Below are positions 1-64,000 of a stretch of 64,000 nt of DNA, one piece after another. This DNA is from Ruminococcus sp. (GTDB taxonomy: Bacteria; Bacillota; Clostridia; Oscillospirales; Acutalibacteraceae), in the NCBI GenBank assembly GCA_022768065.1, contig JALELS010000009.1, forward strand, positions 1 to 64,000, given 5' to 3'. Both the position numbers and the translations under genes were made by a program. How positions within the stretch are numbered: position 1 is the first letter of the stretch; each line of letters begins with the position of its first letter. Below the pieces are notes generated by a model that saw only the letters and a list, made by a program, of their open reading frames with translations, did not search any database and was not told the DNA's origin.

Positions 1-210
1 CATAAAAGAAACCCCTTTAGGGGTAGCTGAAAAAACAATGCAGTCGGCAAACCTTTTCAGCGCCCCTTGAGGGGGTTGTTTGTAATGCGCCCTTCTAGGG
101 CGACTCAAGCCTCCGGCTTAGCCGGAGGTCCTGACTGTCACTTTTGATGTCTCGTCCGAATAATATGGTATCGAAAGGTTGCACAAATAAACTATAAGGA
201 GAAATATCTG

Positions 211-453
211 TTGAACGAATTTTTGGATTTCTGCGAAAAATCTCTCAGAGCCGAAGACTCAGGCGACTGCTGCCCGGTAAATCCGTCGAGCGAGTACCTC
301 GGCATATCGCCTCTGCCAGAAAATACGGTAACGGCAATGGCTTACGTCCCGTTTCAGACAAATACGACGATGTATGACGTTGAAACAGGATATAAAAACG
401 GCACCGTGTTTACGGACCTTAATAAGCCGTTCTTAGGGGGGAGATGTATATGA
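211..453 (+). CDS. cotJA: Spore coat associated protein CotJA
   Basis: 80-aa ORF with '...YVPFQTNTTMYDVETGYKNGTVFTDLNKPFLGGRC' typical of CotJA; overlaps cotJB-like and cotJC-like ORFs. Confidence 0.85.
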   Translation: MNEFLDFCEKSLRAEDSGDCCPVNPSSEYLGISPLPENTVTAMAYVPFQTNTTMYDVETGYKNGTVFTDLNKPFLGGRCI

Positions 454-704
454 ATACGAGAAAAGCCATGCTTTTAAAACTCGGTTCTCTTCAGTTCTCG
501 CTTTGGGAACTGCATCTCTATCTCGATACACATCCTATGGATACCGCCGCCGAGGCGCGTTACCGGGGGTATAAAAAATGTTACGATGAAGTGAGAGCCG
601 AATTTACGGAGAAATACGGACCGCTGAGTCCCTCCGAGGGCAACGGTGAAAAATGGCTGAAATCGCCGTGGCCTTGGGAAAAACAAGAGGAGTGTGTTAA
701 ATAA
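444..704 (+). CDS. cotJB: Spore coat protein CotJB
   Basis: 86-aa ORF 'LQFSLWELHLYLDTHP...', between cotJA and cotJC. Confidence 0.88.
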   Translation: MYMNTRKAMLLKLGSLQFSLWELHLYLDTHPMDTAAEARYRGYKKCYDEVRAEFTEKYGPLSPSEGNGEKWLKSPWPWEKQEECVK

Positions 705-1321
705 TGTTTTCGTATGAAAAAATGCTGCAATATCCGGTAAATATAAAAAATCCAAATCCCAAATACGCTCAGATAGTATTAGAGCAGTACGGCGGTCCCG
801 ACGGAGAACTCGGCGCTTCGCTGCGTTATCTCTCACAGCGTTTTTCAATGCCTTGTCCCGAACTTAAAGGACTTCTCACCGATATCGGTACCGAGGAGCT
901 CGGACACCTCGAAATGATAGGCGCAATAGTTTATCAGCTTACGAGAAATCTCTCTGTTGAAGAAATTAAGAAGGGTGGATTTGACGCATATTTTGTAAAT
1001 CATACAACGGGAGTGTACCCGGCAGGGGCAAACGGTATGCCGTTTAACGCAGGCTCTCTTGCTTCTAAGGGCGACGTCATAACGGATCTTCACGAAAATA
1101 TGGCGGCGGAACAAAAGGCGCGAACCACATATGACAATATTCTGAGGCTTGTTGACGACCCCGATGTCAGAGACGCCATAAAATTCCTGCGCGAGCGCGA
1201 GATAGTCCATTATCAGCGATTCGGCGAAGGACTCAGAATTGCCACCGACAAGCTGAACGAAAAGAACTTCTACGCCTTTAATCCGAGCTTTGATACAAGA
1301 TGTAACAGGAAAATGCGCTGA
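704..1321 (+). CDS. cotJC: Manganese catalase family spore coat protein CotJC
   Basis: 'MFSYEKMLQYPVNIKNPNPKYAQIVLEQYGGPDGELGASLRYLSQRF...DIGTEELGHLEMI' is characteristic of CotJC. Confidence 0.93.
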   Translation: MFSYEKMLQYPVNIKNPNPKYAQIVLEQYGGPDGELGASLRYLSQRFSMPCPELKGLLTDIGTEELGHLEMIGAIVYQLTRNLSVEEIKKGGFDAYFVNHTTGVYPAGANGMPFNAGSLASKGDVITDLHENMAAEQKARTTYDNILRLVDDPDVRDAIKFLREREIVHYQRFGEGLRIATDKLNEKNFYAFNPSFDTRCNRKMR

Positions 1322-1382
1322 TTTGGGTACGGCTTCTTTTCACTATAAGACTCGTACCCATATGTAAATATATAAAATAAAG

Positions 1383-1412
1383 ACCGTTCTGCTTTTTCGG
1401 AACGGTCTTTAA
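1383..1412 (+). terminator. Rho-independent terminator after cotJABC
   Basis: AAGACCGTTC-TGCTTTTTC-GGAACGGTCTTT hairpin plus T-run. Confidence 0.8.
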
Positions 1413-1556
1413 TATGTCCGCAAAAACGGACGTTTGATGTGTTTCAACACAAAACTCGGTTTACACCCGCAGTTTTATATGATAAAATAACAACAGTGCG
1501 GTCTATATAGGGCGCGGTATTGCCGTGGTGTCGCCTTTCGGCACAATCCCGAGGAA

Positions 1557-1668
1557 AATAAAAAGACCTGCCAAAAGCAGGTCTTAACTCACACACTGTG
1601 AGGTTTCCGAAGCAACGGTTAGAATAAATTTTTATTTGAACTCGTAGTGTAATCTCGGTACTGAGATT
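1557..1668 (-). ncRNA. Type II CRISPR tracrRNA
   Basis: Plus-strand 1634-1667 (ATTTGAACTCGTAGTGTAATCTCGGTACTGAGAT) matches the array repeat in blocks TTTGA / GTAGTGTAAT / GGTACTGA, so the minus transcript is an anti-repeat. It is followed on the minus strand by CAAATAAAAATTTATTCTAACCGTTGCTTCGG, hairpin CTCACAGTGTGTGAG, and terminator AGACCTGCTTTTGGCAGGTCTTTTT. Confidence 0.9.
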
Positions 1669-1674
1669 ATCTAC

Positions 1675-1703
1675 ATCATAACATCTTGTTTCGGTTTTGT
1701 CAA
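1675..1703 (-). promoter_or_regulatory. Sigma-70/A-type promoter for tracrRNA
   Basis: Minus strand TTGACA (1703-1698), 17-nt spacer, TATGAT (1680-1675), 7 nt upstream of the inferred RNA 5' end. Confidence 0.85.
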
Positions 1704-1752
1704 CACTGTTTTTCACTCAATGAGTGTAATATATTTTTAAAGGAGAATTTTT

Positions 1753-3060
1753 ATGGGTAAAAATTTGCGGAATGTGGATTACGATTATTATTTGGGTCTT
1801 GACATCGGGTCCGATTCTGTTGGATGGGCTGTAACTGACGCGGATTACGTCATTCCGAAGTTCAAAGGAAATGCTATGTGGGGCGTTCATCTTTTTGATG
1901 AGGGACAAACCTCGGCTGAACGCAGAGGTTTCAGAAGCGCAAGAAGGCGTACTCAACGAAAAAAAGAGCGTTTATCGCTTTTGGAAATGCTTTTTGATGA
2001 AGAAATTTGCAAAAAGGACTGTACGTTTTTCAGACGGCTTCACGAGAGTAATTTGTGGCCGGAGGACAAGTCCGGCGATGATAAATACGCCGTTTTTGCA
2101 GACGAAAATTATACGGATAAGGACTTCTGCAGGGAATATCCGACAATATATCACCTGAGATACGAGCTTATTAAAAATAAAGAGCCGCATGATGTTAGGC
2201 TTGTCTTTTTAGCCCTTCATCATATCATAAAAAACAGGGGACATTTTCTCTTTGATTCCCTGTCGTCGGCTAAAGACTTTGATTCGGCATACGGCGCTTT
2301 GTGTTCTTATCTCGGCGACAACGAAATACAGCTTAATTGTTCCGATATCGAGCAGTTTAAAAACATATTAAAGGACAGGCATCAGGGTAAAGTCGAAAAG
2401 ACAAAAAATCTTGCTTCGCTTTTCGGTATAACAAAAAAATCGGACCCCGTTTCTTTTGCCGTAATGGCCGTTCTAAGCGGCTCGACGGTTAAGATGTGTG
2501 ATTTGTTTGACGATGACGAACTCAAAACAGCAGAGAAGAACAGTATATCGTTTAAAAGCGGCTACGAAGAAAACGAAGAAATATACGCGTCCGTTTTAGG
2601 CGAGCGTTTTGAGCTTGTCGAGCTTTTAAAGGCGGTATACGATTGGGCTGTACTCGCCGACATTTTAGACGGCAAGAAGTATATCTCCGAGGCAAAGGTC
2701 GCCGTATATGAAAAACATAAAAATGATTTAAAAACGCTTAAAAAATATGTCAAAACGTATTTACCCGAAAAGTATAACGAGATATTTAAAATAAGCGACG
2801 GCAAATGTGACAATTATGTGGCGTATTCCGGTCACATTAAAGAAAACGGCAAAACAGGCGAACTAAAAAAGACCTGTAATTCCGAGCAGTTCTGCGATTA
2901 TCTTAAAAAGCAGCTCGGCCAAAACGCCGACCCGTCATACAAAGAAATGTTTGACGAAATCGAGAATAAGACCTTTATGCCGAAGCAAGTGACAAAGGAT
3001 AAGGTACTGAAACATAATGTCAGACAACACTTGATTAGCAGATGTTTGAGAGTAGTGTAA
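1753..3060 (+). pseudogene. cas9: Cas9, 3'-truncated: N-terminal RuvC-I, bridge helix and partial REC lobe, fused to CRISPR repeat/spacer
   Basis: 'YYLGLDIGSDSVGWAVTD' (RuvC-I), 'ERRGFRSARRRTQRKKERL' (bridge helix), 'LALHHIIKNRGHFLFD'; Cas9-like until '...KTFMPKQVTKD', then the frame enters 'ATAAGGTACTGAAAC' (repeat 3' half) and a spacer and stops inside the first full repeat. No HNH, RuvC-II/III or PAM-interacting domain. Confidence 0.93.
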
Positions 3061-3935
3061 TTCTATAAGGTACTGAAACTGCATTATACCGTCTTTGCCC
3101 CTCGCCTTTGTTTGAGAGTAGTGTAATTCTATAAGGTACTGAAACTTCGGACTTGTGATATAAATGACTATACATGTTTGAGAGTAGTGTAATTCTATAA
3201 GGTACTGAAACTTCGGACTTGTGATATAAATGACTATACATGTTTGAGAGTAGTGTAATTCTATAAGGTACTGAAACTGCAACTTACTTTGCGCAACGTG
3301 AGCTTAAGTTTGAGAGTAGTGTAATTCTATAAGGTACTGAAACGTGCTAAATCTTGTTAAGGCTCCCTCTCTAGTTTGAGAGTAGTGTAATTCTATAAGG
3401 TACTGAAACCTAAAAAGATTTAATACAAGGGCACTAACGTTTGAGAGTAGTGTAATTCTATAAGGTACTGAAACTTTGTCATTTCAATTTGTTATAGCTC
3501 CCTCGTTTGAGAGTAGTGTAATTCTATAAGGTACTGAAACCGTTGGCAATAAGCTCATCAAGTTTAGACTGTTTGAGAGTAGTGTAATTCTATAAGGTAC
3601 TGAAACTATATGCGAGACTAATAACGGCACTGCACAGTTTGAGAGTAGTGTAATTCTATAAGGTACTGAAACAAATCCCGAAAACATTATGCTCGTCTCC
3701 CAGTTTGAGAGTAGTGTAATTCTATAAGGTACTGAAACGAAAGCGCAAAAGTCAGCACCACAGAACAGTTTGAGAGTAGTGTAATTTCATAAGGTACTGA
3801 AACACGGGTGTGAAGAATCCGACACCCAGGAAAGTTTGAGAGTAGTGTAATTCTATAAGGTACTGAAACAATGGCGACGGTGCACGAATAGGCTCAAGTG
3901 TTTGAGAGCAGTGCAGCCATAATCGAGGTATTTTT
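2999..3935 (+). CRISPR. Type II CRISPR array: 13 full 36-nt repeats, a 15-nt partial repeat at the 5' junction, a degenerate terminal repeat, 14 spacers of 29-30 nt
   Basis: Repeat GTTTGAGAGTAGTGTAATTCTATAAGGTACTGAAAC starting at 3044, 3110, 3176, 3242, 3308, 3374, 3439, 3505, 3571, 3637, 3703, 3768 (variant TTTCAT) and 3834; terminal degenerate GTTTGAGAGCAGTGCAGCCATAATCGAGG at 3900. Repeat decay at the 3' end supports transcription on +. Confidence 0.99.
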
Positions 3936-4430
3936 ATGAACAAAAAAGACGTGAATACTTCTTACGGTAAGAGCAGCGGTTTTTTCGCCGAAAGGACAAA
4001 AACCCGTCGAAAAAGCAAAACTCTCTGTACGGCTTTGTATCTGTCGATTGCTTTTGTTATTTGTGTTGCTGCCGCAATTTTAATATGGCGCGGCATACAA
4101 AATCATAAAACCGGTTATCGCAGTACGCTGCCGGGCGCCGAAAAGGTCTATCCTACAGTTATGGTCGACGGCTCTTTGTACGAGTGGTACAAGGGCGCCG
4201 CAATATGCGATGATTTGCCGCAGGACTGCGTTTTTTACGGTGATATTAAATATGTTGCGAAAAAGACTCCGAAAAATGATTGCGAGTTTTCCGCCGCTTT
4301 CGACGCCGAGGGACAAATTTACAAAGTGCCCGACGAAGCTTCGGTGTATCTTGTGCTTACAACATATTGGCTCAGCAATACCGTTGTTAAATTTGACGCT
4401 GTAAGTACCGCCGTTTCGGAGCTTTTATAA
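3936..4430 (+). CDS. Hypothetical protein with N-terminal transmembrane segment
   Basis: ORF starts immediately after the degenerate terminal repeat; SD-like GAGG lies inside that repeat. Confidence 0.65.
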   Translation: MNKKDVNTSYGKSSGFFAERTKTRRKSKTLCTALYLSIAFVICVAAAILIWRGIQNHKTGYRSTLPGAEKVYPTVMVDGSLYEWYKGAAICDDLPQDCVFYGDIKYVAKKTPKNDCEFSAAFDAEGQIYKVPDEASVYLVLTTYWLSNTVVKFDAVSTAVSELL

Positions 4431-4452
4431 TAGTTATATTTTGCCGCCGCTA

Positions 4453-4577
4453 TTGACTTAGCGGCGAAATGGTGCTATATTACATACCGATAAAACAACG
4501 TATGGATTTTTCCGGTCTTAAAAAGATGTGTTTTCGCCATGCAATTATTCGAGAATGAGTAATTGCGTGGCTTTTTT
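4453..4577 (+). promoter_or_regulatory. Leader with promoter, short uORF and intrinsic terminator upstream of MATE gene
   Basis: TTGACT-17nt-TATATT (4453-4481); uORF 4502-4558 (MDFSGLKKMCFRHAIIRE*); hairpin GCCATGCAATTA...TAATTGCGTGGC plus T6 (4536-4577). Confidence 0.6.
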
Positions 4578-4622
4578 AATTGTAAGAGGAAGTCCGCTGG
4601 TCAGAAAGGCAGATGTGTTTGT

Positions 4623-5981
4623 ATGAATGAAAAATTTATGAAGGAAAAGCCTGTTTTTCCGCTTATTATGTCTATGGCTACACCTATGGTGATATCAATG
4701 CTTGTCAATTCGCTTTATAATATAGTGGACAGCTTTTTTGTCGCCAAAATAGGCGAGGACGCAATAACCGCTCTGTCGCTAGTCTATCCGGTGCAAAATC
4801 TTGTCAATGCGCTTGCAATAGGCTTCGGAGTGGGTCTCAATGCCGTTATCGCGTTTCACCTCGGCGCAGGCGAAAAAGAGGCGGCCGATACCGCCGCCAC
4901 GCACGGTTTTTTGTTCTCAATACTTCACGGCATTATTGCCGCCGCGGTCAGCATTCCGATTATGCGCCCGTTCCTTAAAATGTTCACACAGTCCGAAAAC
5001 GCAATTTCGCTCGGAGTTCGCTATTCCACAATAGTTTTTTCATTCTCCGCCGTAATCATGGTAAGCCTCGCATACGAAAAAATCTTTCAGGCCGTGGGCA
5101 GAATGAATGCTTCCATGGCAGGACTTATGACGGGCTGTATCGTAAATATCGTGCTCGATCCGCTTTTGATATTCGGCATAGGGCCGTTCCCGAAAATGGG
5201 AATTGACGGCGCCGCCCTCGCAACAGGCATAGGGCAGGTGAGCACGCTTTTACTTTATGTGGTTTTATATGTCGTAAAAAGACCGAGCGTGACCATAAAC
5301 CGCAAGTATTTAAAGCGCAATAAAGTTATAGACCGTAAGCTGTATTTTATCGGAATTCCCGCGGCAATAAATCTTGCTCTGCCGTCTTTGCTTGTGTCAA
5401 GCCTCAATGCAATGCTTGCGTCGTTTTCGCAGATATATGTTGTTGTCCTCGGCGTATACTATAAGCTTCAGACGTTTTTATATCTTCCCGCCAACGGCAT
5501 AGTGCAGGGTATGAGACCCATAATAGGCTACAATTACGGCGCGGCGGAGCATAAAAGAGTTAAAAAAATATATGATATAACTCTTGTGCTGACGGCAGGC
5601 ATAATGCTTTTCGGTACCGTACTGTGCCTTGCGTTGCCGCATAAGCTGATAGGAATGTTCACTGATAATCCCGAAACCGTAAACGCAGGCAAAAAGGCTC
5701 TTATGATAATCAGTGCCGGATTTGTGGTTTCATCGGTTTCGGTGACCTCTTCGGGCGCTCTTGAGGGACTCGGTAAGGGCGTTGAATCTCTCATAATATC
5801 GCTTTGCAGATATGCGATTGTAATAATACCGACAGCTTTTGTTTTAACACGGATATTCGGCGCCGACGGTGTTTGGAATGCCTTTTGGATAGCCGAGACC
5901 GTGTCCGCCGTAATTTCCGTTATTGTTTACAAAAAGGCGGTCGGTAATAAGCTTAAACGCAGTTCCGAAATCAGCTCTTGA
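4623..5981 (+). CDS. MATE family multidrug efflux transporter
   Basis: 'FPLIMSMATPMVISMLVNSLYNIVDSFFVAKIGEDAITALSLVYPVQNL'; internal ATG chosen because the longer ORF start falls inside the terminator. Confidence 0.92.
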   Translation: MNEKFMKEKPVFPLIMSMATPMVISMLVNSLYNIVDSFFVAKIGEDAITALSLVYPVQNLVNALAIGFGVGLNAVIAFHLGAGEKEAADTAATHGFLFSILHGIIAAAVSIPIMRPFLKMFTQSENAISLGVRYSTIVFSFSAVIMVSLAYEKIFQAVGRMNASMAGLMTGCIVNIVLDPLLIFGIGPFPKMGIDGAALATGIGQVSTLLLYVVLYVVKRPSVTINRKYLKRNKVIDRKLYFIGIPAAINLALPSLLVSSLNAMLASFSQIYVVVLGVYYKLQTFLYLPANGIVQGMRPIIGYNYGAAEHKRVKKIYDITLVLTAGIMLFGTVLCLALPHKLIGMFTDNPETVNAGKKALMIISAGFVVSSVSVTSSGALEGLGKGVESLIISLCRYAIVIIPTAFVLTRIFGADGVWNAFWIAETVSAVISVIVYKKAVGNKLKRSSEISS

Positions 5982-6175
5982 TTTTGTACAAATTACCTTA
6001 AAAGCAATTGACACGGCACAGATTTTAACGTATAATTTGCACATAATAATGCCGCAAAAACGGCTTGTTTGTACAAAATTTATACATTATGGCATTGCTT
6101 AAGCGACAAGCTCCGAAAAAATTTTTTGAGCTTTTCGGTTGCTTGGATTTATGCGATAACGTAAGGGGCGAAAAA

Positions 6176-7510
6176 ATGAATACAGTAAGATTAAAAACCT
6201 TATGCGGTGATATTGTCGGACTTGATAACGGCGGCTACGTTGAGTTCCGCGGCATAAAGTACGCCGATGCAGGCAGATGGGAGTATCCCGTCGTTAACGA
6301 AAAGTGGGACGGAGTATATGATGCGACCGCTTTCGGCGATTGCTGTTATCAGCACCGCGGATTTGAGGACGACGCAAAGGTTAACCCGTTTTATCACAGG
6401 GAATTCAGACGCGGCATGAGCTTTACATACAGCGAAGACTGTCAGTACCTCAATATCAGTGCGCCCAAAAACGCAAAAAATTGCCCCGTTTTGCTGTATA
6501 TACACGGCGGTTCTTTTACGGGCGGCAGTTCAAACGAAGGGCACATCAGCGGTAAGGCGTATGCCGAAAATGACATTGTTTTTGTCTCCGTGAATTACCG
6601 TCTCGGACCTTACGGCTTTTGTTCTCACCCCGATGTTGCCGATGAAAACGGCGTATGCGGCAATTTCGGCCTTTTTGACCAGGCGGCCGCTCTTAAATGG
6701 ATAAAAAACAACATTTCTTCTTTCGGCGGCAATCCCGACAGAATAACCCTTTTGGGGCAGAGCGCCGGCGCTATGAGCGTAGATGTGCTTTTGTCAAGCC
6801 CTCTTACAAAGGATATGGTGTCGGGTGCCGTTATGTTGAGCGGAGCCGCGCTTCAGCGAGCTTTGTCGCGCCCGCTGTCGCCGCAAAAGATGAAAAAATT
6901 CTGGGATGAAATAATCAAAAACGCCGGTAAAACAAGCCTTTCGGAGCTTCGCGGGACAGACGCGAAAACCCTTTACTATGCTTGGCTCAAGGCATGCCGC
7001 GACGAGGGGATTAAAAGCACCCTCTTTTATACGTTGCCGTGCGATGACGGCAAGCTCCTCACAAAGGATACATTCAATATAAAAACGATAAGCGCAATGC
7101 CGAAAATACTCGGCGTTACAACGGCGGATATGATACCGATAGTTTTAAAACTGCTTGTGAAAAAGTGGGTGCGAAACGATAAGGACAGTAAATGCTTTGT
7201 CTATCTTTTTGCGCGCGATTTGCCGGGCGATAACTGCGGCGCATGGCATTCAAGTGATTTACCGTATGTATTTTCAACGCTTAAAAACAGTTGGCGTCCG
7301 TTTACCGATATCGACTGTCTCATATCGGAGCAAATGGTATCGGCAATCAGCGCATTTGTAAAGAGCGGCGACCCGAATTGCAGGGAAATACCGACCTGGA
7401 AGCCCGGAACGCACAGGGTGATGAATTTCTGCGAAAAGACGCGCCTTGCAGGCTGGAAGACCGCAACGCTTATAAAAAATACACTTTTCAACAAGGGACC
7501 GGTGCTGTAA
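6176..7510 (+). CDS. Type B carboxylesterase / para-nitrobenzyl esterase family
   Basis: 'EDCQYLNISAPKNAKNCPVLLYIHGGSFTGGSSNEG' and 'FGGNPDRITLLGQSAGAMSVDVLLSSPL' (GQSAG nucleophile elbow). Confidence 0.9.
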   Translation: MNTVRLKTLCGDIVGLDNGGYVEFRGIKYADAGRWEYPVVNEKWDGVYDATAFGDCCYQHRGFEDDAKVNPFYHREFRRGMSFTYSEDCQYLNISAPKNAKNCPVLLYIHGGSFTGGSSNEGHISGKAYAENDIVFVSVNYRLGPYGFCSHPDVADENGVCGNFGLFDQAAALKWIKNNISSFGGNPDRITLLGQSAGAMSVDVLLSSPLTKDMVSGAVMLSGAALQRALSRPLSPQKMKKFWDEIIKNAGKTSLSELRGTDAKTLYYAWLKACRDEGIKSTLFYTLPCDDGKLLTKDTFNIKTISAMPKILGVTTADMIPIVLKLLVKKWVRNDKDSKCFVYLFARDLPGDNCGAWHSSDLPYVFSTLKNSWRPFTDIDCLISEQMVSAISAFVKSGDPNCREIPTWKPGTHRVMNFCEKTRLAGWKTATLIKNTLFNKGPVL

Positions 7511-9801
7511 TGAAGTTTTCACATGATTTTAAGCTGTCCGAGCACAGCGGCAGCAGCAGAGTATACGCTTGCGGTGATATTACGGCGCGAATCGACTTCT
7601 TGAGCGGCAGTATGATGCGCGTTGCCTTATTTCGAGATGGCTGTAAAATGTTGCCCACATTTACCGTAGATCCGCAAAACGAATTTCTCACGGAGGGCAG
7701 GGATAAGCTGAGCCTTGACGGATTTCCGCTGTTTACTCCGAAAGTAGATGAAACAGCAGAGGGCGAGCGCTTTTCTTTGGGAACTGTCGAAGCAGAGCTT
7801 GATACTCATAATTTTGTGCTGAGTTATAAAAAGGACGGCAAGCTTCTTTTTGCCGACAGAGCGCCGCTTGCCTATAATTTCCAAAATGAATTCGGCAACG
7901 GAACTTATCATTATATAACGCGCGAAAAGGGCGAAAAAATATACGGCCTCGGCGATAAGGGCGGAAGCGTCAATAAAGCGGGGCGTACATTTCGCATAGA
8001 GACGAGCGACAGTATGGGTTATGACGCGGAAACGTCGGACCCGCTTTATAAGCACGTGCCGTTTTATATGTGTGAAAATTCCGTCGGTTGCTACGGTATC
8101 TATTATGATACGTCCGACAGCTCCGTTATGGATCTCGGCAGAGAAATAAATAATTATTATCCTGCCTTTAAGTTCTTTAAAAGTGACGACGATTCGCTCG
8201 TTTACTACGTATTTTTCGGCTCAAAGCTTGAAATTTTACGGCAGTATTGCTCCGTCTGCGGAAAGCAGACCTTACCTCCGAAATGGAGCTTTGATTACTG
8301 TGCCAGCACCATGGCTTATACCGACGCTCCGAATTCCGAAGAAAAAATGTACGAATTCCTTAAAAAGCTTGAAACCTTAAATATGGGCTGCGGCGGATTT
8401 TATCTGTCATCGGGGTATACCTCCGTCGGCAATCTGCGGTGCGTTTTTAATTGGAATTATGATAAATTCCCAGATCCTGCCAAGTTTATTGAGCGTTTTA
8501 ACGGCGAGAAAATTCACTTGATACCAAATATCAAGCCTGCATTTTTGACGTCGCACCCTATGTATGATGAAATAGCCGAAAAAGGACTTTTTGTAAAGAA
8601 CGACGACGGCACACCGTTTGTAACCGAGTTTTGGGACGGTATGGGCAGTTATATTGATTTTACTCTGCCCGAGGGCTTTAAGTTTTGGCACGACAATGTT
8701 ACTGAAAAGCTCCTTGACTTCGGAATAGATGCCACTTGGAACGATAATAACGAATTTGATATAAAAGATACCGACGCTGTGGCAAACGGCTTTAAAGACG
8801 GTAGCGTAAAGGCGAGCAGAATAAGACCGATACTCACATATCTAATGGTCGCCTCCTCGTACTCGGCGCAAACAGAAAAATATCCGGGCAAAAGGCCGTT
8901 TTTATCGACCCGAAGCGGCAGCAGCGCCGTACGTCGTCTCGCAACCACATGGTCGGGAGACAATTTTACATCGTTTAACGACCTTCGCTATTGCCATTAC
9001 ATAGGGATGACAATGTCTCTTTCGGGATTTTTCTTCTACGGGCATGACCTCGGCGGATTTTCGGGAGATATGCCGTCACGGGAGCTGCTTTTAAGATGGA
9101 TGCAGCACGGCATTTTTGAGCCGAGATTTACAATACATTCGTGGAATTCGGACGGCTCCGCCACTATGCCGTGGAGCTATCCCGATGCCGTACCTGCCGC
9201 CCGAAAGATAATGGCGGAAAGGAAAAAACTCATTCCTTATCTTTATAACTCAGCCTTTTTGTCGGCGGAAAACGATGTGCCCATGACATCTCCGCTGTTC
9301 CTCTACTATGATGACAAAGAGATAGACTGCGACAGCGCTTCGTTCCTCGTAGGCAGGGATATTCTCGCTGCGTGTATTCTTGACGAGGGAGTGAACGATA
9401 CCGAGGTTTATCTTCCCAAAAACGAAATTTGGTATTTAAACGATAGAGTATACGACGGCGGCACGTCCGTAACGCTGAATATTCCGCCCGACGGCGAGGT
9501 TCCGTATTTTGTACGCGGCGGAAGTGTTATAGCCTATGATGAGGCTTTGTACGGCTATAAGTCTGCGGAAAAATTAAGGTTTACCGTGTATCCGTTAAGG
9601 AGCGGCAGCTTTAAATCCGAATTCTTTACCGATGACGGCGAAAGCTTTGCGTATAAAACCGGCGACTGTGTTCATTTGCGCTTCACCGTGGATTGTGACA
9701 GTGAGTATGTCAAAGTTCATATCGAGAATATCGGTAAGAAGACAATTACACCCGATATTGTGCTCTGCGGCGCCGACGACAGAATACTGACGGTAGAATA
9801 A
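7510..9801 (+). CDS. Glycoside hydrolase family 31 (alpha-glucosidase/alpha-xylosidase-like)
   Basis: 'IDATWNDNNEFDI', 'GMTMSLSGFFFYGHDLGGFSG'; ATG at 7510 used. Confidence 0.9.
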   Translation: MKFSHDFKLSEHSGSSRVYACGDITARIDFLSGSMMRVALFRDGCKMLPTFTVDPQNEFLTEGRDKLSLDGFPLFTPKVDETAEGERFSLGTVEAELDTHNFVLSYKKDGKLLFADRAPLAYNFQNEFGNGTYHYITREKGEKIYGLGDKGGSVNKAGRTFRIETSDSMGYDAETSDPLYKHVPFYMCENSVGCYGIYYDTSDSSVMDLGREINNYYPAFKFFKSDDDSLVYYVFFGSKLEILRQYCSVCGKQTLPPKWSFDYCASTMAYTDAPNSEEKMYEFLKKLETLNMGCGGFYLSSGYTSVGNLRCVFNWNYDKFPDPAKFIERFNGEKIHLIPNIKPAFLTSHPMYDEIAEKGLFVKNDDGTPFVTEFWDGMGSYIDFTLPEGFKFWHDNVTEKLLDFGIDATWNDNNEFDIKDTDAVANGFKDGSVKASRIRPILTYLMVASSYSAQTEKYPGKRPFLSTRSGSSAVRRLATTWSGDNFTSFNDLRYCHYIGMTMSLSGFFFYGHDLGGFSGDMPSRELLLRWMQHGIFEPRFTIHSWNSDGSATMPWSYPDAVPAARKIMAERKKLIPYLYNSAFLSAENDVPMTSPLFLYYDDKEIDCDSASFLVGRDILAACILDEGVNDTEVYLPKNEIWYLNDRVYDGGTSVTLNIPPDGEVPYFVRGGSVIAYDEALYGYKSAEKLRFTVYPLRSGSFKSEFFTDDGESFAYKTGDCVHLRFTVDCDSEYVKVHIENIGKKTITPDIVLCGADDRILTVE

Positions 9802-9818
9802 TACAATGTGAATTACAA

Positions 9819-9866
9819 AAAAGAGCCTCGGATATGCTTGTTTTCAGCGTATCCGAGGCTCTGTTA
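9819..9866. terminator. Bidirectional terminator between convergent genes
   Basis: AAAAAAGAGCCTCGGATATGC-TTGTTTTCA-GCGTATCCGAGGCTC. Confidence 0.8.
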
Positions 9867-9888
9867 TTATAAAAGTCTTATTTTGATT

Positions 9889-11322
9889 TTACTTTGTTTC
9901 GGCTTCTGCTTTTTCTCTTCTTTCAAGCAAAACCTTATGGAGCTCTTCAAGCTGCTCCTTTGAAAGCTTATAGCCGAATGTCAATACCACAAACATAAGG
10001 GCAAGCAGTATTGCAGGAACTATTGTCGCTATATCATAGAGTCTTGTCAGAACTTCGGGTGACTGAACGGCGAGCTTGCCGTCATATCCGATAGCTCCGA
10101 GAACACCTGCCGCGCCGGCGCCGGCTACTGTTTGACCGAGCTTGCGTGCAAATGAATAAAAACTGTAAGATGTGCCCTCTTCCCGTCTGCCCGATATATA
10201 TTCGTGATAGTCCGTGACATCCGTAACAAGCGCCCATATTTCCATAATGAGGAATGTCTGACCTGCTCCCGAGAAGAACGAGAGAACAAGGAATACATAC
10301 GGATTGCTCACAGCCGGAGTAAATCTTATAAGGAACATTACTATGTTTACAATAAGAGCAAAGAGTATTCCGGCGGAGCATATCTCCTTTTTGCCGAATT
10401 TCCTTATGAGCTTGCCCATAAAAGGCAAAAGCAGTACCATCGGCAAATATGTGCATACCGTAACAAGTGCATAAAGACCCGGCTTTTCATAGAAGTTCTT
10501 AAAGAGATAGTTGTAAACGGTCTGTGTGTACATCTGGAAGCAGATAAGAAGCATTGACACTATGCAAAGTGCGATAAACGGCTTGTTCTTTAAAAGAGCG
10601 CGCATCGCTTTGCCGAGATTGTAATCCTTTTGATTCTGTGTGGGCGGTAAGGTTATTCTTTCCTTAGTCAGCTTAAAATGCAAGAAGAAAATTATTACGG
10701 TGAGAACGGAGAGAACAGCTACCGACAGCGAGAGCTTTGTGCCGTCGAGTACCTTTGCGGTTGTTCCGTTTTCTGCGGTTACGGTAGTGTAAACGAGGAG
10801 CGGCAAAAGGATAGAGGCGGGGAGCCCGCCTATGCCTGCGCCTATGCTTCGCCACATCGAAAGAGACGAACGCTCTATTTCGTCGTCCGTTATTACCGAG
10901 GCGAGCGAGCCGTAGGGAATATTTACGCCGGTGTACATCATACCGTAAAATATGTAAGTGATATATGCGTAAATAAGATACTGGTTGTCGCTGAGACCCG
11001 GAATTTTAAAGAACATAAAGAAAGCGCCTACCGCAAGCGGCAGAGATGCCCAAAGTATGTACGGTCTGAATCTTCCGTATTTGGTGGGCTTTCTTGAGTC
11101 GATAAAAGAACCCCACATAGGGTCGTTTACGGCGTCCCAAATTCTCGCTACTATCATTAGCACGGTAATGCGAGCCGCGGATATGCCGAGAACGTCCGTG
11201 TAAAACATATTCAAAAAGGCAGAGACAAGACCGAATGTCAGCAGTCCGCCCATATCGCCCATGGCATAGCCTATTTTGTCTTTAAAGGTTATACCGTGCA
11301 TTGACTCTTCCGATTTACTCAT
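9889..11322 (-). CDS. MFS sugar:cation symporter (GPH family)
   Basis: 'KIGYAMGDMGGLLTFGLVSAFLNMFYTDVLGI', 'RIWDAVNDPMWGSFIDSRKPTKYGRFRPYILW'. Confidence 0.92.
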   Translation of the reverse strand: MSKSEESMHGITFKDKIGYAMGDMGGLLTFGLVSAFLNMFYTDVLGISAARITVLMIVARIWDAVNDPMWGSFIDSRKPTKYGRFRPYILWASLPLAVGAFFMFFKIPGLSDNQYLIYAYITYIFYGMMYTGVNIPYGSLASVITDDEIERSSLSMWRSIGAGIGGLPASILLPLLVYTTVTAENGTTAKVLDGTKLSLSVAVLSVLTVIIFFLHFKLTKERITLPPTQNQKDYNLGKAMRALLKNKPFIALCIVSMLLICFQMYTQTVYNYLFKNFYEKPGLYALVTVCTYLPMVLLLPFMGKLIRKFGKKEICSAGILFALIVNIVMFLIRFTPAVSNPYVFLVLSFFSGAGQTFLIMEIWALVTDVTDYHEYISGRREEGTSYSFYSFARKLGQTVAGAGAAGVLGAIGYDGKLAVQSPEVLTRLYDIATIVPAILLALMFVVLTFGYKLSKEQLEELHKVLLERREKAEAETK

Positions 11323-11882
11323 AAATTTCCTCCCGTCCGAAAAAGAACTTAATCTTTATTCCCCTTTAATTATTGCTTTTAATTCACCGAGTGCCCGACA
11401 ACACAAGCAAAATTGTGTAAAGTATATTACATTTACACTACTGTTTTTCTTATTGACCGAGCAGATAAAAAATCGGCAAAAACCGCTGTGCTGCGTTATC
11501 AAGTGATACTGTACGGCGTTTTTTGAAAAATCACGAAAAACAGCACGTGTAAAGATTATAACTTTACAGGTTTTAAAACATAGGCTTTAAGATGTCAAAA
11601 TGCCACAGTAAAGCGGTAAACAATATATTGGAATTATAATACAAAAATAGGCAGGTGTCAATTATAAAAATTGAATATTATAACTAAATTCAAAGCCCGA
11701 AAATAAAATCAAAGGAGACTTCGGTTCCCGTATTTTTACCGCTGTATTGTGCGAAAAAGTTAAAATGGAGCTTTTTTAATTTTTTCTTAATAATTTCGGC
11801 TTCTGTTTGTAATTTTGCGGTGATATATATTGTATCGTAACGAAGGATATATAACCTTGTTTGATTGTAAGGAGAATTTCAA

Positions 11883-12110
11883 ATGAATATACAGTATGAT
11901 TTTAAACCTGCCGTTTCGGATATGCGAAAAGAGAAAATTAAGAGCCGCCTTTTCGGACTTTTTATAACTCTGTTTATTGTATCCGCTCTGTTTATAAAAA
12001 TGTTTGTCTATATTCCGGTGCTGAATGAGCATCCGACATTGGGCGAGAGCCAAAAGGATACCTCTCACGTTATGGCGGCTGACAATATTCCGCAGAATAT
12101 TATGCCGTAA
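11883..12110 (+). CDS. Hypothetical small membrane protein
   Basis: 75-aa ORF with SD (aaggag) and one hydrophobic segment. Confidence 0.5.
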   Translation: MNIQYDFKPAVSDMRKEKIKSRLFGLFITLFIVSALFIKMFVYIPVLNEHPTLGESQKDTSHVMAADNIPQNIMP

Positions 12111-12377
12111 AGCCGTACACACGAAAATATAAGTTTTTGCGACTGCCGTGCCGAGTGCACAGCGGTCGCTTTTTCTTATACATTATATATAGCATTTGCG
12201 TTGTGCAATCGCACTAAAAAAACGTGACGGAAACCGTCGTTTTGTACTAATATACAAAAGTTGTAGGAAGTGACAAAAAAATCGGCTCAACTATTGACAA
12301 AACGACAATACGGTTATAAGATATGTACAAATAAAGAAAGCAATACTTGTGCAATAGATACAAAGCGAGGACCCAAA

Positions 12378-13115
12378 ATGGCAGAAATCATCAAATCAAT
12401 GAATTTAGTAAGCGTATTTAAACAGGAAAAAGGCGCTAAACGCTTTTTTATGATGATATTCAGTATACTCCTTATGGGCTTCGGCATTTCGCTTTTCTCT
12501 TATTCCGATATGGGCGTTGACCCGTTCACATCAATGAATATGGCAATAAGCGGCAAAATCGGTATCAGCTTCGGTTTTTATCAGATGTGCATTAACTGCG
12601 TTATTCTTATTGCGATTGCTTTTCTCGGCAGACGTCTTATCGGCGTAGGTACCGTAGTCAATATGGTCGGCGTCGGTTATATCTGCGAATTTTTCACTTC
12701 GCTTTACAATATGTATCTGCCTGCCGAAAAGAACTTTGCCGTACGCTTAGTCTTAATGCTCCTCGGCGTAATTTTCCTCTCTCTTGCGGCTTCGATGTAC
12801 TTTACTTCGGATCTCGGAGTTGCTCCCTATGACGCCACGGGCTTTGTCCTTGATGACAGGACTAAGATTAAATATAAATGGTGCAGAGTCATAACAGACC
12901 TTATCTGCACAGCTGTCGGATTTGCTTTCGGCGGTCCGGTAGGCATCGGCACGGTAGTTACCGCCTTTATGATGGGTCCGGTAGTTACATTCTTCAATAA
13001 GCATGTGTCGGAAAAACTGCTTGCCGCAAAATTGCCGAGACTTGTCGTTCATGTCTATGACCTTCGCCGTTTCGGCGGTGGGGTAATATCCTCAAACGGC
13101 AAATTCGCAGCGTAA
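12378..13115 (+). CDS. YczE/YyaS/YitT-type integral membrane protein
   Basis: 'GFGISLFSYSDMGVDPFTSMNMAISGKIGISFGFYQ...'; upstream promoter TTGACA-17nt-TAAGAT. Confidence 0.8.
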   Translation: MAEIIKSMNLVSVFKQEKGAKRFFMMIFSILLMGFGISLFSYSDMGVDPFTSMNMAISGKIGISFGFYQMCINCVILIAIAFLGRRLIGVGTVVNMVGVGYICEFFTSLYNMYLPAEKNFAVRLVLMLLGVIFLSLAASMYFTSDLGVAPYDATGFVLDDRTKIKYKWCRVITDLICTAVGFAFGGPVGIGTVVTAFMMGPVVTFFNKHVSEKLLAAKLPRLVVHVYDLRRFGGGVISSNGKFAA

Positions 13116-13336
13116 ATCGGCTTATTCCATTTCCTCTCTTTTTATACACTTTTCTACGGCAGATTGTCTGCCACGGCTGCTTTTTGTTCTCCACACTTAA
13201 AGCAGTAAAAAATGCCACCGTAAGGTGGTATTTTTTTATATGTTTTTAAATATGATGTGTATTGACTTTAAATACGCTTCGGATTAGTATTAGTGTTGTT
13301 ATATAGGATTTTACGGTTTTTGAAAGGAAGATTTGC

Positions 13337-13672
13337 ATGAATGAAATGTGCGATAAGCTGATAATTGCCGTGCTGACAAACGACGACGCAACCGAGGCTG
13401 TACATCACCTTAACGAAAAAGGCTTTTATGCGACGACAATGAGTTCCGCCGGCGGTTTCTTGAAAAAAGGAAATGTGACTCTTATGGTGGGGCTTAACAG
13501 TCAGCGCCTTTCCGAGGCTGTCGATATTTTAAAGAGATACGGCAAGAGCCGTATGGACTCGTCTTTTCTGCCGACTACGGGGATTGTAGGGGCGGTTTCT
13601 TCTCCGGTGAAAGTGCAGTGCGGCGGACTTACCGCCTTTGTACTCGATGTGGATAAAACAGTAAAATTTTAA
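13337..13672 (+). CDS. darA: PII-like cyclic-di-AMP receptor, DarA/YaaQ family
   Basis: 'KLIIAVLTNDDATEAVHHLNEKGFYATTMSSAGGFLKKGNVTLMVGL' is the YaaQ/DarA signature. Confidence 0.85.
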   Translation: MNEMCDKLIIAVLTNDDATEAVHHLNEKGFYATTMSSAGGFLKKGNVTLMVGLNSQRLSEAVDILKRYGKSRMDSSFLPTTGIVGAVSSPVKVQCGGLTAFVLDVDKTVKF

Positions 13673-13690
13673 GATTAAAGAGGAAGTTTT

Positions 13691-15046
13691 GTGTCAAAGA
13701 CGAAAAAAATCATACAGGATTAGGATTTTTTCGGAAAAGAAAAAATAAGTAAAATACTTTTAAAAATAGCTCCGCCGGTTATGCTCGCACAGCTCATACA
13801 GGCGCTTTATAATATTGTTGACAGCTTTTTTGTGGGACGTTATTCGGATGACGCGCTTACGGCTGTTACGGTAATTTATCCGATGCAGCTTATAATAATA
13901 GCCCTCGCTGTCGGTACGGGTGTCGGAGTAAATACCTATATGGCGCGAAAGTATGCACAGGGGAATACCGTAAAAGCGGATGAGGCAGCGGGTACCGGTA
14001 CGGTGCTTGCCGTAATCTCTTGGGCGCTGTTCGCCGTGTTTGCCGTTCTTGTGATGCGGCCGTATGTCAAAACTTCGGCGACGGAACCGGGCGCTGTGGC
14101 AGACGCCGTTTCATACGGCAGAATTGTGTGCATAGGCAGTCTCGGAACATTTTTGGAGGGCAATTGGACCAAGGTTCATCAGTCACGCGGAAATATGCGT
14201 TTGCCGATGGCGGCGCAGATACTCGGCGCGCTTACAAACTGTATTCTTGACCCGATTCTTATCTTCGGTGCGGGTCCCATAAAAGCTATGGGCGTTTCGG
14301 GCGCGGCTTATGCCACGGTTGCCGGGCAGGTTTTGGCTGCCGTTATAACCGGTGTAAAAGGATACAGAAAACCGCCGAAATTAAAGCGTATGCTCTATTA
14401 TGCCGGGCGTATTTATCACTACGGCTATTCTTCCATAATAATGCAGCTTTTGTATACCGTATACATACTTTTACTCAATATCATATTATCGGGATTTTCC
14501 GATGCGGCGGTTACGGTGCTCGGGCTTTATTACAAAACGCAGAGCTTTTTCTTTATTCCTCTTTTCGGGCTTCAGACCTGTGTTGTGCCTGTGCTGAACT
14601 TTAACTGCGCACGCAAAAATTACGCGCGGTGCCGAGAAACCATGAAGGATTCAATCCTTATATCCGTTTTGTTTATGCTGCTCGGAATATGCTGTTTCGT
14701 ATTTTTGCCGACACAGATGATGCACTTGTTTTCAAAGTCTGAGCTCGTTCTCGAAATAGGTCGCACAGCTTTTCCGATAATAGGCAGCAGTTTTATAATG
14801 GCTGTATTCTCGCTGATGATGCCGGTGTTTTTCCAGGCGATAGGAAACGGATTTTTAAGCTTGCTGTTGTCTTTGATAAGACAGATTTTCTGCCTTGTTC
14901 CCGTGTTTTGGCTTCTCTCGAAAATAGGTCTTAATTACGCCTGGATTGCATTCCCCGTGGCGGAGACGGTTTCGGGGGCAATCGGCATAGTGCTTTACAG
15001 GCGGCAGATATCCAAATGGAAAAAGGAAGAAGCCGGGCTGTCTTAA
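13691..15046 (+). pseudogene. MATE family transporter with in-frame TAG at codon 11
   Basis: GTG(13691)-SKTKKIIQD-TAG(13721-13723)-DFFGKEKISKILLKIAPPVMLAQ...; frame otherwise open to 15046. Next in-frame ATG is 13781, inside the first membrane segment. Confidence 0.75.
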
Positions 15047-15128
15047 CGGCGTTTTCTTGACAAATGATATGTAATTTTGTTATCATATTAAAACGGTATT
15101 TTTGTTATTTGGTTTTGGAGGATAAAAG

Positions 15129-16847
15129 ATGTTGACCGATAACTTATGTATGGGTTGTATGAGAGAACTTGGGGAAGAAAAGGTTTGTCCCCATTGCGGT
15201 TTACATGCGGATTTTGTTCAGGAATCTCCGCTTCTGCCGCTTAGAACGGTTATCAACGACAGATATATTATAGGTAAAGCCATATCATCGGGCGGCGACG
15301 GCGTAACATATATCGCCTGGGACCGCGAGCGAAACGTTGCGGTAGCCGTAAGGGAGTTCCTTCCGCTTGAGCATATAACTCGCGAATTCGGCGAAAGGGC
15401 TATAACCGTCAAAAAAGACAGCTCTCTTGTGGTTCACGACGGTATTATGGCATTTTTGGAGCTTTGGCGCAAAATTGCAAGACTTCGCGACCTCTCCGCA
15501 TTAAAGCCCGTCATTGACATAGTTACCGAAAATAATACTGCGTACTCTGTTTCCGAATACATAGAGAGCATAACGCTGCGCGACTTCCTTTTGAAGAGCC
15601 GCACGGGCTATCTCGGCTGGGATCAGGCAAAGACGCTTCTTATGCCCGTGCTTTCAACTCTTGCCACAATGCACGAGGCAGGTATTTATCACCTCGGCAT
15701 TTCGCCCAATACGCTTCTTTTGGGACGTGACGGTAAGCTCAGACTCACGGGATTTATGATATCCGATGCGCGACTTACAAATACCGATTACAACGCCGAA
15801 CTTATAAAGGGCTACGTTCCGTATGAGCAGTATGACCCGAACGGCAAAGTAGGCGCATGGTCCGATGTATATGCTTTTACGGCGGTAGTTTACAGAACCC
15901 TTATAGGCAGTACCCCCGACGATTCGAGCGAACGTGTGGTAAACGATAAGCTTCTTATTCCGGCAAAATTCGCCGAGGTTTTACCTGCGTACCTTGTCAG
16001 CGCCATACACAACGGACTTCAACTTCAGCCCGAGGACAGAATCAGAACCATAGATGATCTGCGCGAGCAGCTTTCGGGAAGTCCGAGCACAATGGCGACA
16101 AATAAAATAAAATATGAAGCTCCCATAGAGGATGCTCCCAAAAAGCAGGAGCAGCCCGTTACTACCGAGGACGAAGAGGCCGAGCGTAAACGCCGTGAAA
16201 AACTTCGCCGCGAGCAGGAGCGCAAACAGGAGCAGACCAAAACCCTGTTTATAACCTTCGGCATTTGCGTTGCCATAGGGCTTGTGGTTCTCGGCGGTTG
16301 GCTTTTTGCAACTCACGAAAAGGCTCAGAAAGATAATACGACTCCTACGGAGGATGTTTCTCTTGTCTCCGTTCCCAATTTTGCGGGGCAGAGCTATACG
16401 AGAATTTCAACCGACGAGGTTCAAAATCAGCGCTTTAAAATCACCGCAAAATACGAATATAACAATAAGGTAGACGTAGGATATATCATTTCCCAGAGCA
16501 TAGAAGAGGGTCAGCAGGTACCCTACGGCACCGAGCTTGTGCTGACTGTCAGCAAGGGAACGGAATACATAGATATACCCGATGTTTCCGGCAAGGACTA
16601 CACCGACGCGGAAAAAACTCTTACCGATGCGGGCTTTGTTGTCAAAAAGGTTGAAAAATCAAACGACGGTACACATCAGGCAGGCAAGGTAATAGCCTCC
16701 ACTCCGAGTGCGGGCACATCTGCGGAACGCGGCAGCGAAGTGTATCTTCAGGTTTGGGGTGCGGCTCCGACAACAACTTCGGCGTCCACTACAAAGTCAT
16801 CAAGCAATTTCGGCATAGATATTCCGAGAATAAGCGATTTGTTCTGA
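15129..16847 (+). CDS. PASTA-domain protein with N-terminal zinc ribbon and a degenerate kinase domain
   Basis: 'CMGCMRELGEEKVCPHCG'; kinase-like fold (ISSGGDGVTYIAWD...HLGISPNTLLLGRDGKLRLTGF); TM 'TLFITFGICVAIGLVVLGGWLF'; two PASTA-like repeats. Confidence 0.85.
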   Translation: MLTDNLCMGCMRELGEEKVCPHCGLHADFVQESPLLPLRTVINDRYIIGKAISSGGDGVTYIAWDRERNVAVAVREFLPLEHITREFGERAITVKKDSSLVVHDGIMAFLELWRKIARLRDLSALKPVIDIVTENNTAYSVSEYIESITLRDFLLKSRTGYLGWDQAKTLLMPVLSTLATMHEAGIYHLGISPNTLLLGRDGKLRLTGFMISDARLTNTDYNAELIKGYVPYEQYDPNGKVGAWSDVYAFTAVVYRTLIGSTPDDSSERVVNDKLLIPAKFAEVLPAYLVSAIHNGLQLQPEDRIRTIDDLREQLSGSPSTMATNKIKYEAPIEDAPKKQEQPVTTEDEEAERKRREKLRREQERKQEQTKTLFITFGICVAIGLVVLGGWLFATHEKAQKDNTTPTEDVSLVSVPNFAGQSYTRISTDEVQNQRFKITAKYEYNNKVDVGYIISQSIEEGQQVPYGTELVLTVSKGTEYIDIPDVSGKDYTDAEKTLTDAGFVVKKVEKSNDGTHQAGKVIASTPSAGTSAERGSEVYLQVWGAAPTTTSASTTKSSSNFGIDIPRISDLF

Positions 16848-16864
16848 TATAAAAACATATAAAA

Positions 16865-16901
16865 ATCGGCTGTAAAAAATTTACAGCCGATTTTTTATGC
16901 T
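16865..16901. terminator. Bidirectional terminator
   Basis: AAAATCGGCTGTAAA-AAA-TTTACAGCCGATTTTTT. Confidence 0.8.
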
Positions 16902-16922
16902 CCAAAAGCGTGATTATTAAAA

Positions 16923-17837
16923 TTATTTTTTTATTTCGGCAACCAAGCTGTCGATTTTTTTCGCAAGAGCCTTTATTTTCGGGTCGTCCGTTCTTACCGG
17001 CAGCATAGGAAGCCTCGGAATACCGCAGTCTATACCGTATCTGAGAGTCATAACCGCTTTGCACGCACCGTACAGCGAGCCGAATGATAAAAGCTCATAA
17101 ATACAGTCGTTTATCTTTGTCTGCAGTTTTCTTGCGTTTTCAATATCGCCGTTTTCTATAAGCCTTGTAAGCTCAAGATAAAGTTCGGGCATAGTGCCGT
17201 ATGTACCGCCTATACCTGCCGTTGCCCCCATAAGCCGCCCTGCAAGCAGCTGCTCGTCGGGACCGTTGAATATGACGAAATCGGGTCCGGCTATTTTTCT
17301 GAATCTCTCTGTTTGGCAGGTGCTCTCGGAGGAATTTTTAATTCCTATAACCTTTTCTTTTTTAGCCATTTTTTCAAAGAGTTCAAATGATAAATCGTAT
17401 CCCGTAAGCTGCGGAATGTTGTATATGAAAAACGGAAGATTTGACGCTTCCATTATTGTGTCCCAGTGCTTTTCTATGGAGGCCTCCGAGAGTCTGTAAT
17501 ATACGCTCGGAACAGCCGAAACGGCAGAGACGCCTATTTTTTCGGCGTGGCGCGCCAAAATGCACGCCTCCTTTGTGGAAGCGGCGCCGACGTGCACTAT
17601 AACGGCCATATCATCTCCCGCCGCTTCTTTAACGGCTGAAGCTACTTCCATTCTCTCTTCGGTGCTCAGCAAAAATCCCTCTCCCGTGGAGCCGCAGGCA
17701 TATATTCCGTTTACGCCGAGCTGCTTGTATTTTGTTACGAGGGCTTTTATCGCGTCTGTGTTTATATTGTCATTTTCGTCATATATTGCGTTTAAAGCGC
17801 AAAAAATCCCACGATAAATCGAAGTATCGTATTTCAT
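16923..17837 (-). CDS. nanA: N-acetylneuraminate lyase (DHDPS/NAL family)
   Basis: 'YRGIFCALNAIYDENDNIN', 'GVNGIYACGSTGEGFLLSTEER', 'FFIYNIPQLTGYDLS'; adjacent to nanE and nanK. Confidence 0.9.
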   Translation of the reverse strand: MKYDTSIYRGIFCALNAIYDENDNINTDAIKALVTKYKQLGVNGIYACGSTGEGFLLSTEERMEVASAVKEAAGDDMAVIVHVGAASTKEACILARHAEKIGVSAVSAVPSVYYRLSEASIEKHWDTIMEASNLPFFIYNIPQLTGYDLSFELFEKMAKKEKVIGIKNSSESTCQTERFRKIAGPDFVIFNGPDEQLLAGRLMGATAGIGGTYGTMPELYLELTRLIENGDIENARKLQTKINDCIYELLSFGSLYGACKAVMTLRYGIDCGIPRLPMLPVRTDDPKIKALAKKIDSLVAEIKK

Positions 17838-17977
17838 AACATCACTCCAAGAAGTATTTTCATATATTATATTACCGTACAGCGGCTAAAACAATGCTTT
17901 TTTGATTTGGTATTGTAATTTTTTCAAATGAGAAATATAATATAGTAAATTTGAATTTTTACAAGGGATGACAAGAC

Positions 17978-18676
17978 TTGACCAACAGTGAAGTTCTGAA
18001 AAAAATAAAAGGCGGACTTATAGTCTCATGTCAGGCGCTGAGCACAGAACCGCTTTGTGACCCGTACATAATGTCTATGATGGCGTACGCGGCAAAAGAG
18101 GGCGGCGCGGTCGGCATACGCGCCAACACGACAGTCGATATAAAAGCGATAAAAAAGAAGGTCGATTTGCCCATCATCGGTATAATCAAAAAAGATTATG
18201 ATGGCAGCGATGTCTATATAACTCCCACCGAAAAAGAGGTGGATGAGCTGGTGAGCGAGGGCGTCGATATTATAGCGGTTGACGCAACAAATCGTATGCG
18301 CCCCGGAAACATAACATTTGAGGAATTTTTTAAGAATATACGCCGCAAATATCCAAAGCAGCTTTTTATGGCGGATACCTCCTGCTTTGAAGAGGGAAAA
18401 AAGGCTTTGGAACTCGGCTGTGACCTTTTGGGCACTACGATGTGCGGTTATACCGAATATACAAAGGGTCACCCGTTGCCGGCTCTCGACCTTATCAAGC
18501 GGTATAAAACGGAACTCGGCGCAAAGGTAGTTGCCGAGGGCGGCATATGGTCTCCCGAGCAGCTGAAAGAAGCATATAAAAGCGGCGCTTATACCGCCGT
18601 TATCGGTACAGCCATAACAAGACCGAGAGATATTACAAGACGGTTTGTAAATGCTCTCGAAGAGTCCGATAAATAA
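17978..18676 (+). CDS. nanE: N-acetylmannosamine-6-phosphate 2-epimerase
   Basis: 'GGLIVSCQALSTEPLCDPYIMSMMAYAAKEGGAVGIRANT', 'ADTSCFEEGKKALELGCDLLGTTMCGYT'. Confidence 0.95.
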   Translation: MTNSEVLKKIKGGLIVSCQALSTEPLCDPYIMSMMAYAAKEGGAVGIRANTTVDIKAIKKKVDLPIIGIIKKDYDGSDVYITPTEKEVDELVSEGVDIIAVDATNRMRPGNITFEEFFKNIRRKYPKQLFMADTSCFEEGKKALELGCDLLGTTMCGYTEYTKGHPLPALDLIKRYKTELGAKVVAEGGIWSPEQLKEAYKSGAYTAVIGTAITRPRDITRRFVNALEESDK

Positions 18677-18693
18677 AACGCGAAAGGGCAAAA

Positions 18694-19599
18694 ATGAAAA
18701 TCTTAGCTATTGATATAGGCGGAACAGCCATTAAATACGGTGTGGTAGACGGAAATTACAATGTCTGTGAATTTTATGAGATACCCTCCGAAGCAAAACT
18801 CGGCGGCGAGCATCTTATGCTTAAAGTGCTCAGCATTGTAGGCACATATTACGGCAGCGTTGACTGCGTCGGAATCAGCACCGCAGGGCAGGTAAATTCA
18901 AAAGAGGGCAGAATAATTTTCGCAAACGAGAGTATTCCCCACTATACCGGTACCGAAATCAAAAAAATGATAACCGATAAATTCGACATTCCCGTGGTAG
19001 TGGAAAATGATGTAAACTCTGCCGCAACGGCTGAAGCGGTATTCGGCAGCGGTAAGGGCACAAGTGACTTTCTTTGCCTTACTTACGGCACGGGCGTCGG
19101 CGGAGCGGTTTGGCTCGACGGCAAGCTCTATACGGGTCACGATTTCTCGGCAGGCGAATTCGGGCATATAGTTACACATACGGGCGGTATGCGCTGCAAC
19201 TGCGGAAATAACGGCTGTTATGAGATGTACGCTTCCACTTCGGCTCTTGTCAGAATGGTTAAGGACGGCACCGGAAAAGAACTCACGGGGCGCGAAATTT
19301 TTGAGCCGCAAAATTTTCACAATACAGCCATAAGAGCGATAATAGACAATTGGATTGACGAAATAGTAGGCGGATTGTCCACGCTTATTTTTATCTTTAA
19401 TCCAGCGGTAATTATCCTCGGCGGCGGCATTATGAATGAGGATTACATAATATCCGAGATAGATAAGCGTATTCATACAAAAGACATCAGAAGCTTCAAA
19501 TCGGTAAAAATCAAAAGAGCTATGCTCAAAAACCGCGCGGGAATGCTCGGAGCGGCATATCTTGCCAAGAAAAATTTTGAGTCTCGGCAAAAAAATTAA
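18694..19599 (+). CDS. nanK: ROK family sugar kinase, probable N-acetylmannosamine kinase
   Basis: 'ILAIDIGGTAIKYG', 'CGNNGCYEMYAS'; follows nanE. Confidence 0.85.
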   Translation: MKILAIDIGGTAIKYGVVDGNYNVCEFYEIPSEAKLGGEHLMLKVLSIVGTYYGSVDCVGISTAGQVNSKEGRIIFANESIPHYTGTEIKKMITDKFDIPVVVENDVNSAATAEAVFGSGKGTSDFLCLTYGTGVGGAVWLDGKLYTGHDFSAGEFGHIVTHTGGMRCNCGNNGCYEMYASTSALVRMVKDGTGKELTGREIFEPQNFHNTAIRAIIDNWIDEIVGGLSTLIFIFNPAVIILGGGIMNEDYIISEIDKRIHTKDIRSFKSVKIKRAMLKNRAGMLGAAYLAKKNFESRQKN

Positions 19600-19976
19600 A
19601 AAATATTTCCGAACGAGGGCGTTTCCGTTTCTTCTATATGCTCGAAACGGTAGACGCTCTCGTGGCATTTTTCGATAAGCTCTTCGTAATCTTTATCTGC
19701 GCTGAGCTGTCGTATCTGCTTCATAAGCATCATAAGTTCATCCATTTCGCTGTGATTGGTGTAAACGCCGAGCAGCGGATTTTTTTTATCCCATTCTTTT
19801 TCGGCATTCGCGCATTTGCTTTCGGTTTCGCCGGCGTCCTCCTTTTCGGCTGCCTCTATAATTTCGTTTACCGACTCTTTCATATCGCGGCATATAAATT
19901 TAAGATTTATAAATCCGCCCACGGAAAGAGCAATTCCCGTTATCAGCAGGCACACGGCGATTGTAAGCCTTTTCAT
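19596..19976 (-). CDS. DUF4363-like membrane-anchored protein
   Basis: 126-aa ORF with N-terminal TM, overlapping a DUF421 gene. Confidence 0.65.
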   Translation of the reverse strand: MKRLTIAVCLLITGIALSVGGFINLKFICRDMKESVNEIIEAAEKEDAGETESKCANAEKEWDKKNPLLGVYTNHSEMDELMMLMKQIRQLSADKDYEELIEKCHESVYRFEHIEETETPSFGNIF

Positions 19977-20662
19977 TTCTTTTCGTCCTTTTTAAATATA
20001 TTCATATTGCCGTCCTTATCAAGCGTCATCAGCATTACTTCGCTCTCTTTAAGATGCTTCTTTTTAAGGATGGCTTTTATTTTGTCGCTGTCTGTATTAC
20101 ATTCGCCGAAATCCGTCTTGACAATTTTGCCGTCGCTTATCACAATGCACGGAAGCGAGCTTTTTGGCGGATGTATTTTAAGGTCCTCTTTTGTCGCAGG
20201 CAGCTTTTCCTCCTTTTGCAGTACGCTCAATGTGCCGTCTGTCTCAACTATGGCGTACTGTACTTCGGAAATATCAAAAATATCTTTTTTCCTGAGGGCC
20301 TCGATAAGGTCGTCGGTCGTGAACCTAAGTTCTTTCAGCTGCTTGGTATTCAGCTTGCCGTCACTTATTACAACTACGGGGTTTCCCTGCATTGCGGAGC
20401 GGAATTTTACGCTTTTCATACCGATGAAAGATACAAGCATTTCAAATCCCGTTAGCACAAAAACAGGTATCAGAGTGTTTATAAGCGGAATTTCCGTGTC
20501 CTGCATCGGTATTACGATTATCTCCGACAGAAGTATCGTAATTACAAGCTCGGCAGGCTGTAATTCGCCTATCTGACGTTTTCCGAGAATACGCATCGTA
20601 AAAATTATAAGAATATAGAGTATTAAAGTGCGAAACAGAGTTATAAGCATAATTTCACCCAC
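19973..20662 (-). CDS. DUF421 (YetF-like) membrane protein
   Basis: 'LYILIIFTMRILGKRQIGELQPAELVITILLSEIIVIPMQD'. Confidence 0.9.
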   Translation of the reverse strand: MGEIMLITLFRTLILYILIIFTMRILGKRQIGELQPAELVITILLSEIIVIPMQDTEIPLINTLIPVFVLTGFEMLVSFIGMKSVKFRSAMQGNPVVVISDGKLNTKQLKELRFTTDDLIEALRKKDIFDISEVQYAIVETDGTLSVLQKEEKLPATKEDLKIHPPKSSLPCIVISDGKIVKTDFGECNTDSDKIKAILKKKHLKESEVMLMTLDKDGNMNIFKKDEKK

Positions 20663-20723
20663 CGTTATGTTGTCCCTTTTTTACCGAATATAAACTTTTC
20701 TTTCGGAAATAACATAAAAGGTG

Positions 20724-22235
20724 ATGAAAATGAGTAAGTGGTTTAAAAAAGAAGTAAAGAAAATAACCGACCCCGTTGATTTCGGGACAGCCGAAAAAAC
20801 TCCGGTGTCGAAAAACATCACCGAGAATATAATCGGTTTAAAGAGTCGGTTCGGAAACAGCTTTGATATATTGTATAAAGAAATATCACTTAAGGGCAAC
20901 AAGGCTCTTTTTGTTATGGATGACGGTATGTGCAATAATATGCAGGTGATATGCCAGGTTATAGGCCCTGTTATGTTTGCACCCGATATGCCCAAAGAGC
21001 CGTCTAAGCAGGCGGACTATATCCGCGACAGGGTAACCACGGGAGCCGACCAGTCGCAGACATACGATTTGGACGAAGCCATAACCGACGTATTGTCGGG
21101 TCTTATAGTCCTTTTTATCGACGGAGTTGATTTTTGTCTTGAATTCGGTGTGCAAGGCTTCCCGAAACGAAGTATAGACGACGCACAGACCGAGGTGCAG
21201 GAAAGAGGCTCGCATGAGGGCTTTACCGAGAGCTTTAAAGACAATGTGGCTCTTTTGCGCCGCAGGGTTCGTTCACCGATAATGAAATGCGAGACGCTGA
21301 CTGTGGGCAAAACAAGCAAAACGAGAATTTGCGTCTGCTATATGTCCGACCGAGCGTCCCCGGAAACGGTAGATAATGTCAAGGCACGTCTTAAAAAGGC
21401 AAAAATCGATATGGTACTCGGCAGCGGATACATTTCTCCGTTCCTCGATACCCAAAACACTTCGTTCTTTTCGGGAGTCGGAACTACCGAACGTCCCGAT
21501 GTCGCCTGTGCCGAAATGGCGGAGGGCAGAGTGGTACTGCTTACGGACGGCACTCCGTTTGCGCTTATTGTGCCGTATTTGTTTGTCGAGAATTTTCAGT
21601 CCATGGACGACTACAATTACCGTCCGTATTATGCCGTATTTATAAGGGCGCTGAAATTCATATCTTTTTTGATAAGCGTGTTTTTTCCGGGGATATATGT
21701 TGCGGTATGCACCTTCCATCAGGAGGTTTTGCCGTCGTCTATGCTGTATGATATGGCGGTACAGGAGAGCATGACGCCGTTCCCCGTTATGGTAGAGGCT
21801 ATCTTTATTCACTTTTTATACGAGGTTATGCGCGAAGCGGGACTTCGTATGCCAAAGGCAGTAGGGCACGCTGTGAGCATAGTCGGGGCTCTTGTAATCG
21901 GCGACGCCGCCGTAACCGCAGGGCTTATAGCCGCGCCTATGATTATAGTTGTCGCCATGACCGCTATAAGCTCGTTTGTGGTTTCCCAGCTTTATCAGCC
22001 GGTTTCGGTACTGAGATTTTTGTTTATGATAATAGGCGGTATAACGGGCTTTTACGGCATAGTTCTCGGCTTCGGCGTCTTGCTTGTGAATATCTGCGCG
22101 ATAAATCCGTACGGAGTGCCGTATACTTCGTCAATATCTCCGTTTACTCCCGGCTCCGTCAGGGATACCGTATTAAGGCTCGGCTGGCGCAGGCTCGGTA
22201 GGCGTGAGCTCAATATCGGTAAGATGAAGAGGTAA
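20724..22235 (+). CDS. Spore germination protein, GerAA family
   Basis: 'NKALFVMDDGMCNNMQVI...LIVLFIDG', 'FLPGIYVAVCTFHQE'-like segment 'FFPGIYVAVCTFHQEVLP'; followed by GerAB and GerAC homologues. Confidence 0.92.
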   Translation: MKMSKWFKKEVKKITDPVDFGTAEKTPVSKNITENIIGLKSRFGNSFDILYKEISLKGNKALFVMDDGMCNNMQVICQVIGPVMFAPDMPKEPSKQADYIRDRVTTGADQSQTYDLDEAITDVLSGLIVLFIDGVDFCLEFGVQGFPKRSIDDAQTEVQERGSHEGFTESFKDNVALLRRRVRSPIMKCETLTVGKTSKTRICVCYMSDRASPETVDNVKARLKKAKIDMVLGSGYISPFLDTQNTSFFSGVGTTERPDVACAEMAEGRVVLLTDGTPFALIVPYLFVENFQSMDDYNYRPYYAVFIRALKFISFLISVFFPGIYVAVCTFHQEVLPSSMLYDMAVQESMTPFPVMVEAIFIHFLYEVMREAGLRMPKAVGHAVSIVGALVIGDAAVTAGLIAAPMIIVVAMTAISSFVVSQLYQPVSVLRFLFMIIGGITGFYGIVLGFGVLLVNICAINPYGVPYTSSISPFTPGSVRDTVLRLGWRRLGRRELNIGKMKR

Positions 22236-22238
22236 TAT

Positions 22239-23324
22239 ATGAATCTTAAAGCAAAAATAAGTTCGGGACAGTTTTTTTCACTGCTGCTTTTGTCAAGGTT
22301 TATATCCGTGCTCACATATTCGCCGATATATAATGCGGGTCTCAGCTCTTCCGACTATCTTGCCGCGGGAATTATCGGTATGGCGATAGTGTTGTTTTCG
22401 TGTCTGCCGCTGTTGCTGATATATAAAAATAACGATAGCCGCAGCGTTCTCGACATAGCGTACGAGGTTTCGCCGCTTTATTCAAAGATAATATCCGTCT
22501 TTTATATGCTGTTGTTTTTCTTTTATGCCTTTTCAACTCTTTCGAGGCTAGACCTGTTTTCGGGAACGGTAATTTTTCATGAGACAGATACCAAGGTGTT
22601 TGTGGTGCTTTCGGTGCTTCTTGCCTGCTACGCCGCATATCTCGGACTTGAGGCGCTCGGAAGAGCCGGCGCCGTTTCGCTTTTGGTCTTTTCGGTTTCA
22701 TTTATTTTCATAATTGTAACAATGCTCTCAAAGCTCGACCTAAATAACTTTTCACCGCTTTTTTATGACGGACCGAAAGAGGTGATATCGGCAGGCTGGA
22801 CTATGGCGGCAAGAACCATTGAGCCGGCAGCCGCGGCGGTACTCCTGCCGAGGGTGAGCGGAAACAAAAAGAGGGGCTTTTTTGTTTGGTTCTTTACGTT
22901 GACGGCGTTTTTGGAAATAGTGTTTTTCTTCGTCTTTTCGGGGCTCGGGGATTATGCCATGACGCAGCTTTTCCCTATACAGTCCATAGCAGTATTGTCG
23001 GAATTCAGCGTTTTTCAGCGCATAGACGTAATACTCACGGGCGTTTGGATACTCTCCGCCTTTATCAAAATCAGCTTTATGCTCTATCTTTCGTCGTATA
23101 TAGCATGCCGCGCGGTTTCGGTGAAATATAAAAAGATATATATTTTTGCTTTCGGAGCGGCTGCCGTAATATTACAGCTTTTAGTATCAAAAAATGTGAC
23201 GGGATTTTTTATTTCCACAAGCAGCGACGTAAGGAACGTGCTGTTTCTTGTTGTTGTGGTATTTATACCGCTTTTGACGTTCCTTCTCGGCAAATTTAAA
23301 AGAAAGGAACAACGCAAAATATGA
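22239..23324 (+). CDS. Spore germination permease, GerAB family
   Basis: Polytopic membrane protein between GerAA and GerAC homologues. Confidence 0.88.
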   Translation: MNLKAKISSGQFFSLLLLSRFISVLTYSPIYNAGLSSSDYLAAGIIGMAIVLFSCLPLLLIYKNNDSRSVLDIAYEVSPLYSKIISVFYMLLFFFYAFSTLSRLDLFSGTVIFHETDTKVFVVLSVLLACYAAYLGLEALGRAGAVSLLVFSVSFIFIIVTMLSKLDLNNFSPLFYDGPKEVISAGWTMAARTIEPAAAAVLLPRVSGNKKRGFFVWFFTLTAFLEIVFFFVFSGLGDYAMTQLFPIQSIAVLSEFSVFQRIDVILTGVWILSAFIKISFMLYLSSYIACRAVSVKYKKIYIFAFGAAAVILQLLVSKNVTGFFISTSSDVRNVLFLVVVVFIPLLTFLLGKFKRKEQRKI

Positions 23325-24502
23325 AAAAAATTGCCGCGCTGTTTTTGACAGTTGTTGTGATATTCACATTTTCTTCGTGTGCTTCGACAGACCTCGAGCT
23401 TAAAAACCGCATAATTGTGGAGGCAATAGGTATAGACTATTGCGATATCGGAGTGCGCGTGACCGTGCAGTTTTTAAATACCGACCAGTCAAGCAATCCG
23501 AATAACGGCGGTCCGCCCGACGATATAGTAAAGAATATGACAATAGACTCGCAAAACATCTCATCTGCAATTCAGAGTATATCAAAGTCTCTCGGCAAGC
23601 TGCCTATGATGTCGCAGAACCGTGTTATTATTTTCGGAAATGAGGCGGCAAAGGCAGGCGTCGGCGAAACGCTCGACTATTTTGTGCGAAATTCCGATAA
23701 CCGCGCCACCGTCTATGTCGCCGTGGCGGAAGATACCGCACAGCAGGTACTGTGCGCCGAAATGGGACAGTGGGTCATTCCGGCAAAGGAACTGTCAAAT
23801 GTGCTTTCCTCGTCAAAATATAATTCCGTAACGGCAGAGAGAGCCTTTTATCAGTTCGTGAACGGAGTTACCGATAAGACCGCTTCGGCATTTCTTCCGA
23901 TAATCGCAGTGGAGCAAAAGGATAAAAACGACGGTGAGGGCGAGAACAGTCAAAAAAACGATGCGGAACCGGTTGTCAGGGGAGCGGCGCTGTTTAACGG
24001 CGATAAGATGGAAAATGTTTTGCCGCAGGATAATATTCCGGCGCTTTTGATGCTGTGTAAGGATTTCGGCAAGGGGTCGCTTACGGCGGTGCTCGACGAC
24101 GGAACGCGTGTCGGCGTGGTGCTGACAAAATCCAAAACGAAAATAAAAACGTCCGTGGTCAACGGGCGTCCGAATTTTGATATTTTTGTCAGCTGCGTTG
24201 CGGATTGTACCGAGACGTCAAAAATTATGAACGAGACGTTCACTCCCGAGGTTGCCGAAAATATAAAAACCGCCTCCGAAAAGGCCGTCCGAGAGAACAT
24301 TGACGAAACCATAAAAAAATGCTTTATCGAATTTAACAAAGACCCGTTCGGATTTGACAAGAGAGTAAAAAGGGCGGACGCAGGATACTATAAAACCGAA
24401 TCCGGTGATTGGCAGAGCGTCCTGCAAAAAGCGCAATACAGTATAACCGTGACCGTAAAGCTTCGCCGTGCCGGAGACGAAAATATGGTTCCGCACAGTT
24501 GA
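23321..24502 (+). CDS. Spore germination lipoprotein, GerAC family
   Basis: Lipobox 'FTFSSCAS', 'DLELKNRIIVEAIGIDY'; third gene of a gerA-type operon. Confidence 0.9.
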   Translation: MKKIAALFLTVVVIFTFSSCASTDLELKNRIIVEAIGIDYCDIGVRVTVQFLNTDQSSNPNNGGPPDDIVKNMTIDSQNISSAIQSISKSLGKLPMMSQNRVIIFGNEAAKAGVGETLDYFVRNSDNRATVYVAVAEDTAQQVLCAEMGQWVIPAKELSNVLSSSKYNSVTAERAFYQFVNGVTDKTASAFLPIIAVEQKDKNDGEGENSQKNDAEPVVRGAALFNGDKMENVLPQDNIPALLMLCKDFGKGSLTAVLDDGTRVGVVLTKSKTKIKTSVVNGRPNFDIFVSCVADCTETSKIMNETFTPEVAENIKTASEKAVRENIDETIKKCFIEFNKDPFGFDKRVKRADAGYYKTESGDWQSVLQKAQYSITVTVKLRRAGDENMVPHS

Positions 24503-24533
24503 CAGAGTAATGAAACAACGGTAAAATTAAATT

Positions 24534-24836
24534 ATGAATACTTTTGATAAAATATATGAGCAAGTAAAGAAAATACCGTACGGCAGAGTGGCAACCTACG
24601 GGCAGATTGCGCTTCTCGCCGGCAATCCACACTGGTCGCGCGTAGTCGGGTACGCTCTTCACGTAAATCCCGACCCCGAAAATGTGCGCTGTTACCGCGT
24701 CGTAAACAGGTTCGGCGAAGTCTCAAAAGCATTTGCTTTCGGCGGCGAAAACGAGCAGATAAAGCTTCTCCGCGCGGAGGGCGTCGAGGTTGATGAAAAC
24801 GGCAGAGTGGATTTGAAAAAATACGGTATGATATGA
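24534..24836 (+). CDS. MGMT/alkyltransferase-like family protein
   Basis: 'VKKIPYGRVATYGQIALLAGNPHWSRVVGYAL...VRCYRVVNRFGEVSKAFAFGGENEQIKLLRAEGV'. Confidence 0.88.
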   Translation: MNTFDKIYEQVKKIPYGRVATYGQIALLAGNPHWSRVVGYALHVNPDPENVRCYRVVNRFGEVSKAFAFGGENEQIKLLRAEGVEVDENGRVDLKKYGMI

Positions 24837-24877
24837 CAACAAAAGAACGCGGGCACCCGTATCGGCGCCCGCATTTT

Positions 24878-25735
24878 TTATGCCTGTTTTGATTTTCTGA
24901 ATTGCTTCGGAGTTTGACCTTTATATTTTTTAAATGTTTTCACAAAATAGCTGAGGTCGTTATATCCGCAGTTGAGGGCTATGTCGGTAACGAGATCGTC
25001 CGTGTATAAAAGCTGTTCCGACGCACACTCTATCCTGTAATAATTCAGGTATTCAATCGGCGTTTTGCCCGTCATCTCCGAAAAAAATCTGCAAAAATAT
25101 TTCGGCGACATATCGGCGGCGTTCGCAAGGTCGCCGAGGGTGAGCTGATTCATATACTCCTCGCGTATTATTTTCAGCGAGCTTTTCAATTGCCGTATTC
25201 TTTTAAGGCTTTTATACGTCTCATCGTCGCTGACCTTATATCGGTGATTACCGAGTATTTGCCCCATAAGCTCAAATAAAAGCCCCTGTATTATAAATTC
25301 ATAACCCTTTTTTTCTTCTATAAAGGTGTCAAACAGTCTGTTTGCGGTTTTGTATTCTTCGCTGTCCGCAGCGAAAAAATCATCGAGAATTACGCGGTGG
25401 CTCTGCACATCGTCTATATCCTTTTTGCCTGCGGAACAGCCGCGCAGAAATTCGTTCAGGTCAAAGTCGAGACATTCGTAAACGCAGTCAACGGGCATTC
25501 CGCCGTGCAATACCCCGTCGCACACAAGCACTACGCCGCTGTTTTCGGTGAGGTTTAAGGTTTCCTCGTTGAGCGACAGAATAAGGCTGCCCTTTAAAAC
25601 TCTTATAAGCTCGTAATCCATATGCCAATGAAAAGGCATTTGATAGCGCGGATGCTCTTTTGTAACGTGATGCAGCTCTATGGGAAAGTCAAAAGTGCCG
25701 CGCGATTTTTTCTCCTGAAACTCACCGAAATTCAT
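24878..25735 (-). CDS. AraC family transcriptional regulator
   Basis: N-terminal cupin-like region; C-terminal '[39 protein letters not shown]...[31 protein letters not shown]'. Confidence 0.95.
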
Positions 25736-25850
25736 AATTTACCTCAAAAGTGAAAATTGTTATATTTTTTATTTATTATACTACAAGAATTTATATAAAG
25801 ACAACATTATAATTAAAAATATATTGATTTTTTATAAACGGGAGGAAATT

Positions 25851-27644
25851 ATGAGTAAATCAAGACTTATAGGCGATTATCCGGTTATAGGCATCCGTCC
25901 GACAATCGACGGCAGACGCGGACCTTTAAAGGTGCGTGAGTCACTTGAGGAGCAGACCATGAATATGGCTGTTTCCGCGGCAAAGCTTTTCACGGAAAAT
26001 CTTCGCTACACAAACGGTGAGCCGGTAAAGGTGGTAATTGCCGACACAACCATAGGCAGAGTTGCCGAGGCGGCGGCTTGTCAGGATAAGTTTAAAAAAG
26101 CGGGAGTTGACATAACTCTTACCGTTACTCCGTGCTGGTGCTACGGCAGCGAGACTATGGATATGGACCCGAATACCATAAAAGGCGTTTGGGGATTTAA
26201 CGGAACGGAAAGACCGGGTGCGGTTTATTTGGCTTCCGTGCTCGCTTCACACGCTCAAAAAGGACTTCCGGCGTTCGGAATCTACGGCAGAGACGTACAG
26301 GAGGCTGACGCCACCGAAATTCCCGAAGATGTAAAAGAAAAGCTCCTGCGTTTCGGCAGAGCGGCAGTTGCCGCGGCAACCATGCGCGGAAAATCATATC
26401 TTCAGATAGGCTCCATAACAATGGGCATAGCCGGCTCTATTATAAATCCCGATTTCTTTGAAGAGTATCTCGGTATGCGCGTTGAGTCGGTAGACGAGGT
26501 GGAAATAATCCGCCGAATGACCGAGGGCATATATGACGAGGCAGAGTTTAAAAAAGCTCTCAAATGGACAAAAGAAAACTGCAAAGAGGGCTTTGATAAG
26601 AACCCCGATTGGTTTAAAAAGTCCGATAAGGAAAAAGAAGAAGCTTGGGAATTTGTCGTTAAGATGCTGTGCATAATAAAAGACCTCTATAACGGCAACG
26701 AAAATCTCCCCGACGGCGCCGAGGAGGAAAAAGTAGGTCACAATGCAATCTGCGGCGGCTTCCAGGGTCAGAGACAGTGGACGGATTTTTACCCGAACTG
26801 CGATTTCCCCGAAGCGCTCTTAAATACGTCGTTCGATTGGAACGGCGCTCGTGAAACCTATGTTCTCGCTACCGAAAACGATACGCTGAACGGTGTTTCC
26901 ATGCTTTTCGGAAAGCTGCTTACAAATACCGCGCAGCTCTTCTCCGACGTCCGTACATATTGGAGCCCCGAGGCGGTCAAAAAAGCTACGGGCTATGAGC
27001 TTGAGGGCGTGGCAAAGGAGTCAAAAGGATTTTTGCATCTGATAAATTCGGGTGCGTCCGCTCTCGATTTCTGCGGCGAAGTTAAGGATGAAAACGGCAA
27101 CGGTATTGTAAAACCGTTCTGGGAAATGACCGATAAGGATATTAAAGCCTGCACCGACGCCACAACATGGAATGCGGCGGATCTCGGCTACTTCCGCGGC
27201 GGCGGATTCTCTTCAAGATTTTTAACAAGAAGCGAAATGCCCGTAACCATGTGCCGCCTGAATCTCGTAAAAGGTCTCGGTCCCGTTATGCAGATATGCG
27301 AGGGCTACACCGTAAATCTTCCCGATGAGGTTTCCGACAAGCTTTGGAAGCGCACCGACTATACCTGGCCGTGCACTTGGTTTGCTCCGCGCCTTACCGG
27401 CAAGGGTGCGTTTAAATCTGCTTATGACGTTATGAATAATTGGGGTGCCAACCACGGCGCGTCATGCTACGGTCATATCGGCGCCGATCTTATAACACTG
27501 TGCTCAATACTCAGAATACCGGTGTGTATGCACAATGTACCCGAAGAAAAAATATTCCGTCCGGCGGCATGGAACGCTTTCGGAATGGATAAAGAGGGTC
27601 AGGATTACAGAGCCTGCAAGAACTTCGGCCCCATGTATAAATAA
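25851..27644 (+). CDS. fucI: L-fucose isomerase
   Basis: '[33 protein letters not shown]'; followed by kinase, mutarotase and aldolase genes. Confidence 0.95.
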
Positions 27645-27652
27645 GGTGCAAG

Positions 27653-29131
27653 ATGAGTAACGAAAAATATAACACACTCGCCTTTGACTTCGGCGCGTCA
27701 AGCGGCAGGGCAATAGTCGGCTCGTTTGACGGAGAAAAAATAGAGCTTTCCGAAATACACCGTTTCCCCAACGACCCGGTGTTTGTCGGCGGAACCATGT
27801 ATTGGGACGTGTTAAGGCTGTTCCACGAAATTAAGCAGGGACTTTTAAAATCGCGCCCCTATAATATAAAAAGCCTCGGTATAGATACTTGGGGCGTCGA
27901 TTTCGGTCTGCTTGACAAAGACGGAAAACTGCTTGAAAATCCCGTGCATTACCGCGATAAGAGAAATATCGGTATGTTAAACAAAGCTTTTTCTTATATT
28001 TCACAGGAGGAGCTTTATAACATAACGGGCAATCAGTTTATGGAGATAAACACGGCGTTTCAGCTTTTGTCACTAAAACTCGCGCGCCCCGATTTGCTTT
28101 CACGGGCGGATAAAATGCTTTTAATGCCCGACCTTTTCCGCTGTTTCCTTACCGGCGAAAAAACGACCGAGTATTCGATAGCTTCTACAACTCAGCTGCT
28201 TGATGCCGAAAAGCGTTGTTGGTCAAAGAGAGTAATTGACGCTTTTTCCCTTCCCGAGGGCATTTTCTGCGATATTGTACCCACCGGTTCTGCGGCGGGA
28301 ACTTTGTCCGATGAAATATGTGAGGAACTGTCGATACAGCCGTGCGCCGTTACTGCGGTTGCGGGTCATGATACGCAGTGCGCTATGGTAGCCGTTCCCA
28401 CCGAAAAAGATGATTTCATCTTTCTCAGCTGTGGCACGTGGTCGCTGCTCGGAACAGAGCTCTCCGAGCCTCTCATAAACGAAAAAACGCTCCGCTGCAA
28501 TGTTACAAATGAGGGCGGATACGGCGGAAAAGCGTCTTTCCTTAAAAATATTATCGGTCTTTGGCTTATACAGGAGACTCGCCGTCAGTGGCAAAAGGAG
28601 GGCGACAGCCTTTCGTTTGCCGAGATGGAAACTCTCGCACGAAATGCGAAGCCGTTTTCTTGCTTTATAGACCCCGATGCTCCCGATTTTGTCGCCGCCG
28701 GAAATATTCCCGAGCGGATAAGGGCGTATTGCCGCAGAACAGGGCAGTATGTTCCCGAAAACAAGGGGGAAATTCTCCGCTGTATTTATGAAAGCCTTGC
28801 CATGAAGTACCGTTATGCCGCAGAGCAGATTGAGTTCTGCACCGGCAAAAAATATGACACAATATATATTGTGGGCGGCGGCACAAAGGATAAGCTTCTC
28901 TCATCGTTTACCGCGTCGGCGTGCAATAAAAATGTTTCCGCGGGACCTACCGAGGCCACCGTTCTCGGCAATATTGCGCTTCAGCTTTTGGCGGAGGGTA
29001 AAATAAAAACGCTCCGTGACGCGCGCAGAATAATCAGTAATTCTGAAAAGGTCACAAGCTTTACACCAATCGAACCCGAAACATGGAATAAAAAATATCA
29101 GACTTTTAAGGAGGTAGTTTCTCTTGCTTAA
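27653..29131 (+). CDS. FGGY carbohydrate kinase (rhamnulokinase/fuculokinase-like)
   Basis: 'LAFDFGASSGRAIVGSFDG', 'SLGIDTWGVDFGLLDKDGKLLENPVHYRD'. Confidence 0.92.
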   Translation: MSNEKYNTLAFDFGASSGRAIVGSFDGEKIELSEIHRFPNDPVFVGGTMYWDVLRLFHEIKQGLLKSRPYNIKSLGIDTWGVDFGLLDKDGKLLENPVHYRDKRNIGMLNKAFSYISQEELYNITGNQFMEINTAFQLLSLKLARPDLLSRADKMLLMPDLFRCFLTGEKTTEYSIASTTQLLDAEKRCWSKRVIDAFSLPEGIFCDIVPTGSAAGTLSDEICEELSIQPCAVTAVAGHDTQCAMVAVPTEKDDFIFLSCGTWSLLGTELSEPLINEKTLRCNVTNEGGYGGKASFLKNIIGLWLIQETRRQWQKEGDSLSFAEMETLARNAKPFSCFIDPDAPDFVAAGNIPERIRAYCRRTGQYVPENKGEILRCIYESLAMKYRYAAEQIEFCTGKKYDTIYIVGGGTKDKLLSSFTASACNKNVSAGPTEATVLGNIALQLLAEGKIKTLRDARRIISNSEKVTSFTPIEPETWNKKYQTFKEVVSLA

Positions 29132-29558
29132 AGGGATACCGGAAATACTTTCTCCGGAACTTTTAAAGGTGCTCTGTGAAATGGGCCACAGCGACCGTCT
29201 TGTTATTGCGGACGGCAATTTCCCGGTTATGAGTATGGGCAAAAACGCTCAGATAATCCGTATGGACGGTCACGGCGTGCCGGAAATACTTGACGCTATC
29301 CTTAAAGTATTTCCCCTTGACACCTATACCGAAAAACCGGTAAATCTTATGCAGGTTATGCCCGGCGACGATGTGCAGACTCCCATTTGGGATGTGTACA
29401 AAAAAACAGTCGAAAAATATGATGAGCGCGGAGAAAACGCCATAGGCGAAATCGAGCGATTCAAATTTTACGAAGAGACAAAGTCGGTGTATGCGGTTAT
29501 AGCCACAAGCGAAAAGGCGCTTTATGCCAATATAATGCTCCAAAAAGGCGTTGTCTGA
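29124..29558 (+). CDS. fucU: RbsD/FucU family mutarotase
   Basis: 'MLKGIPEILSPELLKVLCEMGHSDRLVIADGNFP'. Confidence 0.92.
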   Translation: MLKGIPEILSPELLKVLCEMGHSDRLVIADGNFPVMSMGKNAQIIRMDGHGVPEILDAILKVFPLDTYTEKPVNLMQVMPGDDVQTPIWDVYKKTVEKYDERGENAIGEIERFKFYEETKSVYAVIATSEKALYANIMLQKGVV

Positions 29559-29583
29559 TTAAATAACGAAAGGATATTTAAAA

Positions 29584-30267
29584 ATGGAATATATGGAAAC
29601 AAGAGAAGTTATGTGCGATATTTGCCATAAGATGTGGCAGCTCGGCTGGGTTGCGGCAAATGACGGTAACCTCTCGGTAAAATTACCCGACGGCAACTTC
29701 CTTGCAACGCCGACAGGTATCAGCAAAAGCTTCATCACTCCCGAAAAGCTTGTTATAATAAATTCCGAGGGCGAGGTGCTCCAAGCTCTTGACGGTTACA
29801 GACCGTCGTCGGAAATAAAAATGCATCTTCGCTGCTATAAAGAGCGCGACGACGTGGGAGCGGTGCTCCACGCTCATCCGCCCACAGCCACGGGATACGC
29901 CGTAGCGCACATTCCGCTTGACAGATACACGATGATAGAAACGGTTGCGGCAATAGGTTCAATCCCCGTAACGCCGTACGGTACGCCGTCTACATACGAG
30001 GTGCCGGACGCCATTGCCCCGTATCTTCAGGAGCACGATGTGTTGCTTCTTGCAAATCACGGCGCGCTTACAGTCGGTGCCGACGCAATAACCGCATATT
30101 ATCGTATGGAAACACTTGAGCTGTTTGCAAAAATCAGCCTTACGGCACATCTTCTCGGCGGCGAAAAGGAAATTTCGCGCGAAAATATCGACAAGCTGAT
30201 AGAGCTTCGTAAGTACTACGGCATAACCGGCAGACATCCCGGATATAAGCATTACAGAGAAGACTGA
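29584..30267 (+). CDS. fucA: L-fuculose-phosphate aldolase (class II aldolase/adducin family)
   Basis: 'GWVAANDGNLSVKLPDGNFLATPTGISK', 'VLHAHPPTATGYA'; fuc operon context. Confidence 0.9.
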   Translation: MEYMETREVMCDICHKMWQLGWVAANDGNLSVKLPDGNFLATPTGISKSFITPEKLVIINSEGEVLQALDGYRPSSEIKMHLRCYKERDDVGAVLHAHPPTATGYAVAHIPLDRYTMIETVAAIGSIPVTPYGTPSTYEVPDAIAPYLQEHDVLLLANHGALTVGADAITAYYRMETLELFAKISLTAHLLGGEKEISRENIDKLIELRKYYGITGRHPGYKHYRED

Positions 30268-30392
30268 GCCGGCGATTTTAAGCTTTGGGGCTTGATTTAT
30301 TTCACTTATATTGATATATTTGTGCTGTGTCGGATTTGCTTTAATCCGATACGGCACTGTTTTTATTAAATACTAAAGGTGTATAGCGAGAG

Positions 30393-31034
30393 ATGAACAG
30401 AGAAACGAAATCGCACATAAGCAAGGAGACCGTTATTAAGGTAGCCATTCCCGAATTCAGCGAAAAAGGCTATAAGGACGCTTCTTTAAACAGAATATGC
30501 AGAATCGGCAATATATCAAAGGGAAGGCTTTATCATCACTTTGAAAATAAGGATGAACTTTACCTTGCGGTTGTTGAGGAGAGCTACCGCAAGCTTACCG
30601 AGCACATACTGGATTTTAAAATCAAATTTCATAAGAATATAGAAGATGTTCTTATGGATTTGTTTTACTGGTGGCAATCATTTTGGAAAATGTATCCGTC
30701 TTATACCGGTATTTTTATAGATTCAAGGCGTAATCCGCCGTTTTGGCTGCGCGAAGAGCTTGTGTCAATGAGGCGCGATACTTTTATTAAACCGTTGAAG
30801 CTTACGGTGAGAGACATAGTTTTATACTATTATCCCGAAGACGTAAAATTACAGTCGATTTTGGTCGGCCTTTTTATTACCTTGATTGATTATACTTCTA
30901 CGGTAGGCTTGTCCAAAATAGATATATACGATACAAGCACAAGCTTTTTCGGCTCACAGGCGATGCTATTCAAGCGTTTGATGATGACAATGCTGTACGG
31001 TGCCGGAGACGACAGAGCAAAAGAGCTGTATTAG
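30393..31034 (+). CDS. TetR/AcrR family transcriptional regulator
   Basis: 'VIKVAIPEFSEKGYKDASLNRICRIGNISKGRLYHHFENKDELYLAVVEE'. Confidence 0.9.
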   Translation: MNRETKSHISKETVIKVAIPEFSEKGYKDASLNRICRIGNISKGRLYHHFENKDELYLAVVEESYRKLTEHILDFKIKFHKNIEDVLMDLFYWWQSFWKMYPSYTGIFIDSRRNPPFWLREELVSMRRDTFIKPLKLTVRDIVLYYYPEDVKLQSILVGLFITLIDYTSTVGLSKIDIYDTSTSFFGSQAMLFKRLMMTMLYGAGDDRAKELY

Positions 31035-31254
31035 GAAACGATATTACCTCGTTTTCCGTCTCACGAAAAATCGAAAATGGTTTTATATTTGAAGTTTGTG
31101 TTAAAGACCTGCGGGATTTTATGAGTCTGTGGGTCTTTTTTTAAAACAGACCGCCGAATTCGTTTTTGTTGTTTTATTTGCGAATTGATATATTTCCTCT
31201 GAAAGAATATACTGAAAACGTTAAAAATTTCACATTATTTGGGAGGAAACGGTA

Positions 31255-34200
31255 ATGTATAAGAAAATGTTGAGTGTGTTCCTTGCGACGCTCTTGGTAC
31301 TCTCGAGTATCACCGCGGGACTTGTGGCTTTTGCTGCGGATGCAGCGGCCGATAAGGCTGAAAAAGCTGTTTCCGTCTTATCAGATGCGACGTCGGACAG
31401 CGCAGACGAGACCGATGAGAACACGCCGGCAGCTCAATTAGAGAGTGAGTATTCTTACCTTTTAAAAAACGAAGATAAGCTCACCAAAGAGCAAAAATCG
31501 AAACTCAACGAAATTACGGCAAAAATAGGCGAGTTTGGCGAAGGGCTTGTCTCCGGACTCACATCAGAGGAAACGCAGGAGGCTGTGTCTGAGCTTCTTG
31601 ACAGTATTTCGGAAATCAGCATAAACAAATTTTATTCCGGAAATACCGGTTCGGTAGCCGCCTTTGAAGAGCAGACCCTGGCTTATTCCGGAACGCTGAA
31701 CACAAAAGAGCCGTCTGAGCAGGATGTTGCCGATTATAACGCTCTTCTTGAAGCCTACCGAAAATTAACGAGCGAGCAGAAAGAAAAAATCGACATAACG
31801 GTGTTTTCCTGCTTTATGCATCTTATCTTTGTGCGAGAGGCACAGCTTGCAAAGAACGACGGGCAATCCACATCCAACGCAAACAAAACGGCTCAAAAAA
31901 AGCTTGAAGAATTTTTAGGCGAAGATGGCCACGGTAAAGAAATAGTTCCCGCAAAAGAGCTCGGTGCCGCACTTGAAAATTCAAAGCTCTCGGCAGATGA
32001 AAAGCTTGCGGCGTTCGCAGGTGCAAGCGAGCACGCGAGGGTACTTGCAAGCGCATACAATAAATCAAGCAATGCTTTAAGCAACAGTATTTACAATTCT
32101 TCAAATGCAGGCAAATCCTTTGTAAATGTTGTAAAGGCTTACGAAACAGAGGGACTTAAAGCCAATCCGTTTACCGAAAAAGCTCCGACAAAGGTATCTA
32201 AGCCGAATGCTTCAAAATACGAGCTCGGTGAGCAGGACCCTGAATACATTAAAGCATTTGCTCTTTACATTGACTATACAAAGGCTGCCGCAGAATATAA
32301 TGCGAGAAAGGCAAATCATACTTCGGATATTGACAATGCCGCAATCGAAAAAATCGCGGCTGTCGCACCCGAGTATAAAGCTCTTGTCGATTACATAAAA
32401 TCCATGGCAAACGCATACGACGAATTTAACGCGACAAAAAATACGCAGCTCGCCAAAAACGTCATCGGTCAATTTGACAGCCTTCCGATTTATTTTCAAT
32501 CTTATGTTTTGAAAAATACCACACTTAAATACAGAACCGACAGCGTTGAAAACACCTCAAATACAGAGTGGAAGGCATTGGGCCTCACAGCTTCAGAGCT
32601 TTACTCACAGTGTCAGGCTGCCTCGGAATATGAAAAAGTTACCGAATTTATCGATTTGGTGAACGGTATAGAGCAGCCTTACAACAACAAGCACATAGCT
32701 CTTGTCAAAGAAAAATATGAGGCGCTTTCTTCCAAACAGGTATCGTTGGTTCCGAATTCGGTCTTGCAGAAATATAAGGATATTTTAGCGTCGGTAACTC
32801 CCGATATTCCGTCAACCGCTCAGCCGGATTTAACCGTCTTTGCAAAGACCTCCGTTCAGTATCCTCTCGGCACAACCCACGACCAGGTAGAAAAAGCGGT
32901 TCCGAAAATTCAGTCTTTCCTTACCGATTCCATATTACCCGTGCTCGGCGTTGAGGGCGGATTAAAGCAGACTGTGCAAAACGGTGTTTACACCAACGCA
33001 ACCGTTGTTAAGCTTTGTCAGCTGCTGTTCCCGCTGCTTGCAGGACTTTCCGACGGAGACGGCTTCCCGGCAATAGCCAAAAATTTTGTAAAGATACTTC
33101 CCACAAAGCTTGCAACAGAGCTTCAAAAAACAAAGGATATTGATAATAATAAATATGAAAAAGCTGTTGCCGCATTAAATTCCGCCGAGACCGCAGGCAA
33201 GGAAAACTACGATAAGTATCTCGCAAACGGCGGGTCTGCCTCGGCAAAAGCGGAATACGAGTACTATTGGAGTGCGTTTGAGGCAAGCAACGGTCTGTTC
33301 GGCTTTGATGACGGCGACAGAGAAGGCTTTATCGATGCGGTTTCCGCCGTGTTCAGAGCACTTTCGATTGCTACGCTTTTGATAGACTTTGAAAACGTAT
33401 CAAGCAAAACAACCGGTACATACACATATAATGCGTATGAGGACCTTGTTCCGATTTTTGAACTTCTTGACCTTCGAGGCGTAATGTCGTCTCCCGAATA
33501 TACGGAATACGTCAACGAGCAAAAATCCATAAACTCCGCGCTTGCCATGGACGCAAGAATCAAGCCGATTCTCATTCCGATTTGCAATCTTCTTGACGAT
33601 TTTGCGGATAATCCGCTTAATACCGTGCTTGATATATTACCGAAGCTCGGCTACGGACTTAAATCAGGCGTACTTGAAACACAGCTTTGGACTTTGCTCG
33701 ATAAAGTCGGAATGATTGATGTATCGGGTCTGAATATTCATCTTACGCCTGAGGGTATTTACAATCTTGTCGTACCGCTTCTTTCAAATCTTACGATAGG
33801 CGAGGGGGACAGTGCGGTAACTCTTAACATAGTATTGGACAAAGCCGAATTTCTTAAATTTATTGATGATATAGGCGGTTGCGCTACGGCAGTATCAAAA
33901 GACAGCAAGGCAAGAGGAAATATTTACAGACTTGGTCTTGATTCCGACAGAGCCGATTCTTTCGTGGTAACATTCCGTTATTTGTACGGTGTGCTCACAG
34001 AAGACAAAAATATGGATGGGATAAAATCCGTTGTTGACAGCTCTTCGCTTTCTTCTGTTGCAAAGCTTGCCGTTAAGGGCGTTTTGGGTGTGCTCTCAAG
34101 AACAAGTGCCGATACGGCTATGACAATGCTTATAAATTTGGTTGAGCCGAATATACCGAAACTCTCGGACGTTATTCCCGGCTTAAAGCCCGGCGACAAA

Positions 34201-34392
34201 GATGATAAACCGGATAATGATTCCGATTCATCTTCGTCGGATTCAAATAAATCCGATAACGGAAAGACCATAACATCATCTCCGTCGGTGCCTAAAACAG
34301 GAGAAAAAGTAACTGCGGCAATATCTCTTGTGGCTTTGAGCGCAGGCGTAGTAGGAGTGTATTACAGCCTCGGTAAGAAGAAAAAACAATAA
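31255..34392 (+). CDS. Secreted 1045-aa surface protein with VPKTG C-terminal sorting-like signal
   Basis: Signal peptide; S/D-rich linker; C-terminus 'SVPKTGEKVTAAISLVALSAGVVGVYYSLGKKKKQ'. Confidence 0.8.
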   Translation: MYKKMLSVFLATLLVLSSITAGLVAFAADAAADKAEKAVSVLSDATSDSADETDENTPAAQLESEYSYLLKNEDKLTKEQKSKLNEITAKIGEFGEGLVSGLTSEETQEAVSELLDSISEISINKFYSGNTGSVAAFEEQTLAYSGTLNTKEPSEQDVADYNALLEAYRKLTSEQKEKIDITVFSCFMHLIFVREAQLAKNDGQSTSNANKTAQKKLEEFLGEDGHGKEIVPAKELGAALENSKLSADEKLAAFAGASEHARVLASAYNKSSNALSNSIYNSSNAGKSFVNVVKAYETEGLKANPFTEKAPTKVSKPNASKYELGEQDPEYIKAFALYIDYTKAAAEYNARKANHTSDIDNAAIEKIAAVAPEYKALVDYIKSMANAYDEFNATKNTQLAKNVIGQFDSLPIYFQSYVLKNTTLKYRTDSVENTSNTEWKALGLTASELYSQCQAASEYEKVTEFIDLVNGIEQPYNNKHIALVKEKYEALSSKQVSLVPNSVLQKYKDILASVTPDIPSTAQPDLTVFAKTSVQYPLGTTHDQVEKAVPKIQSFLTDSILPVLGVEGGLKQTVQNGVYTNATVVKLCQLLFPLLAGLSDGDGFPAIAKNFVKILPTKLATELQKTKDIDNNKYEKAVAALNSAETAGKENYDKYLANGGSASAKAEYEYYWSAFEASNGLFGFDDGDREGFIDAVSAVFRALSIATLLIDFENVSSKTTGTYTYNAYEDLVPIFELLDLRGVMSSPEYTEYVNEQKSINSALAMDARIKPILIPICNLLDDFADNPLNTVLDILPKLGYGLKSGVLETQLWTLLDKVGMIDVSGLNIHLTPEGIYNLVVPLLSNLTIGEGDSAVTLNIVLDKAEFLKFIDDIGGCATAVSKDSKARGNIYRLGLDSDRADSFVVTFRYLYGVLTEDKNMDGIKSVVDSSSLSSVAKLAVKGVLGVLSRTSADTAMTMLINLVEPNIPKLSDVIPGLKPGDKDDKPDNDSDSSSSDSNKSDNGKTITSSPSVPKTGEKVTAAISLVALSAGVVGVYYSLGKKKKQ

Positions 34393-34579
34393 CGTGTTTT
34401 GCTCCTTCCCTTATTATAAAAGCGCTGTGGACTTTAAGTCCACGGCGCTTTTTGTCACCCATGAAATGAATAATCGGGTCAATTATTTTTTCGATAACGA
34501 TTTTTTATTGTAAATAACGGCAAAATGCTATATAATTAAATCATATTATTTTAAATATTTGATTTTGGCAGGTGTATAT

Positions 34580-35698
34580 ATGAAACCGTACGGTCTTATA
34601 CTCGCAGGCGGCGGCGCAAAGGGCGCATATCAAATAGGTGCCTGGAAAGCAATGCGTGAGCTTAATATCGAATTTGAGGCGATAGCCGGTGTTTCCATAG
34701 GCGCAATAAACGGTGCCATGATAGCGCAGGGCGATTTTGACGACGCTTATGAGCTTTGGAGCAATGTTGAAGTTTCAAGCGGTGTAAATATTCAGGGTGA
34801 ACTTAAAGACCCGAAAAATTTGTTCAGTTTCAGCAATTTCCCGAAAATCGCACATGAGATAATACGCAACGGCGGCGTGGACGTTACACCGGCAAAAGAG
34901 CTTATAGCCCGCCATATCGACGAAAAAAAGGTGAGGGAGTCGCCTATACCGCTCGGAATAGAAACAATAGACCTTAATTCTTTAAAGCCGATTGAAATGT
35001 TTGTGGATGAAATGCCAGAGGGCGAGCTCGTAGATTACCTTATGGCGTCCGCAAGAGTTCCCGGGCTTAACAGACAGGGTCCGAAAGACGGAAACTTCCT
35101 TGACGGCGGAGTTTACGACAATGCGCCGATAGGGATACTCAGAAAACGCGGCATAAACAGACTTATCGTAGTGGATATTTCCGGAATTAAGGGCATAGGT
35201 CATAAGCAGGATTTAAGCTGCGCCGATATAGTATATATACGCCCGTATGACGCAAAGGAACTCGGGGAGTCGTTTGAGTTTGACAAAGAGGCCACCGAGC
35301 GCCGAATCAATATGGGCTATCTTGACACGAAAAAAGCTTTCGGAAAGCTTTACGGTCAGTTCTACTATTTTTCGGGCAAGGAATACAGAGCATTACAGGA
35401 GCATTACGGCTATAAAGCGCTGAATGAATTGGAAATGCTTGCTCTTGAATACGAACTGCCGCGCCTTACGGTATATACCGAGCGCAAATTCCTGCGCTCC
35501 TTAAAGGCGATTATAAATGAAAAGGACGCGCTCCCGACTGAAAACATCGAGGAAGAAAGCAAGTCAAAACTCAAAATGGCAGCCGCGGTTATACAGGAAA
35601 CTCCACATATATTGCTTAAAAAGTTTTCGATTTATACAAGAAATAAGAAATATGCCAATGCGGTTTCTGTCCTTGAGTCGCTTGACGGGAAAAAATAA
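34580..35698 (+). CDS. Patatin-like phospholipase family protein
   Basis: 'GLILAGGGAKGAYQIGAWKAMREL', 'GVSIGAINGA' (GXSXG), 'DGGVYDNAP'. Confidence 0.93.
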   Translation: MKPYGLILAGGGAKGAYQIGAWKAMRELNIEFEAIAGVSIGAINGAMIAQGDFDDAYELWSNVEVSSGVNIQGELKDPKNLFSFSNFPKIAHEIIRNGGVDVTPAKELIARHIDEKKVRESPIPLGIETIDLNSLKPIEMFVDEMPEGELVDYLMASARVPGLNRQGPKDGNFLDGGVYDNAPIGILRKRGINRLIVVDISGIKGIGHKQDLSCADIVYIRPYDAKELGESFEFDKEATERRINMGYLDTKKAFGKLYGQFYYFSGKEYRALQEHYGYKALNELEMLALEYELPRLTVYTERKFLRSLKAIINEKDALPTENIEEESKSKLKMAAAVIQETPHILLKKFSIYTRNKKYANAVSVLESLDGKK

Positions 35699-35716
35699 AA
35701 CGGTACGGCAGCGCAT

Positions 35717-36307
35717 TCAGTATGCTCTGCCGTTTGCTTTTTCGGTGTATGCGGTTATTACGTATTTGTTGCAAAGCAGAGAAAAGACATATCTCCCTTT
35801 TTCACAGTAGTAATCGGTATCGCAAAATTTTATATTATCAAAAAATATTCCGCTGTCGTTTATGTCTTTTTCCGCCTCTGCCGATGTAACGCCCATAAGC
35901 TCCGATGACAAAGCTATGTACGAGTTATAAAATTCCCTAAGTTCCTGTTCACTGTAAGAGTTTTCGTCGCCGGTTATGGTGGCTGCTATTCCCGTTACCG
36001 TGCCTTTTTCATCGGTGTCAAGCGTCAACAGCGCGGTTTTGCCGTCTATTTTGTAAAAGCTGTAAAAACAGCCGTCGCTTTTACACTCCTTAAAAAACTC
36101 GTCGTACTTTATTTCGGGCGAAGTGTATTCCGAATTGTATCGACGGCAAAATTCATATGCGTCTATGCTCTCTTGTTTTGAGCAGGCGGTAAGGAAAAGG
36201 CAGGCAGATACGGCGACCGTCGAAAGAAGCAACAAAATTCTTGCGGCAATTGATTTTTTTACCTTGGGAATATTAACCGTTTGTTCATATTTTTTTAACA
36301 AAAACAT
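35717..36307 (-). CDS. Hypothetical lipoprotein
   Basis: Signal sequence with lipobox-like 'LFLTACSKQ'. Confidence 0.6.
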   Translation of the reverse strand: MFLLKKYEQTVNIPKVKKSIAARILLLLSTVAVSACLFLTACSKQESIDAYEFCRRYNSEYTSPEIKYDEFFKECKSDGCFYSFYKIDGKTALLTLDTDEKGTVTGIAATITGDENSYSEQELREFYNSYIALSSELMGVTSAEAEKDINDSGIFFDNIKFCDTDYYCEKGRYVFSLLCNKYVITAYTEKANGRAY

Positions 36308-36401
36308 ATGGTAATCTATCCTTTATTATTATAAAATTATTGACAGCATTTCATTATCTGATGATATTATATTCCAAGCAAAACGCGAAAGTGGTGGTAT
36401 T

Positions 36402-37973
36402 TTGTTTAAGAAATTCAAAAGATTATCCCGAAAAAGGCAGATTTTTACCATTGTAATTACAGTGGTTATAGTTGCGCTTGTAGCCGCTCTTCTCTATCAG
36501 TCTTTCAAGCCCGACCCGAGACCCGAATATCAGGTGCAGGCGGCTGCTGTCGGCGACATACAGGCGACATTTGATACAAAGGGAACGGTTGAGTCCACAA
36601 GCACCGAAAAATTTACTGCTGCGGCAGGCGTCAAGGTAAGCTCCGTCAATGTGGCGGTAGGCGACAGGGTCAAAGCAGGCGATGTTCTGGCAACCTTCGA
36701 TGTATCGTCTATCGACGGCACACTCGCAAATTACAAAAGCGCTTACGATAAGGCAAAAGCGGCTTATGACAAAGCAAGCGGCTCCGTAAGCTCCGCAAAA
36801 AGCGGTATAAAGACAACCGAACTTCAGATTTCGCAGACGGAAAGCGATATTTCGGCACTCAAAAGAGAAATAGCCGCCGCACAGAGCGCTAACATAAAAA
36901 ATGCCGAGAACGCAAAAAATTATACCGAAGACCAGCTCGAAGCCCTTCGCGAGCAGCTTAAAAACGGCGGACTTACGGAAGATCAGATACAGGAAATAAT
37001 AAATTCTCTTAAAAATTCCTCCGGTAATGTCGATATAGAAAAGGCTGTTTCCGACTCCGTAGCCGCAAAGCAGGTTAAATTGGCTCAGGCAGAAGCACAG
37101 CTCACATCGCTCAAAACTCAGCGCGCGGTTTATGAGGCTCAGACAGACGAAACGGTGTCTGACCTTTATAAATCCGTTATGGAGCAAAAGCAAAAGGACT
37201 ACGAGAGTTATAAAGAGATATATGATTCTCTTAAAAACGGCTGGGTCGCTTCGGCTGACGGAATAATCACCACAGTCAATGTTGAGGCGGGTAAAGAGTT
37301 TACTCCTGCACAGACAGGCAGCTCCGGCGTAGACCTTTCGTCGATCGTAAGCTCTATGACAAGCAATTCCGAGGTCGCCTCAACTCTTACCGACATACTT
37401 TCGTCAACGGCAGGCTCCGCTTCGTCTGTGGGCGACGGTATAGTTCTTGAAAACTACGGCGAGTTTATAGCAAGCTTTACGGTCGGCAAATACGATCTCC
37501 TCGGTCTTAAAGTAGGTCAGAGCGCGGTTGTATCGACTCTCGGTTCCGATTATGACGCGGTAGTGTCGTATGTCGGCGCCACGGCTTCCGAAAACGGCGG
37601 ACTTAATATCAGCTCCATTGCTTCGAGCCTTACGGGTTCATCGTCAAATTCGGCGAGCGCGGCTGCAAAGGTCAAGATATTAAACCCCGATGAAAAGATA
37701 GTAATCGGCTTTGACGTAGATATAAAAGTCAATACCGAGAAAATAACAAACGTCCTCAAAATACCGGTTGACGCCGTAGCAACTGATGACGCCGTCACTT
37801 ATGTATATGTATATAATCCCGATAAAAAGACCGTCGAAAAGAGAACCGTCGAGCTTGGCGTATTTTCCGATGACGATTATGAGGTAAAATCCGGGATTTC
37901 CGAGGGCGAAATGGTTGTTATGAACCCCAAAGCGGCTCTCACCGACGGAACAAAAATATCGGTTAAAGGTTAA
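36402..37973 (+). CDS. Efflux periplasmic-adaptor/HlyD family (MacA-like)
   Basis: 'VSSVNVAVGDRVKAGDVLATFD', coiled coil, 'VLKIPVDAV' and C-terminal 'GISEGEMVVMNP'. Confidence 0.88.
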   Translation: MFKKFKRLSRKRQIFTIVITVVIVALVAALLYQSFKPDPRPEYQVQAAAVGDIQATFDTKGTVESTSTEKFTAAAGVKVSSVNVAVGDRVKAGDVLATFDVSSIDGTLANYKSAYDKAKAAYDKASGSVSSAKSGIKTTELQISQTESDISALKREIAAAQSANIKNAENAKNYTEDQLEALREQLKNGGLTEDQIQEIINSLKNSSGNVDIEKAVSDSVAAKQVKLAQAEAQLTSLKTQRAVYEAQTDETVSDLYKSVMEQKQKDYESYKEIYDSLKNGWVASADGIITTVNVEAGKEFTPAQTGSSGVDLSSIVSSMTSNSEVASTLTDILSSTAGSASSVGDGIVLENYGEFIASFTVGKYDLLGLKVGQSAVVSTLGSDYDAVVSYVGATASENGGLNISSIASSLTGSSSNSASAAAKVKILNPDEKIVIGFDVDIKVNTEKITNVLKIPVDAVATDDAVTYVYVYNPDKKTVEKRTVELGVFSDDDYEVKSGISEGEMVVMNPKAALTDGTKISVKG

Positions 37974-38002
37974 TTTAGGCTGAAAAGGCAGGTGGCTCCG
38001 AA

Positions 38003-39259
38003 TTGAATATAAAAGAAAATATAAGGATCGCCATTTTCAGCATTAAGTCGAACCTTATGCGCTCGCTTCTTACAATGCTCGGTATTATAATCGGCGTTGC
38101 TTCGGTAATAGCGGTAATAACGGTCGGTAACGGCGGCAGAGATTATATCGTAGGTATGATTCGCGATATGGGCTCAAGTGCCATAAGCATAACCGTAAAC
38201 GCCGCGAATTCGGACATCTCGAATTCCGACTATATCACGGATGACGATATAAACGCCATTAAATCGCTTGATAATGTTCAGTATGTATCACCGATGGTAA
38301 TGACTATGGGCTCGCTCTCGGTAGAGGGTAACGACAAAAGCGCCATAGGAGTTATAGTAGGCGGCAACAGCGATTTAAGATATGTTATGAACGGCGACTG
38401 TATATACGGCAGATACTTCAATAAAACCGAGGTTGAGGCAGGCAGAAGCGTGTGTATAATCGACTCGACAAGTGCCATGCAGCTTTTCGGCAAGAAAAAT
38501 GTTGTCGGCGAATTTATTTCGTTCAATTACAACGATGTGTCCGTGAGCTTCAAAATAATCGGCGTTACCGATATGATGAGCTCGTTTGGCGGCGACAGCG
38601 AAAAGATGCTCGAAAATATGAATTCTCTTACCGGCGGTTCAACGGTGACAAGCGCCATGATAATGGTTCCGTCTACCGTAGCCACTCAGATAATGGGCGG
38701 CGAGGCGCGTTACGATACCGTTTATATTATGGCAAAGGATGAAAACGATCTTGAAAGCGCCGGCAATGCGGCAGTAAACCGCATAAAGGCAAGACATAAC
38801 AACCTTGACCGTGACTGCTACACCTTAACCAATATGGCAACATACATCGACCTTCTTGATACGGTTATAAACGTGTTTACCATATTTATTGCGGCAGTCA
38901 GCGCAATATCTCTCGTAGTCGGCGGAATAGGCGTTATGAATATAATGCTCGTCTCCATAACGGAGCGAACGCGAGAAATAGGCATACGAAAGGCGTTGGG
39001 AGCCAAAACCTCCACAATACTGTTCCAGTTCCTCACGGAGTCCATAATCCTGTGCCTGATAGGCGGACTTATAGGACTGCTGCTCGGTGTTGCCGCGGCG
39101 GCGATAGTTTCAAAAATTATGAACGTGCCGCTTGAGGTTAAATTCTCGACGGTTGCGCTTGCGATAGGATTTTCTACCGCGATAGGCGTAATATTCGGTG
39201 TGTACCCCGCAAAACGCGCCGCAAAAATGCCTCCCATAGAAGCTCTGAGAAGAGATTGA
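38003..39259 (+). CDS. MacB/FtsX-type ABC transporter permease
   Basis: 'SNLMRSLLTMLGIIIGVASVIAVITVGNG', 'TERTREIGIRKALGAKTSTILFQFLTESIILCLIGG'. Confidence 0.93.
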   Translation: MNIKENIRIAIFSIKSNLMRSLLTMLGIIIGVASVIAVITVGNGGRDYIVGMIRDMGSSAISITVNAANSDISNSDYITDDDINAIKSLDNVQYVSPMVMTMGSLSVEGNDKSAIGVIVGGNSDLRYVMNGDCIYGRYFNKTEVEAGRSVCIIDSTSAMQLFGKKNVVGEFISFNYNDVSVSFKIIGVTDMMSSFGGDSEKMLENMNSLTGGSTVTSAMIMVPSTVATQIMGGEARYDTVYIMAKDENDLESAGNAAVNRIKARHNNLDRDCYTLTNMATYIDLLDTVINVFTIFIAAVSAISLVVGGIGVMNIMLVSITERTREIGIRKALGAKTSTILFQFLTESIILCLIGGLIGLLLGVAAAAIVSKIMNVPLEVKFSTVALAIGFSTAIGVIFGVYPAKRAAKMPPIEALRRD

Positions 39260-39682
39260 TAATTTAATTATAAACGGATCGGAAAAGCCTCGGCTGATCG
39301 GTCCGTTTTTTGCTTGTACTTAAAAATTGTCTCTCGATGGGTAATATCCTGCAAAACGGCAATGTATATTTGATTTTGTCGAAAACTCCGCGACAAGATC
39401 GTTACTTTACATTTTTGAAAGCGTAAAATCCGCTTAAAACCAAAGTTTTTAACATTATGAACACGGTTTTGAACATTTTGATTGTCAAAAACTTCCGTGG
39501 CATAATATGTCAAAACTGCATAATTGTATTGTTCGAAATAAATTTATTGCATATTTTTTTGAATTACAAGGCTCGCCGTCCGTCATTTTTCGACAATTGC
39601 AGACCGATTTTTGAATAATGTTGTGTTTTGCGGCAGCTTTTGATATAATATAATAAGCAAATGAAAAAAGGAGTGTATTACC

Positions 39683-40135
39683 GTGGGATTTACCGTTACG
39701 GGGCTTACCGTTCTTTGGTCGGTGCTTCTCATACTGTTTATAATTGCGGAGGCGGTGACCGTTCAGCTTGTTTCCATCTGGTTTGCCGTAGGCTCTCTTG
39801 CCGCGCTGATCTCAAATCTTTGCGGTGCCGGTACACTTTTGCAGGCAGCGCTTTTTGTAGGTGTGTCATTTGCGGCGCTTTTGCTGACTCGTCCGCTCGT
39901 CAAAAAATTCTCTTCACCTAAAATACAGCGCACAAATCTTGACCGCATTATAGGCGAAAGGGCGATAGTCACGGAAGAAATAGATAATCTTCGTGCCATA
40001 GGTATTGTAAAAGCCGACGGGAAATCGTGGACCGCACGCTCTGCTGACGGAAGCATTATACCGACGGGAAGTGTCGTTGAGGTGGAAAAAATCGACGGCG
40101 TTAAGCTGATAGTCGGTTTAATACAGAATAAATAA
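39683..40135 (+). CDS. NfeD family protein
   Basis: Three TM segments plus C-terminal OB-like 'IGERAIVTEEIDNLRAIGIVKADGKSWTA'; next to SPFH gene. Confidence 0.85.
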   Translation: MGFTVTGLTVLWSVLLILFIIAEAVTVQLVSIWFAVGSLAALISNLCGAGTLLQAALFVGVSFAALLLTRPLVKKFSSPKIQRTNLDRIIGERAIVTEEIDNLRAIGIVKADGKSWTARSADGSIIPTGSVVEVEKIDGVKLIVGLIQNK

Positions 40136-40154
40136 AAGGAAGAGGTATTTTATT

Positions 40155-41123
40155 ATGGTATGGCTCTATGTTGTTTTGGCGATAGTTGTAATCGCGCTTA
40201 TCGTCGTAATAGCAAATTTGAAAATTGTTCCGCAGTCAAAAGCGTATGTCATCGAGCGTCTCGGTGCATATCTTACGACGTGGCAGACAGGTTTCCACGT
40301 TAAAATTCCGTTCTTTGAGAGAATAGCCAAGGTTGTCTCATTAAAAGAGCAGGTCGTTGATTTCGCACCGCAGCCCGTTATCACCAAGGATAACGTAACT
40401 ATGCAGATAGATACGGTTGTATTCTTCCAGATAACCGACCCCAAGCTTTACACATACGGTGTTGAACATCCGATTTCGGCTATCGAAAATCTCTCGGCAA
40501 CCACACTTCGTAACATCATCGGCGAAATGGAGCTTGACGCAACTCTTACTTCGCGTGATACCATAAATGCAAAAATACGCGTAATCCTTGACGAAGCCAC
40601 CGACCCATGGGGCATTAAGGTTAACCGCGTAGAGCTTAAAAACATTATTCCGCCGCGCGAGATTCAGGACGCCATGGAAAAGCAGATGAAGGCAGAGCGC
40701 CATCGCCGTGAGGCAATACTCACCGCAGAGGGTGAAAAGGCAAGTAAGATACTTGTGGCAGAGGGCCATAAGGAGTCCCAGATACTCAACGCCGAGGCAG
40801 AAAAACAGGCGGCAATTCTTCACGCCGAAGCCGTTAAAGAAGCCAAAATACGTGAGGCGGAGGGTGAAGCCGAGGCTATACTCGCCGTACAAAGGGCAAA
40901 TGCAAAGGCTATCGAGCTTATAAACGAGGCTGCTCCGAGCGACGCCGTTATAGCCATAAAGAGCCTTGAGGCTTTCTCAAAGGCTGCCGACGGTAAGGCT
41001 ACTAAGATTATTATTCCGTCGGAAATTCAGAGCCTTGCGGGGCTTGCCGCAAGCCTTAAAGAGCTTGTTACAGAGCCTGCTGCCGACTCAAAAGCCGACT
41101 CCGACGCAGAGAAAACCGAGTAA
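40155..41123 (+). CDS. SPFH/band 7 (stomatin-like, QmcA) protein
   Basis: 'VPQSKAYVIERLGAYLTTWQTGFHVKIPFFERIAKVVSLKEQV'. Confidence 0.95.
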   Translation: MVWLYVVLAIVVIALIVVIANLKIVPQSKAYVIERLGAYLTTWQTGFHVKIPFFERIAKVVSLKEQVVDFAPQPVITKDNVTMQIDTVVFFQITDPKLYTYGVEHPISAIENLSATTLRNIIGEMELDATLTSRDTINAKIRVILDEATDPWGIKVNRVELKNIIPPREIQDAMEKQMKAERHRREAILTAEGEKASKILVAEGHKESQILNAEAEKQAAILHAEAVKEAKIREAEGEAEAILAVQRANAKAIELINEAAPSDAVIAIKSLEAFSKAADGKATKIIIPSEIQSLAGLAASLKELVTEPAADSKADSDAEKTE

Positions 41124-41257
41124 AATAACAATTTGATTTTAACACCGCCGCAGAAGAATGTTTCTATGAAAAGCTTTTGCGGCGGCTTTTTTGCAAATTC
41201 TCTAAAGTTTTGTATAAGCTCTTGCAATATCGAAAAGATTATATTATAATAATATCA

Positions 41258-41392
41258 CCTTAATTTGGTCGTGTGCCGTGCGGGTCCTGTGCGACAGAGC
41301 TCCACGAACCATGTCAGGCGGGGAACCGAGCAGCATTAAGTGGTCAGCCTGTGCGCCACAGTCCGCCTGCACGGTGCATGACCAAGTTAAGG
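41258..41392 (+). ncRNA. ffs: Signal recognition particle RNA
   Basis: Conserved SRP core 'CCATGTCAGGCGGGGAACCGAGCAGC'; long terminal stem CCTTAATTTGGTC/GACCAAGTTAAGG; immediately upstream of dnaX. Confidence 0.92.
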
Positions 41393-41462
41393 TCTTTATT
41401 TTTGTTGTGGAGCTGAAAGGTGCCGGCGTTTTTCGTGCGGCACAAAAGCGGGAGGTGTGAAA

Positions 41463-43160
41463 ATGTATCAGGCGCTGTATCGCAAATATCGTCCGCAGAC
41501 CTTTTCCGATGTCGTCGGGCAGGAGCACGTTACCGAGACTCTCAGGAACGCGGTAAAATCGGGCAGACTTTCACACGCCTATCTTTTCACCGGTTCTCGC
41601 GGAACGGGCAAAACCTCATGTGCCAAAATTCTCGCAAAAGCGGTCAACTGTGAAAATCCCGTGGACGGCAACCCGTGCGGAAAATGTGCCGCCTGCCGCG
41701 GTATAGACGACGGCTCGATTTTGGATGTAATCGAAATAGACGCCGCGTCAAATAACGGCGTTGACAATATCCGAGATCTCCGCGAGGAGGCAAATTATAC
41801 GCCGTCCGCCGTAAAGTACCGCGTGTATATCATAGACGAAGTGCATATGCTCTCCGTGGGCGCATTTAACGCTCTTTTAAAAACGCTTGAAGAGCCGCCG
41901 GAGCACGTCAAATTCATTTTGGCAACCACCGAGGTGCACAAGTTACCGTCTACGATTTTGTCACGTTGCCAGCGCTTTGATTTTAAACGCATTTCACCCG
42001 AGGATATAGCAAAAAGGCTTTCATTCGTAGCCGATAAAGAAAATATCGATTTAACCCCCGAAGCGGCAATGCTTATATCGCGTATTGCCGACGGTGCGCT
42101 CCGTGACGCGTTGTCGCTGCTTGACAGATGCGCGTCTTACGGAACCCAAATAACCGAAAAGGTGGCAAGCGATGCCGCAGGCATAGCCGGCAGAGAGCAT
42201 CTGTTTGAGCTTGTTGACGCCGTAATCTCTCACGATTGTCCAAAGGCGCTCACGATAATAGATGAGCTTTACAATAATTCCTGCGATATGGAACGTCTTT
42301 TAAGCGAATTACTCTCTCATTTCCGCAATATGATGGTTGCGCTGACGGTTCCTAATTTCAGAGAACTCGTTATCTGCCCCGATTCCGAAATAGAGATAAT
42401 ACGCCGCCAGGCAAAGAGCCTAACGCTTGAGAGCGTTCTCTCGTGTATGGACAGAATCGGCGACTCCATAGCCGAAATCAAAAGGGGAGCCGACAGGCGC
42501 ACAAGCGCCGAAATGGCTGTTATCAGATTGACAAGCCCGAAGCTTGATACGGATATGGCGGCTGTTTTACGCAGAATTTCGGATATTGAAGTAAAACTTA
42601 AAAACGGCGTGTTTAAGCCCTCTCAGGAGTCTCGGGAGTCGAATTTTGCCGCGAACGCAGCTCCGGTGAAGCAAAGCGAGCCGAACGAAGAGCAAACGCA
42701 GCAGGTTAAAAACGAAGAGCCCGAAAGCAAAGAGGCTGTTCCCGATAAAACGCCTGCCGCTTATGCCGAGTCAAACAATGCGGAGCCGAAATTAAATGAG
42801 ACGCCGCCGCAAGATAAAAACCGCGAAATAAAATCGGACGAAGTGTTTGAAAATTGGGCTGAGGTCGTCGATATATTGTCGCGCACTTCACCGGCGCTTA
42901 CGGGATTTTTAAACGGCTCTACGGCGTTTATTCATCCGGGCGGATTTTTACTTATAAAATCGTCAAATTCAATACTCGGTCAAATGCTTATGACAGGTAA
43001 TTTTTCAAACTGCATTGTAAAGGCCGTGTATGAGGTCAGCGGCAAAAAATACCGCATAGGCATATATAACGAGAATACCGAGCCCGAGCAGAAAAAAGAC
43101 CCGTTAGAGGGGCTTTTGAGCAGGGCAAAGGATCTCGGCATCAATGTTATAGATCAATAA
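41463..43160 (+). CDS. dnaX: DNA polymerase III subunit gamma/tau
   Basis: 'YQALYRKYRPQTFSDVVGQEHVTETLRNAVKSGRLSHAYLFTGSRGTGKTSCAKILAKA'. Confidence 0.97.
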   Translation: MYQALYRKYRPQTFSDVVGQEHVTETLRNAVKSGRLSHAYLFTGSRGTGKTSCAKILAKAVNCENPVDGNPCGKCAACRGIDDGSILDVIEIDAASNNGVDNIRDLREEANYTPSAVKYRVYIIDEVHMLSVGAFNALLKTLEEPPEHVKFILATTEVHKLPSTILSRCQRFDFKRISPEDIAKRLSFVADKENIDLTPEAAMLISRIADGALRDALSLLDRCASYGTQITEKVASDAAGIAGREHLFELVDAVISHDCPKALTIIDELYNNSCDMERLLSELLSHFRNMMVALTVPNFRELVICPDSEIEIIRRQAKSLTLESVLSCMDRIGDSIAEIKRGADRRTSAEMAVIRLTSPKLDTDMAAVLRRISDIEVKLKNGVFKPSQESRESNFAANAAPVKQSEPNEEQTQQVKNEEPESKEAVPDKTPAAYAESNNAEPKLNETPPQDKNREIKSDEVFENWAEVVDILSRTSPALTGFLNGSTAFIHPGGFLLIKSSNSILGQMLMTGNFSNCIVKAVYEVSGKKYRIGIYNENTEPEQKKDPLEGLLSRAKDLGINVIDQ

Positions 43161-43192
43161 ATAAGATTAAATTGGAAGGAAATGGTAATAAT

Positions 43193-43537
43193 ATGAAAGC
43201 AAGAATTCCGAACCAGGGTCCTACCGGAGCCAATATGATGAAAAAGCTCCAGGAGGTTCAAAACAATATGAGCGCGCTTCAGGATGAGCTTGCCGTTGCC
43301 GAATACAATGCGTCGGCAGGCGGCGGAGCGGTTGAGGTTACGGTAAACGGCTCGCATGAAATTAAGGCTATCAAAATCAAACCCGAGGTTATCGACCCCG
43401 AAGAGCCCGAAATGCTTGAGGATCTTCTTATGGCTTCTCTCAACGAGGCTATGCGTAAAGCCGACGAAACCGCAGAGCGTGAAATGAATAAGCTTACCGG
43501 CGGACTTAACATACCCGGAATGGGCGGTATGTTTTAA
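43193..43537 (+). CDS. YbaB/EbfC nucleoid-associated protein
   Basis: 'MMKKLQEVQNNMSALQDELAVAEYNASAGGGAVEVTVNGSHEIKAIKI'; between dnaX and recR. Confidence 0.95.
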   Translation: MKARIPNQGPTGANMMKKLQEVQNNMSALQDELAVAEYNASAGGGAVEVTVNGSHEIKAIKIKPEVIDPEEPEMLEDLLMASLNEAMRKADETAEREMNKLTGGLNIPGMGGMF

Positions 43538-44133
43538 TGGGATACAATATCCCGGCGCTTGAAAAGCTGATAGACGAATTTCGCAAAATGCCGTCCGTAG
43601 GCACAAAATCGGCGGAAAGAATGGCGTTTTATGTGCTCGGGCTTGACGATAACGGGACAGCAGAGCTTGCAAATGCCATAGTGACGGCTCACGAAAAAAT
43701 ACATCAGTGCAAAATTTGCCGCAATCTTACCGAAGATGAAATCTGCCCGATTTGCAGTAATGAAAAGCGCGACAGATCTACAATTTGCGTGGTCGAAAGT
43801 CCGCGTGATGTCATAGCGTTTGAGCGTACCCACGAATACCGCGGTCTGTATCACGTTCTGCACGGCGTTATTTCACCGATGAACGGTATAGGTCCCGACG
43901 ACCTCACCGTTAAAGAGCTCCTTTTGCGTATGAGTGACAGCGTAAACGAAGTCATTATGGCTACAAACCCCACGGTAGAGGGTGAGGCAACGGCTATGTA
44001 TATCAGCAAGCTTTTAAAGCCCATCGGCGTAAAAGTAACAAGGCTCGCTTACGGTGTCCCCGTAGGCGCCGACCTTGAGTATGCCGACGAAGTAACTTTG
44101 ATGCGCGCACTTGAGGGCAGAAATCTTATATGA
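43537..44133 (+). CDS. recR: Recombination protein RecR
   Basis: 'LEKLIDEFRKMPSVGTKSAERMAFYVL', zinc finger 'CKICRNLTEDEICPIC', TOPRIM. Confidence 0.97.
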   Translation: MGYNIPALEKLIDEFRKMPSVGTKSAERMAFYVLGLDDNGTAELANAIVTAHEKIHQCKICRNLTEDEICPICSNEKRDRSTICVVESPRDVIAFERTHEYRGLYHVLHGVISPMNGIGPDDLTVKELLLRMSDSVNEVIMATNPTVEGEATAMYISKLLKPIGVKVTRLAYGVPVGADLEYADEVTLMRALEGRNLI

Positions 44134-44184
44134 TTAAAAGGTTCGGCAGATAGCTGCCGATAATGTTGACGAAAGGTAAAACTT

Positions 44185-44649
44185 ATGGCTGCCGAGCAAA
44201 TCAAAAAAATTGCACAGAATAAAAAAGCCTACCACGATTATTTCATTCTCGAAACCTACGAGGCAGGTATAGAGCTTTTCGGCACGGAAGTCAAAAGTAT
44301 ACGCGAGGGCAGGATAAACTTAAAGGATTCCTGGTGCAGTATCGACGGCGGCGAAATATTTGCAAATTCGGTTCATATAAGCCCGTATGATCACGGCAAT
44401 ATTTTTAACCGCGACCCTCTGCGCGTAAAACGCCTTTTAATGCATAAAAAAGAAATACACAGGCTCTACGGCACAATAAAACAGCAGGGGCTGACACTCA
44501 TACCGCTGTCGGTGTATTTTAAAAACGGCAGGGCAAAAATGGAAGTCGGTCTTTGTAAGGGCAAAAAGAATTACGATAAACGCGATGTTGCCGCCAAAAA
44601 GGAAGCAACGCGCACTATCGACAGAGAGCTGAAAGAGCGAATGAGATAA
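44185..44649 (+). CDS. smpB: SsrA-binding protein
   Basis: '[38 protein letters not shown]'. Confidence 0.97.
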
Positions 44650-44656
44650 TATATAA

Positions 44657-45010
44657 GGGGATGAAAGGATTTCGACGGGGTCTTTGAACCACGATAAGCG
44701 AGCAGCGGTGTGGTACCGCTTTAAACAGCCACAGTTTATTAAAAATAAACGACAAAGATTCTAAAGTTTTACTCGCTGCTTAAGTCAGCGGGTCGTTCCC
44801 TCCGAAGTACCGCGATCGGATAAGGAGCGTCATCAGCGGTAAATGTGAACGGGTAACCGCCTTGTAACCCGTCACACACAGCAGGGCTACCAAAGCGCAT
44901 AGACCGCCGTCGGGCGATGTGCCGAGGGAATTTTAAATTGACGGATACGCTCGTAGAAATTTGTGAGGATGAGATTTCGGACGCGGTTTCGATTACCGCC
45001 ATCTCCACCA
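44657..45010 (+). ncRNA. ssrA: Transfer-messenger RNA
   Basis: GGGGATGAAAGGATTTCGACGGGG start, tag frame ending ...NDKDSKVLLAA-TAA, 3' end GATTACCGCCATCTCCACCA; directly after smpB. Confidence 0.97.
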
Positions 45011-45014
45011 TAAA

Positions 45015-45042
45015 AGGCAGCCGAAAGGCTGCCTTTTTTATA
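45015..45042 (+). terminator. Terminator after tmRNA
   Basis: AAAGGCAGCC-GAAA-GGCTGCCTTTTTT. Confidence 0.85.
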
Positions 45043-45115
45043 AATCCCAAAGCGGTTTAAAAATAAAATGTAATTTGTCTTTTTGCGTATGGCTTTTGAA
45101 TTTTACTTTTACTTT

Positions 45116-45190
45116 TGTCTATGTCTATGTCTATGCTTGTGTCTGTACCTATGCCTGTGCCTATGCCTATGCCTATGCCTATGCCTATGC
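45116..45190 (+). repeat. Hexanucleotide tandem repeat (CTATGT)n grading to (CTATGC)n
   Basis: gtctatgtctatgtctatgcttgtgtctgtacctatgcctgtgcctatgcctatgcctatgcctatgcctatgc read directly. Confidence 0.95.
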
Positions 45191-45621
45191 GACTTTGCAG
45201 GCAGTTTTACTTGTTACGTATCGACATACTTTAGATATATATTAACTACACTTGTGCTGATACGTAACACTTTTTCTGCTTGCCGCCGCAAACTCGCCAA
45301 ATACCGTTTTATTCGACAAAACTGCCCAAAAAACAAATTGACAAACAGGGCAATTTCGGTTAATATTGTTGTGTAAACTTACTTTGTTAATATTTTACAG
45401 TGCGCACCCTGTACGGGCGGCGCTGCCGATGCGGATAAAGAAGAGGGCAAACCCTTACAGCGGATTTCAAGGGTTAATAATTAAAACTTCCAAGTGCGGT
45501 AAATTAAAAAATTTAAAATTTACGCACGGATAATATCTATGATATTGTCCGTTTTTCATATTTTCGATACTTTACTTTTTGCGGCAATCAAGTAATTCGG
45601 TTACTAAAAGGGGTTTATATA

Positions 45622-45923
45622 TTGTTCTCTATAATTAATTCTATGAATATGCCAACATACGTAGGCATATTGCTAATAATGTTTGTTTTATCTATTTATT
45701 TTCTATAGTAAAATATAGAAAAGTAAAAAAGCCTTGGAAAGTGCTGATTTATTTAGCTCCGCCCGAATTTATTGTTTTTATCACAAATAGAATCATAAAG
45801 GAATATTGGCCGGATACTCATTTGTATAAAATCAGCTCTACCGTTGCTTTAATAACCGGTGGTATAGTAGTGATTTCTATATTCGTTGTAGGAATTATTA
45901 CAAAGATTAAGGAAAAGCGTTAA
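45622..45923 (+). pseudogene. Small membrane protein gene, apparent frameshift
   Basis: TTG start with SD AAAGGGG; frame 1 gives 'MFSIINSMNMPTYVGILLIMFVLSIYFL*'; shifted frame continues 'FSIVKYRKVKKPWKVLIYLAPPEFIVFITNRIIKEYW...'. Confidence 0.45.
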
Positions 45924-45982
45924 AGCAGTATTATTATCGGTGCCATGTACATTAATTATTGCAATGACAGGAGAAATGATTT

Positions 45983-46699
45983 ATGAAACGCAGAAGGTTT
46001 ATATTTATTTTACCTATCATTTCTTTGATTGTTTTAAGTCTCAATATATGCTCATTTGCCATGAATACGGGTTTTTCAACAAGCGAACCTGACGAAAAAA
46101 AGCAACAGTATTTTTTATCCGGCAATGCCATATCGCTGACGTATGAAGAACCGAAAAAATATATAATTTCGTGTTTTGATGTAAGTGAGAGCGGATTGGT
46201 AGCAGTTGGCTCCGCTACTTACGGTAACCAATACATATATGTGTATGATGCAACCGGAAAATTTCAATATGGATATGCTTTTAATAATCCGGGGTCTTAC
46301 GGCTTGCAATGGGACGGTTCTGATTTGATAATTTATTTTGTTCGCGGCGATATTGCGGCTTTGGTTGATTCAGCGGGCAATATCAAAGAATTAAAAGTCA
46401 TAGACGATACCGAAGCCAACAATTCGTATTGGAACAAATATGTGTTTGCAAAAGAAAGAACACAAAACGGTAATACATATACAATGAAAAGCAATATGGG
46501 CTTACTCAATATTGTTGCAACTGGTTATTCGCAAATAATCATAACAGCCCCCGACGGGCAGGAAACAATGATATACGATGCCAGCAAGGCTCAAAAGTCG
46601 GGAACTGTCCTTGAAATTACATTTGTGATGTTGTTTGTGGGCGCGGTGGTATATGGGTTAACGCGTGAATTTTCAAAAGCTAAAAAGTGCGCAAAATAA
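45983..46699 (+). CDS. Hypothetical secreted/membrane protein
   Basis: N-terminal signal and C-terminal TM; no family recognised. Confidence 0.65.
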   Translation: MKRRRFIFILPIISLIVLSLNICSFAMNTGFSTSEPDEKKQQYFLSGNAISLTYEEPKKYIISCFDVSESGLVAVGSATYGNQYIYVYDATGKFQYGYAFNNPGSYGLQWDGSDLIIYFVRGDIAALVDSAGNIKELKVIDDTEANNSYWNKYVFAKERTQNGNTYTMKSNMGLLNIVATGYSQIIITAPDGQETMIYDASKAQKSGTVLEITFVMLFVGAVVYGLTREFSKAKKCAK

Positions 46700-46809
46700 C
46701 TGTATCATTTTGCCGATTACAAATACCGATTGTCCTCAAACATTTCAGAGCAGAGATAATAAAAATTTATGCACGCCGTACAAACAATATTTAAAAGAGA
46801 GGTTTTATA

Positions 46810-47298
46810 ATGATTGAATTTGTGGGCCGTTTAACGGGAAACGCTTTTAAATACTACAAAAAAACTATGATAAAAACTTTCCAAATATTGCTCCTAATAG
46901 CATTTGGCATTGGAATGCCCATTATGTTTTTTGTATTCAATTTAATAGGCAGTGTGGATTTAGAATATATACTTTTCATGGCTTCGTTATGTGTGCTTAC
47001 TGCAATTTTTTCACCGTACCTAATTTTAATATTTGCAAAAGGTGATGTAACACAGCGAATATATATAAATGACGGTTTGGTTAATGCGGTTAGCTGTGAA
47101 GGAAGAACACGCAGTGCACAAATTTGTGCCATAAAAAAGGTAAAGGATTTCGGCGATTACTATGCAATGACCCTTCCCGGAATATGTGCAATTGTTTCCG
47201 TGTACTTTATATGCGAAAAAAACCTTTTAACAAAGGGCACAATAGAGCAGTTCGAAGAGCTGTTTGACGGTAAAATAGTGAGAATGCAGTCAAACTGA
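46810..47298 (+). CDS. Hypothetical membrane protein, YcxB-like
   Basis: Two TM segments; C-terminal 'IKKVKDFGDYYAMTLP...CEKNLLTKGTIEQFEELF' resembles YcxB-like domains. Confidence 0.6.
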   Translation: MIEFVGRLTGNAFKYYKKTMIKTFQILLLIAFGIGMPIMFFVFNLIGSVDLEYILFMASLCVLTAIFSPYLILIFAKGDVTQRIYINDGLVNAVSCEGRTRSAQICAIKKVKDFGDYYAMTLPGICAIVSVYFICEKNLLTKGTIEQFEELFDGKIVRMQSN

Positions 47299-47360
47299 AA
47301 ACGGACACAGGCACAAAAAACACCAATTCGCATATATACTAATCGAGAGGTATTATAAAA

Positions 47361-47978
47361 ATGTATAGCTTTGTCAGACTGCTAATCGGATGTATATTTT
47401 TAATATGTTCTTTCGTGTTGATAAAAAGGTCAAAAACCGTTCATAAAAAAGCCATGTATATTGTTTTTTTATGTTTGTCAGGAATACTGCCGACGGTGTT
47501 ATCGTTTATACCGTTTGAAAACAGTTTTATAACATTTAAATCTCTCGACTCGGCTTATCATTATGTTTACGGCAAATCTGACATGAAACTTGTTGTAGAA
47601 GGAGACGATTGCGATTTTGTTGTCGGCAGCCAAAAAGACAAATACAAGGTAACATATGCATTTATGCCCAAAACCGCCGACGGATGGAAAGCAAGTAAAA
47701 ATATCAATGCCAAAAGAATAATTGTACAAAATTATGATTTCGGTCTTTTACATGTTTACCAGGGCAAAGGCACAAAAGATTATTTTATAACTATCCTTAA
47801 TAAAACCGATAAAGACTTAATTATTTCCGATAAGTACAATACCGAATTTGAACCTCTTAAAAGTGGCGAAAATTCTCTCGGACAGCCGTATATTACTTAC
47901 TACGCTCATATTCCCGACTTCGATTCGTCGTACAGCTTAACCGTAAACGGTACTGAAATATTATTGCAAAAGCCATAG
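47361..47978 (+). CDS. Hypothetical membrane protein
   Basis: 205-aa ORF with two N-terminal TM segments; TAG stop. Confidence 0.6.
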   Translation: MYSFVRLLIGCIFLICSFVLIKRSKTVHKKAMYIVFLCLSGILPTVLSFIPFENSFITFKSLDSAYHYVYGKSDMKLVVEGDDCDFVVGSQKDKYKVTYAFMPKTADGWKASKNINAKRIIVQNYDFGLLHVYQGKGTKDYFITILNKTDKDLIISDKYNTEFEPLKSGENSLGQPYITYYAHIPDFDSSYSLTVNGTEILLQKP

Positions 47979-48127
47979 TTTGATGCGTTTAATAACAAAA
48001 AACAGTTCCTGCTTTTTCGGGTATCCGTAGGCAGAAACTGTTTTTTTCGGGCAATTTTGAATTTGTTATCTATGTGCATTTAAAATCGCCGTGCCATAAT
48101 GATTTACGGCAGTTTCAATGCGGTATT

Positions 48128-49555
48128 TCAGTATATATCCTGTGTGCCTTTTTGACGTATCGGCGCAGAAAGTTCTTTGCTCGTTTTTATTATGACAACA
48201 ACGGTTACAATAAAGGTGAGTATATCGGCAGCTGGCATAAAATAAAGTATTCCGTCAAGTCCGAAGAATAACGGTAACAGCAGCGGAAGTCCCACTCCGA
48301 ATACTACCTCTCGCAGCATAGACAGAAAAGATGATGTCAGCGCCTTGCCGAGTGCCTGCATATATATTGCCGCGCCCTTATTCACACACGAAAGCATAGT
48401 CATACTCAAAAGCAGTCTTATGCTTCGCAGGGCAAAATCCCTGTAATATATGCTCTCGTTTTTCGCTCCGAAAAGATTTATAAGCGGTTGCGGGAAAAGC
48501 TCAAACAGCAAAAGTGCCGCCGCACCGATAATCGCTTCGGTAAGTAAGAGCCTTTTCATAAGCTCCTTTGCGCGGTCACGCCTGCCGGAGCCTATGTTGT
48601 ATCCCACAACGGGTATACATCCTGCCGAAAGACCTATGGCGATGGAAATAATTATCTGAAAGAATTTCATAACAATGCCTATTACGGCGGTCGGTATCTG
48701 TGCGTATTCGCTCTGACTGAAAATCGGGTCCATCGCGCCGTATTTTCGGCACATATTCAGAACTGCCGCCATGGAAAAAACAATGCTTATCTGCGATAAA
48801 AAGCTTGATATTCCGAGTGACAGTATTTTGCCTATTAAGCGTATATCCAACTTAAAGCTTGATTTGCCGAGTTTTACAGCCTTTGTTCTGAAGAGATATA
48901 CAACCGAAAGAACAGCCGATAATATCTGCCCGAGAATTGTGGCTATGGCTGCGCCTGCCATACCCATGCGGCAACCGTATATCAAAACGGGATCAAGTAT
49001 GATATTTGTTACGGCGCCGACGAGTAATGTCATCATCGCAAATTTCGGGCTGCCGTCGGAGCGAATGACGGAATTCATTGCCTGACCGAACATATAAAAC
49101 GGTATTCCGAGCGAAATCCAAAAGAAATATTCCTTCGACATGGCAAATGTTTCTTCGTTTACGGTAGCGCCGAAAGCGGTTAATATCTGATTGGGAAATA
49201 TCAGATACACAGCCGTTAAGATCAGCCCTATAATAATGCTGATTACAATTGAATTTCCGACCCCTCTGTCTGCTCTGCCGTCATCTTTAGCACCGAGACT
49301 TATGCTGACGAGGGTACAGCAGCCGTCGCCTATCATGGTGGCTATCGCGAGGGCGATAACGGTAAGCGGAAATACCACGCTGTTTGCCGCATTGCCGTAT
49401 GAGCCGAGATATGAGGCGTTTGCTATGAATATTTGGTCTACGATATTGTATAGTGCGCCGACCAAAAGTGAAATGATGCACGGCAAAGCGTATTTGCGCA
49501 TCAGTACGCCGAGTTTTTCTGTTTCAAGAAAAGAATTGCTTTTTGCTTCAACCAT
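48128..49555 (-). CDS. MATE family efflux transporter
   Basis: 'LMRKYALPCIISLLVGALYNIVDQIFIANASYLGSYGNAANSVVFPLTVIALAIATMIGDG'; start set at MVEAKSNSF with SD GGAGG. Confidence 0.92.
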   Translation of the reverse strand: MVEAKSNSFLETEKLGVLMRKYALPCIISLLVGALYNIVDQIFIANASYLGSYGNAANSVVFPLTVIALAIATMIGDGCCTLVSISLGAKDDGRADRGVGNSIVISIIIGLILTAVYLIFPNQILTAFGATVNEETFAMSKEYFFWISLGIPFYMFGQAMNSVIRSDGSPKFAMMTLLVGAVTNIILDPVLIYGCRMGMAGAAIATILGQILSAVLSVVYLFRTKAVKLGKSSFKLDIRLIGKILSLGISSFLSQISIVFSMAAVLNMCRKYGAMDPIFSQSEYAQIPTAVIGIVMKFFQIIISIAIGLSAGCIPVVGYNIGSGRRDRAKELMKRLLLTEAIIGAAALLLFELFPQPLINLFGAKNESIYYRDFALRSIRLLLSMTMLSCVNKGAAIYMQALGKALTSSFLSMLREVVFGVGLPLLLPLFFGLDGILYFMPAADILTFIVTVVVIIKTSKELSAPIRQKGTQDIY

Positions 49556-49587
49556 TTTGTTTACCTCCGACTTGCGGCAAAATAAAA

Positions 49588-49734
49588 GCACACGCAAAAG
49601 CGTGTGCCGGTAAACAAGATATTGGTACGATACACGCTTTGCAAGAACTCCGTGTCGTATCAGAATGATGTTCATTCGTGTATCGTGCCGTCAAGCATAT
49701 ATATAATTTTATCTGTTAAATCCCAAATTGTCAA
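49588..49734 (-). promoter_or_regulatory. Promoter plus transcription-attenuation leader of MATE gene
   Basis: Minus strand TTGACA-17nt-TAAAAT (49734-49706), mutually exclusive complementary segments, terminator GCACACGC-TTTT-GCGTGTGC plus TTTTATTTT (49607-49580). Confidence 0.75.
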
Positions 49735-49823
49735 GCGGTGTGTGCCCCGTTTTTGCGCCGTCAACCGCTTGTTTTTATGAATTTGTCACGCCCGTTTTGC
49801 CCGTTTATTAAAGAAATTATGAC

Positions 49824-50699
49824 TTATTTTTCGGGAACGTCAACTTTACTGTTGAATTTATCAAGCAGCAACGCTATGACTGCGCCCACGGCAAGGCAAG
49901 CCGCATTTACCGAAAATGAAACAAGTCCGGCCGCAAAACTCTTAAACGGTATTATGACTATCGTTGCAGCCGATACTATGCCTATAATTCCGTGAAAAAC
50001 AACGGAGTAATGTCTGTCAAGGAGCTTTGTAACGGCTTTTGCGAGCAGTATAACGGTTATCAGCGCACCGATTCCCGCAGGGATTATAACACGCATATCA
50101 AAATTTCCTATACCGACAGTGAGCGGCGTGTACAGGCCGAGCGGCATAAGCAATGTTGAAAAGCTCATACCGGGGGCTATCACGCTGAGAGCTATGCAAA
50201 ATCCGCAGAAAAGATACCACAGCGTATTGGGCGTTATATTTGCGTGAACCGCTCCTATACAAATCAGAAGAGCCAAAACCAAGGAAAAACAAACGGCCAT
50301 AGATACAAAAGACCACTTGCTTCTTCCTTTTTGCCCTGCCTCTCTGAAGAGCGACGGCAACATACCGCATATCAGACCCACAAACAGGCAGACAGACGGT
50401 TCGGGATACTTTTCGAGTAAAAACCCGAGCAATTTTGAAACCGCGACAAACCCCGTTCCTCCGCCGAGAATCAGCGGAATAAGCAGTTGCCAATACTTTT
50501 TTATCGCTGTAAACGGATTTGATAAAAGCTCCATTATCGGTTTGTATACGCCGAATACGACGCACATAACGCCTCCGGAAATACCGGGTAAAACCGCTCC
50601 GAGTCCTATCAGCATACCCTGAAAGAAACGGTAAATCGCTTTCAGTATGCCGTCGGCATTACCTTTTTTACGTTGTTTTAATTCTGTATTACTGTTCAT
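49824..50699 (-). CDS. DUF368 membrane protein
   Basis: 'FQGMLIGLGAVLPGISGGVMCVVFGVYKPIMELLSNP'. Confidence 0.92.
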   Translation of the reverse strand: MNSNTELKQRKKGNADGILKAIYRFFQGMLIGLGAVLPGISGGVMCVVFGVYKPIMELLSNPFTAIKKYWQLLIPLILGGGTGFVAVSKLLGFLLEKYPEPSVCLFVGLICGMLPSLFREAGQKGRSKWSFVSMAVCFSLVLALLICIGAVHANITPNTLWYLFCGFCIALSVIAPGMSFSTLLMPLGLYTPLTVGIGNFDMRVIIPAGIGALITVILLAKAVTKLLDRHYSVVFHGIIGIVSAATIVIIPFKSFAAGLVSFSVNAACLAVGAVIALLLDKFNSKVDVPEK

Positions 50700-50757
50700 A
50701 TTTTCATCCCTGTCTTAAATGCAGTGTTGTATAAAATCGGTGATAACATCGGTGTGA

Positions 50758-51663
50758 TTATAGCCAACTTTTTAATATTTCGGGCGAACGGAATATTGCA
50801 TCCAGCTTTTGCATAAACGGTACAATATCGCCCATATCAAGCGCGCGGTGGTCAAATGCAATTGTCAGCGGAAGTATTAACGCAGTGCCTACCGCTCCGT
50901 CGTCTGTGCATATCGGTTTTTTCTGAGCCGCGCCTACCCCTATGGCAACAAGCTGAGGCGGAATTATTTCAAGTATGGTACATTCGCCCTTCCGGCCTCG
51001 GTAAATAGAGCCGAGATTTGATACGGTAATGGTTCCCTGTTCTATATCATGCTTTGTAAGACGCTCGCTTTGCGGAATGTTATAATAATCCCTTTTTGCT
51101 TTACCGGAAAGAGTGCGTACCTTATATTTTCCGGTTTTGGAGCCGATGAGCCGGTATAGTGTTTGCAATATTTTTCCGTGCTTCAGTCCCTGAACCGTGT
51201 TATCCATTGAAACCTCAAACATAACCTCGTTCATATCCGAATTGTTGGCGCGCTCCATAGAGTCTGATATTGAGTCGCGCATCTGTGACATGGTTTTTGA
51301 TTCCATATTGTGCATATTTATGGTCATCATTTCACCGTTTTTCAGTATTACGGGCATTGATATATCAATATTTTTAATCGTTTCTACCGTTCCGCGGACC
51401 AGTTTGCGATTGAATTTTATGTGACCGTTCATTTTCGGGCAAAATCGAAGTCCCTCGACTATAACCCGTAGAATTGCCGTGTTCACCGTGATTTTTTTGC
51501 CGTTTTCGACAGAAGAGTTGATTTCTTTTAAAACATCGAAAAATTTTGTGACATCTGCGTCATATGTAACGCAGGCGTGGGGAATGGTTTCCCAGCTTTC
51601 GCTTGTCATATTTGAGACTATCTTTCTTGCTATTCCGAAATGTTCGGTGTTTGTAACCGTCAT
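50758..51663 (-). CDS. Stand-alone 2-oxoacid dehydrogenase E2/CAT-fold acyltransferase domain protein
   Basis: 'GTITVSNLGSIY', 'PPQLVAIGVGAAQKKP', 'LPLTIAFDHRALDMGD'; no lipoyl domain. Confidence 0.8.
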   Translation of the reverse strand: MTVTNTEHFGIARKIVSNMTSESWETIPHACVTYDADVTKFFDVLKEINSSVENGKKITVNTAILRVIVEGLRFCPKMNGHIKFNRKLVRGTVETIKNIDISMPVILKNGEMMTINMHNMESKTMSQMRDSISDSMERANNSDMNEVMFEVSMDNTVQGLKHGKILQTLYRLIGSKTGKYKVRTLSGKAKRDYYNIPQSERLTKHDIEQGTITVSNLGSIYRGRKGECTILEIIPPQLVAIGVGAAQKKPICTDDGAVGTALILPLTIAFDHRALDMGDIVPFMQKLDAIFRSPEILKSWL

Positions 51664-51763
51664 ATTTATCTCTCCCGATATTGATATTCTGTATGATGTT
51701 AAAATAAACCCTACGGCTTAACTCCTTTTAAATTAAATTTAAACCGAATATAAACTAATATTC

Positions 51764-52450
51764 TTAGTGATTCTTTCTGTCGGAAACATAACCGCTGTGC
51801 GCCGTACCGTTTTTACGAAGAGAAATTTTGGCGAGCAGTTTTTCGGCGGCGCACGCGGCAAAAAAGCCGATAATGCCGGATGCTATACCGAATACCGCGC
51901 CGAAAACCACATCGCTTGCATAGTGCACCATAAGATATACTCTCGACATCATAACGAGCACAGCCGCAAAGGGGAGTATATAGGCGGCTTTGATTTTTTG
52001 CTTTCTTAAACATATAAACAGAGCGGTGGAATATGAAAATGCCGCCGCTGTGTGACCGGACGGAAACGAATAATCGGTTTCAAACGGTGAACCTATACTC
52101 TTATAGCGCGCCGAAAATACGGAGTTGTCGGCAAGCGTAATAAAAGGTCTTGTGCGCATCACTGTCGGTTTCAGTATTATATTTACAATGAGCGTACTCA
52201 GAACAAGCGAAATTATGACGGCAAGACCGATGCGTCTCGTCTTTTTAAACGCCAAAAGAATTGCCGACACGCACAGCAGCAAAAGTATAAATTTGGCGTC
52301 GCCCAAAAATGTAACAGCTTTAAAAAAAGCTGTCAAAGCACTGTTTGCCGTGCTGCCGAGTGCGTCAAATACGGCTGTATCAAATCCGTGAAATACCTTA
52401 TCCAATGTTGTTCCCGCACAGGCGGTTAAAACAAAATCCATAATTAACAT
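51764..52450 (-). CDS. PAP2 family phosphatase
   Basis: 'KPTVMRTRPF', 'DYSFPSGHTAAAFSYSTALFI', 'SRVYLMVHYASDVVFGAVFG'. Confidence 0.92.
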   Translation of the reverse strand: MLIMDFVLTACAGTTLDKVFHGFDTAVFDALGSTANSALTAFFKAVTFLGDAKFILLLLCVSAILLAFKKTRRIGLAVIISLVLSTLIVNIILKPTVMRTRPFITLADNSVFSARYKSIGSPFETDYSFPSGHTAAAFSYSTALFICLRKQKIKAAYILPFAAVLVMMSRVYLMVHYASDVVFGAVFGIASGIIGFFAACAAEKLLAKISLRKNGTAHSGYVSDRKNH

Positions 52451-52467
52451 ATCCTTTCGTTTGATTC

Positions 52468-53127
52468 TTAATTATCCAAAAAGCTCCATTCGCAAAAGCG
52501 ATTTTGCATTTTTTCATCGGGATAATGTCTGTCTAAAAATTGCCCTGCGGCAGTAGGCTTTGCCGTGCCGAAATGCCTTTGTGACCAGCGCGTTATACAT
52601 ACGGCGGTAAAGGCAATGTTGACGGCCATTAAAACAGATAACAGGTATATACCTATATAAAACGGTCTTTTGTGCATTTTGGAAAAGAGCTTTTCACAAT
52701 GCGGTGCTGCAAACCGCATAAATATTACACCGAGCACTCCCCAGACTACGGTCATACCGAGTGTTATGCGCCCGTTTAAATTTAAGGCGCAGTTTGTGTA
52801 ATCCCACGCCTTCATGTGAACGCAGTAGTCTATAAGACAGCTGCAAGCGTATTCAACGACATCGGCGCACAGAGCCACGGCAATGAATTTTATAAACACA
52901 TTACGTTTTTTGAGTCTTGTGTATAAAAGATATATAAGTGCAGCTCCTATGCCGTATATAAGACAAAACGGACCGAACATAGTTACGGTGTGCGTTTCCC
53001 ATTTTCCGTTTTTTATAACACACCAAATACCCTCAAGCAGCACGCCGAAAATGTTGCCGACCATAAACAGGCAAAATGTATCGGCATACAGGTTTTTATT
53101 GGTTTTTTCCGTGTTCTTGCCGCTCAT
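52468..53127 (-). CDS. Putative ABC-transporter type IV / CmpB-like membrane protein
   Basis: 'FMVGNIFGVLLEGIWCVIKNGKWETHTVTMFGPFCLIYGIGA'. Confidence 0.75.
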   Translation of the reverse strand: MSGKNTEKTNKNLYADTFCLFMVGNIFGVLLEGIWCVIKNGKWETHTVTMFGPFCLIYGIGAALIYLLYTRLKKRNVFIKFIAVALCADVVEYACSCLIDYCVHMKAWDYTNCALNLNGRITLGMTVVWGVLGVIFMRFAAPHCEKLFSKMHKRPFYIGIYLLSVLMAVNIAFTAVCITRWSQRHFGTAKPTAAGQFLDRHYPDEKMQNRFCEWSFLDN

Positions 53128-53271
53128 AACAGTACCTCGCTTTCTTCTCTTTATGCTCCGATTATGCGACCGACAGATAAAACGTAGCTTAACAGTATAT
53201 AAATTCTTTTTAAAATAAAAACGGACCGCAAGAAACATAAGTTTCTCACAGTCCGTTTTTGTACGGTATTT

Positions 53272-53964
53272 TTAAGGCTTAAATCTGTAACCGACGCCCC
53301 ATACTGTCAGTATGTGTTTGGGCTCCGACGGGTTATCTTCTAATTTTTCACGCAGGCGGTTTATGTGAACGGCTACGGTTGCGGTGTCTCCGAGTGAGTC
53401 AAGTCCCCATATTTTTTAATACAGGGTTTGCTTGTCAAAAACAATATCGCAGTTCATAACAAGAAAAAGAAACAGCTCATATTCCTTGTTTTTTAGCTCG
53501 GCTTCTTTGCCGCACTTGTAAACCCTGCGCGAGCTTGTATTTATTGTGTATTCGCCTACCGTAATTTCGTTGTCTTTTTTTTCATCAGACGCTCGCAGAC
53601 GCATATATTGCGCAATGTTAGCCTTGATTCTTGCCACAAGGACATTTGGGGAAAACGGCTTTTCAACATAATCGTCCGCACCGAGTCCGAGTCCGCGGAT
53701 TTTGTCGATGTCTTCTTTTCGCGCCGTGACCATAATTATGGGTATATCGGTTATGGCGCGAAGCTTTTTGCATACAGAAAAGCCGTCAAGCCCGGGCAGC
53801 ATAAGGTCAAGAAGTATCAGCGAAAATTCTTCTTGTTTTACAAGATCAATACCATTTATACCGTTGTCACAAATAATCGCCTCAAATCCGTTTATTTGCA
53901 GATAGTCCCGTTCAACCTGTGCAATATCCCGATCATCTTCTATTATAAGTATTTTGTTCATCAT
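53272..53964 (-). pseudogene. OmpR-family response regulator with in-frame TAA
   Basis: Receiver 'KILIIEDDRDIAQVERDYLQINGFEA...LLDLMLPGLDGFSVCKKLR...GADDYVEKPF', then '...DKQTLY-TAA(53418-53416)-KIWGLDSLGDTATVAVHINRLREKLEDNPSEPKHILTVWGVGYRFKP*'. Confidence 0.88.
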
Positions 53965-55399
53965 AACATCTCAACTCCAAAATTATTGAAAGACCGCCGA
54001 ATTCGCTTTTTTCCGCACGGACGTCACCGCCCATTGCTTCTGCGGCTTTTTTAACAAAAGCAAGTCCTATGCCGTTTCCGCTCCCGGTATCTGTTCGTGC
54101 GGTATCGGTTCTGTAAAATACGTTAAAAAGTCTGTCGAGTTCATCATCGTTGACTCCGTTGCCGTCATCGGCGAATTCAATTTCGGCTGTATTACCGTTT
54201 CTTTTGATCGATATATACATATTGCCGTCCTTTTTGCCGTATTTAACGCTGTTATCCAAAAGATTTGCTGTTATGCGTGTCAAAAGCTGCCTGTCACAAA
54301 TTACTTTAACATTGTCATTCGGTAAAATGTTCACCGTAAGACCGCGTTTTTTGTATTCATCGTATACGGAATTTATTGCTGCGTTAAGAAATTCCGGCAA
54401 AAGTGTTTTTTCGTTTTTGACATCGGGAGACTCCATATCGAGCTTTGAATATGCAAACAGAGACGACACCATTTTTTCGATTTCTTCGGTTTTTCTCTTT
54501 ATGGTGAGCAGATATTTTTTTCGCATTTCATCGGTGTTTGCGACTCCGTCGATCAGTCCCTCTACATATGCGTTGATTGACGTCAGCGGATTTCTGAGGT
54601 CGTGCGATATGTCGAGCAAAAGCTCTTTTCGGTTCTCCTCGTTTTTTCTTGTGAGTTCAACGGAATCTTTAAGGCGCTTTGCCATATCGTTAAATGCGGC
54701 GCATACGGGAGTAAATTCGTCGTCACCGTCATATTTCAGCCTGTAGTCAAGATTGCCGTTGCTTATTTCGTTTACACCCTGAGACAGCATATCGAGAGGC
54801 GCTTCTATCTTTTTGAAAACAAATCTTGTAAGAAATCTGTTAGTAAACCCAATTGACAGTATTATAGCGGCTGCAATCAGTATTATCGAAGATATTATAA
54901 CGGTCTTGACGGCGGTGTTGTCGGTAACTGTGTTTACGCTGAAAAGATACAGTTCATATGTGTTTCCGTTTTCTTCGCCGGTGTAATAATAAAGCTGATT
55001 GGTCTTATTGGAAACAAAAGCATTGTTGCCTATGTTTTGAGCCGATGCCATAAGAGAGGTGTCGGCAATGTCCTCATTGCCCGTTTCGTAAAAATCATTG
55101 CCGTTTTCATATACTTTTACAAACATTGTTTTGTTGTCAATTATATTACCTATGGCGCTGAGTCTGCTCTTGGTATCGTCAGAGCCGTGTTCGAATATTT
55201 CGTACATTTTGCCTGATACGGCGTTGCTTGTCCTATAAAAATCATCGCTGCTCTCAAATCCGAAGCCGTTACTGCTTCTGAGCGTGAAATAAACGGCACC
55301 GAGACACATACAACCTATCAAAAGGGTTATTATAACAGGTATTATTATCATAATTACATTTGAAACTGCAAGCCTTTTTTTAACGGTCATAGAGCACAT
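53933..55399 (-). CDS. Sensor histidine kinase
   Basis: HAMP, 'LLLDISHDLRNPLTSINAYVEGL' H-box, 'DDGNGVNDDELDRLFNVFYR...GSGNGIGLAFVKKAAEAMGG'. Confidence 0.95.
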   Translation of the reverse strand: MCSMTVKKRLAVSNVIMIIIPVIITLLIGCMCLGAVYFTLRSSNGFGFESSDDFYRTSNAVSGKMYEIFEHGSDDTKSRLSAIGNIIDNKTMFVKVYENGNDFYETGNEDIADTSLMASAQNIGNNAFVSNKTNQLYYYTGEENGNTYELYLFSVNTVTDNTAVKTVIISSIILIAAAIILSIGFTNRFLTRFVFKKIEAPLDMLSQGVNEISNGNLDYRLKYDGDDEFTPVCAAFNDMAKRLKDSVELTRKNEENRKELLLDISHDLRNPLTSINAYVEGLIDGVANTDEMRKKYLLTIKRKTEEIEKMVSSLFAYSKLDMESPDVKNEKTLLPEFLNAAINSVYDEYKKRGLTVNILPNDNVKVICDRQLLTRITANLLDNSVKYGKKDGNMYISIKRNGNTAEIEFADDGNGVNDDELDRLFNVFYRTDTARTDTGSGNGIGLAFVKKAAEAMGGDVRAEKSEFGGLSIILELRCYDEQNTYNRR

Positions 55400-55574
55400 C
55401 CTCTCATTTTTGTTTATATTATATCGTGTAAATTTAAACTGTATTTAAACCGGCGGCATATCCGATTTTACGAAATTTAATTGCGCGGTACAAAAAGACA
55501 ACACATATTTGTTTTTTCGGCGCGGTTATGGTAAACTAAGGGTATAATTTTTCGGAAAGCTGCGGTGATAAGCT

Positions 55575-56615
55575 GTGATAGATAAAAAATATGCAGATTA
55601 CTCATGGGAAAAGGCGAGTGCGCTGTTAAATATCGATTCTCCGACGGGTTTTACCAAGAAAGCCGCCGAATTTGTTAAAAAAGAATTTTCGACTCTCGGA
55701 TTTCCTGCCGAATACACGGTAAAGGGCGGCGTTCTTGCCGACCTCGGCGGAAAAGACGAAAACAACGCCTTGCTTTTGGAGGCGCACACAGATACCCTCG
55801 GCGGAATGGTCGCCGAAGTCAAGAGCAACGGCAGACTGAGAATAACGCCCCTCGGCGGTATGAATGCCTGCAACGCCGAAACGGAGAATGTCAGAATATA
55901 TACCCGTTCGGGCAAACTATATGAGGGCACACTTCAGCTTTGTAATGCTTCAATTCACGTTAACGGTGATTTTTCAACTGTTTCGCGCACTTGGGACAGC
56001 GTTGAAATTGTCCTTGATGAAGACGTAAAAACCGATGAGGATACAAGGAAGCTCGGCATAGAAACGGGCGATATAGTTTGCTTTGAACCGCGTACACGCC
56101 GTACCGAATCCGGGTATTTAAAGAGCAGATTTCTTGATGATAAGCTCTCTGTTGGCATATTGCTCGGTTTTGCAAAATATCTTAAAGACAGCGGTATAGT
56201 TTTACCGCGGCGTGTGTATGTGCACGTTACCGTTTACGAAGAGGTCGGCCACGGCGGTTCCTCGACTGTGCCGGGTGGAGTTACCGAGGCAATATCGGTC
56301 GATATGGGGTGCGTCGGCGACGGATTGAAATGTACGGAAAAGCAGGTGTCCGTCTGTGCTAAGGATTCCGGCGGACCTTACAGCTATGATACCGTAGGCA
56401 AACTGATTGAAGCCGCAAAGGCAATGGGTGCCGATTATGCCGTTGATGTATATCCGCATTACGGCTCGGATGTTGAAGCCACATTGCGTTCGGGCGCAGA
56501 TATACGACACGGGCTGATAGGAGCCGGAGTTTATGCGAGCCACGGCTATGAACGCAGCCATATAGACGGCGTTTACAATACGCTGAAGCTGCTGTGCGGT
56601 TATTTGAATGTATAA
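55575..56615 (+). CDS. M42 family metallopeptidase
   Basis: 'LLLEAHTDTLGGMVAEVKSNGRLRITPLGGM', 'SRFLDDKLSVGILLGFAKYL', 'EEVGHGGSS'. Confidence 0.9.
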   Translation: MIDKKYADYSWEKASALLNIDSPTGFTKKAAEFVKKEFSTLGFPAEYTVKGGVLADLGGKDENNALLLEAHTDTLGGMVAEVKSNGRLRITPLGGMNACNAETENVRIYTRSGKLYEGTLQLCNASIHVNGDFSTVSRTWDSVEIVLDEDVKTDEDTRKLGIETGDIVCFEPRTRRTESGYLKSRFLDDKLSVGILLGFAKYLKDSGIVLPRRVYVHVTVYEEVGHGGSSTVPGGVTEAISVDMGCVGDGLKCTEKQVSVCAKDSGGPYSYDTVGKLIEAAKAMGADYAVDVYPHYGSDVEATLRSGADIRHGLIGAGVYASHGYERSHIDGVYNTLKLLCGYLNV

Positions 56616-56666
56616 ATATTAACGGGGCTGTAAATTTTTACAGCTCCGTTTTTGCGTAAATCGGCT

Positions 56667-57935
56667 TTATTTTATATCGTCGAAGTACGATTTGAATTCT
56701 ATCTTCAACGGGCTTTTCGGGAACAGCTCTTTATACAGTGCCAAAAAGTAGTCGTCCGTCATACTTGCTATGTAATCCGTAACTATATCGTTCGGCTCTT
56801 CGTCAGAGTATTCTGACTCGCCGTAATATCTTACATTGCTGTTTATAAAGTCGATATGGTGGCGGAATATGAACGAGTTTTCGTCGCCTCGCTTCAGCTC
56901 GTCGAGCAGCCTGTAATACACCTGTTCAAACATGGGCTTTATGCAGTCGTCATATTCTCTGTTAACGGCGTCGTTTTGGTAAATTACTTTATAATTTTCG
57001 CTCTTTGCCGTTACAAGGTCATTATACGCATTTTTACTCAGGGCTATATAATCCTTGCCGTAGCTGTTGTTTATTATGTCAACCGTCAGATTATTGATTA
57101 TTTTAGCATTATTGGTGCCTATAAATTCCGTTTTGAATTCATAATCCTTGTCAACTATTCCGGCGGTTACGGCGTCCTGGCGGTCTTTGCCGATATATGC
57201 TATCATATCGCATATCCTTACGGTGCACCCCTCAAGCGTCATAGGTATCAGCTTTTTTATTGCGGGGACGCCGTATTTATAGCAGTCCTCGGTTTGACTG
57301 TCGTATTTTTCAAACGTCTTTTTGTAGTCGGGCTTGTATTCCTGCTGTTCAAATTCTCCGTTGTGGCAAATAATTCCGTCCAGCGTCTGTAAAGTGAGAT
57401 TTCGGCGAAAAATGCGGTCGAGAACGCGCACGCTGTGGACGTTATGATTAAAGAATCTGCCTGTTTCGTTGTTGTATAAATCGTTTAACATTCTTTCGCC
57501 GGCATGACCGAACGGTGTGTGCCCTATATCGTGACCGAGTGCAATCGCCTCGATAAGGTCAAGGTTAAGCCCCAAAACCGCGCCTATGTTACGGGCTATG
57601 CGCGACACAAGCTGAACGTGCAGCGCACGCCTTGTTATATCGTCATTGCAGGTAAACGAAAACACCTGCGTTTTGTCGGCATATCTGTTGTAGTACGGTA
57701 AGTGCAGTATCTTTTCGGTATCGCGTACAAACGTCGGACGCCAAAGATTTGCCTTGTCGCGCGAGTTATCGCGTCTTATTGCGTTTTCGTCCCTAAAAGC
57801 GTAGGGATTTTCCCAATGCTCTTTGCGATCCTCAATTATTCTCTTTTGCAAATCTTCATTTACCTTGTCATATTTGATATCCGTAAAAACCACCTCTTTA
57901 AACATTTTATATATCTCTGTATTTCCGAAAAGCAC
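56667..57935 (-). CDS. dGTPase-like HD-domain triphosphohydrolase
   Basis: 'RRALHVQLVSRIARNIGAVLGLNLDLIEAIALGHDIGHTPFGHAGE'. Confidence 0.92.
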   Translation of the reverse strand: MLFGNTEIYKMFKEVVFTDIKYDKVNEDLQKRIIEDRKEHWENPYAFRDENAIRRDNSRDKANLWRPTFVRDTEKILHLPYYNRYADKTQVFSFTCNDDITRRALHVQLVSRIARNIGAVLGLNLDLIEAIALGHDIGHTPFGHAGERMLNDLYNNETGRFFNHNVHSVRVLDRIFRRNLTLQTLDGIICHNGEFEQQEYKPDYKKTFEKYDSQTEDCYKYGVPAIKKLIPMTLEGCTVRICDMIAYIGKDRQDAVTAGIVDKDYEFKTEFIGTNNAKIINNLTVDIINNSYGKDYIALSKNAYNDLVTAKSENYKVIYQNDAVNREYDDCIKPMFEQVYYRLLDELKRGDENSFIFRHHIDFINSNVRYYGESEYSDEEPNDIVTDYIASMTDDYFLALYKELFPKSPLKIEFKSYFDDIK

Positions 57936-57971
57936 CTGCAGTATTTTGAGTCTGCAGGTGCTTTTTATGTA

Positions 57972-59192
57972 TCAGCGTGTTTCCTTATTATGCTTTGTTT
58001 TTCCGCCGAACAGGCAAAACAACGTCGCAATTACCGAAAGGGCGAGCCAGAATATAATTACGCTGTTCCACGTTCTGCTCTGCAAAAGCTCACCTGCCAC
58101 TTGATTCATGGCTGCGCAGCCTATATACGCCGTCGCATTGAGTATTCCGGCAGCCGTGCTGACGTTTCCGTGCTTGGCAAAGCGCAGTGGAACAATGGTT
58201 ATAAGCATTACATTTACCGCAAACATACAGTTTGTAACCGCAACCATCGAGATAAGCGAGAGTATAAGACTTTTTCCGGCGGATATAAACAGGATTATTA
58301 AAAATACAAATGACGCGGCAAAAAATACCGCAGATGTTTTGGCTTCGCTGTGAAGCTTGTTGTTGACCTTTTCGGCAATAAATGCGCCCGATACGTTTAT
58401 AATCGGCAGTACCATTGTAAGCAGAAGCGAAAATGCAACTCCCGAGCCGAACTGCGATGAGAAAAACTCAGGTACCCATTGCGTAACGCTGTCTTTTAAG
58501 GTGCCCTGAACTATTATCGGTATCAAAAGTACGGGCACACCGCCGCAAATGAGAATTTTCACGGATTTCCCGAGCTTTACGGGTTCTTTTTTTGCCGTAT
58601 CTTTTCCGTTTAAATGAAGCTTCCCCGTGCCGAAAAGCCAGACGAACGAAACCGCCGCCAGTATAATACCGCAAACAAGAAAGACATATTTCCACGGCAA
58701 AAACAGCATCGTCAGAAGGCTTACGGCATAACTCAAAACCGTGCCCACGGGTACGGTGGTTGACATTTGCATACCGAATTTGTCTTTTGTCTCTTCGTTA
58801 TATTGAAGCGAGGCAAGCTTTAATATCGGCGACCATACAAGCGACTGAAAAAGGCCGTTTGCCGCCCAAAGCGTCAAAAGAAGAGGGTAGGAGTGAAAAA
58901 AGAAAATAAGTATATTGGATATTGATGATAAGAGCACACCGCAAAAAACCATATACTTTGTGTCGAGTCTGTCGCCTATAATACCGCTGACTATCTGCCC
59001 CAAACCGTAGCATATGAAAAATGCCGACAAAACCGAGGCAATAAGGTTTTCCGAGAGGACGTTACCGGATATCAGCGACGGAATTACAGATGAAAAATTC
59101 AGTCTGCATATGTATGTTGCACTGTATGCGAGCCAGCACAGAAGAAAAATATCCCTGTCGCGCCGAGTTTTATATCCGAGGCAAGCTTTCAT
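57972..59192 (-). CDS. MFS transporter
   Basis: 'RLNFSSVIPSLISGNVLSENLIASVLSAFFICYGLGQIVSGIIGDRLDTKYM'. Confidence 0.88.
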   Translation of the reverse strand: MKACLGYKTRRDRDIFLLCWLAYSATYICRLNFSSVIPSLISGNVLSENLIASVLSAFFICYGLGQIVSGIIGDRLDTKYMVFCGVLLSSISNILIFFFHSYPLLLTLWAANGLFQSLVWSPILKLASLQYNEETKDKFGMQMSTTVPVGTVLSYAVSLLTMLFLPWKYVFLVCGIILAAVSFVWLFGTGKLHLNGKDTAKKEPVKLGKSVKILICGGVPVLLIPIIVQGTLKDSVTQWVPEFFSSQFGSGVAFSLLLTMVLPIINVSGAFIAEKVNNKLHSEAKTSAVFFAASFVFLIILFISAGKSLILSLISMVAVTNCMFAVNVMLITIVPLRFAKHGNVSTAAGILNATAYIGCAAMNQVAGELLQSRTWNSVIIFWLALSVIATLFCLFGGKTKHNKETR

Positions 59193-60319
59193 TCGTGCAT
59201 CTCCGTTTTGCCGTTATAGTTTTTACCGAAAAATTTATTGCTTACGGGCTTATTTGTCGCTATCCAGACAGTGCGCTCCTCAAGGCTCTGTCCGCCGTGA
59301 CCCTTGCCTTTTCCGCCGTGATCGTTTGAAAAAATGATAAGCCATTCTTCGTTTAAGTTCTTTTCGCGTTCTTTTATTATTTCCGTTACCTGATGCGAAT
59401 ATATGTCGCAAAGCAGCGCTGCCGAAGCGTATTCACGGCATTTCGGCGAAAATTCAAACTTGTGCCCCGCGCCGTCTATGCCGTCATATATACCGCAAAC
59501 AATATCGTCGCCGCCTTCTATGCGTTTAAGAACATAATCTCTGACAACGGCGTCGCCCAAAAGTGCGTCGGGGGTGACTTTCGGAGCGGTGAAATTTATA
59601 AATTCAGCCGAAACCTTACTGCCGGACGGAGCCGTAACGCACTTTTTCTTGCTTGTATCGCAGTATGTCAGTTTCATTTCGGGGTGCTCCATGGCATATT
59701 TTACTTCGGGATAGAGATTTATATCAAAAAACGGAGACCAGTCAAAATTCAATGAAACCGAAAGCCCCAGCTTAGCGTATTCCGTAAGAAAGGTGAGGTG
59801 GTTCATATTTTTTGTGTCGTTGTTTGAATCAACGCCGTTTTCAACACCCCAAACGCCGGTAAACTGAGCAGTCCAGCCTGCGGAGGTTGAGGTTACCTGC
59901 TGTGTATTTGTGCCCGTTTCACCGCCGCAGTAGGCGAGGTACAGACCGCCGTTTTTCATTACATCTTTAATTCCGCTGTATGTTACGCTGTTTTCGGAAC
60001 AGTCAAACGCATTTTTCCTCTCGGCAATACATCTTGCCATATCGGCACGCATACCGTCATAGCCGAGAAAAAGCACCTTTGCGGTTTTGCCGTCCTTTGT
60101 TATCGCTTTTCCGTCTTTTAAGGTGCAACTGTTAAGAAAATCGTGCACCAATCCGTAAACTGTCGTACACGGAGCGGATTCTTCAAATTTGTTGCTCCAA
60201 ACATCGCCTTTGAGCGAATCTTCAAAGTCAAAGGCGGAGCTGACGGGACTTATAAGCTTTTTTACGGTGCGCGGAAGCTTTTTGCCGCTTGATAAAAACA
60301 TCTTAACAAAATTTTTCAT
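59189..60319 (-). CDS. Alkaline phosphatase/phosphodiesterase-nucleotide pyrophosphatase superfamily protein
   Basis: 'AKVLFLGYDGMRADMA', 'GIYDGIDGAGHKFEFSP', 'WLIIFSNDHGGKGKGHG'; overlaps MFS gene. Confidence 0.85.
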   Translation of the reverse strand: MKNFVKMFLSSGKKLPRTVKKLISPVSSAFDFEDSLKGDVWSNKFEESAPCTTVYGLVHDFLNSCTLKDGKAITKDGKTAKVLFLGYDGMRADMARCIAERKNAFDCSENSVTYSGIKDVMKNGGLYLAYCGGETGTNTQQVTSTSAGWTAQFTGVWGVENGVDSNNDTKNMNHLTFLTEYAKLGLSVSLNFDWSPFFDINLYPEVKYAMEHPEMKLTYCDTSKKKCVTAPSGSKVSAEFINFTAPKVTPDALLGDAVVRDYVLKRIEGGDDIVCGIYDGIDGAGHKFEFSPKCREYASAALLCDIYSHQVTEIIKEREKNLNEEWLIIFSNDHGGKGKGHGGQSLEERTVWIATNKPVSNKFFGKNYNGKTEMHE

Positions 60320-60492
60320 AAATTCCCTCCGGGTGCCGTAAAAATTTGGTATTTTACAGCCTGTTTCATATCTCTATAATTATAACAGAACAAAAATAAG
60401 TGTCAATCAAACATACATTTTTTCATAAATAATTGTTATTTCCTCGGCAAAATGGTATTATAATTATCTTAACTGAAAAGGGGTCTGTCAAT

Positions 60493-61014
60493 TTGAAAAA
60501 ACATACGATAGTTATAATTGTTCTCATAGCTGCCGCAATTTTTGTCGGTGTGTTTGTGCTTATTCCTCAGATGGCGTCTCTGTCGGACTACGGCAAAGAC
60601 GGGGAGGCGGTATTTACCGTAACCGATATCGAAACGGCGGATTATCCGGGCGACGGAACCGTTGACCGCTTCGTCTCTTCATCTAAGGAAAAGAATGATA
60701 TTATCGAAAATAAGGAAGACTATGTGTTTTTGACCGTGTACGGTGAGGTCGAAAATACGAGCGATAAAATGATTAACAGTATAGAAATCGAGTACTTGTC
60801 GCTTGCACAGGACTACGACGATGTGTATTTTGAAAAACATATGCCCGACGAATATTACCGCGATTTTTCGGTGCTCTCGGGCAAATCGCAAAACTACGAG
60901 TTCAGCGCAGCGGTATCAAAGAGTTCGTATGAAAAAATGATTGCCGACGGAGCGCTCTCTGCGGACAATGTGTTTGTAACGGTGTCCTGCAAAACCGAAA
61001 ACACCGCAAGATAA
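60493..61014 (+). CDS. Hypothetical membrane-anchored protein
   Basis: TTG start after SD AAAGGGG; N-terminal TM. Confidence 0.65.
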   Translation: MKKHTIVIIVLIAAAIFVGVFVLIPQMASLSDYGKDGEAVFTVTDIETADYPGDGTVDRFVSSSKEKNDIIENKEDYVFLTVYGEVENTSDKMINSIEIEYLSLAQDYDDVYFEKHMPDEYYRDFSVLSGKSQNYEFSAAVSKSSYEKMIADGALSADNVFVTVSCKTENTAR

Positions 61015-61020
61015 TTAAAA

Positions 61021-61058
61021 CGGAGTTGTGAACATAAGCTTCACAACTCCGTTTTTCT
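61021..61058. terminator. Bidirectional terminator
   Basis: ACGGAGTTGTGAA-CATAAGC-TTCACAACTCCGTTTTT. Confidence 0.8.
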
Positions 61059-61404
61059 ACCCGATAACTTCAATATCCTTTATCCGCATTTCGTCGCCGG
61101 TGACAAGATATGTATTGTCACTGCCGCAGTGCGGACATTTTTTTGCGTATTCGGTGGTCTTATATGTTTTTTTACAGTCGCGACAGTAGGAGAGACCCTC
61201 AAGAATAATCATTTCAAGCTCGGTGTCTTTCATATAATCCGTTTTTTTCTTTGCCCACTCAAAGCAGTCCGAAAAATATGACGGAACAATCGATGAAACC
61301 TCGCCTATTTCAAGAGTCAGCTTGGTGACCTTTTTTACGTTGTTTTCCTTGGCAATCTCTTCTACTCTGTCTATGACATTCAGAACTATACCGAGTTCGT
61401 GCAT
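61057..61404 (-). CDS. hypA: Hydrogenase nickel incorporation protein HypA
   Basis: 'MHELGIVLNVIDRVEEIAKENNVKKVTKLTLEIGEVS', two CxxC motifs. Confidence 0.93.
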   Translation of the reverse strand: MHELGIVLNVIDRVEEIAKENNVKKVTKLTLEIGEVSSIVPSYFSDCFEWAKKKTDYMKDTELEMIILEGLSYCRDCKKTYKTTEYAKKCPHCGSDNTYLVTGDEMRIKDIEVIG

Positions 61405-61407
61405 GGC

Positions 61408-64000
61408 TTAGCCCTTGTCGCTGTGCGCTTTTTTGTAGGCTATGCGCTTCTTTTTAAGCTCTTTCGCCTCATCCGAGCCAAGATGCCCGAGTATTTTAAA
61501 CGCACGTTTTGCGGAGTAGCCCATAAGTCCGCCGACCTTCTTTTCGGCAACTCTCATATCGGTGCATTTCGGATTATCGCGTACAAGATGTATTGCGTCA
61601 AATTCACACTTCGTGGTGCAAAGACCGCAGCCTATACACTTGTGCGGGTCAACATACGATGCGCCGCATCCGAGACAGCGGCCGGTTTCTGTTTTAACCT
61701 GCTCCTCTGTCAAATCGAGATGTGCGTCTTTATAGGACAGCTTGTAGTCGATGCTTTCATCCATACCGGCTTCCTGACGTCCTGCCGTATCATAAGACGG
61801 ATATGTAAGGTCGTCCTTGTTGAGCGGTGTGAAATTGCGACGGTCACGGCCTATGGTCATTGAAGCGTCGGGGCGTACATGGCGATGTAAGCTCTCAGCC
61901 GCCTCGTGACCGGCTGCAATGGCATCTATTACAAAACGCGGACCGGTAAATACGTCGCCGCCCACGAATATGTCGGGATCGTCCGTCTCATATGTGAATT
62001 TGTCTGCAACCGGGTAATTGCCGTGCCAGAATTTCACCTTTGAGCCCTCAAGCAGGTTGCCCCATTCAATTGCCTGACCTATGGCAAAAACGATTTTGTC
62101 TGCCTTTATTTCAACAGTCTCGTTTTCGTCATATACGGGAGAGAATTTGCCTGTTTCAGGGTCTATCGTGCGAAGGCACTTTTTAAAGATGATGCCGGTA
62201 ACCTCTCCTTTGTCGTTTACGGTGACCTCCTTCGGGCCCCAAGATGGATTTATGCCGACATTTTCTTCTTCGGCCTCAAGTATTTCCTCGTTGCTCGCAG
62301 GCATGGTGTCGCGCGATTCAAGGCAGAACATCTTAACGTCCGTTGCGCCGAGACGGTGAGCATTGCGCGCGCAGTCTATCGCAACGTTACCGCCGCCGAC
62401 TACCACAACATTACCGGAGAATGAATCCTCGCGGTGTTCAAAGCAGTGGCGGAGATATTCTACGGCAATAGCGGTGCCCTTTGCGTCATCGTTTTTAACG
62501 CCGGGACGTTTGCCGCCCTGACAGCCTATGGCGATGTAAAATGCCTTGTAGCCCTGTTTTTTGAGCTCATCTATGGTGACGTCCTTGCCGACTTCAACGC
62601 CGCACTTGATTTCTGCACCGAGAGCCTTAATTATGTCGATTTCGGCAGCGATAACATCCTTTTCGAGCTTGTAGCTCGGAATACCGTATGTCATCATACC
62701 GCCGGGAATGGGATTTTTTTCAAATACCGTCGGCTTATAACCCATCTGAGCGAGATAATATGCGGCACTGAGTCCTGCGGGGCCGCCGCCGATGATGGCG
62801 ATTTTCTCGTCAAATGAACCGTGAACCGACTGTACCGTTTTTTCGGGAACATATCTGTCCTCGGCTTTAAGGTCGAGATCGGCTACAAATTTCTTTACTG
62901 CGTCAATTGATACCGGGTCGTCAATTTTTCCGCGTGTGCATTCGCTCTCGCAGCGCTTGTTGCAAATTCTGCCGCATACTGCCGGGAACGGGTTTTCGGT
63001 CTTTATCATAGCGAGTGCTTCGCGGTATTTGCCGTCTCTCGCAAGGCGAAGATAAGCCTGTACCGGAACGTGCGCCGGGCACGCAGCCTTACAGGGAGCG
63101 GAACCCGTGGGATATGTGTTAGACATACGCGCCGTATCGCGGTAGTTCTCATCCCATGCGTACGGACCCCAAATGTTGTTGTCCGGCAGGGGAGCGTGCT
63201 TATATTTGAAATCCGTGCCGTCCTTGTGGCAGAGCTTCTGACCGAGTTTTACGGCACCTGCAGGGCAAGTTTCAACGCACTTGCCGCACGCTACGCAGTT
63301 CTCTTTTGTAACCTTGGCGGTATAGGCACTTCGCGAAAGATAAGGTGTGTTAAACAGAAGCGATGTGCGAAGAGCGTTGCATATCTTAACATTGCAGTTG
63401 CATATATCAAATATCTTATTTTCACCGTCAATGTTGGTTATCTGGTGAACATAGCCGTTTTTTTCGGCAAGCTTGAGTATTTCAAGTGCACGTTCTTTTG
63501 TTATGTAGTGTGCTCTTCCGGTTTCAACGGTGTAATCCGCCATATCGCCGAGCTGTATGCACCAATCGTCAAAATCGTCTGTGCAGCCGTCGCCCAAAAC
63601 AGCGCGTGAAGCGCGGCAGGAGCAAATACCGGCAGAAATGTGACCCTCATATTTCTGAAGCCAGTATGAAATATGCTCAAGATCCACCGATTCGCTCTTG
63701 GCGTCTATGGCTTTTTCAACGGGAATAACGTGCATACCTATGCCGTCGCCTCCGGGAGGCACCATCTGAGTGATACCTGCAAGCGGAATAAACGTCATTC
63801 TCTCAAAGAATGAGGCAACAGCCGGATTTTTGGCTATTCTGTCAACGGAAGAGTTGAAAAGCTCAGCCGAACCGGGTACGTAAAAGGGTACGCGGTAACG
63901 TCTGATTCTCGGACGGTCTTTAAGCTCGTGATTGTGGTCGTAATTATCACCGTAGTCATATTCGAGAATGCCTATATACGACATCTCGTCAAGAAGCTTT
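61408..64000 (-). CDS. FAD-dependent oxidoreductase with 4Fe-4S domains (NADPH-glutamate synthase small-subunit-like), 5' end outside window
   Basis: 'KIAIIGGGPAGLSAAYYLAQMGYKPTVFEKNPIPGGMMTYGIPSYKL', 'CVACGKCVETCPAGAVKLG', 'CIGCGLCTTKCEFDAI'; frame open (KLLDEMSY...) to window edge. Confidence 0.9.
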   Translation of the reverse strand, partial: KLLDEMSYIGILEYDYGDNYDHNHELKDRPRIRRYRVPFYVPGSAELFNSSVDRIAKNPAVASFFERMTFIPLAGITQMVPPGGDGIGMHVIPVEKAIDAKSESVDLEHISYWLQKYEGHISAGICSCRASRAVLGDGCTDDFDDWCIQLGDMADYTVETGRAHYITKERALEILKLAEKNGYVHQITNIDGENKIFDICNCNVKICNALRTSLLFNTPYLSRSAYTAKVTKENCVACGKCVETCPAGAVKLGQKLCHKDGTDFKYKHAPLPDNNIWGPYAWDENYRDTARMSNTYPTGSAPCKAACPAHVPVQAYLRLARDGKYREALAMIKTENPFPAVCGRICNKRCESECTRGKIDDPVSIDAVKKFVADLDLKAEDRYVPEKTVQSVHGSFDEKIAIIGGGPAGLSAAYYLAQMGYKPTVFEKNPIPGGMMTYGIPSYKLEKDVIAAEIDIIKALGAEIKCGVEVGKDVTIDELKKQGYKAFYIAIGCQGGKRPGVKNDDAKGTAIAVEYLRHCFEHREDSFSGNVVVVGGGNVAIDCARNAHRLGATDVKMFCLESRDTMPASNEEILEAEEENVGINPSWGPKEVTVNDKGEVTGIIFKKCLRTIDPETGKFSPVYDENETVEIKADKIVFAIGQAIEWGNLLEGSKVKFWHGNYPVADKFTYETDDPDIFVGGDVFTGPRFVIDAIAAGHEAAESLHRHVRPDASMTIGRDRRNFTPLNKDDLTYPSYDTAGRQEAGMDESIDYKLSYKDAHLDLTEEQVKTETGRCLGCGASYVDPHKCIGCGLCTTKCEFDAIHLVRDNPKCTDMRVAEKKVGGLMGYSAKRAFKILGHLGSDEAKELKKKRIAYKKAHSDKG

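Follow-up and report, generated by a model that had tools for sequence, protein, structure and literature searches.

The tracrRNA gene that stands beside a truncated cas9 in the window (the whole stretch of 64,000 nucleotides analysed here) is most probably, with a probability of roughly 0.86, the passive relic of a type II-A CRISPR-Cas locus that would have been emptied by a single deletion mediated by the tetranucleotide ATAA. At the level of sequence, this reading draws on the anatomy of the gene, the deletion junction, searches of the assembly that returned no other Cas9 and no Cas1, conservation within the tracrRNA family and independent parallels in other genomes. It would have the deletion real and fixed in the strain, and the RNA presumably transcribed and used by nothing.

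The gene lies on the minus strand and is composed as follows.

1675 to 1703, minus strand: tracrRNA promoter, TTGACA (1703-1698), a 17-nt spacer and TATGAT (1680-1675)
about 1560 to 1668, minus strand: tracrRNA, about 109 nt, start and coordinates as predicted from the promoter
1634 to 1664, minus strand: anti-repeat, with duplex blocks at 1664-1657 (8 nt), 1654-1644 (11 nt) and 1640-1634 (7 nt)
1603 to 1616, minus strand: site of the first, nexus-like hairpin, of reduced stability in the window
1588 to 1602, minus strand: second hairpin, CTCACA-GTG-TGTGAG, unaltered and kept in relatives
1557 to 1585, minus strand: intrinsic terminator, a 10-pair stem (1585-1563) followed by a T run

The promoter, in which a TG precedes the second hexamer, matches at 11 of 12 positions and is the top of 10 promoter-like sites in 1300-4000, and the terminator is the top terminator-like site in the same interval. 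Both elements had been described in an earlier note on this DNA, together with a tracrRNA of roughly 110 nt, and all three descriptions are borne out. The three-block anti-repeat reported there is recovered as well, its blocks of 5, 10 and 8 nt being the cores of anti-repeat/repeat blocks of 7, 11 and 8 once G-U pairs are counted. Co-folding of the anti-repeat with the 36-nt array repeat (GTTTGAGAGTAGTGTAATTCTATAAGGTACTGAAAC), a check that the note had suggested, gives -29.8 kcal/mol (RNAduplex), compared with -16.0 ± 2.9 kcal/mol and a minimum of -28.3 for 1000 dinucleotide shuffles. The anti-repeat is also the top pairing site in the first 9 kb (array masked), the runner-up reaching -23.4 kcal/mol. 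An RNA of about 109 nt is probably still made from this gene.

In nine aligned relatives, a tracrRNA is found at the same place, on the minus strand and directly upstream of cas9, and the relatives with a matching tracrRNA have the same repeat family as the window. The CACTA and GTTCAAATAA segments are invariant in the alignment and the -35 TTGACA is present in all members. A covariance model built from ten tracrRNAs of the family finds the window gene at 1560-1669 with 108.8 bits, the window's own sequence being one of those ten, and matches 15 of 148 relatives and 25 of 396 genomes of the order (the window's genome counted in both). An Rfam search of window positions 1-4600 gave no credible match. 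Changes in the anti-repeat are matched by changes in the repeat of the same lineage (TCAGTACC versus GGTACTGA in the window, ACTACC versus GGTAGT in relatives). This covariation, together with the presence of promoter, anti-repeat and terminator, argues that the window tracrRNA was functional until recently, a point that weighs against the relic reading.

The earlier description of the gene as intact stands for the transcription unit, which is complete, but not for 4 nt of the upper stem, one invariant base and the first hairpin. The 4 nt, present in most relatives between ACC and GAGATTA, are missing from the window's anti-repeat, so that the upper duplex has an asymmetric internal loop. Since the same stretch is also variable in L022, L023 and L027, this loss alone does not amount to decay, and the energy of the window duplex is near that of L019/L020 (-30.1 kcal/mol). 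The altered base is an A>T change at alignment column 55; differences at columns 13 and 17 both depend on how the 4-nt gap is aligned. Among the downstream hairpins of the earlier note, the second is confirmed, but the first, probably the positional counterpart of the nexus, is nearly without pairing in its homologous form (-0.2 kcal/mol), and a shifted 3-bp CCG/CGG stem is available there at -3.0 kcal/mol. In the nine relatives, with energies of -2.0 to -8.4 kcal/mol, the same hairpin has 4-5 bp, as it does in the relics G054 (-7.1 kcal/mol) and G344 (-7.7 kcal/mol) discussed below. In type II-A systems, contact between nexus and Cas9 is reported to matter (PMC11417352). Overall, the transcription unit of the window tracrRNA is complete but carries two or three changes, either lesions or peculiar to the lineage, and its small lesions fit incipient decay.

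On the opposite strand, what is left of cas9 runs directly into the array.

1753 to 3060, plus strand: truncated cas9, 416 cas9 codons (1753-3000) and 19 codons of array sequence
2999 to 3002, plus strand: deletion junction ATAA, common to cas9 and repeat
2999 to 3013, plus strand: partial repeat at the junction, its last 15 nt
3014 to 3043, plus strand: first spacer after the junction
3044 to 3869, plus strand: 13 full repeats and spacers
3900 to 3930, plus strand: degenerate terminal repeat, the leader-distal end of the array

The frame stops at 3058-3060 and encodes a 435-residue product. Its cas9 part is matched by Pfam Cas9-BH and by the initial portion of Cas9_REC; against the 1397-residue solved Cas9 8pj9 it aligns over residues 4-406, about 29% of the protein being left. 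The remnant comprises 416 of about 1330 residues: the start of RuvC-I, the bridge helix and a portion of REC. By the order of domains in Cas9, RuvC-II/III, HNH and the PAM-interacting domain are absent from it, as is the remaining REC lobe, which upholds the earlier claim of a truncated cas9 without a functional nuclease.

The fragment matches relatives through FMPKQVTKD, after which relatives read GATAACGG and the window GATAAGGTACTGAAAC, which is the 3' end of the repeat; in a longer reading of the junction, relatives have ...AAGGATAACGG and the window ...AAGGATAAGGTACTGAAAC. In L018, L019 and L024, 4671-4738 bp separate this point of cas9 from the first repeat (L020 is shorter, 3399), and by this comparison about 4.7 kb is missing from the window, corresponding to the rest of cas9, cas1, cas2, csn2 and the leader. 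The leader is placed inside the deleted interval because in L018 about 65 bp separate the end of csn2 from the array, and it is absent from the window, where the array opens with 15 nt of repeat joined to cas9 codon 416/417. Spacer adaptation would therefore be impossible and the usual crRNA promoter lost. The junction creates a plus-strand promoter-like sequence facing the array (GTGACA-18-CATAAT, 2989-3018, 10 of 12), a match that is within chance, 10 sites being found versus 5.5 expected. The spacers of the array are 30 nt long. Two successive repeat-spacer units at 3109-3240 are identical, a 132-bp tandem duplication, and the L026 array likewise has two identical successive units.

Could the join be an assembly artefact or a minor allele, in an organism that has a complete system? 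The assembly is in 32 contigs and repeats can mislead assemblers, but no other contig contains the missing 4.7 kb, the array with its 30-nt spacers was assembled through, and cas9 and repeat share only 4 nt at the join. A k-mer assembler would not create a join from so short an overlap. An artefact or minor allele is accordingly very unlikely, and an assembly chimera is not favoured in view of the 4-nt overlap and of a missing interval found nowhere else.

The deletion reading would run as follows. Within a type II-A CRISPR-Cas locus, illegitimate recombination at the 4-nt microhomology ATAA, between cas9 codon 416/417 and a CRISPR repeat, would have produced one large internal deletion, taking the last two-thirds of cas9, cas1, cas2, csn2 and the leader, possibly along with leader-proximal repeat-spacer units. 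The tracrRNA gene, facing outwards at the 5' edge of the operon and outside the deleted interval, would have survived passively with its promoter and terminator. An array transcript, if any, could still pair with the tracrRNA and be cut by RNase III, but without a functional Cas9 the tracrRNA and crRNA could not direct interference. Survival of the tracrRNA needs no selection in this scheme, since the gene sits at the outer edge of the operon, outside the repeat-bounded interval.

How long ago this might have happened can be gauged from the cas9 fragment, which has neither stop nor frameshift over its 416 codons and a single change at 55 columns that are invariant in the other 15 proteins. Relatives show 0 to 5 changes at these columns (8 in one divergent member, a near-duplicate having been dropped), and since 1 in 55 is comparable to these functional relatives, the fragment shows no excess change at conserved sites. 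About 4% of random substitutions in coding sequence create a stop, and arithmetic on stops alone (none in 1248 bp) would put neutral divergence since the deletion roughly below 6%. The recent deletion envisaged in the earlier note agrees with these figures; the data are compatible with a fairly recent deletion or with constraint on the cas9 fragment.

The same note had raised the possibility that the RNA is used with a Cas9 encoded elsewhere; the array might or might not be kept for it too. The preserved promoter, duplex and terminator would suit this, and an orphan array of E. faecalis works when given a matching cas9 and tracrRNA (PMC4894674). However, the window's genome (1.92 Mb in 32 contigs, 96.8% complete, 0 contamination) contains no candidate: a Cas9 N-terminal query found only the window fragment, as did NCBIfam cas_Csn1; a query with the Cas9 C-terminus, Cas1, Cas2 and Csn2 found no match, whereas three control genomes were positive; Pfam Cas1 detected no Cas1 of any type. 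The suggested check for another type II cas9 in the genome thus returns the window fragment only, and the proposal is contradicted in this assembly. A functional type II-A system comprises a complete Cas9 with RuvC and HNH, cas1, cas2, csn2 and a leader, which the window's genome lacks, and the second compatible Cas9 that would let an orphan array act in trans is absent from the 96.8%-complete assembly. With the first hairpin of the window tracrRNA weakened as well, use by a Cas9 in trans is highly improbable. The genome has no second copy of the repeat and no second array. A self-targeting spacer was considered as a cause of the loss of the locus and rejected, there being no spacer with a full-length match in the organism's own genome: exact matches reach 17 nt at most, and the best partial one covers about 31 nt at 81% (E 5.4). 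Comparison of the array with phage records gave no matches.

The preferred reading of a passive relic gains from two other genomes. G054 (L110) has kept the tracrRNA body and terminator with no cas9 match; on its plus strand, ...GAACTCACAGTGTAATTCCATAGGGGTCTCAAAC is followed by one spacer and then GTTTGAGAGCAGTGTAATTTCATAGGGG, the anti-repeat being joined to the 3' end of a repeat.

L110:9236-9409 (C5): anti-repeat/repeat hybrid, then one spacer and a repeat

Recombination between anti-repeat and repeat would account for this arrangement, with loss of the tracrRNA promoter, of cas9 and of most of the array in this genome. In G344 (L141, C10, about 11747-14304), a tracrRNA scoring 80 bits, within the range of the other systems, lies beside a cas9 with a frameshift, which breaks off near residue 596 at DNA carrying a fragment of a phage-type integrase gene, and cas1, cas2, csn2 and an array are absent within the 18 kb read. 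The window, G054 and G344 are three different routes to a tracrRNA outliving cas9, and because two distant relatives show similar leftovers, the state of the window looks like ordinary decay. Each of the 25 tracrRNA-bearing genomes of the order sample has cas9 at least in part; several short Cas9 matches sit at contig ends and are uninformative, but there are clear internal ruins. No second genome with the window's cas9 truncation was found.

These parallels bear directly on a further suggestion of the earlier note, that the RNA is maintained for binding by the bridge-helix/REC remnant. In this reading, the Cas9 remnant would bind the tracrRNA or the tracrRNA:repeat duplex in a non-nuclease regulatory role. 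The open frame of the fragment, the lack of excess change at its conserved sites and the complete tracrRNA unit are what would be expected, but the remnant ends near residue 406 of 1397, without RuvC-II/III, HNH, the PAM-interacting domain and the remaining REC, and the same truncation occurs in no second genome. Since the tracrRNA survives without a Cas9 remnant in G054 and with a frameshifted one in G344, its retention lends binding by the remnant no support; such binding is possible in principle, and a regulatory role through it is extremely unlikely. Another reading, beyond those of the note, dispenses with Cas protein altogether, the tracrRNA and the array transcript forming a stand-alone antisense or regulatory pair. 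Orphan arrays elsewhere can be transcribed, and Listeria rliB has a regulatory role (cited in PMC4894674). Yet the leader of the window array is deleted and no conserved tracrRNA and array without cas genes was seen among the 25 genomes of the order sample and 15 relative genomes that have this tracrRNA, which leaves an RNA pair with an exceedingly small probability. Taken jointly, a nuclease-free regulator made of truncated Cas9, tracrRNA and array remnant, or a stand-alone tracrRNA/array antisense pair, arising after the loss of immunity, is given a very low probability. That the RNA is maintained is therefore not earned, G054 and G344 having kept the tracrRNA body without Cas9 or with a frameshifted one; a residual function of the RNA finds no argument in the present data, and demonstrated function there is none.

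Immediately beyond the tracrRNA gene, an intact cotJC (704-1321) lies about 240 bp from the tracrRNA terminator, with the CRISPR relic directly downstream. In the same-genus genome G006 (L026:5177-15720, C4), a complete type II-A system is found inside a serine-recombinase element that splits this spore-coat gene at about codon 64, a site used in several same-genus genomes. The order is cotJA-cotJB-cotJC', large serine recombinase (Resolvase, Recombinase and Zn-ribbon domains), tracrRNA-cas9-cas1-cas2-csn2-array, 'cotJC, with about 9.9 kb between the cotJC halves and a GGTA core at both ends. An element with a related serine recombinase splits cotJC at the same site in L111 (G026 C8) and L112 (G021 C8), with a relaxase and a large surface-type protein as cargo in the former and an ABC transporter in the latter. 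In L113 (G034 C2) and L114/L115 (G030 C10), a whole cotJC upstream is accompanied by a second cotJC 3' fragment, respectively 5.4 kb and about 28 kb downstream, which looks like a former intervening element with cotJC restored. Gene-intervening elements excised during sporulation are known in Bacillus and Clostridium, e.g. gin (PMC5595907), and the L026 element is possibly one of these, carrying CRISPR-Cas9, its excision being putative; the papers searched contained no example of such a cargo. A complete type II-A system within a cotJC element is more unusual than the window relic. A common origin of the two is a possibility, although their proximity to cotJC may be coincidence, and no cotJC fragment or recombinase was found near the window relic, a recombinase match being absent from the window.

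As an example of how a type II-A system may die, the window indicates that deletions ending in a repeat or anti-repeat take away the nuclease and adaptation genes while sparing the outward-facing tracrRNA; from good preservation of a tracrRNA, neither a working Cas9 nor a new function of the RNA can be concluded. Its closest points of reference are the type II-A loci L018, L019, L024 and L026 (cas9-cas1-cas2-csn2 with a divergent tracrRNA), which share with it the position and strand of the tracrRNA, the repeat family, the first 416 Cas9 residues and an array at the far end, but from which it differs in lacking cas1, cas2, csn2, the leader and all but the first third of cas9. Nothing specific on orphan tracrRNAs or degenerate type II loci emerged from a search of the literature. 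E. faecalis CRISPR2 (PMC4894674), the nearest precedent that has been put to experiment, resembles the window in being an array without a working cas operon, with no expected self-sufficient defence. However, it is a long-lived, species-wide locus, whereas the state of the window is found in one genome, which has a tracrRNA gene of its own and part of a cas9 but no sister cas locus. In the tracr-L/scaRNA systems (PMC11417352, PMC6199352), too, a tracrRNA gene adjoins cas9 and the locus is type II-A-like, but their regulation needs a complete Cas9 and the window has a fragment. A long form similar to tracr-L is unsupported, the only strong promoter starting the RNA at the anti-repeat, with no 5' guide segment. 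Finally, G054 and G344 are like the window in that a tracrRNA body and terminator outlive cas9, and unlike it in that G054 has lost the tracrRNA promoter and all of cas9, while in G344 cas9 is frameshifted and has no array nearby.

What the first reader, a model, noticed from the sequence alone, without database searches (positions are those of the whole stretch)
1753..3079. cas9 fused in frame to a CRISPR repeat: deletion chimera of a type II locus
The ORF is Cas9-like for about 415 aa (RuvC-I, Arg-rich bridge helix, start of REC) up to '...KTFMPKQVTKD'. It then reads into ATAAGGTACTGAAAC, the last 15 nt of the array repeat, then a full spacer, and stops at a TAA supplied by the first complete repeat (TTTGAGAGTAGTGTAA). 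HNH, RuvC-II/III and PAM-interacting regions are gone, as are any cas1/cas2/csn2 and the leader. The simplest model is one deletion with one end in cas9 and the other inside an array repeat. If the ancestral codon after D was AAC/AAT, the ends share ATAA, a 4-nt microhomology. That is too short for a k-mer misjoin in assembly, which favours a real event. The product (RuvC-I + bridge helix + partial REC) would be a Cas9 remnant that cannot cleave.
Basis: partly seen in the sequence, partly recalled or inferred. Interest (0 to 1): 0.88.

Follow-up and report, generated by a model that had tools for sequence, protein, structure and literature searches.

The report
Deletion-truncated Cas9 immune locus
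A bacterium has lost most of its CRISPR-Cas9 immune system through a deletion that joined the first third of the cas9 gene to the middle of a CRISPR repeat, leaving an inactive remnant; this is ordinary gene decay, caught at an early stage.

Summary
ORF 1753-3060 encodes the first 416 residues of a type II-A Cas9 (RuvC-I, bridge helix, part of REC). It then runs into the last 15 nt of the array's own repeat, one spacer, and a TAA in the first full repeat. Eleven relatives with full-length Cas9 all have Asn (AAC/AAT) at the next codon, so the proposed 4-nt ATAA microhomology is supported, although 4 nt or more is expected by chance at about 2% of junctions. Intact relatives read tracrRNA(-), cas9, cas1, cas2, csn2, leader, array, so about 4.7 kb plus an unknown number of leader-end repeats is missing. 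The rest of cas9, cas1 and cas2 were not found in the 97%-complete genome. A relative (L020) shows a separate deletion of cas1-cas2-csn2, so piecemeal loss recurs. 'Fused in frame' carries no information: any deletion ends in some frame. Best reading: a recent, probably single, deletion that inactivated the locus. Low interest. More striking, seen in passing: in a congener a complete type II-A locus sits inside a recombinase-bearing element that splits the spore-coat gene cotJC.

The parts
1563..1668 (-). tracrRNA gene, apparently intact: anti-repeat 1665-1633, Rho-independent terminator 1585-1563, promoter -35 TTGACA (starts 1703) and -10 TATGAT (ends 1675) with 17-nt spacer and TG extension
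   Evidence: Duplex repeat:anti-repeat -29.8 kcal/mol against -16.3 +/- 2.7 for shuffled repeats, 0 of 500 reach it; promoter 11/12 and terminator; the same stretch is conserved upstream of cas9 in relatives, 77-92% identity in the best cases. Transcript ends are inferred.
1753..3000 (+). 5' fragment of cas9, 416 codons: RuvC-I (GLDIGSDSVGWAVTD), bridge helix (residues 57-89), partial REC lobe
   Evidence: 65% identical to the full-length 1335-aa Cas9 of L017 over its first 413 residues
2999..3002 (+). ATAA shared by both deletion ends (microhomology; exact breakpoint ambiguous within it)
   Evidence: Asn codon AAC/AAT at this position in 11 of 11 relatives; the repeat reads ...TCTATAAGG...
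2999..3013 (+). last 15 nt of a CRISPR repeat, the array-side end of the deletion
3001..3060 (+). 19 chimeric codons (KVLKHNVRQHLISRCLRVV) plus stop TAA, read from repeat end, spacer and next repeat
3014..3899 (+). remaining CRISPR array: 14 spacers (third and fourth identical) and 13 full 36-nt repeats, 12 identical and one (3768) with 2 mismatches
3900..3935 (+). degenerate terminal repeat (GTTTGAGAGCAGTGCAGCCATAATCGAG...): marks the leader-distal end of the array, so the lost leader was on the cas9 side
   Evidence: sequence comparison

Best explanation
This is the remnant of an ordinary type II-A CRISPR-Cas locus. One deletion, probably microhomology-mediated or by replication slippage, removed everything from cas9 codon 417 through cas1, cas2, csn2, the leader and the leader-proximal end of the array (about 4.7 kb plus an unknown number of repeat-spacer units). 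Its end fell 15 nt before the 3' end of a repeat. The cas9 promoter would now read through a truncated gene into the array, and the tracrRNA gene is intact. Guide RNA precursors could therefore still be transcribed, but no protein is left that could read a PAM, form an R-loop, cut DNA or acquire spacers. The locus is inactive, and recently so. Shown here: the junction, the intact tracrRNA gene, the absent genes, the ancestral order in relatives. Inferred: the repair mechanism, that it was one event, transcription, and the loss of function.
For: Junction read directly. Ancestral order cas9-cas1-cas2-csn2-array in L017, L019, L023, L024, L026-L028, L030 and same-genus L065, L067. Asn codon at the break in 11/11 relatives. 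No rest of cas9, cas1 or cas2 in the 97%-complete genome. No second array with this repeat. Fragment not yet decayed: no stop or frameshift; 46 of 48 columns invariant in 18 relatives kept; 4.4% of conserved columns changed against 1-21% in the relatives. Repeats nearly identical and tracrRNA intact. A separate internal deletion (3' part of cas1, cas2, most of csn2) in relative L020 compared with L019.
Against: The assembly is a 32-contig draft and the reads cannot be seen, so dominance of the deleted form in the population is inferred. Several successive deletions with the same end state cannot be excluded. Four nt of microhomology also arises by chance in about 2% of junctions. csn2 was not searched genome-wide, and the cas2 search had no positive control.
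Confidence: 0.88

Rival explanations
1. Assembly chimera: cas9 and the array were joined wrongly, and the living cell has an intact locus.
For: Draft assembly of 32 contigs; CRISPR arrays are repetitive and hard to assemble; the window starts at a contig end, 1.7 kb upstream of cas9 (contig C8).
Against: The two sides share only about 4 nt and the sequence after the junction is a unique spacer, so no k-mer overlap of usual length could produce the join. The missing 4.7 kb is nowhere else in a 97%-complete bin. No other array with this repeat exists.
Confidence: 0.06
2. The truncated Cas9 (RuvC-I, bridge helix, partial REC) with tracrRNA and array is kept because it does something new, such as binding or sequestering crRNA:tracrRNA or regulating genes.
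For: ORF open and conserved residues kept; tracrRNA gene complete with promoter and terminator; the retained part includes the arginine-rich helix and REC segments that touch guide RNA in known Cas9s (general knowledge).
Against: All of this is equally expected of a recent deletion. None of the relatives found shows the same break; L029 and L031 have fragmented reading frames but not this join. No PAM-reading, HNH or RuvC-II/III parts remain.
Confidence: 0.03
3. The locus decayed in several steps (for example loss of the adaptation genes first, as in L020, and of the rest of cas9 later).
For: L020 shows that loss of cas1-cas2-csn2 alone occurs in this group.
Against: Only one junction is visible, and one event suffices.
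Confidence: 0.15

Closest known systems
Type II-A CRISPR-Cas locus (tracrRNA, cas9, cas1, cas2, csn2, leader, array)
   Same: cas9 start, divergent upstream tracrRNA, 36-nt repeats with 29-30-nt spacers, array orientation, degenerate terminal repeat; relatives with the full set
   Different: Two thirds of cas9, all adaptation genes and the leader are missing
Naturally truncated or deleted cas9 in Mycoplasma gallisepticum from house finches (PMC11893278)
   Same: Natural loss of CRISPR-Cas9 function, including Cas9 truncated inside the REC lobe and partial deletion of the locus
   Different: There the truncations come from point mutations and a frameshift; here a deletion joins cas9 to a repeat
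Deletion of cas1-cas2-csn2 in relative L020 (OMWP01000001) compared with L019
   Same: Short-homology deletion (about 3 nt, CGA) inside a related type II-A locus
   Different: cas9, leader and array stay intact there (interference-only), whereas here interference is lost too

Membership tests
Type II-A CRISPR-Cas, ancestrally | cas9 of the type II family | tested here: met
   First 416 aa only
Type II-A CRISPR-Cas, ancestrally | csn2 in the operon | tested here: not met
   Absent between cas9 and array here; a ~220-aa ORF follows cas2 in relatives, taken as csn2 by position, not by profile
Type II-A CRISPR-Cas, ancestrally | cas1 and cas2 | tested here: not met
   No match in the whole genome; present in relatives
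Type II-A CRISPR-Cas, ancestrally | tracrRNA pairing with the repeat | tested here: met
Type II-A CRISPR-Cas, ancestrally | array of identical repeats with unique spacers | tested here: met
   (one spacer is duplicated)
Active Cas9 nuclease | HNH, RuvC-II, RuvC-III and PAM-interacting regions | tested here: not met
   Match ends at position 416 of an expected ~1330; the rest is not found in the genome
Deletion remnant (pseudogene by truncation) | Abrupt end of homology coinciding with a second element of the locus | tested here: met
   Homology ends exactly where the repeat begins
Deletion remnant (pseudogene by truncation) | No functional product | not testable with these tools
   Needs expression or knockout data

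The most novel reading that the evidence does not exclude
A Cas9 N-terminal fragment, transcribed as one unit with its array and next to an intact tracrRNA gene, has been kept as an RNA-binding or regulatory protein without nuclease function.
Probability: 0.03. Interest if true: 0.65.

Novelty: new member of a known kind. Interest (0 to 1): 0.2.

Why it matters
It is a clean snapshot of how type II-A immunity is lost. The breakpoint lies inside a repeat, there is short microhomology, the tracrRNA gene and old spacers are still intact, and a relative has lost a different part of the same kind of locus. It warns that an array plus a cas9 hit plus a tracrRNA gene does not mean an active system. 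It does not reveal a new mechanism.

Tried and rejected
Self-targeting as the driver of loss: the surviving spacers have no match longer than 17 nt elsewhere in the genome; lost spacers cannot be tested. Spacer targets: none in phages or plasmids, nor exact matches of six spacers in viral contigs. Exact repeat in viral contigs: none. Same deletion in relatives: not found. Empty site from the gene downstream of the array: that 164-aa ORF has no good relative in the genus, so the insertion site could not be defined. Literature searches for an identical cas9-array fusion returned no direct precedent, but the searches were narrow. No structure prediction was run, since it would not bear on the verdict.

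Full report
Observation. The ORF at 1753-3060 (435 aa) is real. Pfam finds the Cas9 bridge helix (residues 57-89) and the first 241 of 541 positions of the Cas9 REC lobe; NCBIfam gives Cas9 at 7e-62 but only over profile positions 1-198 of 1070. Solved Cas9 structures align from the start to about residue 416 (best 9jwk, 8e-65; 8pj9 reaches D406 against our D416). Homology to Cas9 ends exactly where the sequence ATAAGGTACTGAAAC begins, which is the last 15 nt of the 36-nt array repeat. A 30-nt spacer follows, then the first full repeat, whose GTGTAA supplies the stop. Thirteen full repeats follow to 3869 (12 identical, one with 2 mismatches), with 14 spacers in all, the third and fourth identical, and a degenerate terminal repeat at 3900. 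That terminal repeat marks the leader-distal end, so the lost leader lay on the cas9 side.

Ancestral state. Full-length relatives (1312-1367 aa) are followed on the same strand by cas1, cas2, a ~220-aa ORF in the position of csn2, a short leader and an array of near-identical repeats. In L017, the closest (65% identical), the distance from the equivalent break codon to the first repeat is about 4.7 kb. That is the minimum size of the deletion, since an unknown number of leader-end repeats went too. At the break, 11 of 11 relatives continue with Asn, encoded AAC or AAT, so the ancestral sequence very probably read GATAA[C/T], and the two ends share ATAA. Random cas9-array junctions share 4 nt or more in 2.1% of simulations: modest support for a microhomology-mediated event. 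'In frame' adds nothing, since reading into a non-coding repeat always continues in some frame until a stop.

What remains. Its anti-repeat (1665-1633) pairs with the repeat at -29.8 kcal/mol against -16.3 +/- 2.7 for shuffled repeats. It has an 11/12 extended -10 promoter and a 10-bp terminator with a T-rich tail, and the stretch is conserved upstream of cas9 in relatives. The genome (1.92 Mb, 32 contigs, 97% complete) has one cas9 match, one array with this repeat, no cas1, no cas2 and no rest of cas9; the cas2 search had no positive control. The fragment has not decayed: 46 of 48 columns invariant in 18 relatives are kept (both changes mild, T20S and A54S), and 4.4% of conserved columns are changed against 1-21% in the relatives. 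With near-identical repeats and an intact tracrRNA this points to a recent deletion; selection for the fragment cannot be excluded but is not needed.

Is it an assembly error? A join over 4 nt cannot come from k-mer overlap, and the sequence on the array side is a unique spacer, so the junction must exist in DNA molecules. Reads were not available, so a minority intact form in the population is possible.

Parallel case. L020 and L019 are two records that align at 97.6% over 8.2 kb through cas9. L020 lacks the 3' part of cas1, all of cas2 and nearly all of csn2, with a junction sharing about 3 nt (CGA), while cas9, leader and array remain. Piecemeal loss of this kind of locus therefore recurs in the group. 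Natural truncation of Cas9 within REC and partial locus deletion are also reported in Mycoplasma gallisepticum (PMC11893278).

Function. Without HNH, RuvC-II/III, the rest of REC and the PAM-interacting domain, the product cannot cut or read a PAM (established knowledge of Cas9 architecture). Without cas1, cas2, csn2 and leader no spacer can be added. The array may still be transcribed from the cas9 promoter (inference). The surviving spacers show no self-target longer than 17 nt and no phage, plasmid or viral source in the collections searched.

Verdict. The event is ordinary decay of a CRISPR locus. A more unusual thing seen on the way is recorded separately: in congener G006 a complete type II-A locus lies inside a 9.9-kb recombinase-bearing element that splits the spore-coat gene cotJC, the same gene that lies intact just upstream of the remnant in this window.

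Noticed in passing
L065 (G006:C4:68500-82000), about 1171-11106: cotJC is split at codons 62-63 by a 9,935-bp element that carries a large serine recombinase (Resolvase, Recombinase and Zn-ribbon domains) and a complete type II-A CRISPR-Cas locus (cas9, cas1, cas2, csn2-position ORF, array). Joining the flanks at the shared GGTA restores a full CotJC. It looks like a skin-type, sporulation-excised element with CRISPR-Cas as cargo; excision itself is not shown.
   Followed up: partly
L066 (G021), L068 (G048), G026:C8:381606-393866: cotJC is also split at the same place in other genomes of the genus and order, by 3.7-kb, about 8-kb and about 12-kb insertions; those in L066 and L068 carry large serine recombinases. 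L066 also restores CotJC when joined at GGTAC. In G022, G023 and G060 the halves lie on different contigs. Known gene-intervening elements sit in sigK, spsM, gerE and yabG (PMC5025042, PMC4191935, PMC5595907, PMC10747680); no paper on cotJC was found.
   Followed up: partly
window 704-1321: In this window cotJC is intact and the CRISPR remnant starts about 240 nt (tracrRNA terminator) downstream of it. Whether that neighbourhood is chance or a relic of an element like that of G006 is not known.
   Followed up: no
L020 12940-13600 compared with L019 12940-14875: Independent deletion of the 3' part of cas1, cas2 and most of csn2 in a relative, leaving cas9, leader and array: an interference-only type II-A locus.
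   Followed up: partly
L029 8944-12488 and L031 4-3830: cas9 relatives whose reading frame is split into two or more ORFs: further decayed loci or sequencing errors.
   Followed up: no
window 3146-3175 and 3212-3241: Two identical neighbouring spacers: duplication of one repeat-spacer unit.
   Followed up: no
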